Assembly: GCA_947494995.1 (NCBI GenBank)
Contig: CANLWY010000001.1
Location: 744,001-808,000, forward strand
Length of the DNA: 64,000 nt
Direction: 5' to 3'
Source: an uncultured Campylobacterales bacterium
GTDB taxonomy: Bacteria; Campylobacterota; Campylobacteria; Campylobacterales; Arcobacteraceae
Position numbers and translations under genes: made by a program. Of this stretch, positions 1-64,000 are shown piece by piece (positions within the stretch are counted from its first letter, which is position 1; each line of letters starts with the position of its first letter). Under the pieces are notes generated by a model, which saw nothing but the letters and a program-made list of their open reading frames with translations, did not search any database and was not told where the DNA came from.

Positions 1-365
1 TCAACTCCTGCAGTTTCTAACATATCAGCAACTAACTTAGCAGAGATTGGTACTCTTGGAGCTGCTTTTCTATCTTGTCTTGCATATCCAAAATAAGGCA
101 TTACTGCTGAGATTGATGCAGCACTTGATCTTTTTAGTGCATCTACCATAATAAGTAATTCCATTAAGTGATCATTTGTTGGAGCACATGTAGGTTGAAC
201 AATGAATACATCTTGTCCCCTAACACTTTCGTGAACTTGAACAGAGATTTCTCCATCGCTAAACTTTTGAATTGTTGCTCCACCTACTGACATATTTAGG
301 TATTTTGCAACTTTTTCAGCAAATTCAGGGTTAGCAGTACCACTAAAAAGCTTAAATTTTGCCAT
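1..365 (-). CDS. prs: Ribose-phosphate pyrophosphokinase (PRPP synthase), 3' part beyond the window
   Basis: Makes PRPP from ribose 5-phosphate and ATP, for nucleotide, histidine and tryptophan synthesis in the cytoplasm. The minus-strand reading begins [15 protein letters not shown] and continues with [38 protein letters not shown] and [12 protein letters not shown], all hallmark PRPP synthase segments. About 121 N-terminal codons are visible; the gene runs off the left edge. The ATG at 365-363 is preceded by a good AAGGA ribosome site (ACACAAGGAAAACCAA just upstream). That site is also complementary to part of the predicted small RNAs near 62.4 kb (see findings). Confidence 0.95.
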
Positions 366-451
366 TTGGTTTTCCTTGTGTGATTGTGTATAATTTTGGG
401 ATTTTATCCAATTATTACTTATACACAATTTAGAGGAATCATTATAAAATA

Positions 452-1495
452 TTATTTAGTCTTTTTTATCCAACCACTACCTAGAACTTTTTCATCTTTG
501 TAAAATACTGCAAGTTGCCCTGCTGCAACTCCAAACGCAGGTTCTTTTAGAATTATATAAGCTTTATTATTATTTTCAATTTTTACATGACAATTAGATG
601 ACATTGCTCGATATCTAAGCTTAACAGTACAGTCAAACTCTTTTTCATCAATGAACATGTTTAAATTTTCTACTTCAACTTCATTTATTTCCAAGGCTTC
701 TTTTTGTCCAACTACAATAGTATTATCTTTTGGATTCAATTTAGTTACAAAATGTGGAACATGTGCTCCATGAACTGTAAAACCTCTTCTTTTACCAATT
801 GTATAGTGCATATAACCTTTATGATCACCAATTACATTTCCATCTTTATCAAGAACTTTTCCTGGTATATCAATATTTGCATGTTTTTTGATTACATCAG
901 TATAAACTGTATCTACAAAACAGATTTCTTGTGACTCATTTTTTTCTGTAATCCTTTTATAGGCAATATCAAGTTTTGCACCAAATTTTACAATGTCCTC
1001 TTTTTTTCTTTCACTTAATGGAAACATCATAAAAGGAAGTGCCTCTGGACTTACTTGAGATAGAAAATAGCTTTGGTCTTTTGATTTGTCATCTGCTTCA
1101 AAAATAAAATTACCATCAGTTTTTGCGTAATGACCTGTTGCTAAAAAGTTTGCATTATGCTTTTTTGCAAACTCTAACATTTTTCCAAATTTAATTTGTT
1201 TATTACATTTAACACATGGGTTTGGAGTAACACCTTCTAAATATGAATTAACAAAGTAATCATATACTTCATCTGTAAATTCATCTGCAAGGTCTAAGAC
1301 ATGATATTTAATATCTAAAAATTTTGTAACATTTTCAATATGTCCAAGATTTGATTCGTGGTATCCGTCAGTTCTATTATGAAGCTTTAGATAAACACCT
1401 TCTACTTCATAGCCTTCTTCTTTTAGCATATATGCAGTTACTGAGGAGTCGATTCCTCCACTCATGCCTACCATTACTTTTTTTTTGTTATTCAA
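452..1495 (-). CDS. mnmA: tRNA-specific 2-thiouridylase MnmA, epsilon-type copy
   Basis: Installs the 2-thio group on wobble uridine-34 of Lys, Glu and Gln tRNAs. The 347-residue protein has the PP-loop GMSGGIDSS (residues 10-18), the ATGHYAK motif near 119, SKDQSYFL near 138, and two reactive-cysteine candidates: TPNPCVKC (C94/C97) and SQEICFVD (C192). The CVKC form and overall sequence resemble the single MnmA of Campylobacter rather than the E. coli form. The start is TTG at 1495, chosen because AAGGAT lies six bases upstream and the N-terminus ([13 protein letters not shown]) then matches the other copy. It lies downstream of a decayed folK end, separated from a second mnmA. Confidence 0.9.
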
Positions 1496-1500
1496 TTTAT

Positions 1501-1630
1501 ATCCTTTTTAAAGGAATAAGCATTGACTCTCTGTTTGCCCAATCTTTATATTAGTATTGATTGTTTTATTATCAAAAAAGATTATATTTAGGTTTTAGGC
1601 GTATCTTGAAAGGATAGCTTTTTTCCGTAT
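1501..1630 (-). pseudogene. Decayed duplicate of the 3' end of folK
   Basis: This gap between the two mnmA genes aligns on the minus strand with the last ~50 codons of the intact folK at 2787-3278. The reading starts KKLSFQDTPKT, matching KRSFQDAPRT of FolK, then meets stops and frameshifts. DNA similarity continues to the end: AAAGGAATAA, TTGCCCAATCTTT, ATCAAAAAA and TTCTAGGC/TTTTAGGC-type blocks keep their order, and both copies end in AAAGGATA-AAT just before an mnmA start. It is non-coding now but supplies the ribosome site of the downstream mnmA. It marks a duplication or recombination event at this locus. Confidence 0.85.
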
Positions 1631-1638
1631 TTAGTTCC

Positions 1639-1669
1639 AATCTTTACAAAAGTTCATTTTGTAAAGATT
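1639..1669 (-). terminator. Perfect 13-bp hairpin downstream of second mnmA
   Basis: AATCTTTACAAAA, loop GTTCA, then the exact reverse complement. It lies 24 bases after the mnmA stop at 1693. No U-tract follows on the minus strand, so it may be an RNA end or stability hairpin rather than a classical intrinsic terminator. Confidence 0.5.
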
Positions 1670-1692
1670 AGTATAAAGGAGATTATATCATA

Positions 1693-2790
1693 TTAATAAT
1701 AATTACTTATGAAACCACCACCTAAGCAGTAGTCACCCTCATATAAAACAAGGCTTTGTCCTAAAGTTACAGCTCTTTGAGGTTTATCAAATTTAACTAG
1801 AACTTTATCTTCATTTACTTCTATAACTGTACAAGCTTGTTTTTGTTGTCTATATCTTACTTGTGCCATTAGCTTGTCTCCAACTTTTGGATCCTCTTCT
1901 AGTACCCAATGCATGTGAGAAGCTTCAGTGTGTTCACTCATAAGTAATGGATGATTTGTATCTTGCACAACTGTTAGTGTATTATCTTCAATATTTTTTT
2001 TAGCTGCATACCATGCTTTGTGAGTATGGTTTTCACTTTCAAGCTCTTTGATACCACCAAGACCAATACCTTTTCTTTGACCTAATGTGTAACAAATAAG
2101 ACCTTTGTGCTTTCCTAAAACTTTTCCATTTTCATCAATCATATCACCTGGAATTGCTTTTAGGTGTTGAGTAATAAAATCATCAAATCTTTGATTTCCA
2201 ATAAAACAAATACCAGTACTATCCTTTTTATCACTTACAGGTAAGTTATGCTCTCTTGCAATTTCTCTAACTTCTGTTTTAGTTAAATCTCCAAGTGGGA
2301 ACATTGCATGAGATAATTGTTCACTTGATAGTGCATGTAAAAAATAACTTTGGTCTTTTGAACTATCTTTTGGAGTATCTAGTACAAAATGGTCTTTATG
2401 CTTAGCTATTTTTGCATAATGACCCATAGCAATGTAGTCAGCACCCATCTCTTTTGCTTCATTTAAAAATACGTTAAATTTAATTTCTCTATTACATAAG
2501 ATATCAGGGTTTGGAGTAAGTCCTTTTTTTAGACCTTCTAAGAATACATCAAATACTTTATTTCTGTAATCTGCAACGAAGTCTTTACCTTTTACCTCTA
2601 TTCCTATAAGTTCTCCAACTTTTTTTGCATCTTCAAACTCTATTCTATTAGGACATTGGCTTCCTTTGATTCCATACTCCCAATTTCGCATGAATAATCC
2701 TACTACTTCATAGCCTTGTTGTTTTAATAATAATGCAGTAACAGAAGAGTCAACACCTCCTGACATTCCAACAACTACTTTTTTCTTCAT
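1693..2790 (-). CDS. mnmA: tRNA-specific 2-thiouridylase MnmA, canonical copy
   Basis: A second MnmA, 365 residues, of the widespread (E. coli-like) type. It has PP-loop GMSGGVDSS (8-16), GLFMRNWE (31-38), TPNPDILCN with C99, SKDQSYFLH near 144 and STGICFIG with C195, so both catalytic cysteines are in place. The C-terminal VRYRQQKQAC and PQRAVTLGQSLVLY segments are those of the MnmA substrate domain. It overlaps the upstream folK by four bases and is probably translationally coupled to it. Sequence differs strongly from the neighbouring mnmA at 452-1495, so the two are old paralogs or one was acquired. Confidence 0.92.
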   Translation of the reverse strand: MKKKVVVGMSGGVDSSVTALLLKQQGYEVVGLFMRNWEYGIKGSQCPNRIEFEDAKKVGELIGIEVKGKDFVADYRNKVFDVFLEGLKKGLTPNPDILCNREIKFNVFLNEAKEMGADYIAMGHYAKIAKHKDHFVLDTPKDSSKDQSYFLHALSSEQLSHAMFPLGDLTKTEVREIAREHNLPVSDKKDSTGICFIGNQRFDDFITQHLKAIPGDMIDENGKVLGKHKGLICYTLGQRKGIGLGGIKELESENHTHKAWYAAKKNIEDNTLTVVQDTNHPLLMSEHTEASHMHWVLEEDPKVGDKLMAQVRYRQQKQACTVIEVNEDKVLVKFDKPQRAVTLGQSLVLYEGDYCLGGGFISNYY

Positions 2791-3278
2791 CTATTTATCC
2801 TTTTCATCTCTTCTAAAGGAATAATCACTGATTCTCTATTGGCCCAATCTTTGTGAGGAACTATAAGGTCCTTCGTATTTATTTTTTTCTTATCAAAAAA
2901 TATTATATCTATATCTAGAGTTCTAGGCGCATCTTGAAAGGATCGCTTTCTTCCAAATCTTTTCTCTAACCTCTGCATATTTTTTAAAAATTCATTAGGG
3001 GCTAGATTGGTTTTAAGCGCGATTATACCATTTAAAAAGTCATTTTGTTCCAAGTAACCAAAAGGGGGATTTAAAAGTAGAGGGGAAGTCATAAGTAAAT
3101 CAAATCTTTGGTCTTTTTTTAAACATAATAAAAGTTTATCAAAAATTCTTTTTGTATTTCCAATATTTCCCCCAATCCCTATAGTTACAAGGTATTTTTT
3201 ATTTGAAATAGATTTAAACTTTTTAGGAAAATTTGATGTATAAAAAAGCGTTAAATCCTTAGTTAAGTTTTTTTTCAT
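2787..3278 (-). CDS. folK: 2-amino-4-hydroxy-6-hydroxymethyldihydropteridine pyrophosphokinase
   Basis: HPPK transfers pyrophosphate from ATP to 6-hydroxymethyl-dihydropterin in folate synthesis. The 163-residue protein has the GIGGNIGNT motif near residue 34, the LLNPPFGYLEQNDFLNGI segment, the LEKRFGRKR arginine loop and the metal/ATP signature APRTLDIDIIFFD near 117-129. The ~28 extra residues before the HPPK fold are typical of Campylobacterota. It is followed, with a four-base overlap, by mnmA. A truncated, decayed copy of its 3' end lies at 1501-1630. Confidence 0.92.
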   Translation of the reverse strand: MKKNLTKDLTLFYTSNFPKKFKSISNKKYLVTIGIGGNIGNTKRIFDKLLLCLKKDQRFDLLMTSPLLLNPPFGYLEQNDFLNGIIALKTNLAPNEFLKNMQRLEKRFGRKRSFQDAPRTLDIDIIFFDKKKINTKDLIVPHKDWANRESVIIPLEEMKRINR

Positions 3279-3341
3279 ATTTCTTCTTTAAAAAATAAAC
3301 TTATTAAATAAGTCAAGATTAATTTAGCCAAAATTTTAATT

Positions 3342-4367
3342 TTATAGTATTATTGCTTTACCATTTTTCATTACAACAGTATCTTCAATCCTTACTCCAA
3401 ATTCATCAGGAAGATAAATACCAGGTTCAATTGTAAATACCATATTATTTTCAATTATTACATCTGATTTCGAGTTAATATTTGGAAATTCATGAATATC
3501 AAGCCCTACACCATGTCCTGTACTATGAACAAAAAATTTCCCATAACCAGCTTTGTCTATTACATCTCTAGTAAGTTTGTCAATATCAGAAGCTTTCATA
3601 CCCACTCTTGCTTTTTCTATTGCATTTAATTGAGCTTTATAAACAAGGTCATATATTTTTTGATGCTTTTTATTTTTAAATTTTTGTTCTCTTTTAAAGC
3701 TAAACTTCTCAAAGTCAACATGTGAGGTACAAGTTCTATCAGAACAGTATCTTTTGTATTTAACCCCTGCATCAACTAATAGTAAATCATGAAGTTTTAA
3801 CTTTTTAGATGTAGGTAAGGCATGTGGTTTTGCTGCATTTGCATTAATAGCAACTATAGGATCAAAACTTAAATCATATTTTCCAATTTGTGACATTTTT
3901 TCTATAGCTTTAAAGTGAAGAAAGTTTTCACTCTCTTTAAAGCCATTTTTTCTAATATATCTTGCAAGTTCTTTAAAGCCTTTTTTTCCAATTTTTGCTG
4001 CTTTTTTTAAAATTTCAACTTCTTCATCTGTTTTAATTATTCTTTTTAATTTTGAAAAGTTTTCTTTAGGCTCAAATTTTATTTTTAAATCATTTGTTAG
4101 TTTTTGATAGAAGTTAAGTTTAAAATCATTTGGATCAAATATAATCTTTTTAATTTTATTTTTTTTAAGTATTTTTTGAACATCTTTTATAAAATCTGAA
4201 CTCTCTATTATTTCACAACTTTTTGCATACTCTTGTGCTTCTATAGTATATCTAGCATCAGTAATAAAATATTTTGAAGAACCAAGATTTAAAAAAACTA
4301 CATTGTCACATGAGAAGCCACATTCATAATAGACAGCATTTTCATTTAATAATATATAGTTTTTCAT
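3342..4367 (-). CDS. M24-family metallopeptidase (Xaa-Pro aminopeptidase type)
   Basis: A predicted cytoplasmic dipeptidase/aminopeptidase cleaving next to proline. The 341-residue protein has a poorly conserved N-terminal third (creatinase-like) and a pita-bread domain with the five metal ligands visible: DAG and SDRT aspartates (LLVDAGVKYKRYCSDRT), the HGVGLDIHE histidine, the FTIEPGIYL glutamate and GVRIEDTVV glutamate. The gene is monocistronic-looking, divergent from aroQ, with only 67 bases between the two starts. PepQ or PepP cannot be separated by eye. Confidence 0.88.
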   Translation of the reverse strand: MKNYILLNENAVYYECGFSCDNVVFLNLGSSKYFITDARYTIEAQEYAKSCEIIESSDFIKDVQKILKKNKIKKIIFDPNDFKLNFYQKLTNDLKIKFEPKENFSKLKRIIKTDEEVEILKKAAKIGKKGFKELARYIRKNGFKESENFLHFKAIEKMSQIGKYDLSFDPIVAINANAAKPHALPTSKKLKLHDLLLVDAGVKYKRYCSDRTCTSHVDFEKFSFKREQKFKNKKHQKIYDLVYKAQLNAIEKARVGMKASDIDKLTRDVIDKAGYGKFFVHSTGHGVGLDIHEFPNINSKSDVIIENNMVFTIEPGIYLPDEFGVRIEDTVVMKNGKAIIL

Positions 4368-4434
4368 TCTTTTCCCTTTTTTAACTAAAATTTGAATATA
4401 ATCTTACCCAAAATTTATAAAAGGAAAATATAAA

Positions 4435-4911
4435 ATGAAAATTGCAGTAATTCAAGGTCCAAACTTAAATATGTTAGGTATTAGAGAACAACATATTTAT
4501 GGTCCAATGTCACTAGATCAAATCCATGAGCAAATGAAAGCAAGTGCAGAGCAAAATGGAGTTGAACTAGAGTTCTTTCAATCAAACCTAGAGGGTGAAA
4601 TTGTAGATAGAATTCAAGAATCTTTAGGTACAGTTGATGGAATTTTAATTAATCCAGCAGCATTTTCTCATACATCAATTGCTATTAAAGATGCACTAAG
4701 TGCAGTAAATTTACCAACAGTAGAAGTTCACATTTCTAATATCTATAAAAGAGAAGAGTTTAGACAAAAATCAATTACTGCAGCTTCAGCAGCTGGTGTA
4801 ATTACTGGTTTTGGTCCTTTTGGATACCATATGGGACTAATGGCATTAACTCAAATTATTTCTGAAGTTAAAGCAGTTGAAGCTCAACAACAAGCACAAG
4901 CTGCTGAATAA
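4435..4911 (+). CDS. aroQ: 3-dehydroquinate dehydratase, type II
   Basis: Converts 3-dehydroquinate to 3-dehydroshikimate in the shikimate pathway. The 158 residues include [17 protein letters not shown] with catalytic Tyr22, [16 protein letters not shown] and [14 protein letters not shown], all type II signatures. A short Ala/Gln-rich tail (QQQAQAAE) extends the usual end. An AAGGAAAA ribosome site lies before the ATG. It heads a compact plus-strand run with the amidohydrolase and sppA, an order remembered from Campylobacter (Cj0066-Cj0068). Confidence 0.95.
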
Positions 4912-4922
4912 TATATAATCTA

Positions 4923-6152
4923 ATGAAAATAATTAGTGCATCTTGGGTAATAACTTGTGATGCAAATAGCACTATCATAAAAGATGGTGCTATTGTTTAC
5001 GATAATAAAATTATCGAGGTTGCCACAAAAGAATTTATTCAAGAAACATATGAAAATGTTGAGATTGAAGATTTAGGACAAAATAGTGTTTTGATGCCAG
5101 GACTTATAAACTCTCATGTTCACTTAGAATTCTCTTCAAACACAACTACTTTAAAATATGGTAACTTTATGTCATGGCTAAATTCTGTTATTGCTTCAAG
5201 AGATGAATTAGTTGAAAAAGCAACACAAAAACTAATCTCACAAAAACTTACAAAAATGAAAAAAACAGGTACAACAACTATAGGAGCAATCTCTTCTTAT
5301 GGATTTGATATGACTTCTTGTATACAAACTTCTATTAACACAGTTTTTTTTAGTGAAGTAATAGGAAGTAAACCTGATATGGTTGATACTTTATTTTCCG
5401 ATTTTAAAGCAAGATTAGAAAATGCAAAAAAAAATGCAAGTGAAAGTTTTATTCCTGCAATTGCAATTCATTCACCTTATTCTGTTCATCCCTTTTTATT
5501 AAGAGAAACATTAAAAGTATCACGTGAAGAAAAACTAAGTGTAAGTTCACATTTTTTAGAATCACCAGAAGAGTTTGAATGGCTTCATAAAGATGAAGGT
5601 GGTTTTTTAAATTTCTTTAAAAACTTTTTAGGACAAGAAAAAGCTGTAACAAAACCTATGGAGTTTCTAAATCAATTTACAAATATTGATAATTTATCTT
5701 TAACTCACTGTGTAGAGGCAAGTGATAATGATTTGGATAAAATTAAAGAGTTAGGTGCAGTTGTAAATCATTGCCCTACATCAAATAGATTATTAAATAA
5801 TTCAAAGCTAGCTTTAGATAGGTTGATTCAAAGAGAAATACCTTTTTCAATAGGAACAGATGGATTAAGTTCAAATAATTCTTTGTCAATGTTTGATGAG
5901 TTACGGAATGCATTAATGGTACATGAAAATAGAAATGTACTTGAGTTATCAAATATTTTGATTAAAGCAGCTACAAAGAATGGAAGTGATGCTTTAGGTT
6001 TAAATAAAGGTCAATTAAATAAAGAAAAAGATGCAGATATTATCTGTTTATCATTACCAGATGAGGTAAAAGATGAAAATGACTTATGTATGAATGTTAT
6101 ACTTCATACAAAGTTTGTAGATAGAACAATTATTGGAGGAAAAGATGCTTGA
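4923..6152 (+). CDS. Amidohydrolase of the SsnA/MtaD (COG0402) type, possible aminofutalosine deaminase
   Basis: A 409-residue metal-dependent hydrolase. The zinc site is readable: NSHVHLEFS near residue 63, the AIHSPYSVHP histidine, SSHFLES, LTHCVEAS, NHCPTSNR and the final SIGTDGLSSNN aspartate. Related enzymes in Campylobacterota (e.g. Nitratiruptor Nis0429) have been shown to deaminate 6-amino-6-deoxyfutalosine in menaquinone synthesis. I infer that this is the best guess here, but other purine-like substrates (methylthioadenosine, S-adenosylhomocysteine) are not excluded. It starts 11 bases after aroQ and overlaps sppA. Confidence 0.8.
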   Translation: MKIISASWVITCDANSTIIKDGAIVYDNKIIEVATKEFIQETYENVEIEDLGQNSVLMPGLINSHVHLEFSSNTTTLKYGNFMSWLNSVIASRDELVEKATQKLISQKLTKMKKTGTTTIGAISSYGFDMTSCIQTSINTVFFSEVIGSKPDMVDTLFSDFKARLENAKKNASESFIPAIAIHSPYSVHPFLLRETLKVSREEKLSVSSHFLESPEEFEWLHKDEGGFLNFFKNFLGQEKAVTKPMEFLNQFTNIDNLSLTHCVEASDNDLDKIKELGAVVNHCPTSNRLLNNSKLALDRLIQREIPFSIGTDGLSSNNSLSMFDELRNALMVHENRNVLELSNILIKAATKNGSDALGLNKGQLNKEKDADIICLSLPDEVKDENDLCMNVILHTKFVDRTIIGGKDA

Positions 6153-7035
6153 GATGATTAAAAAACTGTTTTATCCTATTATTGCAGTTTTAGATTTTAT
6201 TACGAAATATTTTAAGACTATTGTCTTTTTAACTATAGTTTACTTTTTTGTTTCGAGTTCAGAAACTTCAAATGTAGATGGTGAAGGCTTTGATAGTGCA
6301 AACTTACAGAAAATAGAATTAGCTGGGCCAATTCTAAATGTAGATAAAGTTCTAACTCAAATAGCAGAAGCTAAAAGAAATGATAATATAAAAGGTGTTC
6401 TTATAATTGTAAATTCACCAGGTGGGGCTGTTGCACCTTCTGTAGAGTTAGCTTATGCAATTAAAGAGTTATCTGAGCTTAAACCTGTAGTTGCTTATGC
6501 AAGTGGAGTTATGGCTAGTGGTTCATATTATGCTTCAATTTGGGCAGATAAAATTATTGCAAATCCAGGAGCTATGATAGGTTCTATTGGGGTTATTTTT
6601 CAAGGAACAAATGTTGAAGAACTTATGGAAACTATTGGGGTAAAAACTCAAACAGTAAAAGCTGGAAAATATAAAGAAGCTGGAACTCCAACAAGGCAAT
6701 GGGCTTCTTATGAAAAAGAGGAACTTGAAAAAGTTATAAATGATACATATGATATGTTTATAACAGATGTTGCAAAAGCTAGAAAACTTAAAAAAGAAGA
6801 TCATACAAAATATGCTGATGCACATATCTTTACTTCAAGTCAGGCAAAAAAAGTTGGGCTTGTAGATGAAGTATCAACAGTATCTTATGCCAAAAATGAG
6901 ATTATAAAACTTGCAAAAGTTGAAAACCCTGTTTGGAAAAAACAAGATAAATTTGAAAAATTTATTGACAGAATCATGGAAGAGGCTGTTACAAATTTTT
7001 CGGTTCTTTTCACTTCAGGACTTAAAGCTTATTAA
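6145..7035 (+). CDS. sppA: Signal peptide peptidase SppA, inner-membrane protease
   Basis: Degrades cleaved signal peptides at the inner membrane. ATG at 6145 is chosen over an in-frame TTG at 6133 because GGAGGA sits four bases before it. The protein (about 296 residues) has one N-terminal membrane segment (IVFLTIVYFFVSS), then the S49 fold: VNSPGGAV oxyanion region, ASGVMASGSYYAS with the nucleophile serine, GSIGVIFQ, and the general-base lysine in AGKYKEAG. Length matches the short single-domain SppA. It overlaps the upstream amidohydrolase by eight bases and ends before a hairpin terminator. Confidence 0.9.
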   Translation: MLEMIKKLFYPIIAVLDFITKYFKTIVFLTIVYFFVSSSETSNVDGEGFDSANLQKIELAGPILNVDKVLTQIAEAKRNDNIKGVLIIVNSPGGAVAPSVELAYAIKELSELKPVVAYASGVMASGSYYASIWADKIIANPGAMIGSIGVIFQGTNVEELMETIGVKTQTVKAGKYKEAGTPTRQWASYEKEELEKVINDTYDMFITDVAKARKLKKEDHTKYADAHIFTSSQAKKVGLVDEVSTVSYAKNEIIKLAKVENPVWKKQDKFEKFIDRIMEEAVTNFSVLFTSGLKAY

Positions 7036-7042
7036 TAAGTAG

Positions 7043-7068
7043 AAGGTGGAGTTTATAAAACCCACCTT
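7043..7068 (+). terminator. Intrinsic terminator after sppA
   Basis: AAGGTGG-A-GTTT, loop ATA, AAAC-CCACCTT, then TTATTT. One bulged A interrupts an 11-bp stem. It lies eight bases after the sppA stop. Confidence 0.75.
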
Positions 7069-7175
7069 TTATTTGATATTTGTGATATACTACGAAAAAA
7101 TTTATAGTAAATTAACTACATTTCTTCACTAACCTATAATAATATTTTTAAATTACAAATACAAAAGGTCAATAT

Positions 7176-8549
7176 ATGTCATTTTCACAATTAGGACTAA
7201 GTTCTAATATTTTAAAAGCAATTAAAGAACAAGGATATAAAGAAGCTACTCCTATTCAAAAAGAATCAATACCAATTATTTTAGAACATAATGATGTTCT
7301 TGCCGCAGCTCAAACTGGAACAGGGAAAACTGCTGCATTTACACTTCCCTTATTGGAGATTATGTCTAAAAAAGTTTATAAAAATGATCATAAGAAACCT
7401 TTTTTAAAAGCTTTAATTTTAACTCCTACAAGAGAGTTGGCATTACAAGTTTCTGAGAATATTCAAACATACAGTAAATATCTTCCTTTAAAAACAACTG
7501 TAATATTCGGAGGAGTAGGAATTAATCCACAAAAAGCAATGTTAAGAAAAGGTGTTGATATTGTTATTGCAACTCCTGGGAGACTTTTAGATCATATTTC
7601 ACAAAAAACTATTGATTTGTCAAGAGTAGATTTCCTTGTTCTTGATGAAGCAGATAGAATGCTTGATATGGGTTTTATTCATGATATAAAAAAGGTTATG
7701 GCCCATATTCCAAAACATAGACAAACTTTACTTTTTTCTGCTACTTTTTCTAATGAAATTAAAAAATTATCACAATCTTTGTTAAATAATCCAAAATTAA
7801 TAGAAGTAGCTAGAAGTAATACTTTGTCTGAACAGGTTTCTCAAGTTGTTCATTATATAAAAAAAGAAAAGAAAAAAAATCTATTATCTTTTTTAATTCA
7901 TACAGAAGATTGGCATCAAGTATTAGTTTTTACAAGAACAAAACATGGGGCAAATAGATTAAGTGAATTTTTAAATAAAAATAATATCCCTTCTCTTGCA
8001 ATTCATGGCAATAAATCACAAGGTGCAAGAACAACTGCATTAAAAGATTTTAAATTAAAAAAAATAAGAGTTTTAGTTGCTACGGATATTGCAGCAAGAG
8101 GGATTGATATTGAGTTATTACCTCATGTAGTTAACTATGAACTACCAAATGTTCCAGAGGATTATGTTCATAGAATAGGAAGAACAGGGCGTGCTGGGAA
8201 TATTGGAGAAGCTCTTTCTTTAGTTTGTGATGAAGAAGTAGAGTATTTAGAAGATATAGAAAAACTTACTAAAACAAATATTCCAGTTAGAGAAATAGAA
8301 GGTTTTACTGTAACAAGTTTAAAAAAGATAAAAAAACCTGCAAAAAATTCTAATAAAAGAACAAAATCAAATAATAGACAAAACGATAAGAAGAATAATT
8401 CACCAAGAAAACCAAAATCAAAAAATTCTGAAAAATTTGATTTTAAAAAAGAAGTTGATAAACATATGGAAGAGAGTAGAAGAAAATCTGCTAATAAAAA
8501 ACGTAGAGTTACTAGTGACTCAAGACCAAGGTCTTCAAAAAAATATTAG
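7176..8549 (+). CDS. rhlE: DEAD-box ATP-dependent RNA helicase, RhlE type
   Basis: An RNA-unwinding enzyme likely acting in RNA turnover or ribosome assembly. The 457 residues show the Q motif ([11 protein letters not shown]), Walker [12 protein letters not shown] (~45-55), [40 protein letters not shown] and [12 protein letters not shown]. From about residue 385 it has a long, very basic, low-complexity tail (Lys/Asn/Ser/Arg) typical of RhlE-like proteins and probably binding RNA. It stands alone, bounded by hairpins. Confidence 0.92.
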
Positions 8550-8553
8550 AAAA

Positions 8554-8592
8554 AAGTATATACTCCTAGTTAAAAAGAGGGAATATATACTT
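8554..8592 (+). terminator. Hairpin after rhlE
   Basis: AAGTATATA and TATATACTT form a 9-bp stem, extended by a CTCC/GGGA partial pairing, followed by TGTTTT. It begins a few bases after the rhlE stop. Confidence 0.6.
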
Positions 8593-8624
8593 GTTTTATA
8601 AGCAAGATAAAAACCTCTCTTTAC

Positions 8625-8630
8625 TAAAAT
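8625..8630 (+). promoter_or_regulatory. Candidate -10 box (TAAAAT) placing transcription start at the ATG of the next gene
   Basis: TAAAAT lies seven bases before ATG 8637, so transcription would begin at or within a base or two of the start codon. No ribosome site is visible before that ATG. No clear -35 is seen, which is usual in Campylobacterota. Confidence 0.4.
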
Positions 8631-8636
8631 ACACTT

Positions 8637-9119
8637 ATGAGAAAATATGACATAATAACAAGTAAATTTAAACGAGAAAATCTAATAGATACTATTGCTT
8701 CATATCAACTATATTATCAACAATCTATTGGAAAGTTAGTTAATGAAACATCTTTTGATGAAAATAAAGTTGAAGAGTTAGCTTTAGATGTTGATCCTGA
8801 AAATGTTCTAAATACAATGGTCGAAATCATATCAACTTTTAATAAAGAAGAGAATTTTGATTTTATATTTGCTGATAATATAAGAGTAAATGCAATGATT
8901 CATGCTTTAAAAGATTTTACTTTAAAAAATGAAGAGTTAGATAAAGAAGAAAAAATTTATGAAACTTTTTATGAAAAGATAATGGATGATAAATTTTTTA
9001 CAGTAGCAATGGGTATATATTTTGAAGAAGAATTAAAAGATAGAGTCGATTACTGGAAAGGTTTAATCAGTAAAAAAACGGCTAAAGAGTTAAAGGAATC
9101 TGCTTTAAAGCAGATATAA
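8637..9119 (+). CDS. Uncharacterised 160-residue acidic protein
   Basis: I do not recognise the family. It has no signal peptide or membrane segment, is rich in Glu, Asp and Lys, and looks mostly helical. Coding character is supported by a clean frame between two hairpins and by charged/hydrophobic periodicity. A possible hydrophobic core is DFIFADNIRVNAMIHALKDF (about 80-99). It probably comes from a leaderless mRNA (see the -10 at 8625). It is convergent with the SH3-domain gene. Confidence 0.7.
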   Translation: MRKYDIITSKFKRENLIDTIASYQLYYQQSIGKLVNETSFDENKVEELALDVDPENVLNTMVEIISTFNKEENFDFIFADNIRVNAMIHALKDFTLKNEELDKEEKIYETFYEKIMDDKFFTVAMGIYFEEELKDRVDYWKGLISKKTAKELKESALKQI

Positions 9120-9132
9120 TCTTTACATTTTT

Positions 9133-9166
9133 CAAGGTGGTAGTTTTTTATATAACTACCACCTTG
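9133..9166. terminator. Convergent hairpin shared by two genes
   Basis: CAAGGTGGTAGTT, 8-base loop, AACTACCACCTTG: a perfect 13-bp stem between converging genes. The minus-strand stop (9156-9158) of the SH3 gene lies inside the right arm, so the last codons of that gene are part of the hairpin. Confidence 0.75.
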
Positions 9167-9755
9167 CTTTTCTCTTACGATTTGGAATCATTGAAGGTAA
9201 GATTAGACCTAGTAGAAGTCCTCCTCCTGCAACCATTGCACCATAAGTAAACCATTTCATTAGAAGATCATCTTTTTGAGTATCTAGTTTTGCATTTAAA
9301 TTACGGTTTAATGCTTGAATTTTTTGTAAATCTTCATTTAGTTCTGAATTAGTCTTTTGTAATTGTGTCACTTGATTTTTATAAGATATTAAATTTTCTT
9401 CTAAACTTGCTTTGTCTTTATTTGCTTTATCACTAGCTGTATTTAGTTGTGCTTTTAATTTTGAAAGTTGATTTTCTAGTTTTGGTAAACGTTCTTTTAG
9501 TCCTGGTTGATTAGATATATATTTTGAACTGATCCAACCACTACGACCTTTTGAATCTTTTATTTGTGTGAAATTTGCATTTCTTTGAATAATACTTATT
9601 TTTTCTCCTGCATTTATACTTCCTATAATTTTATATTTAGTACCAGGTCCTGAATGAAGATAAGTGAATAAATCATCTGAAATATATCTTGCAGCATTTG
9701 CCGTTGAAACTAGGCATAGTAAAAATAGTAAAATTGAAATTGTTTTATTTATCAT
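9156..9755 (-). CDS. Secreted/anchored SH3b domain protein with coiled coil and C-terminal membrane segment (YgiM-like)
   Basis: A 199-residue envelope protein. A signal peptide (ISILLFLLCLVSTANA) is followed by a bacterial SH3 domain (about 25-85, YLHSGPGTKYKIIGSI and GRSGWISSKYIS). A long coiled coil follows (about 88-160, LPKLENQLSKLKAQL onward), then a membrane helix (WFTYGAMVAGGGLLLGLILP) and a basic tail RKRKARW. This order is that of the TIGR04211/YgiM family, of uncertain function and probably envelope-associated. It is a single gene, ending in the hairpin at 9133-9166. Confidence 0.85.
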   Translation of the reverse strand: MINKTISILLFLLCLVSTANAARYISDDLFTYLHSGPGTKYKIIGSINAGEKISIIQRNANFTQIKDSKGRSGWISSKYISNQPGLKERLPKLENQLSKLKAQLNTASDKANKDKASLEENLISYKNQVTQLQKTNSELNEDLQKIQALNRNLNAKLDTQKDDLLMKWFTYGAMVAGGGLLLGLILPSMIPNRKRKARW

Positions 9756-9839
9756 TTAATATATCCTTTTTGTGTAAGTAAAAAATTGGTTAAAAGAATA
9801 GCATAATTTAGCTTTTAATAATAGAAGTGATTATAAAAA

Positions 9840-9865
9840 AAGGCAAGGGTTTTATTCCTTACCTT
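9840..9865 (-). terminator. Intrinsic terminator of the pta-ackA unit
   Basis: On the minus strand AAGGTAAGG, loop of 8, CCTTGCCTT (one G-U pair) followed by a run of T. It lies 35 bases after the ackA stop at 9900. Confidence 0.85.
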
Positions 9866-9899
9866 TCTTCTTTTCCCTAGATTAGATATAAAGTAATTT

Positions 9900-11099
9900 T
9901 TACTCAATACCCTTAACAATTTTATAAGTATCATTTGCAATAACATATTCCTCATTTGTAGGAATAACGAAGATTCTACCTGTAGAACCATTTGTAGAAA
10001 TATCTCTAGCTTCTCCAGATCTTTTGTTGTTTTTAACAGGGTCAATATTAAGTCCCATATAATCAAGACCAGCACAAACTTTTTCTCTAATAAGTGCAGC
10101 ATTTTCACCAATACCACCTGTGAAACATAATGCATCAACACCATCAAGTGCAGCAGCATATGAACCAACATATTTTTTGATAATATAAGCAATCATATCA
10201 ACTGCTAATCTACATCTTTCATCACCAGCATCCATACCTTCTAATACTTCTCTTAAGTCAGAAGATTTACCAGAAATACCAACAATACCAGATTTTTTAT
10301 TTAATGTATCTAACATCTCTTTGATGTTCATACCTTCTGTTTCCATCATATATTGGATTGCACCAGCACCAATATCTCCAGATCTTGTTCCCATCATAAG
10401 ACCTTGAACAGGAGTAAGACCCATAGAAGTATCAATACATTTACCATCAAATACAGCAGATACAGAAGATCCATTTCCTAAGTGACAAACAATAATTCTT
10501 GTATTATGTTTTTTATCTAACATTTCTCTTGCTTCATTTGATACAAAGTAGTGAGATGTACCATGGAAACCATATTTTCTAACACCATTTTTAGTGTATT
10601 GCTCATATGGTAGTGGATACATATATGCATAATCAGGCATAGTTTGGTGGAATGCTGTATCAAATACTGCTACATTTGGTTTTCCTGGCATTAAATCTTG
10701 ACAAATTTCCATACCCATAATGTTTGCAGGGTTATGTAATGGAGCTAAAGGAATAAGCTCTTTCATTTTGTTAATTACTTTGTCTGTTACCATAACAGAA
10801 CTAGCAAAATCTTCACCTCCGTGAACTGCTCTGTGTCCGATAGCTTCAATATCATCTACTGAGTTAATTACTTTTCCTTCACCATCTGTTAAAGTTTTTA
10901 ATACTAATTCAATCGCTTCTTTATGAGTTGGCATTGCAGTTTCAACTTTGATTTTTTGATCATTACCAAATTCATGTTTTAATACACCATCAATACCAAT
11001 TCTTTCACAGATACCTACTGCTAAAACCTCTTTATTAATTGGATTCATTAATTGGTACTTTAATGATGAACTTCCCGCGTTTAAAATAAATACTAGCAT
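9900..11099 (-). CDS. ackA: Acetate kinase, copy 1
   Basis: Reversibly phosphorylates acetate with ATP; with Pta it links acetate and acetyl-CoA. The 399 residues have VLNAGSSSLKYQL at the N-terminus, GHRAVHGGE, the DTAFHQTMP motif, KYGFHGTSH, VCHLGNGSS, DTSMGLTPVQGLMMGTRSGD and FTGGIGENA, all acetate kinase signatures with the catalytic Asp and Arg present. It starts 28 bases after pta and shares its terminator. A second, clearly homologous ackA lies on the other side of pta. Confidence 0.95.
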   Translation of the reverse strand: MLVFILNAGSSSLKYQLMNPINKEVLAVGICERIGIDGVLKHEFGNDQKIKVETAMPTHKEAIELVLKTLTDGEGKVINSVDDIEAIGHRAVHGGEDFASSVMVTDKVINKMKELIPLAPLHNPANIMGMEICQDLMPGKPNVAVFDTAFHQTMPDYAYMYPLPYEQYTKNGVRKYGFHGTSHYFVSNEAREMLDKKHNTRIIVCHLGNGSSVSAVFDGKCIDTSMGLTPVQGLMMGTRSGDIGAGAIQYMMETEGMNIKEMLDTLNKKSGIVGISGKSSDLREVLEGMDAGDERCRLAVDMIAYIIKKYVGSYAAALDGVDALCFTGGIGENAALIREKVCAGLDYMGLNIDPVKNNKRSGEARDISTNGSTGRIFVIPTNEEYVIANDTYKIVKGIE

Positions 11100-11127
11100 A
11101 TGTTTTTCCCTTTTTTTAATTACTTTT

Positions 11128-12120
11128 TTATTTTTGTGTTGCTGTAATAGCTACTAAGTTTGCAATATCTTCTACTGAACAACCTCTTGAAAGGTCATTA
11201 ACTGGTTTTGCTAAACCTTGTACAATTGGACCATGAGCATCAGCTCCTGCAAATCTTTGTACTAATTTATATCCAATATTTCCAGCTTGTAGATCTGGGA
11301 ATACTAAAATGTTCGCTTTTCCAGCTACTTTTGAATCAGGTGCTTTTTTAGCTCCAATTGCTTCAACTACAGCAGCATCTGCTTGCATTTCGCCATCAAA
11401 TGCAAAATCAACGTTTCTATCTTTTAGAATTTGTACAGCATCTTGAACTTTAGATACTAGAGGGTGCTTAGCTGATCCCATTGTAGAGAATGATAACATT
11501 GCAACTCTTGGTTCAATTCCTACAACTGATGATGCAGTTGCAGCAGTAGATGCAGCGATATCAGCTAATTGCTCAGCATTAGGGTCTGGTAAAACGGCAC
11601 AGTCTGCAAATAAGATTAGTCCATTATCTCCAAATTTTCTATCAGCAGTTTCCATTACAAATGTAGAAGAAACAGTGTTGATTCCAGGTGCAGTTTTAAT
11701 AACTTGTATTGCAGCTCTTAATACATCTGCAGTAGGAGAGTTTGAACCAGCAACTAATCCATCCGCATCACCAAGTCTAACCATCATACAACCAAAAAAT
11801 CTTGGCTCAGTAGTCATGATCTCAGTAGCTTCTTCTTTTGTTAAACCTTTTGATTTTCTTAGTTCTACTAATTCATCAACATATTTGTCAATTCCATCAA
11901 ATTTTTTAGGATCAATAATTGTTGCTCCATCAATAAATGCACCACAAGCAGCAGCATCTGCTTTGATTGTCTCTTCATTACCAATTAAAACAACATTTGC
12001 AGTTTTTTCTTCTAAAACCATTTGAGTAGCTTTAAGTACTCTTTCATCTTCCGATTCTGGTAAAACAATTGTTCTTAATTGTTCTTTTGCTTTATCTTTA
12101 ATGCTTTCAATTAAACCCAT
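11128..12120 (-). CDS. pta: Phosphate acetyltransferase, short form
   Basis: Interconverts acetyl-CoA and acetyl phosphate. The 330 residues correspond to the catalytic PTA_PTB domain only, without the N-terminal regulatory half found in E. coli Pta. Recognisable parts are VLPESEDERVLKAT, DGLVAGSNSPTADVLRAA, GDNGLILFADCAVLPDPN, ALLSFSTMGSAKHP (here MLSFSTMGSAKHPLV) and NILVFPDLQAGNIGYKLVQR. A paired-heptad regulatory site and a TATAAT box lie upstream (12154-12188). Probably co-transcribed with the downstream ackA (copy 1). Confidence 0.95.
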   Translation of the reverse strand: MGLIESIKDKAKEQLRTIVLPESEDERVLKATQMVLEEKTANVVLIGNEETIKADAAACGAFIDGATIIDPKKFDGIDKYVDELVELRKSKGLTKEEATEIMTTEPRFFGCMMVRLGDADGLVAGSNSPTADVLRAAIQVIKTAPGINTVSSTFVMETADRKFGDNGLILFADCAVLPDPNAEQLADIAASTAATASSVVGIEPRVAMLSFSTMGSAKHPLVSKVQDAVQILKDRNVDFAFDGEMQADAAVVEAIGAKKAPDSKVAGKANILVFPDLQAGNIGYKLVQRFAGADAHGPIVQGLAKPVNDLSRGCSVEDIANLVAITATQK

Positions 12121-12153
12121 TCAAGCTTCCTTTTTTTTATAAAATCATTAAAA

Positions 12154-12159
12154 ATTATA
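12154..12159 (-). promoter_or_regulatory. -10 box of pta-ackA
   Basis: TATAAT on the minus strand, 34 bases before the pta start, positioned 11 bases downstream of the paired heptad at 12171-12187. No -35 element; the upstream site is where an activator would sit. Confidence 0.7.
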
Positions 12160-12169
12160 TTACCGAAGC

Positions 12170-12187
12170 GTAGCATTAAAATAGCAT
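12170..12187 (-). promoter_or_regulatory. Acetate box A: paired heptad, 11-bp period
   Basis: Minus strand ATGCTAT-TTTA-ATGCTAC; on the plus strand TAGCAT begins at 12171 and 12182. One of a set of such sites found only in promoter regions of the acetate locus. OmpR-family response regulators bind 11-bp direct repeats, and such a regulator is encoded at 25682-26344; the link is inference. Confidence 0.7.
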
Positions 12188-12303
12188 TTTGCTTTTTTTT
12201 AGGCGTAAAATTTATACAAATTTTGGTGGTGTGTATAAAAGTAGTACATTGCTTTAAAAGAAGTATTAATATTGTATATTATTTAGTTATAGCAAGAAAG
12301 TTT

Positions 12304-12335
12304 AGTTAGTAAAAGGAATTATCCTTTTACTAACT
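12304..12335 (-). terminator. 14-bp hairpin around the stop codon of ackA copy 2
   Basis: AGTTAGTAAAAGGA, loop ATTA, TCCTTTTACTAACT: a perfect stem. The stop codon (12319-12321) lies in the loop, so the last four codons form one arm. Only a short T-rich stretch follows, so termination strength is uncertain. Confidence 0.65.
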
Positions 12336-13506
12336 CGTATGTGTCATGTGCGATTACATACTCTTCATTTGTAGGAATTACATAAATTTTTGTTTTAGAT
12401 GAATTTTTATTAATTTCTCTATTTTCATCTGTTCTAATTTTATTTTTTTCTTCATCAATTTCAACACCCATAAACTCTAATCCATTACAAACTTTTTCTC
12501 TAATTAAATCTGCATTTTCACCAATTCCTGCTGTGAAACAAATAGCATCTACTCCTTCAAGAACTCCTGCATATGAACAAATATATTTTTTAATTCGATT
12601 ACATTTCATATCAATTGCAGTATTTGCTCTTTCATCACCATTTTTTGCAGCTTCAATAATCTCTCGTAAATCAGAGCTAACTCCTGAAACTCCAAGCATT
12701 CCAGATTTTTTATTTAAATAATTGATCATTTCTGAAGCAGTCATGTTTTTTCTTTCCATTAAATAGTTTATAACTGCAGGGTCTAAGTCTCCAGATCTTG
12801 TACCCATAACTAAACCTTCAAGAGGGCTAAGTCCCATAGATGTATCAATTGATTTTCCATCTCTAACAGCACACATTGATGAACCATTTCCTAGGTGACA
12901 AACAATAACTTTTGAGTCTTCTTTATCTAACATTTTTTTTGCTTCATTTGATACATAATAGTGTGATGTCCCATGGAAACCATATTTTCTAACACCATGT
13001 TTTTTATAATCTTCATATGGAACGGCATACATATAGTTAGATGCTGGCATAGTTTGGTGAAAAGCTGTATCAAATACTGCTACATTTGGAGTCTCTGGCA
13101 TTAATTCCATACAAATTTCTATTCCAGTAATATGTGCAGGATTATGTAAAGGAGCAAGTGGAATTAAAGATTTGATTTTTGAAATCACATCTTCATTGAT
13201 AATAACAGAATTGTTAAAGTATTCACCTCCATGAACAACTCTATGTCCAATAGCTTGAATTTCTTCTATTGAATCAATAACTTTATCTTCACCTGTTGTT
13301 AAAAAGTTTAATACTATTTCGATTGCTTCTTTATGAGTTGGCATTTCAATATCTTTACTGATTTTATGCCCTTTAGCTTCATGAACTAGTTTCCCGTCAA
13401 TACCAATCCTTTCACAAAGTCCTGATGCTTTAACTTCAGTAGTCTCTGGATTAATTAATTGATATTTTAAAGATGAGCTTCCAGCATTTAAAACAAGTAC
13501 TAACAT
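12319..13506 (-). CDS. ackA: Acetate kinase, copy 2
   Basis: A 395-residue acetate kinase with the same signatures as copy 1: VLNAGSSSLKYQL, GHRVVHGGE, DTAFHQTMP, KYGFHGTSH, VCHLGNGSS, GTRSGD and FTAGIGENA. The two copies look closely related over their whole length but differ in details (SPLEGLVMGTRSGDLDPAVI here against TPVQGLMMGTRSGDIGAGAI). It is separated from pta by 198 bases holding its own terminator, the acetate box and a new promoter, so it is likely a separate unit. It may differ in affinity or in preference for propionate; this cannot be read from sequence alone. Confidence 0.93.
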   Translation of the reverse strand: MLVLVLNAGSSSLKYQLINPETTEVKASGLCERIGIDGKLVHEAKGHKISKDIEMPTHKEAIEIVLNFLTTGEDKVIDSIEEIQAIGHRVVHGGEYFNNSVIINEDVISKIKSLIPLAPLHNPAHITGIEICMELMPETPNVAVFDTAFHQTMPASNYMYAVPYEDYKKHGVRKYGFHGTSHYYVSNEAKKMLDKEDSKVIVCHLGNGSSMCAVRDGKSIDTSMGLSPLEGLVMGTRSGDLDPAVINYLMERKNMTASEMINYLNKKSGMLGVSGVSSDLREIIEAAKNGDERANTAIDMKCNRIKKYICSYAGVLEGVDAICFTAGIGENADLIREKVCNGLEFMGVEIDEEKNKIRTDENREINKNSSKTKIYVIPTNEEYVIAHDTYELVKG

Positions 13507-13588
13507 ATATTTTTACCTCTTTATGATGATTTTTCAAGATTATAGCTAAAATATATGTCAATAGTATGTAAAAGTAAAGAGTTTCTCT

Positions 13589-14209
13589 TTACTTAATTCT
13601 TACATTAGCTTGATTCCTAAGTTTAATAAACATCATGGCAGTCATAATAGCATCATTATAGGCATCGTGTTTACCCATTATTGGAACTTGTAAATCTTCC
13701 ATTATAGTATCAAATCGTAAATCAATATTACTCTGAGGGATTTTTTCTATTTTATAGTCATGGTAAATAGCAGAGACTTCATAAGCTTTATTTGGAAGTT
13801 TAATACCTAATTTTGGTTTTAGGTACTTATTTATCATTGCAATATCAAATTCTAAAAAGTATCCCACAAGTTTCCTATTTCCAATAAACTCTAAAAACTC
13901 TTCAATTACCTTATCTATGTCATCAGCTTTTTCTAAATCCATCTCTCTAATATGATGAACTTTTATTGCTTCACTTTGAATTTTTCTTTTTGGTTTTATA
14001 AATTTAACAAATTTCTTACTTGATATGATAGTATTATTTTTTATAATAACTGCACCTATTGATATAATATCATCTGTTTCAACACTAAGTCCTGTTGTTT
14101 CACAATCAAAACATACAAATTCATCGTTTATTGCTTCATCAAAAAGATATAAATATTTATCATCTTTTAGATTTTTTTTATTAAAATATTTTTTTATATA
14201 ACTATACAT
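13589..14209 (-). CDS. DnaQ-like 3'-5' exonuclease, copy 1
   Basis: A 206-residue DEDDh exonuclease of the PolC/DnaQ-epsilon type. Motif I is VCFDCETTGLS with the two acidic residues, motif II is GYFLEFDIAM, and motif III is GKHDAYNDAIMTAMMF with the His-Asp pair, so it should be active. It overlaps the upstream CBS/nucleotidyltransferase gene by eight bases and is surely translated with it. The same gene pair recurs at 20720-23172. These pairs accompany acetate symporters in other proteobacteria as well (recalled from gamma-proteobacterial gene neighbourhoods). The substrate is unknown; it need not be DNA replication. Confidence 0.85.
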   Translation of the reverse strand: MYSYIKKYFNKKNLKDDKYLYLFDEAINDEFVCFDCETTGLSVETDDIISIGAVIIKNNTIISSKKFVKFIKPKRKIQSEAIKVHHIREMDLEKADDIDKVIEEFLEFIGNRKLVGYFLEFDIAMINKYLKPKLGIKLPNKAYEVSAIYHDYKIEKIPQSNIDLRFDTIMEDLQVPIMGKHDAYNDAIMTAMMFIKLRNQANVRIK

Positions 14210-16043
14210 AATTCAACTTATATTTAATTTCTAATTTCTTCTTTAATTTATTTACTATTTTAAAACTATCTTTTAATAAATCTTTATTCATAGTGTTTAA
14301 ATCATTAGGGTTTATATAGTTATCAATTTTCTGTCCTGAATCTAGCTTTTCAAGATTTGATTTTAATTTTGTTTGAAGTAGGAATTTAAATGCTTCAATA
14401 AGTTCTGAAGCAAACTCTTCATCAAACTCTCCGAGTTCTTGTAAATCTTTTATTCGCCTGATTGTATTAACTCTAAATAGTTTGTGCTCTAATGATAAGG
14501 TTCTTATACTTTGAACAATAATAAAAATTCCACCTTTTTTGATGTCAATTTCATCTTCATGCTCTTTATCTTTAGAGTCAAATACAAATCCATCAAAGAA
14601 ACCTAATGGTACATCAAAATCCATAATAATTTTTGCAAAATGCATATAAAATGTTTTAGAAGTAGAACCTATTTTAAATAGGTACTCTTTAAGTTCTATT
14701 AGCATTTGTCTATCATCTGTAATAGCCATTGCATCATAGAAAATTGCAAGATTCATAAAGTTGTCTCCACTAGGTTGCGTAATCCATTTATAAATAATAT
14801 CTTTAAAATCTTTTTGTCTTCTACACCAATATGGATTTGAAACCATGATGTTTCCTTCACATCTAGGAAATCCAAAATCAACTAAGTATTCAGTATATTG
14901 GCGTGTATATTCTAAAACTTCTTCATCTGATAATTCGCAATCATCTGCAATTATAAGTGCATTGTCTTGATCTGTTTTTAAAATTTGTTCAGTTCTTCCC
15001 TCACTTCCCATAACAACTAAACAGCATTTTCCTATAAGTTTTTCTGGAGCAGTCATTTTAAAAAGTTTGTTCATAACCTTTCTATTTAATTGGTTGATTA
15101 GTTTAGAAATAAAATCAACTTTTACTCCTTTTGCATTTAAAGATTTTACAATTTTTGTGAATGACTGAGAAGCTTCTTTCAGTTCTTCAACAGTCTCTGC
15201 TTTTGCAATTCTATTAGAGACTGAAAATGTATGTGTAGCAAAAAATGAAGATAATGAAATTTGGTCAATAATTCCAGATATTTCATCTTCATCATTTTTA
15301 ACAACAACTCTTTTTAGACCATGTTTTGCCATTATTAATTGAGCATTAAATAAAAAATCATTTTCATTTACATAAACTAATCCTGAGTTAGATATTTTTC
15401 CAACAATATCATCAAAATCCATTCTATTTAAAATCACTTTTTCTCTAAAATCAGAGTCTGTTACAATAAATACTTCCCCTTTGTCATCTTTTAAAAGTAA
15501 AGTAGGAACTTTCTCTTTTTTTATTGTTGTAACTGCATCAAAAATTGATGTTGTATATGGAAGAATTATAGCTCTATGTAGATTTGCATCTTTAACTTTT
15601 GCAACCATTAAGTTTGATAATTCTTTATTTTTTTCATTATTTATATTTGCATTAAGTTTTTGAGAAATTGATTGAAAAAAGAAACTTTCCAATTGAGGGT
15701 TTTCTCTAAGAGTTTCTATAAATACTGCTCTAGGAAGTGAATAACAAATTGTTTCTTGGGCTGTAATAAATGTGTGTTTTGAATAGTTCTCAATTAAAGA
15801 AATAGGGTCAAAAAATTCATTTTTAGAGTAGATTGATAAAACTTCATCTTCTTGTTTTTCTTGAACTAATCCTTTTATTATAAAATATAAGTTTTCAGGT
15901 TTAGTTTGTTCTTTTTGTAATACTTCGTCTTTTTTTAAATAAATAATATCTAAACTTTGGGCAAAGCTATCAGCTTGAGCTTTAGTTAAATGTTCAAAAG
16001 GATGTATTTCTTTTATAAAAGTAGTTTGTTCATGTATACTCAT
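14202..16043 (-). CDS. cNMP-binding/CBS/DUF294 nucleotidyltransferase protein, copy 1
   Basis: A 613-residue multidomain signalling-type protein. Order: cyclic-nucleotide-binding fold (about 15-130, KPENLYFIIKGLVQE), paired CBS domains (about 155-275), a DUF294 nucleotidyltransferase with MGSEGRTEQILKTDQDNALI (about 340-362, the GS and D-x-D nucleotide-transfer motif), and the DUF294_C helical domain to the end. There is no membrane segment. Known relatives sit beside acetate transporters and DnaQ-like exonucleases, but no molecular role is established to my knowledge. Start ATG at 16043. Preceded by 233 bases mostly occupied by hairpins belonging to the upstream transporter unit. Confidence 0.85.
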   Translation of the reverse strand: MSIHEQTTFIKEIHPFEHLTKAQADSFAQSLDIIYLKKDEVLQKEQTKPENLYFIIKGLVQEKQEDEVLSIYSKNEFFDPISLIENYSKHTFITAQETICYSLPRAVFIETLRENPQLESFFFQSISQKLNANINNEKNKELSNLMVAKVKDANLHRAIILPYTTSIFDAVTTIKKEKVPTLLLKDDKGEVFIVTDSDFREKVILNRMDFDDIVGKISNSGLVYVNENDFLFNAQLIMAKHGLKRVVVKNDEDEISGIIDQISLSSFFATHTFSVSNRIAKAETVEELKEASQSFTKIVKSLNAKGVKVDFISKLINQLNRKVMNKLFKMTAPEKLIGKCCLVVMGSEGRTEQILKTDQDNALIIADDCELSDEEVLEYTRQYTEYLVDFGFPRCEGNIMVSNPYWCRRQKDFKDIIYKWITQPSGDNFMNLAIFYDAMAITDDRQMLIELKEYLFKIGSTSKTFYMHFAKIIMDFDVPLGFFDGFVFDSKDKEHEDEIDIKKGGIFIIVQSIRTLSLEHKLFRVNTIRRIKDLQELGEFDEEFASELIEAFKFLLQTKLKSNLEKLDSGQKIDNYINPNDLNTMNKDLLKDSFKIVNKLKKKLEIKYKLNYV

Positions 16044-16195
16044 TTAGACTCTCTTTTTATTGAAATTATATTAATATTATATCAAAAATTATATAAGAAT
16101 TTAGTGTATTTTTTTAAGTTTTTTATAAAAAATAGTCCCAATTTATGGCAATTTATAGCTGAAAAGTAGTTTTTTAAATTTTTTAAGTTACAGTA

Positions 16196-16270
16196 TCATC
16201 AAAGGAGTTATCCTTTGATGAATTTAACTCAAGAATATTGAGTTATTTATCAAGTAGAAATCTTGATAAA
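16196..16270 (-). terminator. Three consecutive hairpins after actP copy 1
   Basis: In transcription order: a 9-bp stem at 16246-16254/16262-16270 (TTTATCAAG and CTTGATAAA), a 7-bp stem at 16226-16232/16238-16244 (AACTCAA and TTGAGTT), and an 11-bp stem at 16196-16206/16211-16221 (TCATCAAAGGA, loop GTTA). The last resembles the terminator after actP copy 2. No strong U-tract. The remaining part of the 233-base gap (16044-16195) is AT-rich with no gene seen. Confidence 0.65.
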
Positions 16271-16276
16271 AAAGGT

Positions 16277-17926
16277 TTAGTGATCAACCGCTCCAGCTGA
16301 ACCAATACCTGTATTTGCTCTTACATTTTGAGCTCTAAATAATTCTTTTTCGTTTCTTCCTCTTTCACTATTATCCGTTTTAGAGAAGAACCAAATTGAA
16401 ACAAATGCAACTGTTACAGAGAATAGTGCAGGGTGTTTATATGGGAATAATGCTTCTGCATTTCCTAAAATTTGTACCCAAACAATTGGTCCAATAATTA
16501 CAAGAGTAATGGCAGTTAATAATCCTGCTAATCCACCTAAGAATGCACCTCTTGTAGTTAATCCTCTCCAGTAGATTGAAAGGAATAAAATTGGGAAGTT
16601 TGCAGATGCTGCAATACCAAATGCTAATCCAACCATATATGCAATGTTCTGAGATTCAAATGCAATACCTAAGATAACTCCAACAAAACCAACAATTACA
16701 ACAGTGATTCTTGAAATCTTAACTATTTGCTCATCAGAAGCATTAGGATTAATTACATTTGAGTAAAGGTCATGAGAAATTGCAGATGCTCCTGCAAGAG
16801 TAAGACCTGATACAACAGCTAAGATTGTAGCAAATGCAACAGCTGAAATAAACCCTAAGAATGCATTTCCACCTAGCATATGTGATAAGTGAATTGATGC
16901 CATATTATTCCCACCAAATAGTTTACCATCTACAAAATATTGTGAACCTTCTGGTGAGTTTAAGAATGCAATTGCACCAAAACCAACAATTGTAATAATA
17001 ATCCAGAAGTAACCAACAAAACCAGTTGCATATACAACAGATTTTCTAGCTTCTTTTGCATTTCCAACTGTAAAGAATCTCATAAGTACGTGAGGAAGAC
17101 CAGCAGTACCTAGCATAAGTGCCATACCTAAAGAAATAGCAGAGATTGGATCAGAAATAAATCCACCTGGTGCTAAGATTGATTGACCTGCTTTGTGATT
17201 TTCAACTGCTGTAACAGCTAAAGACTCAAATGAGAAGTTGAATGCATAAAGAACCATAATTGCCATAAAAGATACACCTGTTAATAATAAACAAGCCTTA
17301 ATAATTTGTACCCAAGTAGTAGCAAGCATACCACCAAAAGTTACATAAATAATCATCATTACACCAACTAAGATAACAGCATACTCATACTCCATACCAA
17401 ATAGTACTTGAATAAGTTTTCCAGCTCCAACCATTTGTGCAATAAGATATAAAACAACAACTGAAAGAGTACCAAATGCAGCAAGTGTTCTAATCTCTTT
17501 TTGACCAAGTCTATAAGCAGCAATATCTGCAAATGTAAACTTACCTAAGTTTCTTAACTTTTCAGCCATAAAGAAAAGGATAATTGGCCAACCAACTAAG
17601 AAAGAAACTGCATAGATAACTCCATCATATCCTTTTAAGTAGATAAGACCAGAAACCCCAAGAAAAGCAGCTGCAGACATGTAATCACCCGCAATTGCAA
17701 GACCATTTTGGAAACCTGTAATTCCTCCACCAGCAGTATAGAAATCTGATGCAGATTTAGTTCTTCTTGCTGCCCATACTGTTAATCCTAAAGTACCTGC
17801 AATAAATACAAAGAACATAATAATTGCAGGGATATTAAGATCTCTTTTTGTTGCTTCAAACTCTGCGTCACCTGCACCAAATGCTGCAAGTGCAAAAATT
17901 GAAATAAGTGCTAGTATTCTAAACAT
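16277..17926 (-). CDS. actP: Sodium/solute symporter, ActP-like acetate permease, copy 1
   Basis: An inner-membrane sodium-coupled carrier, 549 residues, about 13 hydrophobic helices. A short N-terminal hydrophobic segment ([14 protein letters not shown]) looks like a cleavable signal, as in ActP. Family segments include [65 protein letters not shown] and [15 protein letters not shown]. It overlaps DUF485 copy 1 by one base (TAATG). By eye it is about four-fifths identical to copy 2 with the same length, showing a cassette duplication. Substrate acetate is inferred from family and the neighbouring ackA/pta; other short acids are possible. Confidence 0.88.
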
Positions 17927-18240
17927 TATAATAGATCCTTTACATCATCTTTAATATCATTAGTTAAATCTTCAAACTCACCATTTGCTCTTTTTACGTA
18001 GATTAACGTAGTAATAAAACTAATAACTAAGATTGCTAATGCAATAGGAAATGCTATTGTAGTAACACCATCACCAATAGTTGTGGCTAAAACTTCTTTA
18101 TTGAACGCAATAACCATAATGTATGTATAAAACATAACTAATACAAAAACACCTAACTTGATTCCAAAGCTATTCTTCTTTGAAACAAGTTCTTGATACT
18201 TAGGATTGTTTTCAATCCTATCAACTAACTCGTCCTTCAT
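17926..18240 (-). CDS. DUF485 small membrane protein, partner of actP copy 1
   Basis: A 104-residue protein with two membrane helices ([19 protein letters not shown] and [19 protein letters not shown]), a charged N-terminus with NPKYQELV and a C-terminal [12 protein letters not shown]. This is the DUF485 (YjcH) family, which is nearly always encoded directly before actP. It probably modulates or assembles the transporter. It overlaps actP by one base. A paired heptad site lies 72-88 bases upstream of its start. Confidence 0.9.
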
Positions 18241-18310
18241 ATCTTCTCCCTTTTTTATTATAAGAAATTATAATGCTATAAGATCTTACAATTATTAGCT
18301 TTTTTTAATG

Positions 18311-18329
18311 GTAGCATTAAAATAGCCAA
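18311..18329 (-). promoter_or_regulatory. Acetate box B1, upstream of DUF485-actP copy 1
   Basis: Minus strand TGGCTAT-TTTA-ATGCTAC, 11-bp period (plus strand TAGCAT at 18312 and TAGCCA at 18323). A TAATAAT-like -10 follows after about 14 bases. The 304-base gap 18241-18544 holds this box, the direct repeat at 18366-18383, box B2 and the actP copy 2 terminator. I see no gene in it. Confidence 0.6.
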
Positions 18330-18365
18330 TAATATTAATATGATTATACATCTTAAAAAACTACT

Positions 18366-18383
18366 TGTGTACAGAATGTGTAC
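18366..18383. repeat. Paired TGTGTAC heptad, 11-bp period
   Basis: TGTGTAC at 18366-18372 and again at 18377-18383, separated by AGAA. It lies between boxes B1 and B2 and has the spacing but not the sequence of the acetate box. It may be the site of a second regulator. Confidence 0.45.
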
Positions 18384-18418
18384 TGAATTTGAAAAAAAAT
18401 TATAAAGTATGTAGAAAC

Positions 18419-18437
18419 GTAACATTAGTATAGCATT
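18419..18437 (-). promoter_or_regulatory. Acetate box B2, distal, upstream of DUF485-actP copy 1
   Basis: Minus strand ATGCTAT-ACTA-ATGTTAC, 11-bp period (plus strand TAACAT at 18420, TAGCAT at 18431). A TATAAT box on the minus strand follows at 18404-18399. Confidence 0.6.
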
Positions 18438-18486
18438 TAGCAAAACCCCTATTAGTGGTACATAGAGGAACAAAATAAGTTAAAAA

Positions 18487-18521
18487 TGTATCAAAGGAAG
18501 TCTATGACTTCCTTCGATGTA
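18487..18521 (-). terminator. Hairpin after actP copy 2
   Basis: On the minus strand ATCGAAGGAAGT pairs with ACTTCCTTTGAT (one G-U pair) around a five-base loop, starting 24 bases after the actP copy 2 stop. Its core resembles the 11-bp hairpin after copy 1, so the terminator was duplicated with the cassette. Confidence 0.65.
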
Positions 18522-18544
18522 TAGTAATTGTACATTATGTACTT

Positions 18545-20194
18545 TTAGTGATCAACAGCTCCATCAGCTCCAAACCCAGTTTCGGCTCTTACATTTTGAG
18601 CTTCAAATGCTTTAATTTCATCTTTTGCTCTTTGTGAATTATCAGTAATTGAGAAAAACCAAATACCAATAAATGCTGCAGATACTGAGAATAGTGCAGG
18701 GTGCTTATAAGGGAATAATGCTTCAGCATTTCCTAAAATATCTACCCATACAATTGGCCCAACAACAACTAATACAACCGCAGTGATAAGTCCTAAAAGA
18801 CCACCAAAGAAAGCACCTCTCGTTGTTAATTTTGACCAATAAATTGATAAGAATAGAATTGGGAAGTTAGCAGATGCAGCAATAGCAAATGCAAGTCCTA
18901 CCATAAATGCAATATTTTGTTGCTCAAATGCAATTCCTAATATAACACCAATAAAACCAATTACAATAACAGCCATTTTTGAAATCTTAATTTCTTGTTC
19001 TTCAGTAGCATTTGGATTAATAACAGATGCATAAAGATCGTGAGAAATTGCTGATGCTCCTGCTAATGTTAAGCCGGCAACAACTGCTAAAATTGTAGCA
19101 AATGCAACAGCAGAGATAAATCCTAAGAATACATTTCCACCAACAACATGTGATAAGTGAATTGCTGCCATATTATTTCCACCAAATAGTTTTCCATCTA
19201 CAAAATAAGCCTGTCCTTCTGGTGAATTTAAGAAAACAATTGCTCCAAGACCAATAATTGCAATTACCAAATAGAAATAACCGATAAATCCAGTTGCGTA
19301 AACAACAGATTTTCTAGCTTCTTTTGCATTTCCAACAGTAAAGAATCTCATAAGTACGTGAGGTAAACCAGCAGTACCAAGCATAAGTGCAAGCCCCAGA
19401 GATATAGCAGAAATTGGATCAGAAATAAATCCACCAGGTGCCATAATTGCTTGTCCTAAATCGTGTGTTTCAACAGCTTTTGTTGCTAATGCTTCAAAAG
19501 AGAATCCAAAATGGCTAAGTACCATGAATCCCATAAAAGTAACACCTGAAAGTAATAATACAGCTTTAATAATTTGTACCCATGTAGTTGCAAGCATTCC
19601 ACCAAATGTTACATAAACAATCATCATTACACCCACTAAGATTACTGCGTATTCATACTCTAATCCAAATAGTACTTGAATTAGTTTCCCTGAACCAACC
19701 ATTTGTGCAATAAGGTATAAGGTTACAACTGCTAAAGAACCTAACGCTGCAAGAGTTCTTACTTCTTTTTGAGCAAGTCTATAAGCTGCAATATCAGCAA
19801 AGGTAAATTTACCTAAGTTTCTTAGTTTTTCAGCCATTAAGAAAAGGATTACTGGCCATCCAACTAAGAATCCAACTGCATATACTAATCCATCATAACC
19901 TTTTAAGTATACAAGTCCAGAAAGTCCAAGAAATGATGCTGCAGACATATAGTCACCGGCAATTGCCATACCATTTTGGAATCCTGAAATTCCTCCTCCA
20001 GCAGTATAGAAGTCAGATGCTGATTTCGTTCTCTTTGCTGCCCAATATGTAATACCTAAAGTACCTCCAACAAATATAAAGAACATGATAATTGCCGGAA
20101 TATTAAGTTCATTTTTTGTTGCTTCAAATTCTGCATCCCCAGCTGCAAATAATGCAACTGCAAAAATTGAAATAAGTGCTAATATTCTAAACAT
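18545..20194 (-). CDS. actP: Sodium/solute symporter, ActP-like acetate permease, copy 2
   Basis: 549 residues, same length and domain pattern as copy 1: signal-like start ([14 protein letters not shown]), [65 protein letters not shown] and [15 protein letters not shown]. Differences cluster in a few membrane segments and in the loop near 225-245 ([19 protein letters not shown]). It overlaps DUF485 copy 2 by eight bases. Presumed to carry acetate or a related acid with sodium; whether the copies differ in affinity or in expression timing is open. Confidence 0.88.
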
Positions 20195-20507
20195 CTAACT
20201 CATCCTTTACTTCTTCTTTTACTCTTTCAGTTAATTCTTCAAACTCACCATTTGCTTTTTTTACATAAATAAGTGTAGTAAAGAAACTTATAATAATGAT
20301 TGCTGCTGCAATAGGAAATGCAATAGTCATTACACCATCACCTGTTTTTGTCCCTAGTATTGCTGGGTTAAATGCAATTGTTAAAATAAATGCATAAAAC
20401 AATGCTAGAACAAAAATTGAAAGTTTTAAAGCTAAACTTCTTCTTTTTTTTACTAACTCTTGATAGTTAGGATTAGCCTTGATTTTGGCTACTAATTCGT
20501 CATTCAT
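20187..20507 (-). CDS. DUF485 small membrane protein, partner of actP copy 2
   Basis: 106 residues, two membrane helices ([19 protein letters not shown] and [19 protein letters not shown]), NPNYQELV near the start and [12 protein letters not shown] near the end, clearly homologous to DUF485 copy 1. It starts the second transporter cassette and overlaps actP by eight bases. The paired heptad box C lies 48-64 bases upstream. Confidence 0.9.
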
Positions 20508-20534
20508 AAAAACGTCCTTCCCTCTTTTGAATTC

Positions 20535-20540
20535 TTTATA
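20535..20540 (-). promoter_or_regulatory. -10 box for DUF485-actP copy 2
   Basis: TATAAA on the minus strand, about 14 bases downstream of acetate box C and 27 bases before the start codon. Confidence 0.45.
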
Positions 20541-20553
20541 TTTCTAGTACTAC

Positions 20554-20571
20554 ATAGCATCAAAGTAGCAT
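20554..20571 (-). promoter_or_regulatory. Acetate box C, upstream of DUF485-actP copy 2
   Basis: Minus strand ATGCTAC-TTTG-ATGCTAT; on the plus strand TAGCAT begins at 20555 and 20566, exact 11-bp period. Confidence 0.7.
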
Positions 20572-20680
20572 ATAGAAAATAAGTGATATTATACATATAA
20601 AAATGTGTTGAAATGTTTAAAAGTTGATTATTCAGTCAAGTTTAAGTATGGTAAGAAGATTCGTAACATATTAAAATAAA

Positions 20681-20709
20681 ATGCTATTTTAATGCTACGA
20701 AACTGCTAT
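20681..20709 (+). promoter_or_regulatory. Acetate box D: three heptads, opposite orientation
   Basis: Plus strand ATGCTAT-TTTA-ATGCTAC-GAAA-CTGCTAT, three heptads at 11-bp steps, just after the exonuclease copy 2 stop and about 175 bases upstream of DUF485 copy 2. The first two heptads and their spacer are identical to box A, but the orientation is reversed relative to the downstream gene. Confidence 0.65.
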
Positions 20710-20719
20710 TTTAAGGACT

Positions 20720-21352
20720 TTACCCAGTATAAAAAGTAGAATTTGCTGGAGCCATATCTCTAAGTTTTAAGAAAATCATTGCTGTCATAATAGCATCATT
20801 TAATGCATCATGTTTTCCAAGTTCAGGAATATCAAGTTCTTTCATAATTGTGTCAAATTTCAAATCAACAAATTCATAATCTGAACTTCGTTTTTTAGTT
20901 TTAAAATACATAGATGAAACTTCAACTTGATGATTTGGTAATGCTATTCCTATATATTGTTTTGTATATTTTGAAATCATTGCAATGTCAAATTTAATGT
21001 AGTAACCAACAATGGGTCTATTACCTATAAACTCTAAAAGTTCTAAGATTGCTTCTTTTGGTTCCATGGCATTTTTTAAATCAATGGGTCTAATATGATG
21101 TATTTTAATTGATTCTTCTGCAACATTTTTAGAAGGTTTAACAAAAATATTCAATGTTTTTCTCATTAGAACCTTGTTCTTTTTTATGTGAACTGCACCA
21201 ATTGATAATATTTCATCTTTTCTTGGATTTAAACCTGTTGTTTCACAATCTAAACATACATATTCATCAAGGGGTGGTTCCTCAAAAAGATACTCATAGT
21301 TTTTGTCTTTTAAGCAACACTTTCGCCAATTGTTCATTAATTTTTTAAACAT
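20720..21352 (-). CDS. DnaQ-like 3'-5' exonuclease, copy 2
   Basis: 210 residues, DEDDh exonuclease with VCLDCETTGLN (motif I), GYYIKFDIAM (motif II) and GKHDALNDAIMTAMIF (motif III). It starts at the same base where the upstream DUF294 protein stops (one-base overlap). Clearly a paralog of the gene at 13589-14209, with the same partner, so the pair was duplicated as a unit. All catalytic acids and the histidine are kept in both copies, so neither looks decayed. Substrate unknown. Confidence 0.85.
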   Translation of the reverse strand: MFKKLMNNWRKCCLKDKNYEYLFEEPPLDEYVCLDCETTGLNPRKDEILSIGAVHIKKNKVLMRKTLNIFVKPSKNVAEESIKIHHIRPIDLKNAMEPKEAILELLEFIGNRPIVGYYIKFDIAMISKYTKQYIGIALPNHQVEVSSMYFKTKKRSSDYEFVDLKFDTIMKELDIPELGKHDALNDAIMTAMIFLKLRDMAPANSTFYTG

Positions 21353-23172
21353 TATGAAATCTTATCTATTTTAAATGCATAAGTAATGAATTTTTTGAAA
21401 TCATTAACAATTTTGAAACTATCTTTTAATAAGTCTCTTTCTATTTTTCCAAGACTATGTGTGTCTAATTCATTGTTTATTGGTTTATTGTCTTGAAGTT
21501 TTTGTAAGTGAGCTTTAAGTCTTAAGGTATTTAATACTTCAAATGCTTCTAATAACTCATTTGCCATCTCATTTTCAAATACATTTTTTTGTTCAAGTAT
21601 TTTAATTCTTTTTACAGTTGTTGTTTCTCTAATTTTTTCTCTTAAAGCTAATGATCTAATTCCTTGAACTATAGGAAAAACACCAGTTTTTTTGATATCA
21701 ATCATATGTGTTTTAGTCATAAAATTTGCAACCGTACTTGGTGTATCAAAAGTTAATGTTGCTTTTGCAAAATATGCCATAAATACATCTTTGTCGTGAA
21801 GTTTATTAAATAAGTCATCTTTAAGACCAATTAAAAGTTCTTTATCTCCTGCAACTGCAAAGGCATCAAAGAATATAGCTAAGTCCATATAGTTTTGCAT
21901 ATCAGGAGCTTCTATCCATCTTGCTGTTTCACTTTTATACTCTTGCACTGTTTTACACCAAAATGGATTTGAAACCATAATATTACCTTCACAAAGTGGG
22001 TATCCAAAATCTATTAAAGAATCAATCATTTGCTGCATATATGGTCTATACTGTTCAACATCAATACCGTCTTTTACAACAAGAGCATTGTCTTGGTCAG
22101 TTTTCATAATCTGTTCATTACGACCTTCACTTCCCATTACAATGAAACAAGCATCTTTTTGTAGTTCTTTTGGAACAACAATTTTATATAGTTTTTTATA
22201 AACTTTAGTATTTAACTGACCAATAAGATTTGAAATGTGATTTACCTTCACACCTTTTGCATGTAAAGTTTTAATTGTATCAATAAGTTCTGTGCTAGCT
22301 TCTTTTAAGTTTTCTACAGTTTTAGCATTTTTAATTTTTGAATCAACAACATATGTATGATTTGCAAAGTGAGATAAAACATCAATTTGTTCTAAAATAC
22401 CTGTCATTTCTCCTTGTGAATTTACAACTCCAACTCTTTTAATATTTCTTTTTATCAAAATTGAAAAGGCATCGAAAAGGTAATCATCTTCATTAACTGA
22501 AAGTAAGGGAAATATTGCTATATCGCTAACTGGAATGGTTAGGTCTCTTCCTTCAAGTAAAACTTTTACTTTTAAAAGTGAATCTGTAATAATTCCATAT
22601 TCATTATCTTCTCTTTTCACAATAATAGTTGATGTTTTATACTCCATTGATTTTTCAATTGCATCAATTAATTTTGTGTCTGGTGTAACTACACAAGGAG
22701 GATGTAAAACTGTATCACTAACTTTTGCAATCATAAAAGAAGATAATTCAGAGGTATACTCTTTGTCTTTTAATGTTTGAAATTTATTTACTAAGTTATT
22801 TAAGAAGAAATCTTTAAATCCTTCATTTTTTTCCATTAGTTCAAGAAAAATATCTTTCTCAATTTCATAGCAGATCAAATCTTCATAAACTTTAAAAGAG
22901 TTTTCTGTTTTTCCATAAATTAAAGAGTTTGCATCAAAAGAGTCTTCTTGATGATAGTCCATAAGTACTTCATCATTTTCATTATATTCATGAACACTAC
23001 CCTTAATAATTACAAAAAAATGGTTTGGTATTTTTTCAGGAGTTATTAAAATTTTATCTTTAGGATAGTAAGCAATATCCATATGTTTTATACATCTATC
23101 CATTTGTCCTGCTTTTAACAATTCAAAGGGATGGATATTTGAAAGAAATGATTTTTGATCTCGAAGACTCAT
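21352..23172 (-). CDS. cNMP-binding/CBS/DUF294 nucleotidyltransferase protein, copy 2
   Basis: 606 residues, same order as copy 1: cyclic-nucleotide-binding fold (about 15-130, PNHFFVIIKGSVHEY), CBS pair (about 155-275), nucleotidyltransferase motif MGSEGRNEQIMKTDQDNALV (about 345-365) and helical DUF294_C. Copies 1 and 2 are well diverged in the sensor part but close around the nucleotidyltransferase motif, which suggests that they sense different inputs. The 183-base gap upstream is very AT-rich and contains the terminator of the next unit; I saw no acetate box there. Confidence 0.85.
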   Translation of the reverse strand: MSLRDQKSFLSNIHPFELLKAGQMDRCIKHMDIAYYPKDKILITPEKIPNHFFVIIKGSVHEYNENDEVLMDYHQEDSFDANSLIYGKTENSFKVYEDLICYEIEKDIFLELMEKNEGFKDFFLNNLVNKFQTLKDKEYTSELSSFMIAKVSDTVLHPPCVVTPDTKLIDAIEKSMEYKTSTIIVKREDNEYGIITDSLLKVKVLLEGRDLTIPVSDIAIFPLLSVNEDDYLFDAFSILIKRNIKRVGVVNSQGEMTGILEQIDVLSHFANHTYVVDSKIKNAKTVENLKEASTELIDTIKTLHAKGVKVNHISNLIGQLNTKVYKKLYKIVVPKELQKDACFIVMGSEGRNEQIMKTDQDNALVVKDGIDVEQYRPYMQQMIDSLIDFGYPLCEGNIMVSNPFWCKTVQEYKSETARWIEAPDMQNYMDLAIFFDAFAVAGDKELLIGLKDDLFNKLHDKDVFMAYFAKATLTFDTPSTVANFMTKTHMIDIKKTGVFPIVQGIRSLALREKIRETTTVKRIKILEQKNVFENEMANELLEAFEVLNTLRLKAHLQKLQDNKPINNELDTHSLGKIERDLLKDSFKIVNDFKKFITYAFKIDKIS

Positions 23173-23328
23173 TGTTTTCCTTTAAAATTTAAATAAATTT
23201 AATAATTTATATATTAATTATAGTAGAAAGTTATTTATAAAATATGTATATTTGAAGAAGTTATAAAATTTATATACAACTTTTTAATATCAATAATAAT
23301 TAATACTAAAAAATTGTACAAAAAAAAA

Positions 23329-23346
23329 GCCAACCCGAAGGTTGAC
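23329..23346 (-). terminator. Intrinsic terminator after the third symporter
   Basis: Minus strand GTCAACC, loop TTCG, GGTTGGC, then nine T. A classical strong terminator ten bases after the stop at 23356. Confidence 0.92.
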
Positions 23347-23355
23347 TTTTAATTG

Positions 23356-25233
23356 TTAGTGATCGTGCGCCTCACCAGCGTTGTTTGGAAGTCTAATAGA
23401 CTCAACAAGATCTTGAACTTCTTGTGGAGGTTCAGGAGTCATTCTAGATACTACAAAGGCCACTATTAAGTGTAGTATTGTACCAATTGTACCGAATGAT
23501 GCTGGAGCAATTCCCATGAAGTAATCTTCAGGTTTACCACCACCCCAGATGAAGTAAACAGCGTATGCAACTGTTGCAATAAGACCAGTTAAAATACCAG
23601 CGATTGCACCTTCTTTATTCATTCTCTTATCAAATACACCAAGGATAATTGTTGGGAAGAATGCAGCAGCAGCAATACCGAATGCTAATGCAACAACCTG
23701 TGCAACGAATCCTGGAGGGTTGATTCCCAAGTAACCAGCGACACAAATCGCAGCTACAGCTGAAATTCTTGCCCACATTAACTCAGTTTTCTCATTTAAT
23801 GTAGATTTACCAGTTTCTTTATCTTTAAAGATTACTTGTCCCATTAAGTCATGAGATATTGCAGAAGCAATTACAAGTAATAGACCTGCTGCTGTTGATA
23901 ATGCTGCTGCAAGACCACCAGCTGCGATGAATGCAATTACCCAGTTAGGTAAGTTCGCAATCTCAGGGTTTGCAAGTACCATAATATCTCTATCAACATA
24001 TAATTCATTTTCAATTTTTCCAGAGTTTCCAGCTGGTTTACCATTTGTAGTAACTCTTTCACCGTACTCACCAGTGTTTTTACCATCAAATGCAGGTTTA
24101 CCTTTTGGTCCATCAAATGCTGCACCTGGAGCATATTGAATTTTACCATCACCATTTCTATCTGTCCATGCTAATAGTCCACCTTGTTCCCAAGTTTTGA
24201 ACCATCCACCATTATTTGGAGTTCCGTCAGCGTGTTTTAATTCACCAGCAACAAATGCTTTATACTCAACATTTTGAACATTCTTGATTAAGTTTAATCT
24301 TGAGAATGCAGCAACAGAAGAGATAGTTGTATACATGATTGCAATAAATACTAATGCCCAACCAGCAGAGATTCTAGCATCTTGTACAGTTGGAACTGTA
24401 AAGAATCTAACAATAACGTGAGGTAAACCAGCAGTACCAAGCATTAATGCAGTAGTTAACATGAACATATTCCATAAGTTACCTGGCTCAGTATATGCTG
24501 TAAAACCTAGGTCGGTAATGGCGGTATCCAGAGCATGCAATAGATATGTTCCTTCAGGAATTACTTTAACTCCATCATCAAATGCAAATGTAGTTTGACC
24601 AAATAATCCTAATTGTGGTAAGAATGTATCAGTAACTTGTAATGATAAGAAAATCGCAGGAATCATATATGCGAAAATCATAACAACATATTGTGCAACC
24701 TGAGTATATGTAATACCTTTCATACCACCAAGTACAGAATAGAAGAATACGATTGCCATACCAATGATAACACCTGTATTTACTTCAACTTGTAAGAATC
24801 TTGAGAATACGATACCAACACCTCTCATTTGTCCAGCAACATATGTGAACGAAACGAAGATAACTGAGATAACCGCAACTGTTCTAGCAGTATCTGAATA
24901 GTATCTATCACCAACGAAATCAGGTACAGTAAACTTACCAAATTTTCTTAAGTAAGGTGCAAGTAACATTGCTAGTAGAACGTATCCACCAGTCCATCCC
25001 ATTAAGAATGCACCACCAAAAGAACCTTTAAAAGAAATAAGTCCCGCAAGTGAAATAAATGATGCAGCTGACATCCAGTCTGCAGCAGTTGCCATACCGT
25101 TTGCTACTGGGTGAACTCCCCCACCAGCAACGTAGAAATCTTTAGTTGATCCAGCTTTAGCCCATAGTGCGATACCAATATAAAGGGCAAAAGAAACACC
25201 AACGAATAAATAAATTAATGATTGTAATTCCAT
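23356..25233 (-). CDS. Sodium/solute symporter of the VC_2705 type, partner of DUF4212
   Basis: A 625-residue inner-membrane carrier: KDFYVAGGGVHPVANGMATAADWMSAASF cut here into its parts is the family start, followed by [31 protein letters not shown] and AISHDLMGQVIF. It is more distant from the two ActP copies. About 70 extra residues (about 350-420) form a hydrophilic loop between helices that contains TDRNGDGKIQY, an EF-hand-like calcium loop. It is preceded by its DUF4212 partner with a 12-base gap. Probably takes up acetate or another short organic acid; assignment rests on family and on the surrounding genes. Confidence 0.85.
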   Translation of the reverse strand: MELQSLIYLFVGVSFALYIGIALWAKAGSTKDFYVAGGGVHPVANGMATAADWMSAASFISLAGLISFKGSFGGAFLMGWTGGYVLLAMLLAPYLRKFGKFTVPDFVGDRYYSDTARTVAVISVIFVSFTYVAGQMRGVGIVFSRFLQVEVNTGVIIGMAIVFFYSVLGGMKGITYTQVAQYVVMIFAYMIPAIFLSLQVTDTFLPQLGLFGQTTFAFDDGVKVIPEGTYLLHALDTAITDLGFTAYTEPGNLWNMFMLTTALMLGTAGLPHVIVRFFTVPTVQDARISAGWALVFIAIMYTTISSVAAFSRLNLIKNVQNVEYKAFVAGELKHADGTPNNGGWFKTWEQGGLLAWTDRNGDGKIQYAPGAAFDGPKGKPAFDGKNTGEYGERVTTNGKPAGNSGKIENELYVDRDIMVLANPEIANLPNWVIAFIAAGGLAAALSTAAGLLLVIASAISHDLMGQVIFKDKETGKSTLNEKTELMWARISAVAAICVAGYLGINPPGFVAQVVALAFGIAAAAFFPTIILGVFDKRMNKEGAIAGILTGLIATVAYAVYFIWGGGKPEDYFMGIAPASFGTIGTILHLIVAFVVSRMTPEPPQEVQDLVESIRLPNNAGEAHDH

Positions 25234-25245
25234 ATTTTACCCCTC

Positions 25246-25500
25246 TTATTCGCTAACGCCATATTTTTGATCTATGTTATTCATTGCTCTAACATAAACA
25301 AAGATAAGTATTACGAAAATATAAATTGCACCTTGTTGTGCAAACCAAAATCCTAACTTAACACCTGAAATTTCAATTGCATTAAGTTCATTAATGAAGA
25401 TAACTCCACATCCAAAAGAAACAATAAACCAAACTACTAATAGTTTAAGAATCATTGAAATATTTTCTTTCCAATACGCCTGAGCTTTTTCTGGACTCAT
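25246..25500 (-). CDS. DUF4212 small membrane protein, partner of third symporter
   Basis: 84 residues: AYWKENISMILKLLVVWF, then two membrane helices (LLVVWFIVSFGCGVIFI and GFWFAQQGAIYIFVILIFVY) and the ending VRAMNNIDQKYGV. The motif FWFAQQGAIY is diagnostic of DUF4212, which always precedes a VC_2705-type symporter. It plays the same positional role as DUF485 for ActP. Two paired heptad sites lie upstream of its promoter. Confidence 0.92.
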   Translation of the reverse strand: MSPEKAQAYWKENISMILKLLVVWFIVSFGCGVIFINELNAIEISGVKLGFWFAQQGAIYIFVILIFVYVRAMNNIDQKYGVSE

Positions 25501-25564
25501 GTACTACTCCTTTTTTATTTTTACTATTAAAAGTCAAAACTTTTTTTAGTAATTCAACATTGAA

Positions 25565-25570
25565 AGTATA
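25565..25570 (-). promoter_or_regulatory. -10 box of DUF4212-symporter
   Basis: TATACT on the minus strand, exactly 11 bases downstream of acetate box E1, the same gap as at the pta promoter. Confidence 0.65.
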
Positions 25571-25580
25571 AAGGAGCAAT

Positions 25581-25599
25581 ATAGCAAAAAGGTAGCAAT
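25581..25599 (-). promoter_or_regulatory. Acetate box E1
   Basis: Minus strand TTGCTAC-CTTT-TTGCTAT, 11-bp period (plus strand TAGCAA at 25582 and 25593). Upstream of DUF4212-symporter. Confidence 0.65.
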
Positions 25600-25630
25600 G
25601 AAATTTTTTTTTTGAAATTTATTTTTTTGT

Positions 25631-25649
25631 ATAGGAATAACGTAGCAAA
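25631..25649 (-). promoter_or_regulatory. Acetate box E2, distal
   Basis: Minus strand TTGCTAC-GTTA-TTCCTAT, 11-bp period (plus strand TAGGAA at 25632, TAGCAA at 25643). It starts 50 bases upstream of E1 and overlaps the end of a hairpin after the response regulator gene. Confidence 0.5.
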
Positions 25650-25670
25650 TAAGCTCTAGATGAGCCTATT
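25648..25670 (-). terminator. Weak hairpin after the response regulator gene
   Basis: Minus strand AATAGGCTC, loop ATCTA, GAGCTTATT (one G-U pair), 12 bases after the regulator stop. No U-run, so read-through into the symporter unit is possible. Confidence 0.4.
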
Positions 25671-25681
25671 TTTGGGATTTT

Positions 25682-26344
25682 TTAAACAGAATAATATCTG
25701 TCAATTTTATAGCCTAAACCACGAATATTTTTGATGAAATCTTCTTTTAATGCTTTCTTTAGACGTGAAATTTCTGCTCTAATGGTAGGATTATCAATAT
25801 TTTCTCCTCCCCAGATATCAATTCTAAACCTTTCAAAGTCAACAATCATGTTTATATTAAGGGCTAATATGTGAATTATCTCTAATTGTTTTTTTGTAAG
25901 GGTTTGTGGTTCACTGTTAAAATATAGGGTTTGGTCATTCTTTGAGTATGAATAGTTCTCTGAAAATCGAATATGAGTAGTATTATTTTGATCTTTTTTC
26001 AATATTTGATTTATTTTAATTCCAAGTTCTTCTAAATGAAAAGGTTTTTTAATATACTCTCTACAACCCAAATCATATGCTTTTGTAATATCTTCAATAT
26101 CATTTAAAGCAGTTATATATATAGTTGGAATATATATTTTTTTTGAGTTTAACTCTTGTAAAATTTCAAAACCATCTTTTTTAGGAACATTTATATCAAG
26201 AATCAATAAATCAAAACTCGTATCAACACTGTTTATAACCTCTTCACCATCTGTGAAACTCTCTACCATATGTCCAATACCCTTTAAATATTCAGATATT
26301 GCATTATTTAACATTAATTCGTCTTCAAGAAGTAGTATTTTCAT
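25682..26344 (-). CDS. OmpR/PhoB-family response regulator
   Basis: A 220-residue two-component regulator. Receiver domain 1-115 has the acidic pair E7/D8, phospho-acceptor D50 in LLILDINVP, T78 in YITA and K100 in IKKPF. The C-terminal part (about 125-217) is a winged helix: LTKKQLEIIHILALN, DIWGGENIDNPTIRAEISRLKKAL and RGLGYKID. It overlaps the sensor kinase gene by 20 bases. Regulators of this family bind 11-bp direct repeats, and paired 11-bp heptads precede the acetate genes beside it, so it is the natural candidate to control them (inference). Confidence 0.9.
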   Translation of the reverse strand: MKILLLEDELMLNNAISEYLKGIGHMVESFTDGEEVINSVDTSFDLLILDINVPKKDGFEILQELNSKKIYIPTIYITALNDIEDITKAYDLGCREYIKKPFHLEELGIKINQILKKDQNNTTHIRFSENYSYSKNDQTLYFNSEPQTLTKKQLEIIHILALNINMIVDFERFRIDIWGGENIDNPTIRAEISRLKKALKEDFIKNIRGLGYKIDRYYSV

Positions 26345-27908
26345 TTATCTTAAACCTATAAGTAAATTTTGTATGTTTGTCATTTGAGTCAAGATTGATT
26401 ATAACAAAGTTTTTATCACATATCTCTTTTACAATCTTTAGTCCTAACCCAAAACCGCCGCGGGAATCATTCTCTCTGTAGAAGTCATTAAAAATCTTAT
26501 CAGCAAACTCAATTTTGTCAGAGTTTGTTTTAACAGAGAATTCAACATTATCATCATTAAAATATGTAAGTCTTATATATATAGGAGATTTAGCATATGA
26601 ATATTTAATAGAATTAGATATATTATTATCAACAATTCTTTGAAGTTCTGTTTTATTAAATTTTATGTAGATGTCTTCATCTATATTTGTAATAAATGAT
26701 AAATCATTAGATGCTGCTACTCCATGAAAGAACTCTAATCTTTCATTTAAGAACTCTGTAAAACTAATATACTCTTTTGGATAATCAACTCTATCCTTTT
26801 TAATTAAATAAGATAAGTCATCATATATATATTGGATAATTTTTGTTCCACTTTCAATATTAGAGATATATTTATTGTTCGGTGTATGCATTTTTAATAA
26901 ATCTACATTTGTTCTAATAATTGCAAGTGGTGTATTTACTTCATGTACTGAGTTTTTCAAAAACTGTTTTTGTGAGTCGATTAAATTTTTAAGCTCTTTT
27001 GTTTGATGTTCAACAGTTTCTTCAAGATGGGAGTTTAAGTGTTGAAGCATATTGTTTTTGTCTTTTATATTATGTATTGCATCATAAGCATAGTTTGCAA
27101 TAACTTTAAACTCTCCAAAGATTAATCTATCTTGTTTAATTCTCATATCATCTTTTTGCGTTTCTTTAAAGTATTTACCAATCTCTTTTACATCATTTAC
27201 AATAAGAATGGTTGCATTTTTATAGATAAATACTGAGTACAGAACTAACATTATAGTTAAAGATAGAATTTGAAGGACATAGTTTGAAATTTTCTCATCA
27301 TACTCATATTTTTTCTCTTTTACAACCTTATCAATCTCATCTAAATATATTCCAGTTCCAATTGTCCAGTTCCAAGGCTTATATGATAAAGCATAAGAGA
27401 TTTTTAAAGCTTCTTTTTTTATTTCAGGTTTATACCAAATATATTGTACAAAACCTCCTTTATTCTCTTTTGAAACATCAATTATCTCTTTGATTACTTT
27501 TTTACCTGTAGGATCAGTGAATTCATAAAGATTTTTTCCAATATTCTTCTCTGAGATAGGATAATAGACTGATGTTCCATCAAAATCATATATAAAGACA
27601 TAATCATTTACATCTTTTGTATCTCTCATAAGTTCTATTGAGTTTAAAACATCATTTTGAATCTCTCGTTCACTTTTAATACCTCTAAATTGATTATGAT
27701 AATACTCTATAAACTTCAGAGTTTTCTTGATGTCTGCTTGAATTAGATCTTTTTGTTTATTCGAGAAGTCTGTTTTGATAATATCAATTTTTTCTTGGAA
27801 TTCATCAAAAGCATTTTCAATAATAATAAAAGTAAAAGATGAAGTTAAAATAACAATAAATACAATACTATATAAAATTAGATGGTATAAAGATTTTGCT
27901 TTTATCAT
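26325..27908 (-). CDS. Sensor histidine kinase with extracytoplasmic Cache domain
   Basis: 527 residues. An N-terminal membrane helix (LILYSIVFIVILTSSFTFII) and a second near 210-230 (YVLQILSLTIMLVLYSVFIY) bracket a periplasmic single-Cache domain with VFIYDFDGTSVYYP, GKNLYEFTDPTGKKVI and WTIGTGIYLDEID. Cache domains of this kind bind small carboxylates or amino acids. Then follow a coiled coil, the phospho-acceptor H322 in NSVHEVNTPLAIIR, N box DNNISNSIKYS and G box RGGFGLGLKIVKEI. It is co-transcribed with the response regulator. Acetate or a related acid as ligand is inferred from context only. Confidence 0.9.
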   Translation of the reverse strand: MIKAKSLYHLILYSIVFIVILTSSFTFIIIENAFDEFQEKIDIIKTDFSNKQKDLIQADIKKTLKFIEYYHNQFRGIKSEREIQNDVLNSIELMRDTKDVNDYVFIYDFDGTSVYYPISEKNIGKNLYEFTDPTGKKVIKEIIDVSKENKGGFVQYIWYKPEIKKEALKISYALSYKPWNWTIGTGIYLDEIDKVVKEKKYEYDEKISNYVLQILSLTIMLVLYSVFIYKNATILIVNDVKEIGKYFKETQKDDMRIKQDRLIFGEFKVIANYAYDAIHNIKDKNNMLQHLNSHLEETVEHQTKELKNLIDSQKQFLKNSVHEVNTPLAIIRTNVDLLKMHTPNNKYISNIESGTKIIQYIYDDLSYLIKKDRVDYPKEYISFTEFLNERLEFFHGVAASNDLSFITNIDEDIYIKFNKTELQRIVDNNISNSIKYSYAKSPIYIRLTYFNDDNVEFSVKTNSDKIEFADKIFNDFYRENDSRGGFGLGLKIVKEICDKNFVIINLDSNDKHTKFTYRFKINENTTS

Positions 27909-28009
27909 AAATAAACGTCCCTAAATAGTTATAATGAAGAATAACGCAATTTTGATAAAAAGTTTATAAGAAAATTAAAAAATGTGATTAATAATGTTAT
28001 TTAAGTAAG

Positions 28010-28086
28010 TGGCGCGGATGACGAGACTCGAACTCGCGACCTCCTGCGTGACAGGCAGGCATTCTAACCAACTAAACTACATCCGC
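28010..28086 (-). tRNA. tRNA-Asp (GTC), unit 1
   Basis: Minus strand cloverleaf starting GCGGATGTAGTTTAG, anticodon loop CTGTCAC, acceptor CATCCGC then G and encoded CCA. 77 bases. Identical to the tRNA-Asp at 28404-28480. Confidence 0.97.
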
Positions 28087-28124
28087 ACACTTAAATAAGT
28101 AAGAAGTACTTGTCAAGGTACTAA

Positions 28125-28200
28125 TGGTGGTCGATAGAAGACTCGAACTTCTGACATCTACCTTGTAAGGGTAGCGCTCTACCAACTGAGCTAATCGACC
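28125..28200 (-). tRNA. tRNA-Val (TAC), unit 1
   Basis: Minus strand GGTCGATTAGCTCAG start, anticodon loop CTTACAA, encoded CCA; 76 bases. Two bases separate it from the upstream tRNA-Glu. Confidence 0.97.
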
Positions 28201-28202
28201 GA

Positions 28203-28277
28203 TGGTGACCCCTAGGAGACTCGAACTCCTGTGGCATGGATGAAAACCATGAATCCTAACCGCTAGATGAAGGGGCC
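28203..28277 (-). tRNA. tRNA-Glu (TTC), unit 1
   Basis: Minus strand GGCCCCTTCATCTAG start, anticodon loop TTTTCAT, encoded CCA; 75 bases. Confidence 0.97.
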
Positions 28278-28310
28278 ATCGAAAAAAGATTTTATTTGTT
28301 TATAAAAAAT

Positions 28311-28386
28311 TGGTGACCCGTAATGGATTCGAACCATTGGCCACCTCCTTAAAAGGGAGATGCTCTACCAGCTGAGCTAACAGGTC
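28311..28386 (-). tRNA. tRNA-Lys (TTT), unit 1
   Basis: Minus strand GACCTGTTAGCTCAG start, anticodon loop CTTTTAA, encoded CCA; 76 bases. A substrate of MnmA, as is tRNA-Glu. Confidence 0.97.
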
Positions 28387-28403
28387 AATTGTAAAATAAA
28401 TAG

Positions 28404-28480
28404 TGGCGCGGATGACGAGACTCGAACTCGCGACCTCCTGCGTGACAGGCAGGCATTCTAACCAACTAAACTACATCCGC
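28404..28480 (-). tRNA. tRNA-Asp (GTC), unit 2
   Basis: Identical sequence to the copy at 28010-28086, encoded CCA. 17 bases upstream of tRNA-Lys unit 1. Confidence 0.97.
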
Positions 28481-28520
28481 ACACTAAATATTTAATAAGA
28501 AGTACTTGTCAAGGTACTAA

Positions 28521-28596
28521 TGGTGGTCGATAGAAGACTCGAACTTCTGACATCTACCTTGTAAGGGTAGCGCTCTACCAACTGAGCTAATCGACC
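28521..28596 (-). tRNA. tRNA-Val (TAC), unit 2
   Basis: Identical to the copy at 28125-28200. The spacer to tRNA-Asp also keeps an identical ~24-base stretch containing AGTACTTGTCAAGGTACT, which can fold into a small hairpin. Confidence 0.97.
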
Positions 28597-28599
28597 AAA

Positions 28600-28674
28600 T
28601 GGTGACCCCTAGGAGACTCGAACTCCTGTGGCATGGATGAAAACCATGAATCCTAACCGCTAGATGAAGGGGCC
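28600..28674 (-). tRNA. tRNA-Glu (TTC), unit 2
   Basis: Identical to the copy at 28203-28277, three bases from tRNA-Val. Confidence 0.97.
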
Positions 28675-28729
28675 ACTTGATAAACAAATAAAGTTTTAAA
28701 ATAACACGTAAGTTTTACACTCTTACAAG

Positions 28730-28805
28730 TGGTGACCCGTAATGGATTCGAACCATTGGCCACCTCCTTAAAAGGGAGATGCTCTACCAGCTGAGCTAAC
28801 AGGTC
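28730..28805 (-). tRNA. tRNA-Lys (TTT), unit 2, first gene of the cluster
   Basis: Identical to the copy at 28311-28386. It is the first to be transcribed, about 31 bases after the predicted start site. Confidence 0.97.
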
Positions 28806-28843
28806 ACTTGCATTTTAAGTTGTTCTTCTCAAAATGGACTGGA

Positions 28844-28849
28844 ATTATA
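28844..28849 (-). promoter_or_regulatory. -10 box of the tRNA cluster
   Basis: TATAAT on the minus strand in the context CCTATTATAATTCC, 38 bases before tRNA-Lys unit 2. It overlaps the region just after the pncC stop. Confidence 0.7.
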
Positions 28850-28861
28850 ATAGGTTTTTTT

Positions 28862-29371
28862 TTATTTGTCAAGAGTTTTTTGAAAAAATTTCAAAATTTT
28901 TTTCAAAGAGTATCTTGCCGCTTGATTTTGAACCTCTTTTCTATTCCCTTTAAAATGACAAATTTCTATGTTTTTCCCAAATGAATCGCCTATTATACCG
29001 ATAACTACAGTACCAACCGGTTTGTTTTTACTTCCTCCATTTGGCCCTGCTATTCCACTTACAGCAATTGCTAGATTTGCATTAAATTTTTTTATTACAC
29101 CCTCTAGCATCTCATCAACTACTTGAATACTCACTGCACCATTTTTTTCAAGAGTCTCATTTCTTACATTGAGTTCTTGATGTTTTATCTCATTTGAATA
29201 AGTTACTACAGCTCCATTAAATATATCAGATGAGCCAGAAACTTCTGTAATAAGTGAGGCTATTAATCCTCCTGTACAGCTTTCTGCACTTGTTATTGTT
29301 TTATTATGTTTTCGTAGAAGGTTTTGAAATTCAATCATTTCATTGTCTGTTAAAAGTTTAGAATAGTTCAT
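28862..29371 (-). CDS. pncC: Nicotinamide-nucleotide amidohydrolase (CinA C-terminal domain)
   Basis: Deamidates NMN to nicotinic acid mononucleotide in pyridine-nucleotide salvage. The 169 residues carry SAESCTGGLIASLITEVSGSSDIF (split signature: AESCTGG, GSSDIF), the VVTYSNEIK segment and AVSGIAGPNGGSKNKPVGTV split as SGIAGPNGG and KPVGTVVIGI. There is no N-terminal CinA (MoCF) domain, so it is a stand-alone PncC. The ATG at 29371 lies behind a hairpin that ends the mqo unit. Confidence 0.9.
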   Translation of the reverse strand: MNYSKLLTDNEMIEFQNLLRKHNKTITSAESCTGGLIASLITEVSGSSDIFNGAVVTYSNEIKHQELNVRNETLEKNGAVSIQVVDEMLEGVIKKFNANLAIAVSGIAGPNGGSKNKPVGTVVIGIIGDSFGKNIEICHFKGNRKEVQNQAARYSLKKILKFFQKTLDK

Positions 29372-29389
29372 TGTTAAAAGCTTTAGATT

Positions 29390-29416
29390 AAAGTATGGGA
29401 GTTAATCCCATACTTT
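29390..29416 (-). terminator. Hairpin after mqo
   Basis: AAAGTATGGGA, loop of five, TCCCATACTTT: a perfect 11-bp stem that starts at the mqo stop codon (29415-29417). It is followed by TAATCT only. It also forms most of the spacer to pncC, so it may act as partial terminator. Confidence 0.65.
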
Positions 29417-30776
29417 ATTTATTGTCGTCTGTTAATTCTTCTTTGAATCTAGCTTCATCGAATGTCAGGTTTAAATACTCTGCAACGATTTTGATATCTC
29501 TTTCTGCATTACCTAAACAAGATGTAGCTCCTGGAGATGGTGTCATATTAAATAGAATTCCATCACCTGGATTAATTGAAGCTTCTCCTAGCATTAGTTT
29601 CTGTTTATCTTTATCTAATACTTGAGGTCTAACTCCACCAAATCCAGTTGCATATTCAATATCATCTACACTTAAAGATGGAACGATCTTTTGTGCATCT
29701 TTTACGAATAGTTTTTTATTGATTCCTGGAATTTCAAATAAAAAGTTTTTAAATACATAGTTTCTAATATCTGAATCTTTTAATAAGTCCCAGAAAATTT
29801 TAATTGTATTTCCATCAATATTCATAGTTTTTAAACATTGACCTAATGTTGACATAATACCTTTATATCTCTCTAGTACTAATAGAGCTAAGGCAGTTGG
29901 TCCGAATCTAGTTTTTCCATCACAAAGAATATCAGGATCTCCATGAAGTGCAGCAAATGGAAGTTTTGGATTTTGTACCATATAAACTTTACCATTTAGG
30001 AATTCACCACTTGTAATATAGAATGATCCCGCCATTGATAAAGATCCCATATGTTTACCATATCCCATTTTATGAGCTAAGTATAATGAGTGTGCACCAG
30101 CATTTACAACTACGAAATCTGCAGTGAAAACTGAACCACTTGTAGTAGTTAGTTTGTATTTATCTCCAACTTTTTCAATTTCATCAATTTCTGCATTGTA
30201 GAAAATGTCAGTTGTTTTTCCTTCTTCTTCTTGTGCAGCACGTGCTAGTTCTTTTGTCATTTCTCCAAAATCTACTGTTGTGTACTCACTTTGAGTTCCC
30301 ATCGCAACAATTGGTTCTGGTCTATCTTTTGTTTGTTCTTTATCAGCATAAACTAGTTTTGGTTCATATTCTCTAATTTTTTCTTTATCCCATAACTCTA
30401 GATAGGGGAAAAGTTCTTTAAATTCTTCGTATCTGTTTTTAATAAATTCGCACTCTTTTTCACCAACACCTAAGGCCATTTTTTGGTGAGCGAACATAAT
30501 CTTTTCTTGAAGCCCTCTCATTAAGTTAAACTTTACAATCATATTTGCAGTTCTTTTTGTAATAGTTGCTTTCTCTAACGTATAGTTAGTTTCAATATCA
30601 CCAACGTGAATTGTTTGAGAATTACTTGTTCCTTTAGAGTTCAGAGTTGCTAAGTCCTCATATTTCTCTAGCATACAGATGCTTTTTGCATCAGTATATC
30701 TTGCTAATTCGTAGAAAAGTGCAGCACCAGAAATACCACCACCAACAATTGCTACTTCATAATGTTTTGTATCCAT
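29415..30776 (-). CDS. mqo: Malate:quinone oxidoreductase-like FAD enzyme
   Basis: Oxidises malate to oxaloacetate with electrons to the quinone pool at the membrane. The 453 residues start with the FAD-binding Rossmann motif VAIVGGGISGAALFYELAR (10-28) followed by MLEKYEDLA, then SQTIHVGDIETNY, VVNAGAHSLYLAHKMGYG, the substrate part FYITSGEFLNGKVYMVQNP and GDGILFNMTPSPGATSCLGNA. It resembles the Mqo-type protein of Campylobacter. Close relatives also include 2-hydroxyglutarate oxidases, so the substrate is likely but not certain. It stands alone, with an AGGGACG ribosome site. Confidence 0.82.
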   Translation of the reverse strand: MDTKHYEVAIVGGGISGAALFYELARYTDAKSICMLEKYEDLATLNSKGTSNSQTIHVGDIETNYTLEKATITKRTANMIVKFNLMRGLQEKIMFAHQKMALGVGEKECEFIKNRYEEFKELFPYLELWDKEKIREYEPKLVYADKEQTKDRPEPIVAMGTQSEYTTVDFGEMTKELARAAQEEEGKTTDIFYNAEIDEIEKVGDKYKLTTTSGSVFTADFVVVNAGAHSLYLAHKMGYGKHMGSLSMAGSFYITSGEFLNGKVYMVQNPKLPFAALHGDPDILCDGKTRFGPTALALLVLERYKGIMSTLGQCLKTMNIDGNTIKIFWDLLKDSDIRNYVFKNFLFEIPGINKKLFVKDAQKIVPSLSVDDIEYATGFGGVRPQVLDKDKQKLMLGEASINPGDGILFNMTPSPGATSCLGNAERDIKIVAEYLNLTFDEARFKEELTDDNK

Positions 30777-30987
30777 GTATTTTCGTCCCTATTTGTACTT
30801 TTATATTTCACATAAGATTTTAGCACATAACAAATTATGTTTTGATTCAAGTGTAATTAAAACTAAAAGAGTTTGCTAAAATATGCTTTATAGTAACATT
30901 TTATTGATTTTTCATTAATTAAAATGGTACCTAAATTATGTACAATAGAAATACAAAAAAATAGGATATGACATCAAACTTATATAT

Positions 30988-31005
30988 TTGTACATTTTTT
31001 GTACA
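30988..31005. repeat. Paired TTGTACA heptad, 11-bp period
   Basis: TTGTACA at 30988-30994 and 30999-31005 with spacer TTTT. It lies in the 271-base gap 30777-31047 between divergent mqo and the small cysteine-rich gene. Nothing else was found in that gap apart from the promoter of the small gene. Confidence 0.4.
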
Positions 31006-31036
31006 TAATTTTAAATAGAATTTAGCAAGTTTCAAA

Positions 31037-31042
31037 TATAAT
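31037..31042 (+). promoter_or_regulatory. -10 box giving a probable leaderless mRNA
   Basis: TATAAT six to seven bases before ATG 31048, so transcription would begin at the start codon. No ribosome site is present. Confidence 0.5.
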
Positions 31043-31047
31043 GAAGT

Positions 31048-31248
31048 ATGTTTGGATGGTTTAAATTAAAAAAATATAAAAAAAACAAAGAGATAAGAGT
31101 CTTTGTTTGTAAGCATTGTAAGTTTGTTTGTAAGGATTGTAAGGAGATGTACTGCATCTCGTGTTTTGCAAATCCTAATTTCGAATGCCCTAATTGTGGA
31201 AAAACAAATGCTTCTTATGATAAAAATTCTAATAAAAAAAATAGTTAG
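31048..31248 (+). CDS. Small cysteine-rich protein, probable zinc ribbon
   Basis: 66 residues with nine cysteines: CKHC, VCKDC, YCISC and FECPNC. The pairs are spaced like two treble-clef or zinc-ribbon knuckles. The N-terminus and tail are Lys/Asn-rich. VCKHCK-FVCKDCK arises from a 21-base tandem duplication (GTTTGTAAG-ATTGTAAG repeated). I do not recognise the family. A start codon lying at the predicted transcription start and the intact cysteine pattern support a real gene; function may be nucleic-acid or protein binding. Confidence 0.6.
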   Translation: MFGWFKLKKYKKNKEIRVFVCKHCKFVCKDCKEMYCISCFANPNFECPNCGKTNASYDKNSNKKNS

Positions 31249-31350
31249 AATTCTCAATTAAATAGACATAATATTAACTTAACTTTTATTTAGATATAAT
31301 CTGCGATTTATAGAAACACAACAATACTAGATAATTTAAGGTAATTAAAA

Positions 31351-34077
31351 ATGGATTACAAAGATAGTTTATTACTACCAAATACAAAATTCCCTATGAG
31401 AGGGAACCTTCCTCAAAATGAGCCAAAAAGATATAAACTTTGGGATGAACGAAAAGTTTATGACAGAATGAAGACAAACAGAAAAGGTGCTCCTTCATTT
31501 ACACTTCATGATGGACCTCCATATGCAAACGGTCACATACATATTGGACATGCATTAAATAAAATTTTAAAAGATATTATTGTTAAGTATCACTACTTTG
31601 ATGGTAAATCAGTTAGATATGTTCCAGGATGGGATTGCCATGGTCTTCCAATTGAGCAAAAAGTTGAAGAAAAAATTGGAAGTACAAAGAAAAAAGAGCT
31701 TCCAAAGTCAAAAATTAGAGAGTTATGTAGAGCACACGCAAGTAGATTTATTGATATCCAAAGAGATGAGTTTAAAAAACTTGGAGTAATTGGTGACTGG
31801 GAAAAGCCATACCTTACAATGGATTTTAAATTTGAAGCAAATATATATAGAGAGTTATGTGCAATTGCGAACCAAGGTCTTTTAGTTCAAAGAAGTAAAC
31901 CTGTATATTGGTCATGGGCAGCACAAACTGCACTTGCAGAAGCAGAAGTTGAGTATGAAGATAAAACATCTCCATCTATTTTTGTTGCATTTAAACATGA
32001 AAAACTTGATGCTTCTATGATTATTTGGACAACAACTCCATGGACACTTCCAGCAAATACTGGTATTGCTTTAAATGGTGAAGAAGAGTATGTATTAACA
32101 AGTGATAAATTTATTGTTGCAAAAAAACTTCATGCTTCTTTAGTTGAACAAGAAGTAATCTCAGGAGAAATTGTTGAGTCAATTTGTCCAAAAGAGTTAG
32201 AAGGAACTCATGCAATTAATCCTTTAAATGGCAGAGAGTCTAAGATTATCTTAGGTGAGCATGTTGAGATGGATGCGGGTACTGGTTCAGTTCATACAGC
32301 TCCTGGACATGGTGAGGATGACTATAAAGTTGGATTAAAATATGGTTTAGACGTATTAATGCCTGTTGATGCTGAAGGTAAATATGACGAAACTATTGTT
32401 AGAGAAAAACTATTTAATGATACTGATAAGTATCTTGGAGTTCATGTATTTAAAGCAAATGCATTAATTTTAGAAGAGCTTGGTGATGCTTTATTAAAAC
32501 ATCAAGATATTAGACACTCTTATCCACACTGTTGGAGAACTCATAAGCCAATTATCTTTAGAGCAACTAAACAGTGGTTTATCTCTATTGATGATGAGTA
32601 TGGGAAAGAGCAAAAAACTTTAAGAGAGAATGCTTTAAAAGTAGTAGAAGATTTAACTTTTTATCCTGAATGGGGAAGAAATAGATTAAAATCAATGCTT
32701 GATGGAAGACCTGATTGGTGTATCTCTAGACAAAGAGACTGGGGTGTGCCAATTGCTTTCTTTAGAAACAAAAAGACTGATGAAATTATCTTTGATGAAA
32801 AAGTATTAAACTACACAGCTATGATTTTTGAAATGAAAGGTTGTGATGCTTGGTATGATTTACCAATTGAGGAGTTATTATATCCAGGAAGTGGATATAA
32901 CCCACAAGATTTAGAAAAAACTATGGATATTTTAGATGTATGGTTTGATTCGGGTTCTACTCAAAATGCAGTATTAAGATCAAGAAATTATGATGCAGGG
33001 ACATTCCCAGCAGATATGTATTTAGAGGGAAGTGACCAACATAGAGGTTGGTTCCAATCTTCTCTTCTTACAACATTGGCTTCTTCTGAGATTGCTCCTT
33101 ATAAATCAATTTTAACTCATGGGTTTACAGTTGATGAAAAAGGTGAAAAAATGTCTAAGTCAAAAGGAAACGTAGTTGCTCCTGATAAAGTAATGAAGCA
33201 ATACGGTTCTGAGATTTTAAGATTATGGGTTGCCATGAGTGATTATCAGTCAGATTTAAAAATCTCTGATAATATCTTAAAGCAAAATGCTGAACTTTAT
33301 AGAAAGATTAGAAATACAGCTAGATTTTTACTTGCAAATGTAAGTGATTTAGAAGAGATTGTAGATGTTTCTAAAATGGGAATTCTTGATAAATGGATTT
33401 TAAATAGAGCTAAAAAGGTATTTGACGAAATTGAAGCAGCATTCTCTATTTATGAATATTCAAAAGGTTTAAATAGATTAAACAACTTTTTAGTTGTTGA
33501 TTTATCAGGAATCTATTTAGATGTTTGTAAAGATAGATTATACTGTGATGATAAGAATGATATTCATAGAATTGCATCTCAAAGTGCAATGGCAATGATT
33601 CTTAAAAAACTTATCTCTACTATTGCTTGTATCTTAACTTATACTATGGATGAGTTGATTGAATATGCGCCTGCATTTATTAAAGGTGATGCAAAAGATA
33701 TCTTTGATTTCCAAAAAGTAGATTTACCAGAAGTTGAATCTAATCTTAATGAAGAAATTTTATTATTTGCTAAAGAAAAGTTTAGTGAAGCTATTGATAC
33801 ACTTAAGAAAGATAAAATTATTAAAAATACTTTAGAGTTAGCAATATCTACTGATTCAAAAGATATTTTATCTTTAGAAAAGAGCGAAGTTGAAGATTGG
33901 TTCTTAGTAAGTTCAGTTTCAAATGAAGCACAAGATGATGTTCTTGCAAGTTTTGAAGTTGAAGGAAGTAAATTTACTGTAGCACTTTCAAAAGATGCTA
34001 AGTGTCCAAGATGTTGGAAATATACTTCAAAAGATGAAGAATCACTTTGTAGTAGATGTGATAGTGTATTAAATTAA
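31351..34077 (+). CDS. ileS: Isoleucyl-tRNA synthetase
   Basis: Charges tRNA-Ile. 908 residues, the usual bacterial length. HIGH is at 64-67 ([12 protein letters not shown]), the editing domain spans about 190-390 ([32 protein letters not shown]), the WISRQRDWG-type segment is [12 protein letters not shown], and KMSKS is at 600-604. The C-terminal zinc site CPRCWK...CSRC closes the protein. The adjacent 43-codon gene begins one base after the stop. Confidence 0.97.
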
Positions 34078-34078
34078 A

Positions 34079-34210
34079 ATGTTTGAACAAGAGATTACAC
34101 TAACATTTATATTTTCAACAATAGCTGTAATTTTAGCTTTTACAGCTATTGGTATTTTATATGTAAATAAAAAAGCAAAAAAGGTAGAAAAAGATAATGA
34201 TGCCATTTAG
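34079..34210 (+). CDS. Small single-span membrane protein, 43 residues
   Basis: ATG begins at 34079, directly after the ileS stop, and the reading is MFEQEITLTFIFSTIAVIL then AFTAIGILYVNKKAKKVEKD. It has one clear membrane helix followed by a basic, positive-inside tail. The stop at 34208-34210 overlaps the start of the NifU-like gene by 14 bases, which suggests translational coupling. It is too short for standard annotation, and I do not recognise a family. Confidence 0.6.
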   Translation: MFEQEITLTFIFSTIAVILAFTAIGILYVNKKAKKVEKDNDAI

Positions 34211-34475
34211 CGATGAAGATTTAAGACCACCAGTTGGTTCAATAATTAAGACAAAAATTGCTCCTATGCTTGCACGTGATGGAGGAGCAATTGCATTACT
34301 AGATATAATAGAAGGTAGAGTGTACGTTCAATTACAAGGTGCTTGTGTTGGATGTAGTGCAAGTGGTAGTACTTTGAAGTTTATTGTAGAAAAAGAGTTA
34401 AAAGCTGCGATTCATCCAGAACTTCAAATAGTAAATGTACCACAAGGTATGGAAGATAAATTACAGGAGCTTTAA
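34197..34475 (+). CDS. NifU-like iron-sulfur scaffold/carrier (Nfu C-terminal domain)
   Basis: A 92-residue Nfu domain that holds and delivers an Fe-S cluster. The diagnostic ACVGCSASGSTLKF motif (two cysteines, C-x-x-C) is at about 55, preceded by IAPMLARDGGAIALLDI. There is no A-type or NifU N-terminal domain. Two adjacent ATG codons (34197, 34200) could each start it. The order NifU-like, small protein, murE matches what I recall for Campylobacter (Cj1639-Cj1641). Confidence 0.9.
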   Translation: MMPFSDEDLRPPVGSIIKTKIAPMLARDGGAIALLDIIEGRVYVQLQGACVGCSASGSTLKFIVEKELKAAIHPELQIVNVPQGMEDKLQEL

Positions 34476-35068
34476 TGATTAATGAGAGTAGGCTATTAAA
34501 TGAAGCAAATGCTTTTTTTACACAAAAAGAGTTTGATAAAGCTTTATTTATATATTCACAACTATCATCAAACTTTCCAGATAATAAAGAGTACCCTATT
34601 TATGCACTTTTTTGTGATATAGCAAGTGAAGATGAAGAAAAAGCAATCTCTTTATATGACTATTTCTCAATTGTAAAAGATGAAGATATTGATGAAGCTA
34701 TCTCTTATGTAGAAGATGTTGTAAATGCTTATGATGGTGATGTAGATAAAATGATGGAAATTCTAGAAGAGTTAAACACTTCAACTGTTGACTCTTTGGA
34801 TGCAATAAAATATGAAGATTTTAAAAAACTTATAGCTTCAAGAGGTTCTTTTAGAGTAGCTTTTGAAGATATAATGTTTTCAACAAAAGTTGCTATTGAA
34901 AATAAAGAAGATTTCTTTGACTTTGTTGATAAATTAATTGAAAATGATTTTAACAATACTGCATATACATATTTAGATGGTTTTAATGAATATTTTTCAT
35001 ACGATACTAAAATAGAAGAATTATATAAGAAATTAGAAGAGAAGAATCTTGCAATTAATCATAAATAG
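34475..35068 (+). CDS. Hypothetical TPR-like acidic protein between nifU and murE
   Basis: 197 residues, highly acidic. The first ~45 residues look like one TPR hairpin (LNEANAFFTQKEFDKALFIY, SQLSSNFPDNKEY), followed by helical acidic sequence. There is no signal or membrane segment. It overlaps the nifU stop by one base and the murE start by 20 bases. The position is conserved between nifU-like and murE in Campylobacter; the role is unknown. Confidence 0.8.
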   Translation: MINESRLLNEANAFFTQKEFDKALFIYSQLSSNFPDNKEYPIYALFCDIASEDEEKAISLYDYFSIVKDEDIDEAISYVEDVVNAYDGDVDKMMEILEELNTSTVDSLDAIKYEDFKKLIASRGSFRVAFEDIMFSTKVAIENKEDFFDFVDKLIENDFNNTAYTYLDGFNEYFSYDTKIEELYKKLEEKNLAINHK

Positions 35069-36332
35069 TAGAGTTTATACTGATAACTCACAAGAAGTAG
35101 ATAAGAACTCTATTTTTGTTATCTCAAAACAGAATAAAAGATTTGTAGAGAACGCAAAAGAGAATGGATGTAATGAGTTTGTAGATGCTAAAGATCTAAA
35201 AGATCATTTAGATATGAGTTCAATAAAAGTAATAGGTATTACAGGCACTAATGGAAAAACCACAACTGCAGCTGCAATTTATTCAATTCTTTTAGACCTT
35301 GGCTATAAAGTTGCACTTCAAGGAACAAGAGGATTTTTCATAAATGATGAAAGAGTAGAAGAGTATACACTTACAACTCCAGTTCAACTTGGAAATTTTT
35401 CAAATATTCAAAAAGCTATGGAAAATGGCTGTCAATTTTTTGTAATGGAAGTAAGTTCTCATGCAATTGAACAAAAAAGAATTGAAGGTTTAGAGTTTGA
35501 GCTAAAAATTCATACGAATATTACAAGAGATCATCTTGATTATCATGAAACAATAGAAGAGTATATCAATATAAAGAACTCTTTTTTTACAGATGATTCT
35601 AAAAAGCTTATAAATAAAGATGATCCAATAGTTAAATTTAATCAAACAAATGCTTATTCTTATGGAATGGAAAACCCATCAACTTATAATGTATCTGCAT
35701 ATTCATTTAAAAATGGGATGAATGTTATGTTTTCAAAAATTGAAGATATCTACTCTTTTACATCTCCTATGATGGGTATTTTTAATATTTATAATCTTTT
35801 AGCTTCTGTTGCCGCTGTGGATATTACTACAGATAGTGATATTGAAGATATTTGTAGTGTAGTACAAAATCTTGCAGGAGTGAGTGGAAGAATGGAAACT
35901 GTTTCTACAAGCCCTTTTGTAATAGTAGATTTTGCTCATACTCCTGATGGCATGAAAGAAGTACTTGAGAGTTTTAACCATAAAGATATTATTTGTTTAT
36001 TTGGTGCAGGTGGAGATAGAGACCATGATAAAAGACCTCTAATGGGCGAAGTAGCTGCAAACTTTGCAAAAACTATAATAGTGACTTCTGATAACCCAAG
36101 ATTTGAAGACCCTGATTTAATTATTGAAGATATTTGTAAAGGGATTAAGAATCAAAAAAATCTAATAGTTGAAGTAAATAGAAAAGAGGCTATTAGAAAA
36201 GCTGTTGAACTAGGACGTCAAAATCCAGATTCTGTAGTACTTATTTTGGGTAAAGGTGATGAACCTTATCAGACAATATATGATAAAAAGTTCCCTCTTG
36301 TGGATAAAGATGAGGTATTAAAGCATATCTAG
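35049..36332 (+). CDS. murE: UDP-MurNAc-L-Ala-D-Glu:meso-diaminopimelate ligase
   Basis: Adds diaminopimelate to the peptidoglycan precursor in the cytoplasm. 427 residues, slightly short for MurE, as usual in Campylobacterota. It has GITGTNGKTTTAAAIY (P-loop, about 60), the EVSSHAIEQKRIEG and TRDHLDYH segments, GAGGDRDHDKRPLMG and TSDNPRFEDP (the DNPR motif for diaminopimelate). The start is TTG at 35049, since the N-terminal QLIINSRVYTDNS segment is needed and no ATG is in range. It converges with the next gene (four-base overlap of stops). Confidence 0.93.
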   Translation: MQLIINSRVYTDNSQEVDKNSIFVISKQNKRFVENAKENGCNEFVDAKDLKDHLDMSSIKVIGITGTNGKTTTAAAIYSILLDLGYKVALQGTRGFFINDERVEEYTLTTPVQLGNFSNIQKAMENGCQFFVMEVSSHAIEQKRIEGLEFELKIHTNITRDHLDYHETIEEYINIKNSFFTDDSKKLINKDDPIVKFNQTNAYSYGMENPSTYNVSAYSFKNGMNVMFSKIEDIYSFTSPMMGIFNIYNLLASVAAVDITTDSDIEDICSVVQNLAGVSGRMETVSTSPFVIVDFAHTPDGMKEVLESFNHKDIICLFGAGGDRDHDKRPLMGEVAANFAKTIIVTSDNPRFEDPDLIIEDICKGIKNQKNLIVEVNRKEAIRKAVELGRQNPDSVVLILGKGDEPYQTIYDKKFPLVDKDEVLKHI

Positions 36333-37375
36333 TGATATGCTTTAATAATAATACCTTTATTATTCTTTTTTGACTTCACATAGTAGTTTGTTGGAGTTAA
36401 AACTACATCTTCCCCTAAAATATCTTTTACTTGCCAAGATGTTTCAAGAACTCTTTCTCTACTTAGTCCTCTAAACATATACTCTTTTACTTTATCTTGA
36501 AAAGATTGTTCCATGCCTTTTAGCTTAGATTGTATTTTTACAAAAATTTTATTGTCCTCTTCTGCTATTACAGGTATTATTTCAAACCGTAAGGCATTTT
36601 TATTGGCCTTTAAAAAAGTTTTTAAACTTGTTTTACATTTTGCATTTGGAAAAATGTCTCCTGCTTTAAAGTTATAACATTTTAGAGTATTATATTTTTT
36701 TGAATTATAATATTCTTTAAAGTTTTGTTTTTCAAGTTTTACAATTTTTGTAACAATCTTTTCTTTTATTACTTCTTTTATTACTTCAACAGGTTTTTCA
36801 ACTATTTGTATCTCTTTTTCTATTTTAACTAATGGTTTTTCTTGAGTAATTTCTTTTTCTTCTTTATTCTTTTTTTCATCTAAGGCCACTGCTAATAAAG
36901 GTTTTTCTTCAATCTGTTTTTCAATGCTCTTTTTTATTTCTGAATCTTTATTTATTTGAATCTCTTTAGGGGTATTTATTGTTGTTTTTTCTATATGATC
37001 ATTTTTTGTAAATAGATAGATTGTAAGAGCTAAAAGTAAAATTGCAATTACTGCTACTAGATATAAAACTAGGTTTGATTCATCATCATTTTTTTTCTTG
37101 TCTCTTATTGTTGGAATAACAACTTCTTTTTGAGGTTTTTCTTTTTTTTCTATTTTTTTATGAGTTTTTTCTTCTTGAAGTTTTTTTACTTCTTCTTCCT
37201 TCTTTTTTTCAATTCTCTCTTGCTCTTTTTTATTTTCTTCTTCTTTTTTTATTTTCTCTTGTTCTCTTTTTTGAGCAAGTATCTCAGTCTCTTTTTTTAG
37301 TTTTTCTTCAATACTTTCTGTAGTTAATGTTCTATTTAGTACTTCTTTTAGTTTTTCTGATTTATCTTTATCCAA
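36329..37375 (-). CDS. Hypothetical membrane protein with charged coiled coil and C-terminal globular domain
   Basis: 348 residues. Residues 1-95 are an almost pure Lys/Glu coiled coil; a membrane helix follows at about 100-120 (LVLYLVAVIAILLLALTIYLF). Then comes a second charged, extended stretch (about 120-215) and a C-terminal globular domain (about 220-348) with CYNFKAGDIFPNAKC and a final part GLSRERVLETSWQVKDILG. The last ~75 residues are paralogous to the broken gene just upstream. I do not recognise the family. It closes the MoxR-DUF58-VWA locus. Confidence 0.75.
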   Translation of the reverse strand: MDKDKSEKLKEVLNRTLTTESIEEKLKKETEILAQKREQEKIKKEEENKKEQERIEKKKEEEVKKLQEEKTHKKIEKKEKPQKEVVIPTIRDKKKNDDESNLVLYLVAVIAILLLALTIYLFTKNDHIEKTTINTPKEIQINKDSEIKKSIEKQIEEKPLLAVALDEKKNKEEKEITQEKPLVKIEKEIQIVEKPVEVIKEVIKEKIVTKIVKLEKQNFKEYYNSKKYNTLKCYNFKAGDIFPNAKCKTSLKTFLKANKNALRFEIIPVIAEEDNKIFVKIQSKLKGMEQSFQDKVKEYMFRGLSRERVLETSWQVKDILGEDVVLTPTNYYVKSKKNNKGIIIKAYH

Positions 37376-37385
37376 TTTTATACCT

Positions 37386-37617
37386 TTAGTAATATGCTTT
37401 TAAAATAATTCCACTATTTGTTTTAGCAGCTTTTATAAAATAGTTATTAGAAGTAATAATACTCTTCTTTCCTAAAACTTCTTTTATATGCCAAGTTGCT
37501 TCTGCAACTCTTTTTGTAGAAATACCAGTTAATATATTCTTGTAAAATTTTATTATACGATTTATATTTATCTATCTCTTTTAAAATTGAATTTAACTCT
37601 TTACTTATATTAGCCAC
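37386..37617 (-). pseudogene. Frameshifted small paralog of the C-terminal domain of the next gene
   Basis: From GTG at 37617 (AAGGTGG context) the reading is VANISKELNSILKEIDKY to KILQEYI; after loss of an AT in a TATATT run it must shift frame to give LTGISTKRVAEATWHIKEV, then LGKKSIITSNNYFIKAAK and TNSGIILKAYY before TAA at 37388. The second part matches FRGLSRERVLETSWQVKD and NKGIIIKAYH of the protein at 36329-37375. It follows the VWA stop directly. A single frameshift suggests recent loss, or a sequencing slip in a short AT run. Confidence 0.75.
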
Positions 37618-37619
37618 CT

Positions 37620-38534
37620 TTACTCCCTATTTTTTAAATATATAAATAGTATAAAAGAGATAATAGCAAAAAATAATGGAAAAAAGAATAAATACTCTTT
37701 TAATGTTATTTTATTGTTCTCAATTTTACTTTTTTCCAAGGCGTCAATTTGAGTATAAATATCTTTTAAATCATCTTTTGAAAAAGCAATATATGATTTT
37801 CCATTTGTTTCCTTTGAGATATGATTTAACATAATTTTATTTGACTGTCCAATTCCTACACTATAAACTTTTATAGAGTGTTTTTTTAGTAGTTTTATAA
37901 TTACGTCTAAAGGAATAGTGCTTGAATTATCTTTTCCATCACTTAAGAGAATCACAATTTTTGATTTGGCTTTAGAGTTTTTTAAAATATTTATAGCAGA
38001 AGCTAAGGAATCAATCATAGCTGTTTTATCTCCTACTATGCCAACTTCTAAATAATCTACAATTTCTTGTTGAGCTTCTTTATCAAAACTAAGTGGTGTT
38101 GCCATCATTACAGAAGTACCAAACACTACAATTGCAACATTGTCGTTTACTCTTTTTGGAAGAAAATCTTTTACAATATCTTTTACAACTGTAAATCTAT
38201 CTTCTTCTTGGTTTTGTCTATTTAAGCCAAGCTCTTTCATAGAACCACTTGTATCTAAACTTAAAACTATATCAATACCATCATTTTTTATAATTTGTGT
38301 ATTTAGTTGTTTATATGGAGAGGCTAGGGCAAGTGTTGAAGCAATAATTACAAAATATTTTAAAACAGATAACAGGACAAATGACTTATGTTTTGTTTCT
38401 TCAAATATATTAAGATGGGGAATTATATACGTAGGTATCTTTGCTTTACAAAAAATTGCACAGATTATAAAAAGTGGAATAATTAATAAAAATAAGGGGT
38501 ACTCAAATTTTAAATCAAATAAATAACTAAACAT
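37620..38534 (-). CDS. VWA-domain membrane protein (BatA/BatB type)
   Basis: A von Willebrand A domain with a MIDAS site between membrane helices. ATG 38534 (MFSYLFDLKFEYPLFLL) is preferred to an upstream ATG at 38558 that would overlap the previous gene further; this gives 304 residues. Helices near 10-30 and 50-70, then the VWA domain: DIVLSLDTSGSMKEL (MIDAS DxSGS), VFGTSVMMATPLSFD, VGDKTAMIDSLASAI with the MIDAS Thr, ILLSDGKDNSS; a C-terminal helix FFPLFFAIISFILFIYL. Belongs to the MoxR-DUF58-VWA set, thought to act as chaperone-like complexes at the membrane. Confidence 0.85.
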   Translation of the reverse strand: MFSYLFDLKFEYPLFLLIIPLFIICAIFCKAKIPTYIIPHLNIFEETKHKSFVLLSVLKYFVIIASTLALASPYKQLNTQIIKNDGIDIVLSLDTSGSMKELGLNRQNQEEDRFTVVKDIVKDFLPKRVNDNVAIVVFGTSVMMATPLSFDKEAQQEIVDYLEVGIVGDKTAMIDSLASAINILKNSKAKSKIVILLSDGKDNSSTIPLDVIIKLLKKHSIKVYSVGIGQSNKIMLNHISKETNGKSYIAFSKDDLKDIYTQIDALEKSKIENNKITLKEYLFFFPLFFAIISFILFIYLKNRE

Positions 38535-38913
38535 CAATACTATCCATAAATCTTCCAAAAATGATTTTTACATTATCATTTAAAGGTTCTACTTCTTTTT
38601 TATATTTGAAATTTTCAAGTTCTTCAATAAGTTCATTACAAACTCTCTTTTCTCTCTCATTATGAGCTAAAAGTCTTGCATATTTTGTGATTGTATATGC
38701 TGAGTTTTTAGTATTATTTAAATCAAGCTCTTTTAAAATTTTAAAATATTTTTTTCTTTTATCTTTAGATTTATTAGAAAAGTATTTATATATAAAAAAA
38801 ATAAAGCTAATGATTAATATTAGTCCTAAAATCCACAAAAGCATGTAAATATATAAAGAGAAGTCAGGAATTTCTACTAACTCTTTTATGTCATGGATTT
38901 TAATTTCATTCAT
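38527..38913 (-). CDS. Small single-span membrane protein of the MoxR/VWA locus (DUF4381-like)
   Basis: 128 residues: a short N-terminal tail IKELVEIPDFSLYIYMLL, one strong membrane helix (LLWILGLILIISFIFFIYKYF), then a basic helical cytoplasmic part (KKYFKILKELDLNNTKNSAY, TITKYARLLAH). Size, topology and position between DUF58 and the VWA gene fit DUF4381, but the sequence is divergent. It overlaps DUF58 by one base and the VWA gene by eight. Confidence 0.75.
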   Translation of the reverse strand: MNEIKIHDIKELVEIPDFSLYIYMLLWILGLILIISFIFFIYKYFSNKSKDKRKKYFKILKELDLNNTKNSAYTITKYARLLAHNEREKRVCNELIEELENFKYKKEVEPLNDNVKIIFGRFMDSIDV

Positions 38914-39746
38914 TATTTCATAAGCCTTAAAAGTTTTGGTAGAGCTTCTTCATCAGTATAAATTTTTGTAAATCTTACTCCACATTTTTGAAAGTGTTCA
39001 TAAAGGATATGGTCATTTTCCTTTACTTTTTGTTCATACTTCAAAATAGTTCCTTTATTTATACTTCCATCAAAAGTTTTATTTGTAGCTGGATCTATTA
39101 GGTTTACATTACCTAATTCAAATGGTTTTTCTTCAAATCTATCTCTTACAATAATTGCTACTATTTCATGTTTTTTACTTAAAATTCTTAAATCTAAGTT
39201 TTGAATATCAAAAAAGTCGCCAATTAAAAAGATAATAGATTTTTTTCTAATATGCTTAAATAGTTCATCTGTTATTGTTTTATAGTTACAAAGTCTACCT
39301 ATTGATTTATATTCAAATATCTTTTCACTCATTTTAGTAACAGAGTAATTTCTTTTTGACTTTTTTGTGCAAAGTTCAATACTCTCATTTACAATATATG
39401 AAGAGAATGGATCTCCTTGTTTTACACATGAGTAGCCAAGTATTGCACAGATTTCAGTAATAAGTTCTTGTTTGAATTTTTTAGAACCAAAATATATAGA
39501 ACCATTCAAAATGGGAACAATATTTATATTTAACTCTTTTTGAGCATGGAATACTTTTACATACGGTTTTTTAAACTTTGCACTAATAATCCAATCAATC
39601 TTTTTTACATCTTCTCCATATTCATACTCTTTTAACTCTAAAAAATCATATCCTTCACCTTTTAATAAAGATGAATTATTTCCTATGACTTCTGAAAATA
39701 TTTGTCTTCTAGTTTTTATTATGATTTTTTTTAAAGTATAATTCAT
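38913..39746 (-). CDS. DUF58-domain protein
   Basis: 277 residues, no membrane segment. The DUF58 core is LLKGEGYDFLELKEYEYGED split as GEGYDFLELKEYEYG and VKKIDWIISAKFKKPYVK, the family hallmark (R/D-x-Y-x-x-G-D-D-x-R-x-I-D-W), followed by a degenerate VWA-like fold (IFLIGDFFDI, IVAIIVRDRFE). Always found with MoxR ATPases. It starts three bases after the MoxR stop. Confidence 0.88.
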   Translation of the reverse strand: MNYTLKKIIIKTRRQIFSEVIGNNSSLLKGEGYDFLELKEYEYGEDVKKIDWIISAKFKKPYVKVFHAQKELNINIVPILNGSIYFGSKKFKQELITEICAILGYSCVKQGDPFSSYIVNESIELCTKKSKRNYSVTKMSEKIFEYKSIGRLCNYKTITDELFKHIRKKSIIFLIGDFFDIQNLDLRILSKKHEIVAIIVRDRFEEKPFELGNVNLIDPATNKTFDGSINKGTILKYEQKVKENDHILYEHFQKCGVRFTKIYTDEEALPKLLRLMK

Positions 39747-39749
39747 TGA

Positions 39750-40700
39750 TTATGGGATTGCAATCTTTTCTAGAATTTTTTGGATTAAATCATCAGTTTT
39801 TATATCCATTGCTTCTGCTTCATAACTAAGAATAATTCTGTGTCTTAATACATTCTTTGCTATTAATGCAATATCTATTGGAGATACATAGTTATTCCCT
39901 CTAATAAATGCCATAGCTTTTACAGCTTTAAACATATCAATTGTTGCCCTTGGACTAGCTCCAAACTGGATATAATCTTTTATCTCTTCCAGGTCATAGT
40001 TTTCAGGTTCTCTTGTTGCACAAATTATATTAACAATATATTCTTCAAGCTCTTTATCAATATGAATATTTGTAACTTCTCTTTTTAGATCTCTTAATAC
40101 ATCTTTATTAATGATTTTATGCATCTCTAAAATTTCGTTTTGTGATACCCTTTTTGCTATTTCATATTCTTCTTCTTTTGTATTGTAGCCTACTACAATT
40201 TTAAACATAAATCTATCTAATTGAGCTTCTGGAAGTGAGTATGCTCCTTCTTGTTCAATTGGGTTTTGAGTTGCAAGAACTAAAAAAGGAGGGTCCACTC
40301 TAAATGAATCTTCTGCAATAGTAACTTGTCTTTCTTGCATAACTTCAAGAAGTGCAGATTGAACTTTTGCTGGGGCTCTATTTATCTCATCAGCAAGTAA
40401 AAGGTTTGTAAAGATAGGACCTTTTTTGATTTTAAATTCACCTGTTTTCATATCATAAATTTGTGCACCAATAATATCACTAGGAAGAAGGTCTGGAGTA
40501 AACTGAACCCTTTTAAATTGTAAATCAATTACATCTGCTAAAGTTTTTACTGTAGTAGTTTTTGCAAGTCCAGGAACACCTTCAAGTAAAATATGACCGT
40601 TTGTTAAAAGACCTATTAGTAAGGCATCTATCATATCTTTTTGACCAATAATTACTTTTGAGATTTCTTGTTTAATTTCATCTATTAAATTGTTTGACAT
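39750..40700 (-). CDS. MoxR-family AAA+ ATPase
   Basis: 316 residues. Walker A is LLEGVPGLAKTTTVKTL (about 38-54), Walker B is LLLADEINRAPAKVQSALLEVMQERQ split as LLADEINRAPAK and SALLEVMQERQVT, sensor 1 is VLATQNPIEQEGAYSLPEAQ, and the C-terminal lid contains GASPRATIDMFKAVKA. MoxR proteins act with VWA partners to fold or activate other proteins. First gene of a five-cistron minus-strand locus. Confidence 0.93.
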   Translation of the reverse strand: MSNNLIDEIKQEISKVIIGQKDMIDALLIGLLTNGHILLEGVPGLAKTTTVKTLADVIDLQFKRVQFTPDLLPSDIIGAQIYDMKTGEFKIKKGPIFTNLLLADEINRAPAKVQSALLEVMQERQVTIAEDSFRVDPPFLVLATQNPIEQEGAYSLPEAQLDRFMFKIVVGYNTKEEEYEIAKRVSQNEILEMHKIINKDVLRDLKREVTNIHIDKELEEYIVNIICATREPENYDLEEIKDYIQFGASPRATIDMFKAVKAMAFIRGNNYVSPIDIALIAKNVLRHRIILSYEAEAMDIKTDDLIQKILEKIAIP

Positions 40701-40867
40701 TATTCACTTCTTCTTTAATTTGTGCTATTTTATCAAAAGAGTAATAAAGAGAGTTTAAAAACAGAAAAAAACTCTATTTTATATTGATTTTAATGAAGCT
40801 AATTAAGATTTTTTATTTTTTATTAATCTATAAACTTTATAATCCATGAAAACTTTGAAGAGAACTT

Positions 40868-41536
40868 ATGAAACTATTAATAAAATCTGTTTTAATTTTG
40901 GCAACTATTTTTACTACAACACTTCTAGTAATCAAATTCAGTGGAGTTTTAACAGTTGATGATATAAAGAACTTGTTTGAAACATTAAAATCCCAACCTT
41001 CATATATTTTAGGAGCAATTATTGTTCTTTTACTATTTATTGATCTTTTTATAGCAGTTCCAACTATGACAATAATTATTCTTGCTGGATATTTTATTGG
41101 TTTTGAATTAGCTGTATTTTATACTTTTATTGGTTTACTATTAGCTTCTTTAACAGGATATTTCTTATCAAAAAAATATGGAATGAGGGTTTTAAATAAA
41201 TTAAGTTCCAATGAAGAACAAAAGATACAAATGACAGAGCTTTTTAATAAACATGGAGTACTAGTACTCGTTTTATCAAGAGCTGTTCCAATGCTTCCTG
41301 AAATTTCATCGTGTTTAGCAGGAACTTGTAATATGTCTTTAAAAAGATTTTTACTTGCATGGTCTATAGGTACAGTTCCATATTTATGTGTAATAGCATA
41401 TGCAGGTTCAATTAGTAATTTAGATAATCCAATGCCTGCAATTTATGCAGCAATTGGTATAACTTTAGTGTTTTGGTTTTTATGGCTTATTTTTATGAAA
41501 AAAAATAAGTTGAAGGCTCAAAAAGAGTTTGTTTAA
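40868..41536 (+). CDS. TVP38/TMEM64 family (VTT domain) membrane protein
   Basis: 222 residues with about five membrane helices. The VTT/DedA-like signature is visible as TMTIIILAGYFIGFELAVFY, then GLLLASLTGYFLSKKYGMR and the re-entrant LSRAVPMLPEISSCLAGTCNMSLKRF split as SRAVPMLPEISS and AGTCNMSLKRF. Related proteins are thought to move lipids across membranes. A single gene ahead of the rpsB leader. Confidence 0.85.
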   Translation: MKLLIKSVLILATIFTTTLLVIKFSGVLTVDDIKNLFETLKSQPSYILGAIIVLLLFIDLFIAVPTMTIIILAGYFIGFELAVFYTFIGLLLASLTGYFLSKKYGMRVLNKLSSNEEQKIQMTELFNKHGVLVLVLSRAVPMLPEISSCLAGTCNMSLKRFLLAWSIGTVPYLCVIAYAGSISNLDNPMPAIYAAIGITLVFWFLWLIFMKKNKLKAQKEFV

Positions 41537-41567
41537 ACACTTAAAGAAATATTAAACTTAACTTAGA

Positions 41568-41573
41568 TAAAAT
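41568..41573 (+). promoter_or_regulatory. -10 box of rpsB-tsf
   Basis: TAAAAT in the context TAGATAAAATCACG. It predicts a start near 41580 and a leader of about 117 bases. Confidence 0.5.
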
Positions 41574-41596
41574 CACGTCTCTATTTTAAATAGATA

Positions 41597-41671
41597 CCTC
41601 GCATGTGTCAATCCTGGTATGGGTTGTGACAAGTATTGTACTTGCCATTAAGGGACACAGAGGCTAAACCC
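41597..41671 (+). promoter_or_regulatory. Structured 5' leader of rpsB (candidate S2 autoregulatory RNA)
   Basis: A closing stem (CCTC 41597-41600 with GAGG 41660-41663, and GTGTC 41605-41609 with GACAC 41654-41658) encloses two hairpins: AATCC/GGGTT (41610-41614/41621-41625) and CAAGTA/TACTTG (41630-41635/41639-41644, loop TTG). AACCC at 41667-41671 can pair with the same GGGTT, giving a pseudoknot or switch. In E. coli the rpsB leader (catalogued as t44) is the target of S2 autoregulation; I infer the same role here. Two mini-ORFs (41603-41629, 41619-41651) occur inside but lack ribosome sites. Confidence 0.7.
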
Positions 41672-41696
41672 TAAAAAATTAAAACAAGGAAAAACT

Positions 41697-42503
41697 ATGG
41701 TTACTATGAAAGACCTATTAGAATGTGGTGTACACTTCGGACACCAAACAAGAAGATGGAATCCAAAAATGAAGAAATTCATTTTCGGTGTTAGAAAGAA
41801 CATTTATATTATCGACTTACAAAAGACGTTAAGATATTTCAGATATACATATAATGTAGTTAGAGATGCAGCTGCACAAGGTGAAACAATGATTTTTGTT
41901 GGTACTAAAAAGCAAGCTAGCCAAGCTGTAAAAGATGCAGCTATCAAATGTGGTATGCCTTACGTTAACCACAGATGGTTAGGTGGAATGTTAACTAACT
42001 ACGGAACAATTAAAAAATCAATTAGAAAATTAGAAGTTATTAAAAAAATGAGAGAAGAAGGTCAATTAGATCTTTTAACTAAAAAAGAAGCATTAATGCT
42101 TACTAGAAAAGAAGCTAAGTTAGAGTTATACCTTGGTGGAATTAAAGAAATGAACAAATTACCTGATATGATGTTTGTTTTAGATGCAGTAAAAGAAAAA
42201 ATTGCTATTCAAGAAGCTAGAAGATTAGGAATTAAAGTTGTAGCTCCTTTAGATACTAACTGTGACCCTGATGTTGTTGATTTCCCAATTCCAGGAAATG
42301 ATGATGCAATCAGATCTATTCAACTATTTTGTAACGAAATGGCTGAAGCTATGAATGAAGGTAAAGCTGCATTAGCTGAAGAAGAAGGTACTGAAGTTGA
42401 AGAAGCTCCAGTTTCTGAAGAAGAAGCAGCAGAAGTTGTAGCTGAAGCAGTTACAGAAGGTGAAGCTGAAGAAGCAACTGAAGCAAAAACAGAGGAAGCG
42501 TAA
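41697..42503 (+). CDS. rpsB: 30S ribosomal protein S2
   Basis: 268 residues. The S2 fold is clear from [53 protein letters not shown] and PLDTNCDPD. From about residue 225 it has a long Ala/Glu-rich acidic tail (about 45 residues) common in Campylobacterota S2. The ribosome site ACAAGGAAAAACT precedes ATG. It is followed by tsf after two bases. Confidence 0.97.
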
Positions 42504-42505
42504 TC

Positions 42506-43546
42506 ATGGCTGGTGCAACTCCAAAATTAATTAAAGAGTTAAGAGAAAAGTCTGGTGCAGGAATGCTTGATTGTAAAAAAGCACTTAATGAGTGTGATGG
42601 AAACATTGAAGAAGCAGTAAAGTATTTAAGAGAAGCTGGATTAGTAAAAGCAGCTAAAAAATCTTCAAATGTAGCAGCAGAAGGTATTATTAACATTTTA
42701 GTAAATGATGATAATACTAATGCAACTATGATTGAAGTTAACTCTCAAACTGACTTCGTTGCTAAAAATGAGCAATTCCTTAACTTAGTAAATGGAATTA
42801 CAGCTCACGCTCAAGCAAATGCTATTGCAGATGCAGAAGCATTAGCAGCATCAACAATTGATGGTCAAGATTTCCCAACATTCTTAAATGAGAAAATTGC
42901 AGTTATCGGTGAGAACTTAGTTGCAAGAAAAGTTTCAAATGTATCTGGTGAAGTTGTAAATGCTTATGTTCACTTAGGAAAAGTAGGTGTTGTTTTAGCT
43001 GCTACTTGTGATGAAGCTGCAAAAGAAAAAACTACTGACCTATTAAAGAAGATTGCAATGCACGCAGCTTCAATGAAACCAACTGTTATCTCTTACCAAG
43101 ATTTAGCACCTGAGTTTATTGAGTCAGAAAACAAAGCAATTATTGCTGATATTGAAAAAGAGAATGAAGAGTTAGTAAGACTTGGAAAACCTCTTAAAAA
43201 TATTCCTGAGTTTGTATCAAAAGTTCAATTAACTGATGAAGCTGTTGCAGCTGCTGAAGCTAAAATGAAAGAAGAGTTATTAGCTCAAGGTAAACCAGAG
43301 AAAATTATTGGAAACATTGTTAAGGGTAAAATTAACAGATGGATTGAAGATAACTCTCAATTAGATAGAGCTCACGCTTTATTATCTCAAACTTATGTTA
43401 TGGATGATTCAATGACTGTTGAACAAGCTATTGCTGCTTGTGATGCATCAATCAAATTAACTGAATATGTTAGATTTGAACTTGGTGAAGGTATTGAGAA
43501 AAAAGAAGAAGATTTCGCGGCAGAAGTTGCAGCGCAAATGTCTTAA
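42506..43546 (+). CDS. tsf: Elongation factor Ts
   Basis: Nucleotide-exchange factor for EF-Tu. 346 residues: LIKELREKSGAGMLDCKKAL and YLREAGLVKAAKKS are the N-terminal UBA-like module, MIEVNSQTDFVAKNEQF the core contact segment, VARKVSNVSGEVVNAYVH the first repeat. The dimerisation region carries an insertion (about 200-290), as in the longer EF-Ts proteins of this group. Confidence 0.96.
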   Translation: MAGATPKLIKELREKSGAGMLDCKKALNECDGNIEEAVKYLREAGLVKAAKKSSNVAAEGIINILVNDDNTNATMIEVNSQTDFVAKNEQFLNLVNGITAHAQANAIADAEALAASTIDGQDFPTFLNEKIAVIGENLVARKVSNVSGEVVNAYVHLGKVGVVLAATCDEAAKEKTTDLLKKIAMHAASMKPTVISYQDLAPEFIESENKAIIADIEKENEELVRLGKPLKNIPEFVSKVQLTDEAVAAAEAKMKEELLAQGKPEKIIGNIVKGKINRWIEDNSQLDRAHALLSQTYVMDDSMTVEQAIAACDASIKLTEYVRFELGEGIEKKEEDFAAEVAAQMS

Positions 43547-43576
43547 TAAAAAAACTTACCAAATATAATGAAGCTG

Positions 43577-43618
43577 CAGTAATGAGTGAAAAGTTAGATA
43601 AACAATCACTCATTACTG
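43577..43618 (+). promoter_or_regulatory. 13-bp inverted repeat covering the start codon of the LolD-like gene
   Basis: CAGTAATGAGTGA (43577-43589) and its exact reverse complement (43606-43618) with a 16-base spacer. The left arm contains ATG 43582. In RNA this would hide the start codon. It could be a translational switch or a tsf 3' end. A TATAAT box at 43564-43569 would start transcription within about six bases of the ATG. Confidence 0.6.
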
Positions 43619-44271
43619 ATGGCGAAACTACACTGCTTGAAGCAAAAAACTTATCTCACGAATTTGATTATAAACTTTTTGAAAATATAAATCTTACTTT
43701 AGAAAAAAAAGAATCTATTGCAATTATTGGTATGAGTGGAAGTGGAAAATCAACACTTTTAAATATACTTTCTTCTTTACTTGAACCAAAAAGTGGTGAG
43801 ATTTTATTTAATAATGAAGAGATTTATTCAGTAAAAAAGAATAGACTTTTAAATATAAGAAGAAAAGATTTCGGTATAATATTTCAAGCACATTATCTTT
43901 TTAGAGGTTTTTCTGCAAATGATAATTTACAAATAGCAACTTTATTAAGTGGAAATAGTATAGATAAAGATTTACTAAAGAAACTAAATATAGATTTTGT
44001 TATAAACCAAGGTGTGGGAGAATTAAGTGGTGGACAACAACAAAGATTGTCTATAGCAAGAGTTCTTACCAAAAAACCTAAAATTATATTCGCAGATGAA
44101 CCTACTGGTAATTTGGATAAAGAAACAGCTAATATTGTAATGAATACACTTCATGAGTATATCAAAAATAATGATGCGGGAATGATTCTTGTTACTCATG
44201 AAAATGAATTAGCAATGAAATGCGATAAAGTTTATAAATTAGAAAACTTAGAGTTAAAAGAGTTAAAATAG
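43582..44271 (+). CDS. ABC transporter ATP-binding protein, LolD type
   Basis: 229 residues with Walker A GMSGSGKST, Q loop IIFQAHYLFRGFSA, signature LSGGQQQR, Walker B IIFADEPTGNLD and switch VTHE. The sequence is of the LolD/MacB group, which serves permeases that extract lipoproteins or export small molecules. No permease gene is adjacent. Recalled synteny with Campylobacter (ABC protein beside rpsB-tsf). The first ~15 residues overlap the inverted repeat. Confidence 0.85.
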   Translation: MSEKLDKQSLITDGETTLLEAKNLSHEFDYKLFENINLTLEKKESIAIIGMSGSGKSTLLNILSSLLEPKSGEILFNNEEIYSVKKNRLLNIRRKDFGIIFQAHYLFRGFSANDNLQIATLLSGNSIDKDLLKKLNIDFVINQGVGELSGGQQQRLSIARVLTKKPKIIFADEPTGNLDKETANIVMNTLHEYIKNNDAGMILVTHENELAMKCDKVYKLENLELKELK

Positions 44272-45039
44272 ATGAATTTAGTACTAATAACAAAGACTGC
44301 TATAATAGAAAAAATTTTCAGTTTAGTTTGTAAAAAACTAAGTCTTAATCTAATTGTAAAAAATGATTTAGAGATAAAAGATAGTATAGATATTATAGTT
44401 GTTGATGAAGAATTTGTAAACGATGAATTTAATAGTTTAAAGCAATATACGAAGAAATTAGCTGCAATCGTAAGTGAAGAATTACCTTTTGATAAAAGTA
44501 GAGATTTTATAATAAATAGACCCTTTCTTCCTGCTACTTTAGAAGAGCTTTTAAGTGAACAAGTAGAGTTTATTAAAGAAGATAATTTAAATGAAAAAGA
44601 AGAAGAACAAGAAATTGATGAGGAAGAAGTTCTGGCTAATTATGTTGAATCTTTAGCAGAAGATGTAGCAGATACAATTGAAGAAGATAATGACGAATCA
44701 ATTGTAACTATTGCCTCTTTAAATGATGGTGGAGTTTTAGATAATTTAGAACTACATAAAATCTCTGATATATTGCATGATGACAATGTTCAAGATAGTG
44801 TTTCTGTCGATGAAAATGATTGGAAAGATATAAATGAAATCATTGATGATGCATTGACAGAAGTAAATGAATATGAGTTTGATCTTGAAGAGAAAGACAA
44901 ACCAATAAGACTTATTTTAAATAACTATAATATTTCTGAATTAAAACCTTTTTTACAAAAGTTTGATCAAAGTGTTATTGATAGATTGTCAAGTGGTGAA
45001 GATGTTGATGTAACACTATGTTTAAAGGTAAATAAATAA
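44272..45039 (+). CDS. Highly acidic hypothetical protein
   Basis: 255 residues. The N-terminal ~110 residues resemble a receiver-like alpha/beta fold without the catalytic set (IDIIVVDEEFVNDEF, KKLAAIVSEELPFDKS, INRPFLPATLEEL). A strongly acidic, likely disordered middle follows (about 115-210), then a short C-terminal module PIRLILNNYNISELKPFL. Campylobacter has a highly acidic protein just before gmk (Cj1178c as I recall), so this is probably its ortholog. No function known. Confidence 0.8.
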   Translation: MNLVLITKTAIIEKIFSLVCKKLSLNLIVKNDLEIKDSIDIIVVDEEFVNDEFNSLKQYTKKLAAIVSEELPFDKSRDFIINRPFLPATLEELLSEQVEFIKEDNLNEKEEEQEIDEEEVLANYVESLAEDVADTIEEDNDESIVTIASLNDGGVLDNLELHKISDILHDDNVQDSVSVDENDWKDINEIIDDALTEVNEYEFDLEEKDKPIRLILNNYNISELKPFLQKFDQSVIDRLSSGEDVDVTLCLKVNK

Positions 45040-45653
45040 TGGAAAAAAAAGGTGCTCTTTTAATAATATCAGGACCTAGTGGTTGTGGTAAATCTACACT
45101 ACTTAAAAATGTATATAAAGAGATTGAAGACTACTATTTCTCAATCTCTACAACTACAAGAGAACCAAGAGTTGGTGAGAAAGATGGCGTAGATTATCTT
45201 TTTGTTACAAGAGAAGAGTTTGAAGAAGATATAAAAACAGGTCAGTTTCTAGAGTGGGCAGAAGTTCATGGAAACTATTATGGGACATCTTTAAAACCTA
45301 TAAAAAAAGCAATAAATGAAGGTAAGTTAGCAATTTTTGATATTGATGTACAGGGTCATGAAATTGTTAGAAAAAAAATGGATGATAAAGTAGTTTCTGT
45401 TTTTATTACAACACCTGATTTAAAAGAGTTAAATAATAGGTTAACTTCAAGAGGAACAGATTCTCAAGAGGTAATAGATAGAAGAGTTGAAAATGCGAAA
45501 TATGAGATTAAATATTTTCAAAAATATGACTATTTTATTGTAAATGATGATTTAGAAAAAGCAAGTAAAGAGTTAGTTTCAATAGCAAATATTGCTAGAG
45601 TAAAAAGCAAACTTTTTGATAAAGAGGAAGTCTTATCTAATTGGATTAACTAA
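45039..45653 (+). CDS. gmk: Guanylate kinase
   Basis: Phosphorylates GMP to GDP. 204 residues: P-loop ISGPSGCGKSTLLKN, STTTREPRVGEKDGVDY split as STTTREPR and GEKDGVDYLFV, FLEWAEVHGNYYGTS (GMP binding) and FDIDVQGHEIVRKK. It shares one base with the preceding gene. Ends in a convergent hairpin. Confidence 0.95.
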   Translation: MEKKGALLIISGPSGCGKSTLLKNVYKEIEDYYFSISTTTREPRVGEKDGVDYLFVTREEFEEDIKTGQFLEWAEVHGNYYGTSLKPIKKAINEGKLAIFDIDVQGHEIVRKKMDDKVVSVFITTPDLKELNNRLTSRGTDSQEVIDRRVENAKYEIKYFQKYDYFIVNDDLEKASKELVSIANIARVKSKLFDKEEVLSNWIN

Positions 45654-45669
45654 TATAGTTTAGTTAATC
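45644..45669. terminator. Convergent hairpin between gmk and the EAL regulator
   Basis: GATTAACTAA and TTAGTTAATC, loop of six. Both stop codons (45651-45653 and 45660-45662) are part of the stem arms. No U-tract. Confidence 0.5.
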
Positions 45670-47282
45670 TCTTCAAAACTAAGTGGGGCATCAAAGTAAT
45701 ATCCTTGAGAATAATCAACTCCAATATCTTTGATAATATCATAAATTTCTTCACCTGATACAAACTCTGCAACTGTTTTAAATCCAAACTTTTTAGCAAA
45801 TTCATCAATTGTTTTTACAATAATTTGTTGATTTTGTGATTCATGGATGTTTTTAATTAAAGAACCATCAATTTTTACATATGAAATATCTAGATTTACT
45901 AGCATATTAAAGTTTGAGTATCCTGCTCCAAAGTCATCAACTCCAACTTTACAGTCATACTCTTTTACTTTATCAATAAACTTAAAAACTTCAGAGAAGT
46001 CAGAGATTTCTTCAGATTCTAAAATTTCAAATTCAAGTAGTTTTGCATGTTCTTTATTTTCTTCTAAAATTGAGTAAATATAAGACATAGTTGATTCACT
46101 AGCAATATCTTCAAATGAGATATTCAGGGCAACTCTTTTTTGTTTATTTTTTATAAGATTAAAGGCTTCATTAATCATTATTTTGATGATATTTGGATAA
46201 AGTTTAGCTTTTTTTGCAATATCTAAAAAGAAGAAAGGACTTATTACCGTTCCATCCTCTTCTATATATCTAATAAGAGCTTCATATTTATATACTTCTT
46301 GTGTCTGTGTATCAACTATAGGTTGGAAATAACCTTTAAAGTTGTCATTTTTAACACCATTTTTGATTTTTTTAATCCATTTTATATTCTCTTCAAATGA
46401 TTCTTGAATATTAAAGTCATCATTATAAATTAAGATAGGTTGAAACTTTCTTCTTGCATAAGAGATAACTCTTTGAACGTGCTTATAAGCACTTCCATCA
46501 CCACTTTTAGCAATACCAATGGTAATATTCAAGTCAATTTCATGTTCATCAATATAAACTGGGTCTTCTTCAATAAAATCTTCAAATTTTTTACATAAAT
46601 TATATAGTGTATCTATTTGAAGATCGTAATCTTTCGCAATAACTAAAAATTTATCAGCTTCAATTCTATAAAGAGTAAAGTCTCTTTTATTAAAATAATT
46701 TTGTAAAGAGTCTGAAAATTCTAATAAAACTTTATCTCCATTGTGTTCTCCAAAAAGGTCATTAATTGTAGAGAACTTATCAATATTTATCATGGCCATA
46801 AGGTCTTGTGATGAATCTTCTAAGTCTTTTTTTAGTCTATTTCTATTTGGTAGATGTGTTAAATTATCAATATAAAGATCTTTTAATTCATGATAAAGAA
46901 GTGATTGACTCATAAGCTGTAGAAGTTTTTTCATATCAATTGGTTTTAGTACATATTTATCAACACCAATATCAATTGCTTCTAATAAATACTCTGTATT
47001 TGAGAAAGCAGTAGCAACAATAATAGGAATATTTGAGTTTATTTTTTTTATTTCTCTAATCATTTCAAGCCCATTCATAATAGGCATATTAACGTCAGTA
47101 ATAATAAGGTCAATTTCAGACTCATTTTCTTTAAATAGTCTTAACCCTTCTTCCCCATTTTCAGCAACAAATTGCTTCTTTGTAAATCCTTTTAAGATAT
47201 TTAGTGTTATTTCTCTTAAAGCGGCTTCATCTTCAGCATATAAAATAGTTATGTTTTTTAAAATTGAGACATTAGATATCAT
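45660..47282 (-). CDS. Response regulator with degenerate GGDEF and EAL phosphodiesterase domain
   Basis: 540 residues, cytoplasmic. Receiver 1-125 with D63 in LIITDVNMP and K in VLKPI. GGDEF-type domain about 130-290, where the signature position reads IEADKF instead of GGDEF, so no cyclase activity is expected. EAL domain about 300-540 with YEALIRY (E, metal ligand), NISFEDIA, DDFGAGYSNF, YVKIDGSLI and TVAEFVSG, the set of a working c-di-GMP phosphodiesterase. Thus a phosphorylation-controlled c-di-GMP hydrolase. No partner kinase is adjacent. Confidence 0.88.
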   Translation of the reverse strand: MISNVSILKNITILYAEDEAALREITLNILKGFTKKQFVAENGEEGLRLFKENESEIDLIITDVNMPIMNGLEMIREIKKINSNIPIIVATAFSNTEYLLEAIDIGVDKYVLKPIDMKKLLQLMSQSLLYHELKDLYIDNLTHLPNRNRLKKDLEDSSQDLMAMINIDKFSTINDLFGEHNGDKVLLEFSDSLQNYFNKRDFTLYRIEADKFLVIAKDYDLQIDTLYNLCKKFEDFIEEDPVYIDEHEIDLNITIGIAKSGDGSAYKHVQRVISYARRKFQPILIYNDDFNIQESFEENIKWIKKIKNGVKNDNFKGYFQPIVDTQTQEVYKYEALIRYIEEDGTVISPFFFLDIAKKAKLYPNIIKIMINEAFNLIKNKQKRVALNISFEDIASESTMSYIYSILEENKEHAKLLEFEILESEEISDFSEVFKFIDKVKEYDCKVGVDDFGAGYSNFNMLVNLDISYVKIDGSLIKNIHESQNQQIIVKTIDEFAKKFGFKTVAEFVSGEEIYDIIKDIGVDYSQGYYFDAPLSFEEIN

Positions 47283-47394
47283 TAAGACTTACTCCAAAAT
47301 TATTACGGTATAATATTATACTATGTATTATATAAATGTTTACTATTTATTTACATTTATATTTAGTTATCAATTTATTATTTTAGGATGTTTA

Positions 47395-49836
47395 GTGAGT
47401 GATGTTAAGTGTGACCATTGTCATTTGGTCTTTGATGAAAGTGTTATGATAAAAGAAGAGAATCTTAATTTTTGTTGTAAAGGATGTCAAGGAGTGTATC
47501 ACCTTTTAAAGGATGATGGATTAGACTCTTTTTATGACAAGTTAGGAAATAAAACAATTGCTCCTCCCCTTGAAATTAATGATGATATAGCTAGATTTGA
47601 TACAAAATCTTTTGAAGATACATTTATCTCACAAACAAATGAAGGTTTTAAACAAATTGATTTAATTATTGAAGGAATTCATTGTGCAGCATGCATCTGG
47701 CTAAATGAAAAAGTTTTATATAATACTGATGGAATTGTAAGTGCAGATATAAATTTTACAAACAATAAAGCAAAAATTATTTGGGACGAAGATAAAATAA
47801 CTTTATCCCAAATAATACTCAAAATTAGAAGCATAGGTTATAATGCTTATGCTTATGATGCAACTATTGCTGATGAGCAAGCTGTTCAAGCAAAAAGAGA
47901 CTATTTTATAAGAATGATGGTTGCTGTTTTTGCTTCTATGAATATAATGATGTTGTCAGTTGCAAAGTATACAGGTTTTTTTACAGGAATTGATGAAGAG
48001 ATAAGAAATTATATTCATATAGGAGAGTTTATTTTAGCAACTCCTGTTCTTCTTTATTCTGGATGGATTTTTTTTAGAGGGGCATATTACGGACTTAAAA
48101 ACCGTATTTTAAATATGGATTTTTTAGTAAGTTCAGGAGCTACTTTAACTTATATTTACTCTTTATATATTCTTTTTGGTGGGAAAGGAGAGAGTTACTT
48201 TGATTCCGTAGTAATGATTATCACCTTTGTTTTAGTTGGAAAATATTTAGAAGTTTTAGGTAAAAAGTCTGCTGTAGATACTTTAGATAAAATTAAAAGT
48301 TCTATTCCCCTTGAAGCAACAATTGTTGAAAATGGTGTTAAAAAAACAGTAGCTTTAAATAATATAAAAGTTGGAGATATTGTTGAGATAAAATCAGGTG
48401 AAAAAGTTTGTATTGATGGAAAAATTAAAAGTGGTGAGGGCTCTTTTGATGAATCAAGTTTAACTGGAGAATCAATACCTGTTTTTAAGAAAAAAGGGGA
48501 CACTTTATATAGTGGAACTATTAACAATGATTCTCTTATTAGATATGAGGTTACTAAATCATATAAAGACTCTACTCTAAACTCTATTGTAACTCTACTT
48601 GAAGACTCTCTTAGCTCAAAACCACAAATAGAGTATAAAGCAAATGAGGTATCAAAAGGTTTTACAATCTCTATTTTAACTCTATCATTTTTAACTTTTA
48701 TTGTTTGGTACTTTTTTGGGATTGATTTAGGATTTGATTATGAAGGTGCAAACCATTTTGAAAAATCCTTCATTGTTGCAATTTCAGTGATTGTAATTGC
48801 TTGTCCTTGTGCTTTAGCTTTAGCTACTCCAATTGCAAGTTTAATTGGTATCTCAGAACTTGCAAAAAAAGGACTTTTATTCAAAGAGGCAAAGTTTGTT
48901 GAAACAATGGCAAAGGCAGATACTTTAGTTTTAGATAAAACAGGAACTATTACAAAGGGTGAATTAAAGGTTAAGAAAAGCCGAATTTTAGATGATAATA
49001 TTCATAAGTTAAACCTTTTATATTCTTTATTGGATGCCTCAGCTCATCCTATTTCAAAATCTGTAAAGAAACATCTTCTTAAAAAGTACGATAATCTAGA
49101 GCTTAAAGAGATATCTCATGTTAAAAATATTCAAGCAAAAGGAATGCTTGCAAAATATGAAAATGTAGATGGAAAACTTTTTCATTTGATGGGAGGGAAT
49201 ATTGAACTTCTAAGAGACAATAAAATCAATTATAATTTTGATTCATCAAGTTCTGTTTATATTTTTGCAATTAATAGAAGAGTAATAGCGACTTTTGAAC
49301 TTGTTGATGAGATAAAAGAGGATGCAAAAGATTTAGTTTTGGATGCTCTATCTAATGGAATAAATGTTGTAATGCTAACAGGAGACAATGAAGTTGTAGC
49401 AAAAAAAGTTGCATCTAAAATAGGAATTAAAAACTTTGTAGCAAATATCGATCCTATAGGAAAAGCAAACTATATTAAAAATCTTAAAAAAGAAGGAAAG
49501 ACTGTTGTTATGGCAGGAGATGGAATAAATGATTCTGTAGCCTTAGCTTCTTCTGATGTTGGTATAGCAATGGGTAATTCAGCAGATATTACAATCTCTG
49601 TATCTGATATTGTTTTATTAAATAATTCATTATCAAGTTTAAAAGATGCATTTATGTTATCAAATAGAACGTTTAAGTTTATAAAACAAAATTTATTACT
49701 CTCTTTAGTTTATAATGTAATTACCATACCTTTAGCAATGATGGGACTTGTAATACCTCTTGTCGCAGCAGCTTCAATGAGTTTAAGTTCTCTTATTGTA
49801 GTAGCGAATTCTATGAGAATAAAATTAAAAAATTAA
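47395..49836 (+). CDS. ccoI: Copper-transporting P-type ATPase for cbb3 oxidase assembly (FixI/CcoI)
   Basis: 813 residues from GTG 47395, chosen because AGGA lies six bases before it; an upstream in-frame ATG at 47323 lacks a ribosome site. An N-terminal cysteine-rich metal-binding segment (CDHCHLVF, FCCKGCQGVYHLL) and an HMA domain with GIHCAACIWL are followed by eight membrane helices. CPC is at about 470-472 (ACPCALALATP), DKTGT near 514, HP (SAHPIS) near 553 and GDGINDS. The N-terminal pattern and the following ccoS gene mark it as FixI/CcoI, supplying copper to cytochrome cbb3 oxidase. The oxidase genes are not in this window. Confidence 0.9.
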   Translation: MSDVKCDHCHLVFDESVMIKEENLNFCCKGCQGVYHLLKDDGLDSFYDKLGNKTIAPPLEINDDIARFDTKSFEDTFISQTNEGFKQIDLIIEGIHCAACIWLNEKVLYNTDGIVSADINFTNNKAKIIWDEDKITLSQIILKIRSIGYNAYAYDATIADEQAVQAKRDYFIRMMVAVFASMNIMMLSVAKYTGFFTGIDEEIRNYIHIGEFILATPVLLYSGWIFFRGAYYGLKNRILNMDFLVSSGATLTYIYSLYILFGGKGESYFDSVVMIITFVLVGKYLEVLGKKSAVDTLDKIKSSIPLEATIVENGVKKTVALNNIKVGDIVEIKSGEKVCIDGKIKSGEGSFDESSLTGESIPVFKKKGDTLYSGTINNDSLIRYEVTKSYKDSTLNSIVTLLEDSLSSKPQIEYKANEVSKGFTISILTLSFLTFIVWYFFGIDLGFDYEGANHFEKSFIVAISVIVIACPCALALATPIASLIGISELAKKGLLFKEAKFVETMAKADTLVLDKTGTITKGELKVKKSRILDDNIHKLNLLYSLLDASAHPISKSVKKHLLKKYDNLELKEISHVKNIQAKGMLAKYENVDGKLFHLMGGNIELLRDNKINYNFDSSSSVYIFAINRRVIATFELVDEIKEDAKDLVLDALSNGINVVMLTGDNEVVAKKVASKIGIKNFVANIDPIGKANYIKNLKKEGKTVVMAGDGINDSVALASSDVGIAMGNSADITISVSDIVLLNNSLSSLKDAFMLSNRTFKFIKQNLLLSLVYNVITIPLAMMGLVIPLVAAASMSLSSLIVVANSMRIKLKN

Positions 49837-49856
49837 ATTAAAAATTAGGGAAAAAA

Positions 49857-50087
49857 ATGATTAATGATACACTTTTTATGATGCTTATTGTTGGACTTAT
49901 AGTATCTTTTGCAATATTAGGTTTTTTTATTTGGGGTGCAAAAGATGGACAGTTTGATGATAGTGAAAAAATGATGGGAGGTCTTCTTTTTGATAGTGAA
50001 GAGGATTTAAATGATGCAGTAAAAAAAGATGAAAAGAAAAAAGAGATAAAAAAAGATAAAGAACAAAAAAAAAGTGAACTTCCATAA
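49857..50087 (+). CDS. ccoS: cbb3-type cytochrome oxidase assembly protein CcoS
   Basis: 76 residues: one N-terminal membrane helix (LFMMLIVGLIVSFAILGFFIW) then AKDGQFDDSEKMMGGLLFD, the CcoS signature (W-A-x-x-x-G-Q-F-D-D), and a Lys/Asp-rich tail. It starts 20 bases after ccoI. Needed for heme/copper maturation of cbb3 oxidase. Confidence 0.93.
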   Translation: MINDTLFMMLIVGLIVSFAILGFFIWGAKDGQFDDSEKMMGGLLFDSEEDLNDAVKKDEKKKEIKKDKEQKKSELP

Positions 50088-50100
50088 GAAAGTTCACTTT
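50071..50100 (+). terminator. Intrinsic terminator of ccoI-ccoS
   Basis: AAAGTGAACTT, 8-base loop, AAGTTCACTTT followed by TTT. The ccoS stop (50085-50087) lies in the loop. A-run before and T-run after make it usable from both sides, fitting the converging cytochrome gene. Confidence 0.85.
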
Positions 50101-50121
50101 TTTAAAGAATAAAATAGCTAA

Positions 50122-50400
50122 TTAAAATGCAGCAATTTGTTTTGCTAAATCTTCAATATCAGCATCAGAAAGTCTTGCAACTTGACCTTTCATAACACCT
50201 TTCATAGCTCCACCATAAGATCCATCTTTGTAACCTTTTAAAGCAGCAACAGTTTTTTCAACTGCCCAACCTTTAATTACTTGTGATTTCCCTAATGCTG
50301 GTTTTTCTCCCGCAGCTCCGTGACATCCAGCACATGGTGCCCAATTTGCAGCCATTAAAGATGCAGCAGCGATCATTGTTCCTAAAACAATTTTTTTCAT
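50122..50400 (-). CDS. Periplasmic cytochrome c (c553-like)
   Basis: 92 residues: signal peptide (IVLGTMIAAASLMAANWA), heme-binding CAGCH (about 23-27), and axial methionine candidates in GGAMKGVMKGQVARL. The ending LSDADIEDLAKQIAAF is typical of class I c553. It is a small soluble electron carrier, likely feeding the cbb3 oxidase, in keeping with the neighbouring ccoI-ccoS. Own ribosome site GGAGAG. Confidence 0.93.
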   Translation of the reverse strand: MKKIVLGTMIAAASLMAANWAPCAGCHGAAGEKPALGKSQVIKGWAVEKTVAALKGYKDGSYGGAMKGVMKGQVARLSDADIEDLAKQIAAF

Positions 50401-50564
50401 TTATTCTCTCCTTAAAATATATAATAAAAAATTCTATCAATTTAATCTTTCATATAACTTATATAGGATAATTATCCCTTGTTATTTAACTGTACTGTTA
50501 CTAGATTAGTCATAATTTAATTAAATTTTCTATATAGTTAACTCTTAAAATCTAGGATGGGTCA

Positions 50565-51179
50565 ATGAGTGATAAAGAGACAGCTTTAAAAGTTGAAAAC
50601 TTATATTTTGGGTATGATAAGAATAAGTTAATATATAAAGACTTCTCTCTTACTTTAAATAAAGGGGAACTAGTTTCAATTGTAGGAAGTAGTGGAAGTG
50701 GTAAAAGTACACTTTTTGAACTAATTTCTAATAATTTAAAACCATTAAAAGGTAAAATTAATGCTTCTAAAGTAAGTTGCATATATCAAGATCCTTATAG
50801 TTCTTTTCATCCCTCTTTTGAAATAGTTAATCAAATAGGGGATGTATTAGATTTAAACTCTATTGATTTTGAGGTGGAACTTAACAAAAGATGTAAGCTT
50901 CTTTCTTTGGAAAGAGAACTTTTAAATAAGAAACCTCATGAATTATCAGGAGGACAGTTACAAAGATGTTCTATAGTAAGAGCTCTTTTGATGAAACCTG
51001 ATTTATTGTTAGTTGATGAACCAACATCTGCATTAGATAATATTATTGCAGTTGATGTAATGAAGTTAATTGTAAAACAGTTAGAAAATTGTGCAATATT
51101 GTTAATTACACATGATATGACATTAGCTTCATGGTGTAGTGATAAGATTATAAATTTAAATGAAATTTTGGAGAAATAA
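50565..51179 (+). CDS. Orphan ABC transporter ATP-binding protein (peptide/nickel type)
   Basis: 204 residues, with Walker A GSSGSGKST, Q-loop IYQDPYSSFHPSF, signature LSGGQLQR, Walker B LLLVDEPTSALD and switch ITHD. The DPYSSFHP form of the Q loop is that of DppF/NikE-type subunits. There is no permease, binding protein or second ATPase nearby. It abuts hemH with no gap (stop at 51179, ATG at 51180) and may be co-expressed with it. Substrate unknown. Confidence 0.83.
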   Translation: MSDKETALKVENLYFGYDKNKLIYKDFSLTLNKGELVSIVGSSGSGKSTLFELISNNLKPLKGKINASKVSCIYQDPYSSFHPSFEIVNQIGDVLDLNSIDFEVELNKRCKLLSLERELLNKKPHELSGGQLQRCSIVRALLMKPDLLLVDEPTSALDNIIAVDVMKLIVKQLENCAILLITHDMTLASWCSDKIINLNEILEK

Positions 51180-52118
51180 ATGAGTAAAGAGTGTAAAAAA
51201 GCTCTAGTTTTATTAAATATGGGTGGTGCTAGAACAAAAGATGAACTAAGAATGTTCTTAACAAATATGTTCAATGATAAAAATATTTTAACAATAAAGA
51301 GTGATTTTTTAAGGTCTTTAATTGCTAAATTTATTGTTTCAAGGAGAACAGACTCGGCATGGGAAAACTATGAGGAAATAGGAGGGTCTTCTCCTATAAA
51401 TCCTTTAACTGAAAAGCTTGTTTCGAAACTAGATAAAAATCTAGAAGAAGTTTATGTATCACAAGCAATGAGATATACACCTCCTTTTGCAAGTGATTGT
51501 ATTGAAGAGTTAGAAGCAAAAGGAATTAAAGATGTAGTTTTACTTCCTTTATATCCTCAATATTCAACAACAACTACAAAATCTTCTGTTGAAGATTTTG
51601 AAGAAGTTGCAAATGGAAAATTTAATATTGAAGTAATTGATCCTTTTTATAAAAACGAAACTTTCAATAATGCAATAGTTGAGACTATAAAAGATACTGT
51701 AAATGAGTATAATGAATATAATTTAATTTTCTCAGCTCATGGATTACCTCAAAAAGTGATTGATAATGGAGATCCATATGAAAAACATGTAAATGAACAT
51801 GTTGAAATCTTATCAAATATTTTAGAGAAACAAGGCTTATCTTTTAAATCTATTTCTTTAGCATATCAATCAAAAGTAGGTCCTATGAAATGGCTTGAAC
51901 CTGCTTTAGATAAAGAGCTTGAAAAGTATAAAGATCAAAAAGTCTTAATTTATCCAATTGCATTTATTGTTGATAATTCAGAAACTGATTTTGAATTGTC
52001 TATTGAATACAAAGAAGAAGCTGATAAAATTGGTATAGCAGATTATAAAGTTTGTAAATGTGTAAATGATGATGATAATTTTATTGAGGCAATAAAAGAT
52101 ATAACAAAACTTTCTTAA
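51180..52118 (+). CDS. hemH: Ferrochelatase
   Basis: Inserts ferrous iron into protoporphyrin IX, the last step of heme synthesis. 312 residues: KALVLLNMGGARTKDE, GGSSPINPLTEKL, QAMRYTPPFASD, LLPLYPQYSTTTTKS and the catalytic-histidine segment FSAHGLPQKVIDNGDPY, then YQSKVGPMKWLEP and IAFIVDNSET. Slightly short at the N-terminus, normal for this phylum. Confidence 0.93.
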   Translation: MSKECKKALVLLNMGGARTKDELRMFLTNMFNDKNILTIKSDFLRSLIAKFIVSRRTDSAWENYEEIGGSSPINPLTEKLVSKLDKNLEEVYVSQAMRYTPPFASDCIEELEAKGIKDVVLLPLYPQYSTTTTKSSVEDFEEVANGKFNIEVIDPFYKNETFNNAIVETIKDTVNEYNEYNLIFSAHGLPQKVIDNGDPYEKHVNEHVEILSNILEKQGLSFKSISLAYQSKVGPMKWLEPALDKELEKYKDQKVLIYPIAFIVDNSETDFELSIEYKEEADKIGIADYKVCKCVNDDDNFIEAIKDITKLS

Positions 52119-52127
52119 GGATAAAGT

Positions 52128-52676
52128 ATGAACAATGAGTTACTTTTAAAAATAGTTAAAACTGCTATCGAATCAAATTTTAAAGATGAGGTAAGAGTTG
52201 ATAAAGAAACTTTGATAAAAGAGAACTCATACCTTTTAGAACAAAGAGCATGTTTTGTAACTTTAACTTTAAATGGAAAATTAAGAGGTTGTATAGGTTC
52301 TTTGCTTGCACATAGAAGTTTAATTGATGATTTGATTCATAATGCAATTTCAGCTGCTATTAGAGATCCTAGGTTTTCCCCCTTGACAAAAGAGGAGTTT
52401 GAAAATATAAAAGTTGAGATTTCTTTATTAACTCCTGCAAAACCTTTAGAGTATAGTAGTTTTGAAGATTTAGAAAAGAAGTTAATTCCAAATAAACATG
52501 GAGTTATCTTAGAGTTAAATGGTAAAAGAGCAACCTTTTTACCTCAAGTTTGGGAACAACTTCCAACTTTTAATGATTTTATGGTTCACCTTTGTAAAAA
52601 AGCAGGATTGGAACCATCTAATCTTTCAGCTCTTCCAAATATTCAAACCTATGAGGCAATAAAAATTAAAGAGTAG
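52128..52676 (+). CDS. AmmeMemoRadiSam system protein A (AMMECR1 domain)
   Basis: 182 residues: ACFVTLTLNGKLRGCIGSL contains the invariant RGCIGS of AMMECR1 proteins, followed by NAISAAIRDPRFSPLT and LPQVWEQLPTFNDFM. It is first of three adjacent genes (A, radical SAM, B) that recur together across bacteria and archaea. No biochemical role is established to my knowledge. Nine bases follow hemH. Confidence 0.92.
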   Translation: MNNELLLKIVKTAIESNFKDEVRVDKETLIKENSYLLEQRACFVTLTLNGKLRGCIGSLLAHRSLIDDLIHNAISAAIRDPRFSPLTKEEFENIKVEISLLTPAKPLEYSSFEDLEKKLIPNKHGVILELNGKRATFLPQVWEQLPTFNDFMVHLCKKAGLEPSNLSALPNIQTYEAIKIKE

Positions 52677-52679
52677 CTT

Positions 52680-53684
52680 ATGGAATATTATAAAGCTTCA
52701 AAAGATGGAAAACAAACTTGTCTTTTATGCTCATACTATTGTGATATAAAAGAGGGGCAAGTTGGTATTTGTGGAGTTAATAAAAATGTTGGAGGAAAAG
52801 TTGAGTGTCTTGTATATGGGTATATAGCAGCTTTTAATATTGATCCCATTGAGAAAAAGCCTTTATATCATTTCTTACCAACTTCTAAATCTTTATCGTT
52901 AGGAACTGTAGGATGTAATTTTCATTGTAATTTTTGTCAAAATCATGGTATATCACAAGAGAAAAATATTGATAAATCAAACTATATAACTGCTCAAAGA
53001 GTCGTAGAGATTGCAAGAGAAAAGAAATGTGCTTCAATTTCCTATACTTATAATGAACCAACAATTTTTTATCCCTATGCAAAAGATATAGCAGTAGAAG
53101 CAAAAAAGTACGGTATCAAATCTGTATTTGTAAGTAATGGCTTTGAAAGCAAAGAAGTTATTGATGATATGAAAGGTATTATTGATGCAATTAATGTTGA
53201 TTTAAAATCTTTTAATGAAAAATATTACAAAACAAAACTTGGAGGAAATTTACATCAAGTTTTAGAAAATTTAATTCATTTACAAAAAAATGGAATATGG
53301 CTTGAGATTACTACTTTATTGGTTCCTACAAAAAATGATTCAAAAGAAGAGATTACAAAGATAGTAAAATGGGTAAAAGAGAATCTTGGGGTAAATGTTC
53401 CTTGGCATATATCAGCTTTTCACCCAGATTATAAAGAGACAACACTTCCTAGAACTTCATTTGAAACTTTGAAACTGGCATATGATATTGGAAAAGAGTA
53501 TGGTTTAAATTATGTGTATATAGGAAATATAGGATATGAAAATAATACTTGTTGTCCAAAGTGTGGAAAAGCTTTAATTTCAAAAGAATACTATAATGTA
53601 AAATCTTATGAACTTAAAAATGGAAGATGTGATAAGTGTGATACTCCAATAGCAGGAGTTTTTTGGAGAAATGTTAAGGAGTGA
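52680..53684 (+). CDS. AmmeMemoRadiSam system radical SAM enzyme
   Basis: 334 residues. The radical SAM cluster motif is GCNFHCNFC (C-x3-C-x2-C) near 80, preceded by PLYHFLPTSKSLSLGTVG. The N-terminus has CLLCSYYCDIKEGQVGICG, an extra cysteine cluster, and the C-terminus CCPKCGKAL plus CDKCDTPIAG, a possible zinc or auxiliary Fe-S site. Related to pyruvate-formate-lyase activating enzymes (SYTYNEPTIFY, NVDLKSFNEKYYK). It starts three bases after gene A. Confidence 0.92.
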   Translation: MEYYKASKDGKQTCLLCSYYCDIKEGQVGICGVNKNVGGKVECLVYGYIAAFNIDPIEKKPLYHFLPTSKSLSLGTVGCNFHCNFCQNHGISQEKNIDKSNYITAQRVVEIAREKKCASISYTYNEPTIFYPYAKDIAVEAKKYGIKSVFVSNGFESKEVIDDMKGIIDAINVDLKSFNEKYYKTKLGGNLHQVLENLIHLQKNGIWLEITTLLVPTKNDSKEEITKIVKWVKENLGVNVPWHISAFHPDYKETTLPRTSFETLKLAYDIGKEYGLNYVYIGNIGYENNTCCPKCGKALISKEYYNVKSYELKNGRCDKCDTPIAGVFWRNVKE

Positions 53685-53686
53685 GT

Positions 53687-54475
53687 ATGAGTATTAGAAA
53701 AACAGCAGTTGCAGGAACATTTTATCCTAATGAAGCAAAAGAAATAAAAAGATATATTGAACATTTTAACAAGAGTTTTTCTGTTGATAATATAGATATA
53801 AATACAAGAGCAATAATTTCTCCTCATGCAGGTTATGTATATAGTGGTTTTACGGCAAATCTTGCTTTTAACCTCTCTTCTAAAAATCAGTTTAAAAGAG
53901 TTATTGTAATTGGACCTTCTCACAAAGTATATTTAGAGGGGGCCTCAATTGCTTTATATGATGAGTATCAAACGCCGTTAGGAAATATAAAAATAGATTT
54001 AGAATACTCAAAAATTTTAAAAGAAAAATATAGTTTTTTAAACTTTAAAGAAGAGGCTCATTCTGAGCACTCTACTGAGACTCAAGCCCCATTTATTAAG
54101 AGTTATTATGATGGTTTGGAGATAATTGAAATTGTTTATGGAAAATTAGATTCTTCATTATTATCCAAGCTTATAGATGAGTTATTAAAAGATAAAAATA
54201 ATCTAATTGTAATAAGTACTGACTTGAGTCATTTTTATACTTTAGAAGAAGCTAAAAAGCTTGATAATATATGTCTAAATGCCATAGCAAGTCAAGATTT
54301 AGAGATGTTTGATAAAGGATGTGAAGCTTGTGGAATGACAGGAGTAAAAGCAATAATTAACTCTTCTCTTAAAAATAATTTAATAACTAAAGTGTTATAC
54401 TATTGCACTAGTTATGATAGAACTAAAGATGATACTAGGGTTGTGGGCTATACTTCAGTTTTAATAGGAGATTAG
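53687..54475 (+). CDS. AmmeMemoRadiSam system protein B (Memo domain)
   Basis: A 262-residue Memo-fold protein related to class III extradiol dioxygenases. ATG 53687 is preferred over GTG 53681 because AAGGAG sits correctly before the ATG. Motifs: AVAGTFYPNEA, ISPHAGYVYSG and VIGPSHKVYLEG with the metal-binding histidines, HSTETQAPFIK, and STDLSHF. Completes the A-radical SAM-B set. Its human relative is a copper-linked redox protein; what it does in bacteria is not settled. Confidence 0.92.
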   Translation: MSIRKTAVAGTFYPNEAKEIKRYIEHFNKSFSVDNIDINTRAIISPHAGYVYSGFTANLAFNLSSKNQFKRVIVIGPSHKVYLEGASIALYDEYQTPLGNIKIDLEYSKILKEKYSFLNFKEEAHSEHSTETQAPFIKSYYDGLEIIEIVYGKLDSSLLSKLIDELLKDKNNLIVISTDLSHFYTLEEAKKLDNICLNAIASQDLEMFDKGCEACGMTGVKAIINSSLKNNLITKVLYYCTSYDRTKDDTRVVGYTSVLIGD

Positions 54476-54476
54476 A

Positions 54477-55244
54477 TTGCTATTTACAGTTAAAAAATTT
54501 ATTTCAGTTTTTTTAATGCCTATGTCTTTTAGTTTGATTCTTCTTTTTTTAGGTATTCTATTTTTTCTTAATAAAAGTTACAAAAAAGCAAAGTTTTTTT
54601 TAATAACTTCATTTATTTGTTTTCTTTTAATTGGGTACTCTCCTTTTTCAAACTATTTAATTCAACCTTTTGAAAAACAGTATAAATCTTATGTAGATAT
54701 TGATCCAAGAGTAAAGTATGTTTTAGTATTAGGGCATGGACATGTTACAAATGATGAGATGTCAAAAAATTCTCAGCTTTCAACAACTGCACTTATGAGA
54801 CTTGTTGAGGGAATAAGAATATATAGAGAACTTGATGATGCAAAATTAATTCTTTCAGGTTATGCAGGAGAAGATATTAAAACTCCACATGCACTTATTT
54901 CAAAAGAAGTAGCTATCTCTTTAGGTGTTCCTGAAGTAGATATAATTACACAAGAAGAAGCACGTGATACAGTAGAAGAAGCAAATTTTGCTAAAAGAAT
55001 TATTACTACTGATAGATTTATTCTTGTTACTTCTGCTTTTCATATGCCAAGAGCAATGAAAATTTTTGAATCAGCTTCTTTAAGACCTATTGCTGCACCA
55101 ACTGATTTTTTATCTAAAGAAGATGGTGATTATGCAAGAGAACCAAGGGGAAAAGAGATTAGAAAAACAGAACTTGCAATGCATGAGTATTTAGGCACTA
55201 TTTGGCATACAATAATTGAAAAGATTAGACTTTATGTAAATTGA
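54477..55244 (+). CDS. DUF218 envelope protein (ElyC/YdcF type)
   Basis: 255 residues: two N-terminal membrane helices (ISVFLMPMSFSLILLFLGILF and FFLITSFICFLLIGY), then the DUF218 domain with VLVLGHGHVTNDE, RLVEGIRIYRELDDAKLILSG split as RLVEGIRIY and KLILSGYAG, TQEEARDTVEEA and ILVTSAFHMPRAM. ElyC in E. coli affects peptidoglycan and lipid-carrier metabolism. Start TTG 54477, with AGGAG at six bases. It begins one base after gene B. Confidence 0.88.
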   Translation: MLFTVKKFISVFLMPMSFSLILLFLGILFFLNKSYKKAKFFLITSFICFLLIGYSPFSNYLIQPFEKQYKSYVDIDPRVKYVLVLGHGHVTNDEMSKNSQLSTTALMRLVEGIRIYRELDDAKLILSGYAGEDIKTPHALISKEVAISLGVPEVDIITQEEARDTVEEANFAKRIITTDRFILVTSAFHMPRAMKIFESASLRPIAAPTDFLSKEDGDYAREPRGKEIRKTELAMHEYLGTIWHTIIEKIRLYVN

Positions 55245-55290
55245 TAATTCATTATAGTATAATTCGCACGATATAAAGGTGTAAAGATTA

Positions 55291-56046
55291 ATGAATAAAA
55301 TTTTAGAACTAAAAAATCTCTCTTATGCTTATGATAAACAAAATGTTTTAGAAAATATAAATTTAGATATCTTAGTAAATGATTTCTTAGCTATTATTGG
55401 TCCTAATGGTGGAGGAAAATCAACATTACTTAAGTTGATTTTAGGATTGTTGGAGACAAATAATGGACAAATAAAAAAACATCTAAATATAGATAGTATA
55501 GGATATGTTCCTCAAAATACAAATTTAAATACTGACTTTCCAATTACCGCTTTAGAAGTAGTACTTATGGGGCATACTAGTGGAAAAAAACAGTTTTTTG
55601 GTTATTCAAAAGATGATATCTCTTGTGCTATGGATTCATTAACTAAAGTAAGTATGCAGAATTTTGCAAATAGTAAGATTGGTGATTTAAGTGGAGGTCA
55701 AAGACAAAGAGTTTTTATAGCTCGTGCTTTGTGTGCAAGTCCTAAAGTAATGTTACTTGATGAACCAACGGCAAGTATTGATGTAAAAGGACAAAAAGAT
55801 ATTTATGAACTTTTAAAAGAACTTAATAAATCTATTTCGATAGTAGTAGTTAGTCATGATATTTCAGTTTTAATGAATTATGCAAAAAATGTTGCACATG
55901 TAAACAAGTCTTTAGTTTATCATCATTTAAAAAATATTGAAGAGACTATTGATAATGAAGATGAACATATGTGTGAAGTAGAACTTTTATCTGCACTTGG
56001 TAAAAAACAGGTGTGTTGTAATCATACTCATGAAGAGGAAGTATAA
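55291..56046 (+). CDS. znuC: Metal ABC transporter ATP-binding protein (ZnuC-like)
   Basis: 251 residues: Walker A IIGPNGGGKSTLLKL, Q-loop YVPQNTNLN, signature LSGGQRQR, Walker B VMLLDEPTASID and VSHD. The C-terminal tail is His/Cys-rich (HVNKSLVYHHL, HMCEVEL, QVCCNHTHEE), fitting a zinc or manganese importer. It is followed directly by the permease. No binding-protein gene is present. Confidence 0.85.
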   Translation: MNKILELKNLSYAYDKQNVLENINLDILVNDFLAIIGPNGGGKSTLLKLILGLLETNNGQIKKHLNIDSIGYVPQNTNLNTDFPITALEVVLMGHTSGKKQFFGYSKDDISCAMDSLTKVSMQNFANSKIGDLSGGQRQRVFIARALCASPKVMLLDEPTASIDVKGQKDIYELLKELNKSISIVVVSHDISVLMNYAKNVAHVNKSLVYHHLKNIEETIDNEDEHMCEVELLSALGKKQVCCNHTHEEEV

Positions 56047-56844
56047 ATGTTAGAAGCTTTACAGTATGATTTTATTCAAAATGCAATAATAGCAGGTATT
56101 TTAGTATCTATTGCTGCGGGTATTATAGGTTCTTTAGTTGTCGTAAATAAGATTACATTTTTAGCTGGAGGAATTGCTCATAGTTCTTATGGAGGGATAG
56201 GACTTGCAATTTTTTTAGGTATTCCTGTTCTTTTTGGAGCAACAGTTTTTGCTATTGCAACAGCTATTATTATTGCAGGACTTACTTTAACTAAACGGAA
56301 TAGAATTGATTCTATAATAGGTATAATGTGGGCATTAGGAATGGCCATAGGTATAATTTTTGTTGATTTAACTCCTGGTTATAATGTGGATTTGATGTCT
56401 TATCTCTTTGGTTCAATTATTGCAGTTTCAAATGAAGATATTACTTATTTGGTTCTTTTAGATATTCTTATAATAGGACTTGTAGTAGTTTTTTATAAAC
56501 AGATATTAGCAGTTTCATATGATAGTGAATTTGCAAGTTTAAGAGGAATAAATGTAAAGTTTTTTTATACACTTATTTTAATACTTGCAAGTTTAAGCGT
56601 TGTTGCCGCTATCAAGGTTGTTGGACTTATCTTAGTAATTGCACTTTTAACAATTCCTACCTATCTTGCAGAAATATTTGCAAAAAAACTATCAACTATG
56701 ATGATAGTTAGTGCTATTTTAGCTACACTGTTTACAATAGTAGGACTTGGGATCTCTTATTTTTATGATATTAGTTCTGGTGCTAGTATTATTGTTGTTG
56801 GGGTGGTTTCACTTCTTATTGGAAAATTATTAGGAAAAAAATGA
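56047..56844 (+). CDS. znuB: Metal ABC transporter permease (ZnuB-like)
   Basis: 265 residues with about eight membrane helices. Family segments: FLAGGIAHSSYGGIGLAIFL, LTLTKRNRIDSIIGIMWALG, SYLFGSIIAVS, YDSEFASLRGINV and VAAIKVVGLILVIALLTIPT. This is the ABC-3 family of Zn/Mn permeases. Its ATG follows the znuC stop with no gap, and its stop overlaps cvfB by four bases. Confidence 0.9.
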   Translation: MLEALQYDFIQNAIIAGILVSIAAGIIGSLVVVNKITFLAGGIAHSSYGGIGLAIFLGIPVLFGATVFAIATAIIIAGLTLTKRNRIDSIIGIMWALGMAIGIIFVDLTPGYNVDLMSYLFGSIIAVSNEDITYLVLLDILIIGLVVVFYKQILAVSYDSEFASLRGINVKFFYTLILILASLSVVAAIKVVGLILVIALLTIPTYLAEIFAKKLSTMMIVSAILATLFTIVGLGISYFYDISSGASIIVVGVVSLLIGKLLGKK

Positions 56845-57677
56845 ATAAACATATAGAACTTGGTGTTATTAACACTTTAAAGGTAAATAGAGTATCAGAA
56901 CCTGGACTTTATCTAATAGCAGGAGATGAAGAAGAGGTACTACTTCCTAATGCATATGTAAAAGCAGATATGGAAATTGACAGCCAACTAGATGTTTTTA
57001 TCTATACGGATAGTGAAGATAGATTAGTAGCCACAACACTAACTCCATATGTTATGAAAAATAATTTTGCTTCTTTAGAGGTTGTTGATATTGCAAAATT
57101 TGGAGCTTTTTTAGATATGGGTTTACCAAAAGATTTACTTGTTCCAAAAAATAAGCAAAGAACAACTTATAATATAGGAGATAGAAAAGTTATTCAAGTT
57201 GTAGAAGATGATAAAACTCATAGACTTATTGCAAGTGAGAAATTTGTATTAAGTAAAGAGCCAAAAAACTTATCAAAAAATGATGAAGTTGAAATTCTAT
57301 TGTACATAAAAACTCCACTTGGATTTAAAGTAGTAGTAAATAACGAGTATGAGGGATTAATCTACCATAATGAAATTTTTGAAAATATTAATATTGGAGA
57401 TAAGAAAAAAGCTTATGTTAAGTATGTAAGAGAAGATGGGAAACTAGATATAAGTCTACAAAAAATAGGTGTAAAAAAATCTGATGATAATCAACAAAAA
57501 GTTCTAGAAATATTAGAACAAAATGGTGGAGAATTAGGTTTTACTTATAAAAGTGATGTAGAAGATATAAAAGATGTTTTTTCTATGAGTAAGAAAGCAT
57601 TTAAAGCCTCTTTAACAAAGTTAATAGAAGATAAGAGAATAGTATTAGATGAGAATAGTATAAAGATTAAATCTTAG
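56841..57677 (+). CDS. cvfB: S1-like RNA-binding protein (CvfB family)
   Basis: 278 residues: three S1-like OB folds (about 1-65, 70-135, 150-215; FGAFLDMGLPKDLLVPKNKQ and VKYVREDGKLDISLQKIG are the clearest) and a C-terminal winged helix (VLEILEQNGGELGFTYKSD, MSKKAFKASLTKLIEDKRIV). This is the CvfB/YitL arrangement, an RNA-binding regulator. It overlaps znuB by four bases and converges with the next gene (11-base overlap). Confidence 0.9.
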   Translation: MNKHIELGVINTLKVNRVSEPGLYLIAGDEEEVLLPNAYVKADMEIDSQLDVFIYTDSEDRLVATTLTPYVMKNNFASLEVVDIAKFGAFLDMGLPKDLLVPKNKQRTTYNIGDRKVIQVVEDDKTHRLIASEKFVLSKEPKNLSKNDEVEILLYIKTPLGFKVVVNNEYEGLIYHNEIFENINIGDKKKAYVKYVREDGKLDISLQKIGVKKSDDNQQKVLEILEQNGGELGFTYKSDVEDIKDVFSMSKKAFKASLTKLIEDKRIVLDENSIKIKS

Positions 57678-59925
57678 GATAAATACAATTTCTTCCATTT
57701 TCTTTTGCTTTATATAATTGTTCATCTGCTTTTGAAATGAATCTACTTATTGAATCATTTGTTTTATATTGTGCAACACCACAGCTGATAGTTATATTAT
57801 TATTTTTGAGTGCTTTTATTTTAGTATTTTCAATGAGATGTTTAATTTTTCTTGCTAAAAATAATGCTTGATTTAAATTGGAATCTGGACAAATAAGGAT
57901 GAATTCTTCTCCTCCCCATCTTCCTACCAAGTCATATTTTCTTATATTTGATTTAAGTATATTTGCAACAATTTTTAAAACTTTGTCCCCTGTTCTATGT
58001 CCATAGTTATCATTTACTTGTTTAAAAAAATCTATATCAACCATTATGATAGAGACAGGTATTTGATTTCTTTGACTTCTTTCAATCTCTATATCTAAAA
58101 AGGAGTCTATTTTTCTTCTATTTGCAATTAAAGTTAAAGAATCTGTTTCCGAAATGGTTTTCAAAGTTCTATTTCTAAGGTATAAGGAAGTAATAATAAG
58201 TAAAACAATGATGATAATTAAAGATAGAATTGTATAGTCTATCTCTTTTTCATATTTAATACTTAGCCATTTATTATATATTTCATCATGTTCTTCTTGT
58301 AAGATTGAGTTTAATGTCTTTTTTAAAATAGAATGAAAAATAGGCAAATCTTTTCTAGTAGCAAAACTAAGGGTTGTTTTAAAAGGAGCTTCTCCATTTA
58401 TTTTTAAGTTTGTATATTTTAATTTTTTTATAAAATAACCACTACTTGGAAGAGAACCTATATATGCAAAAGCAGAACCTTCATAGACTTTTTTTAGTGC
58501 TTCTTTTGTGGTATTTGTTGTAATTATCTTAATCTTTTTGTTAAGATTTTTTATTAACTCTTCTGTATAAAACCCTTTTTCTACAACAACTTTTTTATTT
58601 GATAACTGATTTATATTTCTTATATATGGTTTATCATCTCTTGTTACAATTATTGTAGGGAATTCTAAATATGGTTTAGTAAAGTTTAAATACTTATCTC
58701 TATTTGGAGTTTTGACAGCTGCTAAAAATAAATCAATCTCTTTATTTTTAATTTTCTGTAGCATTTCATGCCAATAAAGAGTATTTTGAGTATCAAGTTT
58801 TATATTGAGTTTTCTTTCAATAAGTTCTAGATATCCAGAGGCTATTCCACTATAAGTACCATCATTAAAAAATTCAATAGGATTCCACTCTTTATTTGTA
58901 CCTAGTTTTATAACAGGGTTGTTTCTTAACCAGTTTTGTTCATCTTTTGTAAGGGAAGTAGTTTTTAAATGATGAATATTATAAATAAAATCATCTAAAT
59001 TAAAATCTTTTTTTAAAAGTCCAAGAAGTCTATATGTTTGAGCTATATCTTTAAATTTTTCTTTATCAATATAACCAAGCTTATTCTTTTTATCATAGGC
59101 TAAAGTTTTTAATGCTTGCCCTTCATATATTAGTTGTTCAATACTCTTTTTTTGAGAATTATATTTTTCATAAATAATTCTTGCTGTCTCTTCAATGTTT
59201 TTAAAAGCATAGTTCCATCCTTTCAAACTTGCAAGTGTAAAATTTTCAACTCTTTTAGGATTAGTTTTCAGTTCATGCTCTGATGTATAAAGTAAGTCTC
59301 CATAAAAGTCAAAACCATAATCTTTAGGATGAAAGTATTTATATTTTATATTTCTTTTATCTAGAATATAAGGTTCATTAGATATGTATGATGCCATGGC
59401 ATCAGTAGTTCCATTTATTAAATCTTCAATATTAAAACTATGTTTTTGAATATGGATATTCTCTTTAATTACTCCTTCACTAAAAAGCATGGATATATAT
59501 GATGCTGAAGCTATCGCATCTTGTGTAATCATAATCTTTTTATTGATTAAATCTTTAAGTACAGAAATGTCTTTGTCAATTACTAAAAGAACTTCTGGTG
59601 AGTATTGAAATATTGCACTAAGTACAACAACTGGGTGATTATTATTTCTATGGATAAGTAAAGAGGTTCTTCCTGTTGCAAAAGTAGTTTTACCTTTTAA
59701 AACATCATCTACAATATTGATATTATTTGAGTATTTTAAAAGTTCTACATCAAGTCCAACATCTTTGTAATAGCCTTTTTCTTTAGCTATATAGTATCCT
59801 GCAAATTGAAATTGATCTAACCATTGTAATTGGATGGATACTTTTTCAAGGTTCTTTGCAAATAGTAAACTGCTAAAAAGAGCAATTAAATAAATTATTT
59901 TAATAGGTTTCATTGTTCTATCCAC
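57667..59925 (-). CDS. Membrane diguanylate cyclase with two periplasmic substrate-binding domains
   Basis: 752 residues. Signal (IIYLIALFSSLLFA), then an NMT1/ThiY-type binding domain (about 20-300, IQLQWLDQFQFAGYYIAKEKGYY split as LQWLDQFQFAGYYIAKEK), a second, SBP_bac_3-type domain (about 335-565, IKLGTNKEWNPIEFFNDGTY), one membrane helix (LSLIIIIVLLIITSLYL) and a GGDEF domain. The active site is GRWGGEEFILI near 671, so it should make c-di-GMP. Probably senses two ligands in the periplasm, perhaps a pyrimidine/nitrile-like compound and an amino acid. Stands alone. Confidence 0.9.
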   Translation of the reverse strand: MDRTMKPIKIIYLIALFSSLLFAKNLEKVSIQLQWLDQFQFAGYYIAKEKGYYKDVGLDVELLKYSNNINIVDDVLKGKTTFATGRTSLLIHRNNNHPVVVLSAIFQYSPEVLLVIDKDISVLKDLINKKIMITQDAIASASYISMLFSEGVIKENIHIQKHSFNIEDLINGTTDAMASYISNEPYILDKRNIKYKYFHPKDYGFDFYGDLLYTSEHELKTNPKRVENFTLASLKGWNYAFKNIEETARIIYEKYNSQKKSIEQLIYEGQALKTLAYDKKNKLGYIDKEKFKDIAQTYRLLGLLKKDFNLDDFIYNIHHLKTTSLTKDEQNWLRNNPVIKLGTNKEWNPIEFFNDGTYSGIASGYLELIERKLNIKLDTQNTLYWHEMLQKIKNKEIDLFLAAVKTPNRDKYLNFTKPYLEFPTIIVTRDDKPYIRNINQLSNKKVVVEKGFYTEELIKNLNKKIKIITTNTTKEALKKVYEGSAFAYIGSLPSSGYFIKKLKYTNLKINGEAPFKTTLSFATRKDLPIFHSILKKTLNSILQEEHDEIYNKWLSIKYEKEIDYTILSLIIIIVLLIITSLYLRNRTLKTISETDSLTLIANRRKIDSFLDIEIERSQRNQIPVSIIMVDIDFFKQVNDNYGHRTGDKVLKIVANILKSNIRKYDLVGRWGGEEFILICPDSNLNQALFLARKIKHLIENTKIKALKNNNITISCGVAQYKTNDSISRFISKADEQLYKAKENGRNCIYPKI

Positions 59926-60112
59926 CCTCTAAAAGATATTATACATAATTATTTAATAAAAAGTAAAGAGATTGTAATATTAATTGTGTATATATATTAA
60001 AAAGTATGTATAATAGTAATATTTAACTAAAATCTTTAATTTAAGAAGTCTTTTATAATCTTTTATTATAATTTCTCAAAACTTAAATTTAAAATCATAA
60101 AAAAGGGGAAAA

Positions 60113-60601
60113 ATGGCAACAACTAGTCTTAAGGGTAACCTAGTTAATCTAGCTGGGACTGAAATTAATGTAGGTGATAAAGCTCCTATTGTAAACGTAG
60201 TAGCTCAAGATTTATCAGATATTCAAATTGGTGGGAAAAGACAAATGATTATAGTCGTACCATCTTTAGACACTCCTGTTTGCGCAGCAGAAACAAGAAA
60301 GTTCAATGAAGAGGTTGCAAATTCTGATACAGAAGTTGTAGTAGTTTCTATGGATTTACCATTTGCATCAGGAAGATTTTGTACAACAGAAGGAATTGAA
60401 AATTTAAAAGTAGGTTCTGATTTTAGAAATAAAGATTTGGCAAATGCTTATGGTGTTCTAATTGCAGATGGAGCATTAGCAGGTGTTACATGCAGAGCAG
60501 TTTTTGTAACAGATGACCAAGGAGTAGTTACTTATAAAGAGATTTGTCCTGAAATCACGCAAGAACCTAATTATGAAGCTGCATTATCTGCAATTAACTA
60601 A
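60113..60601 (+). CDS. tpx: Thiol peroxidase (Tpx, atypical 2-Cys peroxiredoxin)
   Basis: Reduces peroxides using thioredoxin. 162 residues: peroxidatic C57 in SLDTPVCAAETRKF, resolving C90 in SGRFCTTEGIEN, both in Tpx spacing. Ribosome site AAGGGGAAAA before ATG. An extra cysteine pair occurs in GVTCRAVF and KEICPEI. Single gene with its own terminator. Confidence 0.95.
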   Translation: MATTSLKGNLVNLAGTEINVGDKAPIVNVVAQDLSDIQIGGKRQMIIVVPSLDTPVCAAETRKFNEEVANSDTEVVVVSMDLPFASGRFCTTEGIENLKVGSDFRNKDLANAYGVLIADGALAGVTCRAVFVTDDQGVVTYKEICPEITQEPNYEAALSAIN

Positions 60602-60628
60602 AAAATAAAATATTTATTTTAAAAAAAA

Positions 60629-60650
60629 GAAAGAGTGTATTTACTCTTTC
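60629..60650 (+). terminator. Intrinsic terminator of tpx
   Basis: GAAAGAGT, loop GTATTT, ACTCTTTC then CTTTTTTT. Preceded by an A-run, so it extends as a longer stem. Confidence 0.9.
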
Positions 60651-60775
60651 CTTTTTTTATAACTACTATATTAAAGATTTAAACCCTACACATATCCTTA
60701 ACATTAAATTTGTATTATAAAAAATAAAAGAACGTAAAATCTCCCTTTAAATTGGGATGTTTAAAAGGATATGGG

Positions 60776-61735
60776 ATGAATATTATTAATAAGCCATCAT
60801 GGCAAATCAGTGAAAATGAAGTAACTCCTCAAGAATTATTTGATAAAAGAAGAACATTTTTAAAACTAGGCGCTGCCTCTTTAGTGGCAGGAGGTTCTAT
60901 TGTTGAAGCTTTAGCAAAAGAGAAGTTACCTATATCAAATTTAGATTATATAAAAAGTAAAAATCCTAATAATCTTGATTTAAATACATATGAGCAAATC
61001 ACTACTTATAATAATTTTTATGAATTTACAACTTCAAAAGAAAGAGTTGCGAAAATGGCTCATACTTTAGATACTGATAGTTGGAAAATCTTTGTTGATG
61101 GTTTAGTTGAAAAGCCTTTAGAGTTGGATTTTGATGATATGATAAAAAAGTTCACTTTAGAAGAAAGAATATACAGATTTAGATGTGTAGAAGGATGGTC
61201 AATGGTTGTTCCTTGGATTGGAATTAGATTAAAAGATTTTATAGAGTATGTAAAACCTTTATCTTCTGCAAAATATATTCAATTTGAAACACTTTTAGAT
61301 GAAGAGATGTTTCCTGATCAAGGGAAAGGAATTTTCTCTACTATTAACTATCCTTATATAGAAGGTCTTAGAATGGATGAAGCTATAAATGATCTATCTA
61401 TTTTAGCAGTAGGTCTTTATGGTTCATCAATGCCAAAACAAAATGGTGCACCAATTAGACTTATTGTTCCTTGGAAGTATGGCTTTAAATCTATTAAATC
61501 AATTGCAAATATCTCTTTTACTGATAAACAGCCATTAAACTCTTGGCAAAGAGAGAATCCGAGAGAGTATGGTTTTTATGCAAATGTTAATCCAAATGTA
61601 GATCACCCAAGATGGTCTCAAGCAAAAGAGAGAGTATTAGGTAAGTTTTTTAAACAAAAAACACTAATGTTCAATGGTTATGAAAAAGAGGTTGGACATT
61701 TATATAAAGGGATGGACTTAACAAAGTTCATATAG
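60776..61735 (+). CDS. msrP: Methionine-sulfoxide reductase catalytic subunit MsrP (YedY), molybdoenzyme
   Basis: Repairs oxidised methionines in periplasmic proteins. From ATG 60776 (AAGGAT before it; an upstream in-frame ATG at 60752 has no ribosome site) the protein has 319 residues with a twin-arginine signal [13 protein letters not shown] (about 24-36). The molybdenum-ligating cysteine is C137 in [19 protein letters not shown]-like segment [11 protein letters not shown] and [20 protein letters not shown] follow. Its membrane partner msrQ comes nine bases later. Confidence 0.95.
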
Positions 61736-61744
61736 GTTAAAGTT

Positions 61745-62302
61745 ATGAAAAGAGTATTACTATTTATTGTTTTATTGCTTCCTTTAGCATTTGCTTCAGT
61801 AGAGCTTTTTATTTTACAAAATGTGCAAGACCCTATTAAATATATATATACAGTAACAGGAGTAGGTGCTACAGTAATACTTTTTGCAACAATTACAATT
61901 TCTCTTATAACAAAATGGATAAATTTAATAAAGTATAGAAAAATGATTGGACTTTCTGGATTTTTTTATGCATTTTTACATTTTTTAAATTTTTATATTT
62001 TAGATGCAGAGTTTGACTTTTCATTTGTAATAAAAGAGAGTTTAGATAAACCCTTTATTTATCTTGGAATGATTGCCTTTTCTATTTTGATTTTCATGGC
62101 AATAACTTCAACAAAAAAACTTTTTAGAAAGTATAATAAGTATCATAAGTTAGTCTATCTCTCTTTACTCTTAATAACAATACATTTTATAATGGCTCAA
62201 AAATCTTTAACAATTTTACAATTTTCTTACATTGCTATTATTTTATTTATAGCATATTGTAAACTTTTACAGCAAATCATACAAAAAAACAGAGTAAATT
62301 AA
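61745..62302 (+). CDS. msrQ: MsrQ heme-binding membrane subunit (YedZ)
   Basis: 185 residues, about six membrane helices of the ferric-reductase-like family. RKMIGLSGFFYAFLHFLNFY and YHKLVYLSLLLITIHFIMAQ each supply heme-ligand histidines. It passes electrons from quinones to MsrP. The first heptad of the regulatory region of small RNA 1 overlaps its stop codon (62300-62302). Confidence 0.93.
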   Translation: MKRVLLFIVLLLPLAFASVELFILQNVQDPIKYIYTVTGVGATVILFATITISLITKWINLIKYRKMIGLSGFFYAFLHFLNFYILDAEFDFSFVIKESLDKPFIYLGMIAFSILIFMAITSTKKLFRKYNKYHKLVYLSLLLITIHFIMAQKSLTILQFSYIAIILFIAYCKLLQQIIQKNRVN

Positions 62303-62352
62303 CTTTCTGTTAACCTTTTGTTAGATTATTATTAATACTCATCTATTATAAT
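62296..62352 (+). promoter_or_regulatory. Activator-type promoter of small RNA 1 (four heptads and TATAAT)
   Basis: Heptads AAATTAA (62296), CTGTTAA (62307), TTGTTAG (62318) and TTATTAA (62329) at exact 11-base steps, then 11 bases, then TATAAT at 62347-62352. No -35 element. The layout is that of PhoB/OmpR-class activation; CTGTTAA-N4-TTGTTAG resembles an E. coli Pho box. Confidence 0.6.
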
Positions 62353-62358
62353 TTTCAT

Positions 62359-62477
62359 ATGGATTAAGAAGACTTGCGAAACCTTCTTAAAATGAATTTA
62401 AAAAAATGCGAATTTTTAAGTTTTCAATTTGTTTCCTTGTGTATAAAAAGAGCTCCTTTTTAAGGAGCTTTTTTTTT
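62359..62477 (+). ncRNA. Predicted small RNA, copy 1 (about 119 nt)
   Basis: Predicted start A62359, seven bases after TATAAT. Hairpin 1 is TTAAGAAG/CTTCTTAA with loop ACTTGCGAAAC; hairpin 2 is AATTTAAAAA/TTTTTAAGTT with loop AATGCGA; then an unpaired TTTGTTTCCTTGTGTATAAAAAG; then the terminator AGCTCCTT/AAGGAGCT (62451-62469) followed by nine T. No open reading frame of note. Copy 2 lies 208 bases downstream. Confidence 0.75.
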
Positions 62478-62503
62478 GGTACTAAAAATTATCTTTTTTA
62501 ATT

Positions 62504-62560
62504 AAATTAACTTTCTGTTAACTTTTCATTACTTTATGATTAATTCTCATCTATTATAAT
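62504..62560 (+). promoter_or_regulatory. Activator-type promoter of small RNA 2 (four heptads and TATAAT)
   Basis: Heptads AAATTAA (62504), CTGTTAA (62515), TCATTAC (62526) and TGATTAA (62537), 11-base steps, then 11 bases, then TATAAT at 62555-62560. The RTTA cores are kept between the copies while the intervening bases vary. Confidence 0.6.
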
Positions 62561-62566
62561 TTTCAT

Positions 62567-62685
62567 ATGGATTAAGAAGAACCGCGAAACCTTCTTAAAA
62601 GAATTTAAAAAAATGCGAATTTTTAAGTTTTCCAATTTGTTTCCTTGTGTATAAAAAGAGCTCCTCATAACGGAGCTTTTTTTTT
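62567..62685 (+). ncRNA. Predicted small RNA, copy 2 (about 119 nt)
   Basis: Same plan as copy 1. Hairpin 1 loop is AACCGCGAAAC, hairpin 2 is unchanged, the unpaired TTTGTTTCCTTGTG stretch is unchanged, and the terminator is AGCTCC/GGAGCT with loop TCATAAC and nine T. The terminator loop changed while its arms stayed paired, as expected for a functional RNA. Together the two genes fill most of the 448-base gap between msrQ and the helicase gene. Confidence 0.75.
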
Positions 62686-62750
62686 ACCCAAATTAAAGGA
62701 ATTTTCGCTAACATTCGCCAATGAAAAAACTATCAAGAAATATTAATTAA

Positions 62751-64000
62751 ATGCCATTATCCAATCTAAATGAAGAACAATTAAGTGCAGCAACCTGTCC
62801 AAAAGGTTATAACCTTATTATTGCTAGTGCAGGAACAGGAAAGACTTCAACAATTGTAGGTCGTATTGCAAACTTAATTAACAGCGGAATAAAACCTGAA
62901 GAAATATTATTATTAACTTTTACAAATAAAGCTGCTGCTGAAATGGTTGCTAGAGTTGCAAAGTTTTTTGGAAAAGAGACAGCAAAGAAAATTATGGCTG
63001 GAACTTTCCATTCTGTTTCATATAAACTTCTAAAAGAGTTAAATGTAAATATTACATTAAAGCAACCAAGTGAATTAAAAACATTATTTAAGTCTCTATA
63101 TGAAAAAAGAGTATTTTATGATAGAGATGATGAAGCCAATCCATATGATGGTGGGTATTTATATGATTTATACTCTTTATATCTAAATTCAAATGAAGGG
63201 GAAGAGTTTGGTGCTTGGGTATTAGATAAGAATCCTGCACATGAACTTTATACGGCAATTTATGAAGATGTAATTATTGAATTCAATGAGTTAAAAATAA
63301 AATATGGATATGCAAATTTTGATGATTTATTAACAATTATGCTTGATACTTTAAAAGAGAAAGAGTTTGACTTTAAAGAGATTCTTGTAGATGAATATCA
63401 AGATACAAATCCTTTACAAGGAAGATTGTTAGATGCCTTTAGACCCAAGTCTTTATTTTGTGTAGGTGATTATGATCAAAGTATCTATGCTTTTAATGGC
63501 TCAGATATTGGAATTATCTCTACTTTTTCTTCAAGATATGAAGGTGCTGAGGTTTTTACTTTAAGAAAAAACTATCGTTCAAGTAGACCCATTTTAGATT
63601 TAGCAACAAAAGTTATTGAACACAATGAAAGAGTATATGAAAAAAAACTACAAGTAATGAGACATGATGTCTCTATTCCTCCAAAATTATTAGAGTTTAC
63701 TGAACTTTTTCAACAGTATCATTATATTTCAGAACAGATATCAAAAAGTGGTACCCCACATAATGAAATAGCAATTATCTTTAGAAATAATTCTAGTGCT
63801 GATGGTATAGAAGCAAATTTACGTGAATATGGAATTCCAGCAAAAAGAAAAGGTGGAATGTCTTTTTTTGACTCTGTTGAGGTAAAGTTTGTTCTTGATG
63901 TTCTTGTAATGCAATTATCACACAATGATATGATGGCTTTTATTCATGTTTTAGAGCATGGTAAAGGAATAGGAAAGGCTATTGCAAAGGATATTTTTGA
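62751..64000 (+). CDS. UvrD/Rep-type superfamily 1 DNA helicase, 5' part
   Basis: Unwinds DNA in repair or replication restart. The reading starts at ATG 62751 (MPLSNLNEEQLSAATCPKG) and stays open to the right edge (about 416 codons visible). Motifs: IASAGTGKTSTIV (Walker A), LLLTFTNKAAAEM (Ia), GTFHS, DEYQDTNPLQ (Walker B), GDYDQSIYAF (III) and LRKNYRSSRPIL (IV). The start region has no strong ribosome site. The C-terminal half is outside the window, so UvrD, PcrA or Rep cannot be separated. Confidence 0.93.
   Translation, partial: MPLSNLNEEQLSAATCPKGYNLIIASAGTGKTSTIVGRIANLINSGIKPEEILLLTFTNKAAAEMVARVAKFFGKETAKKIMAGTFHSVSYKLLKELNVNITLKQPSELKTLFKSLYEKRVFYDRDDEANPYDGGYLYDLYSLYLNSNEGEEFGAWVLDKNPAHELYTAIYEDVIIEFNELKIKYGYANFDDLLTIMLDTLKEKEFDFKEILVDEYQDTNPLQGRLLDAFRPKSLFCVGDYDQSIYAFNGSDIGIISTFSSRYEGAEVFTLRKNYRSSRPILDLATKVIEHNERVYEKKLQVMRHDVSIPPKLLEFTELFQQYHYISEQISKSGTPHNEIAIIFRNNSSADGIEANLREYGIPAKRKGGMSFFDSVEVKFVLDVLVMQLSHNDMMAFIHVLEHGKGIGKAIAKDIF

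Follow-up and report, generated by a model that had tools for sequence, protein, structure and literature searches.

Two genes for tRNA 2-thiouridine synthases, mnmA_B and mnmA_A, stand next to each other in an Arcobacteraceae genome of 3.17 Mb, and the 197 nt that separate them (positions 1692-1496 of the window, the whole stretch of 64,000 nt analysed here) resemble the 3' end of folK, whose intact copy precedes both genes. How did a second folK end come to lie there, and is it a remnant in decay or a part of the locus that still serves the gene behind it? The minus strand carries, in order, pepP, folK, mnmA_B, the gap, mnmA_A and prs, and the features that bear on the question are as follows.

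3278-2787, minus strand: intact folK (HPPK; TIGR01498 score above cut-off), its 3' half part of a cassette common to the window, G060, G036 and G001
3022-3030, minus strand: extended -10 TGGTATAAT inside folK, codons 83-86, in 75 of 77 core folK genes
2919-2954, minus strand: island 2 inside folK, GGAAGAAAGCGATCCTTTCAAGATGCGCC...AAC, under synonymous constraint and in 70 of 77 core folK genes
2814-2847, minus strand: island 3 inside folK, TTGGGCCAATAGAGAATCAGTGATTATTCCTTTA, with codon constraint at 150-155
1693-2790, minus strand: mnmA_B, acquired D-type (C-DxxC-C) tRNA 2-thiouridine synthase, NF001138 above cut-off
1496-1692, minus strand: psi-folK, degenerate folK 3' end between mnmA_B and mnmA_A (local score 165, control maximum 79)
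1682-1690, minus strand: extended -10 TGATATAAT in psi-folK (TGNTATAAT kept in 17 of 19 copies)
1637-1671, minus strand: P1 hairpin of 15 bp, predicted 5' end of the mnmA_A transcript, z -6.1 in the window
1591-1626, minus strand: island 2 in psi-folK, GGAAAAAAGCTATCCTTTCAAGATACGCCTAAAACC, kept in 19 of 19 copies >100 nt
1509-1542, minus strand: island 3 in psi-folK, TTGGGCAAACAGAGAGTCAATGCTTATTCCTTTA, present in 19 of 19 copies
1501-1506, minus strand: SD AAGGAT of mnmA_A, from the last folK codons, read from the sequence and arranged alike in relatives without mnmA_B
452-1495, minus strand: mnmA_A, native C-type MnmA (CxxC, first CC missing), TTG start at 1495, NF001138 above cut-off

The degenerate folK end and the two MnmA classes

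The reverse complement of 1496-1692 aligns locally with the folK coding sequence at a score of 165, whereas 1,274 windows from elsewhere in the 64 kb average 33 (SD 7, maximum 79), and the two sequences are 84% identical over 190 aligned columns with lenient gaps. Homology sets in at folK codon 83, some 2 nt past the mnmA_B stop, and runs to the mnmA_A SD. An initial annotation of this DNA had seen the kinship with the folK 3' end but confined it to 1501-1630; the kinship stands, and its true extent is 1692-1501. The same annotation had rightly described the gap as full of stops, all three frames of psi-folK being broken and indels abundant, and homology together with a broken reading frame marks the stretch as a pseudogene of folK. 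It had also noted, again correctly, that the gap supplies the ribosome site and TTG start context of mnmA_A, with the SD AAGGAT at 1506-1501 and the TTG at 1495. The start of mnmA_B, for its part, overlaps the folK stop (ATGA).

Both neighbours qualify as MnmA, tRNA 2-thiouridine(34) synthase, by NCBIfam score (434 and 374 bits vs an NF001138 cut-off of 284), by the PP-loop SGGxDSS (here SGG[VI]DSS) and by the catalytic cysteines of the NPxxxC/ICF motifs. MnmA proteins have been divided into C- and D-types (the classes of Shigi, reviewed in PMC11784392), and a C-type without the first CC is named for Campylobacter and Helicobacter (PMC11784392). mnmA_A is alike: CxxC occurs in 87 of 87 mnmA_A genes of the family, with no Cys before it in 77, the window's included. 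mnmA_B has the C-DxxC-C of the D-type, as does E. coli (PMC11784392), DxxC occurring in all 57 mnmA_B of the family and one Cys between PP-loop and NPxxxC in 56 of them. Because mnmA_A has the CxxC form without first CC that is named for Campylobacter and Helicobacter, it is, by its motifs, the native gene of the locus, and mnmA_B is an acquired D-type, for which 298 genomes sampled from the class gave no match beyond the family at E <= 1e-75. The locus differs from the described MnmA classes in that a C-type and an acquired D-type stand side by side and that some relatives have since lost the native C-type. mnmA_A is absent behind mnmA_B in G076, G086, G087, G092 and G097 (loci L094, L095, L088, L100 and L104), and L013:6698-6913 is only a C-terminal remnant of it; the acquired D-type appears able to replace the native gene. 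A further MnmA, 48% identical to mnmA_B, is encoded apart from folK in a remote genus of the family (G045, contig C151:401-1447).

Movement of the folK-mnmA_B cassette

In relatives without mnmA_B, the comparison proposed by the initial annotation, folK runs straight into mnmA_A and its end carries the mnmA_A SD. An intact second folK, which would have spoken for another origin, occurs in none of the relatives; 19 genomes have psi-folK between mnmA_B and mnmA_A, and these scars (all >100 nt) form the sample used below, in which counts are not independent events because the scars share ancestry. Wherever folK and mnmA_B were retrieved on one contig, mnmA_B lies 3' of folK, before mnmA_A or its former place. 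Its distribution is patchy, its presence changing at least 15 times on the rpoB tree, and that of mnmA_A changes 5 times.

The folK gene itself is mosaic. In G001, of genus g2, pepP, the 5' portion of folK and mnmA_A have their nearest counterparts in g2 sisters (88-91%), and the 3' portion of folK shares 93.6% identity with that of the window, 92.1% with G060 and 91.8% with G036, of another genus; in the window, the folK 3' part is in turn about 93% identical to those of G001, G060 and G036, vs about 80-82% for folK 5' and the flanks. From these identities it follows that the folK3'-mnmA_B cassette has passed from one genus to another by way of a crossover within folK. In G001, the folK end that was displaced is 86-89% identical to folK of g2 species without mnmA_B and 83% to its own folK. 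The initial proposal that a folK-mnmA segment recombined in at the folK end, leaving the resident end behind, is thus well supported by the MnmA classes, the gene order without mnmA_B, the patchiness of mnmA_B and the mosaic folK of G001, and the origin of the arrangement is older and more reticulate than one event in the window's genome.

In a tree of folK 3' ends and scars, 16 of the 19 scars fall beside g2 folK ends from genomes without mnmA_B (96% SH-aLRT, with the caution that attraction between long scar branches may play a part), but AU tests on sequences as short as these do not reject a grouping of scar and own folK (p 0.27-0.42). Scars extend up to a near-complete psi-folK in G088 and G089, a size range that either a single crossover or illegitimate joining aided by homology would be expected to give. 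In the longer scars (L096, L093, L031, L082, L086, L042 and L097), hairpins resembling terminators, e.g. CATTGGAGATAG-TTTA-CTATCTCCAATG, occur 15-60 nt past the mnmA_B stop; possibly they are mnmA_B's own 3' flank brought in with the cassette.

Sequences retained in the scars and constrained in folK

The gnTAnaAT-type -10 TGNTATAAT is kept in 17 of 19 scars (those of G030 and G099 do not have it) and in 76 of 77 core folK genes. Its N differs from the G of folK in 14 of the 17 scars, the other 8 letters being invariant, and ten scars, in three genera, open with it 2 nt past the mnmA_B stop. In C. jejuni and H. pylori the sigma70 -10 reads gnTAnaAT (PMC3847290), and internal sigma70 promoters of Campylobacterota likewise have such a -10 inside the upstream gene (PMC3847290); yet between these two species internal promoters show little conservation (PMC3847290), whereas the folK -10 persists in 75 of 77 core folK genes and in 17 of 19 pseudogene copies. 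From its sequence we infer promoter activity for it in both folK and psi-folK. Between the -10 and island 2 sits the P1 hairpin (mean z -3.5 across scars, weak in a few, namely G079, G088 and G089). With the P1 arms of the non-coding scars aligned by hand, five pairs are changed on both sides, and covariation is 0.272 vs 0.126 ± 0.033 after shuffling, a value reached by 0 of 500 shuffles. In many relatives, a different hairpin such as AGTTCT-aaaaa-AGAACT, followed by TTTTT, stands directly 5' of an SD AAAGG upstream of mnmA_B or mnmA_A and resembles an attenuator or SD sequestor; none was seen before mnmA_B in the window.

Downstream of P1, island 2 (GGAANAAAGCNRTCCTTTCAARATNNGYC) occurs in all 19 scars >100 nt, as does island 3 (consensus TTNGGC..AATCAGTGATTATTCCTTTA), with a linker of 14-71 nt between them. 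Retention is selective, at 0.80-0.96 in the islands (0.81-0.96 in island 2) vs 0.42-0.63 in most other scar segments, and the words fossil and scar chosen in the initial annotation do not fit (we keep the latter as a mere label), since the -10, the 5' hairpin and the two islands are under purifying selection in these copies. The element is confined to the folK-mnmA locus in 104 family genomes, in two copies where a scar separates mnmA_B from mnmA_A; no copy was found elsewhere in the genome (a G010 match at E 0.003 is without the block), other families gave only weak folK-coding matches, and Rfam returned no known family at E <= 1 for window positions 1-6000.

Constraint is also visible in intact folK, beneath the protein code. 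Codons 110-121, a 12-codon window in 75 core folK genes, depart from normal codon use by a mean KL of 1.73 bits, as against a mean of 0.28 (SD 0.13, maximum 0.79) in 2,370 windows of pepP, mnmA_A, mnmA_B and rpoB from the same genomes, and rare codons are nearly fixed there (TCC 91% vs 2% expected, GCG 91% vs 3%). Island 3 accompanies island 2, being present in 61 of the 70 core folK genes with island 2 vs 0 of the 7 without. The folK of seven core genomes gave no island 2 match, and because five of these, with mnmA_A and no mnmA_B, are without the islands, the element is not essential everywhere. At folK codon 115 of the core family, Gln is found in 68 of the 70 genes with island 2 and Lys in most of those without it, a bias that the RNA element may have imposed on the protein.

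In the consensus fold, island 3 can pair with island 2 around the variable linker through GCCUAA:UUGGGC and GGAA:UUCC. Of the helices that a structured cis-regulatory RNA would have, P1 covaries; the island helices have pairs that are compatible but nearly invariant, with no double changes, the islands varying too little to reveal compensation, and for the P2 helix 44 of 500 shuffles score as well. The UUCCUUU of island 3 can alternatively pair with the mnmA_A SD, and this predicted alternative suggests a switch at translation initiation. Riboswitch-like and protein-binding leader RNAs are similar in having conserved islands paired around a variable segment beside the SD; unlike them, the present element has no Rfam match, is coded within the upstream gene's coding sequence and is inherited as a pseudogene.

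Readings of the retained element

Because the -10, hairpin and islands are under purifying selection, psi-folK most probably functions as promoter and 5' leader, and because the islands of intact folK are under synonymous constraint, folK would encode promoter and leader in the same bases. We therefore consider it probable, going by sequence comparison, that the folK 3' end acts as promoter and structured leader for mnmA and that psi-folK has kept both for mnmA_A since the cassette entered. Ancestral core Arcobacteraceae would have had folK-mnmA_A with a sigma70 promoter and structured leader hidden in the last 80 folK codons. A D-type mnmA would have entered from outside the family and later spread among species as the folK3'-mnmA_B cassette, by one homologous crossover mid-folK and, on the other side, an illegitimate join or Campbell-type single crossover, the product being mosaic folK, mnmA_B, displaced resident folK end and mnmA_A. 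With mnmA_A reliant on the promoter and leader of the displaced end, only coding capacity would have decayed: the -10, P1, both islands and SD would have been kept, and the sequence between them would have mutated, shrunk or been replaced. There would then be one element copy per mnmA, the intact folK 3' end for mnmA_B and psi-folK for mnmA_A; where psi-folK has been lost, mnmA_A stands within 0-58 nt of mnmA_B and the two presumably share one copy. Transcription would start just past the internal -10 and yield an RNA with a stabilising hairpin at its 5' end and, beside the SD, a domain formed by islands 2 and 3, for post-transcriptional control of mnmA. Sequence comparison itself shows the homology, the mosaicism, the patchiness of the cassette, the selective retention, the synonymous constraint and the covariation of P1; promoter activity, the fold of this domain and a response to some ligand or protein are what we infer, and the leader could imitate the anticodon loop of a tRNA or occlude the ribosome site. 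A bolder version, put forward tentatively and with rather more doubt than belief, is that the element is a structured regulatory RNA of a new class, sensing or bound by the tRNA-thiolation system, that shares its bases with the codons for the final third of the folK protein and outlived the protein code once a foreign mnmA displaced that end, the pseudogene becoming a dedicated promoter-leader with one copy per mnmA class.

Among more specific or competing accounts, the one that survives best, although unlikely, has MnmA itself bind the island domain and regulate its own synthesis by anticodon mimicry, island 2 folding as GCNRUC-CUUUCAA-GAUNNGC with a 7-nt anticodon-like loop. CUUUCAA is close to the loops of this genome's tRNA-Lys (CUUUUAA) and tRNA-Glu (UUUUCAU), though identical to none of the three substrate loops (these two and tRNA-Gln UUUUGGU), and the constrained rare codons AAG-CGA-TCC and GCG-CCT fall on stem and loop, though FolK protein conservation accounts for part of the latter. 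Anticodon-mimic autoregulation has precedents among aminoacyl-tRNA synthetases, E. coli ThrRS and yeast HisRS (PMC6542539), likewise tRNA-acting enzymes with an anticodon-like hairpin in their own mRNA (PMC6542539). The mnmA leader differs from those in being a putative mimic, proposed from resemblance, whose fold competes with others: full-length folds mostly put the same bases in other pairings, and the helix is without significant covariation. Complementarity is no guide to a pairing of the loop with the SD, because CCUUU would match any SD.

Somewhat less credible still is a small RNA acting on targets in trans, whose gene would lie within folK and be copied along with it, instead of an mnmA leader. 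A predicted promoter of its own, the 5' hairpin and CU-rich CCUUU stretches complementary to Shine-Dalgarno sites would suit such a gene, but the copies follow mnmA genes, one per separated mnmA and nowhere else, island 3 continues into the mnmA SD, and a consistent terminator between island 3 and mnmA was not seen.

That psi-folK is a decaying scar whose sole function is to provide the mnmA_A SD seems very improbable: the broken frames, the many indels and the position of that SD in the folK end are as decay would have it, and yet both islands persist in 19 of 19 scars and the -10, drifting at its N alone, in 17, beside neighbouring segments 42-63% retained, and P1 covaries. We give equally little weight to gene conversion or recombination between repeats, instead of selection, as what keeps the scars like folK. 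Direct repeats do flank mnmA_B, mnmA_B is patchy and folK ends recombine across species, but such exchange would restore the linkers too, which are deleted or replaced; many scars have GATACGCC where the folK of the same genome has GATGCGCC, and the islands are equally constrained in one-copy genomes without mnmA_B. Tandem duplication of folK-mnmA with later divergence, despite the order folK-mnmA-(psi)folK-mnmA, has practically nothing left to recommend it, being refuted for the mnmA genes by their class motifs (CxxC vs DxxC), by an identity of about 34% between the MnmA copies, which makes them, as the initial annotation argued in doubting a recent duplication, far more divergent than the folK copies, and by the lack of mnmA_B in the rest of the class sample.

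Read as a promoter and leader for mnmA, the folK 3' end is an instance of dual-use DNA, in which a regulatory element overlapping a coding sequence is revealed by copies that lost the coding and kept the element. Literature searches turned up no account of a second MnmA in Arcobacter, of a promoter inside folK or of mapped start sites in Arcobacter, and no described regulation of s2U34 tRNA thiolation was found in our searches; the leader is a concrete candidate for such control. Across the family, the locus also illustrates how an acquired gene is fitted into a gene order already in place, and it is a natural setting for native C-type MnmA alongside the acquired D-type, either of which has been lost repeatedly. 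Elsewhere in the window, at 28010-28805 on the minus strand, a tRNA cluster Asp-Val-Glu-Lys occurs twice in tandem, with identical tRNA sequences.
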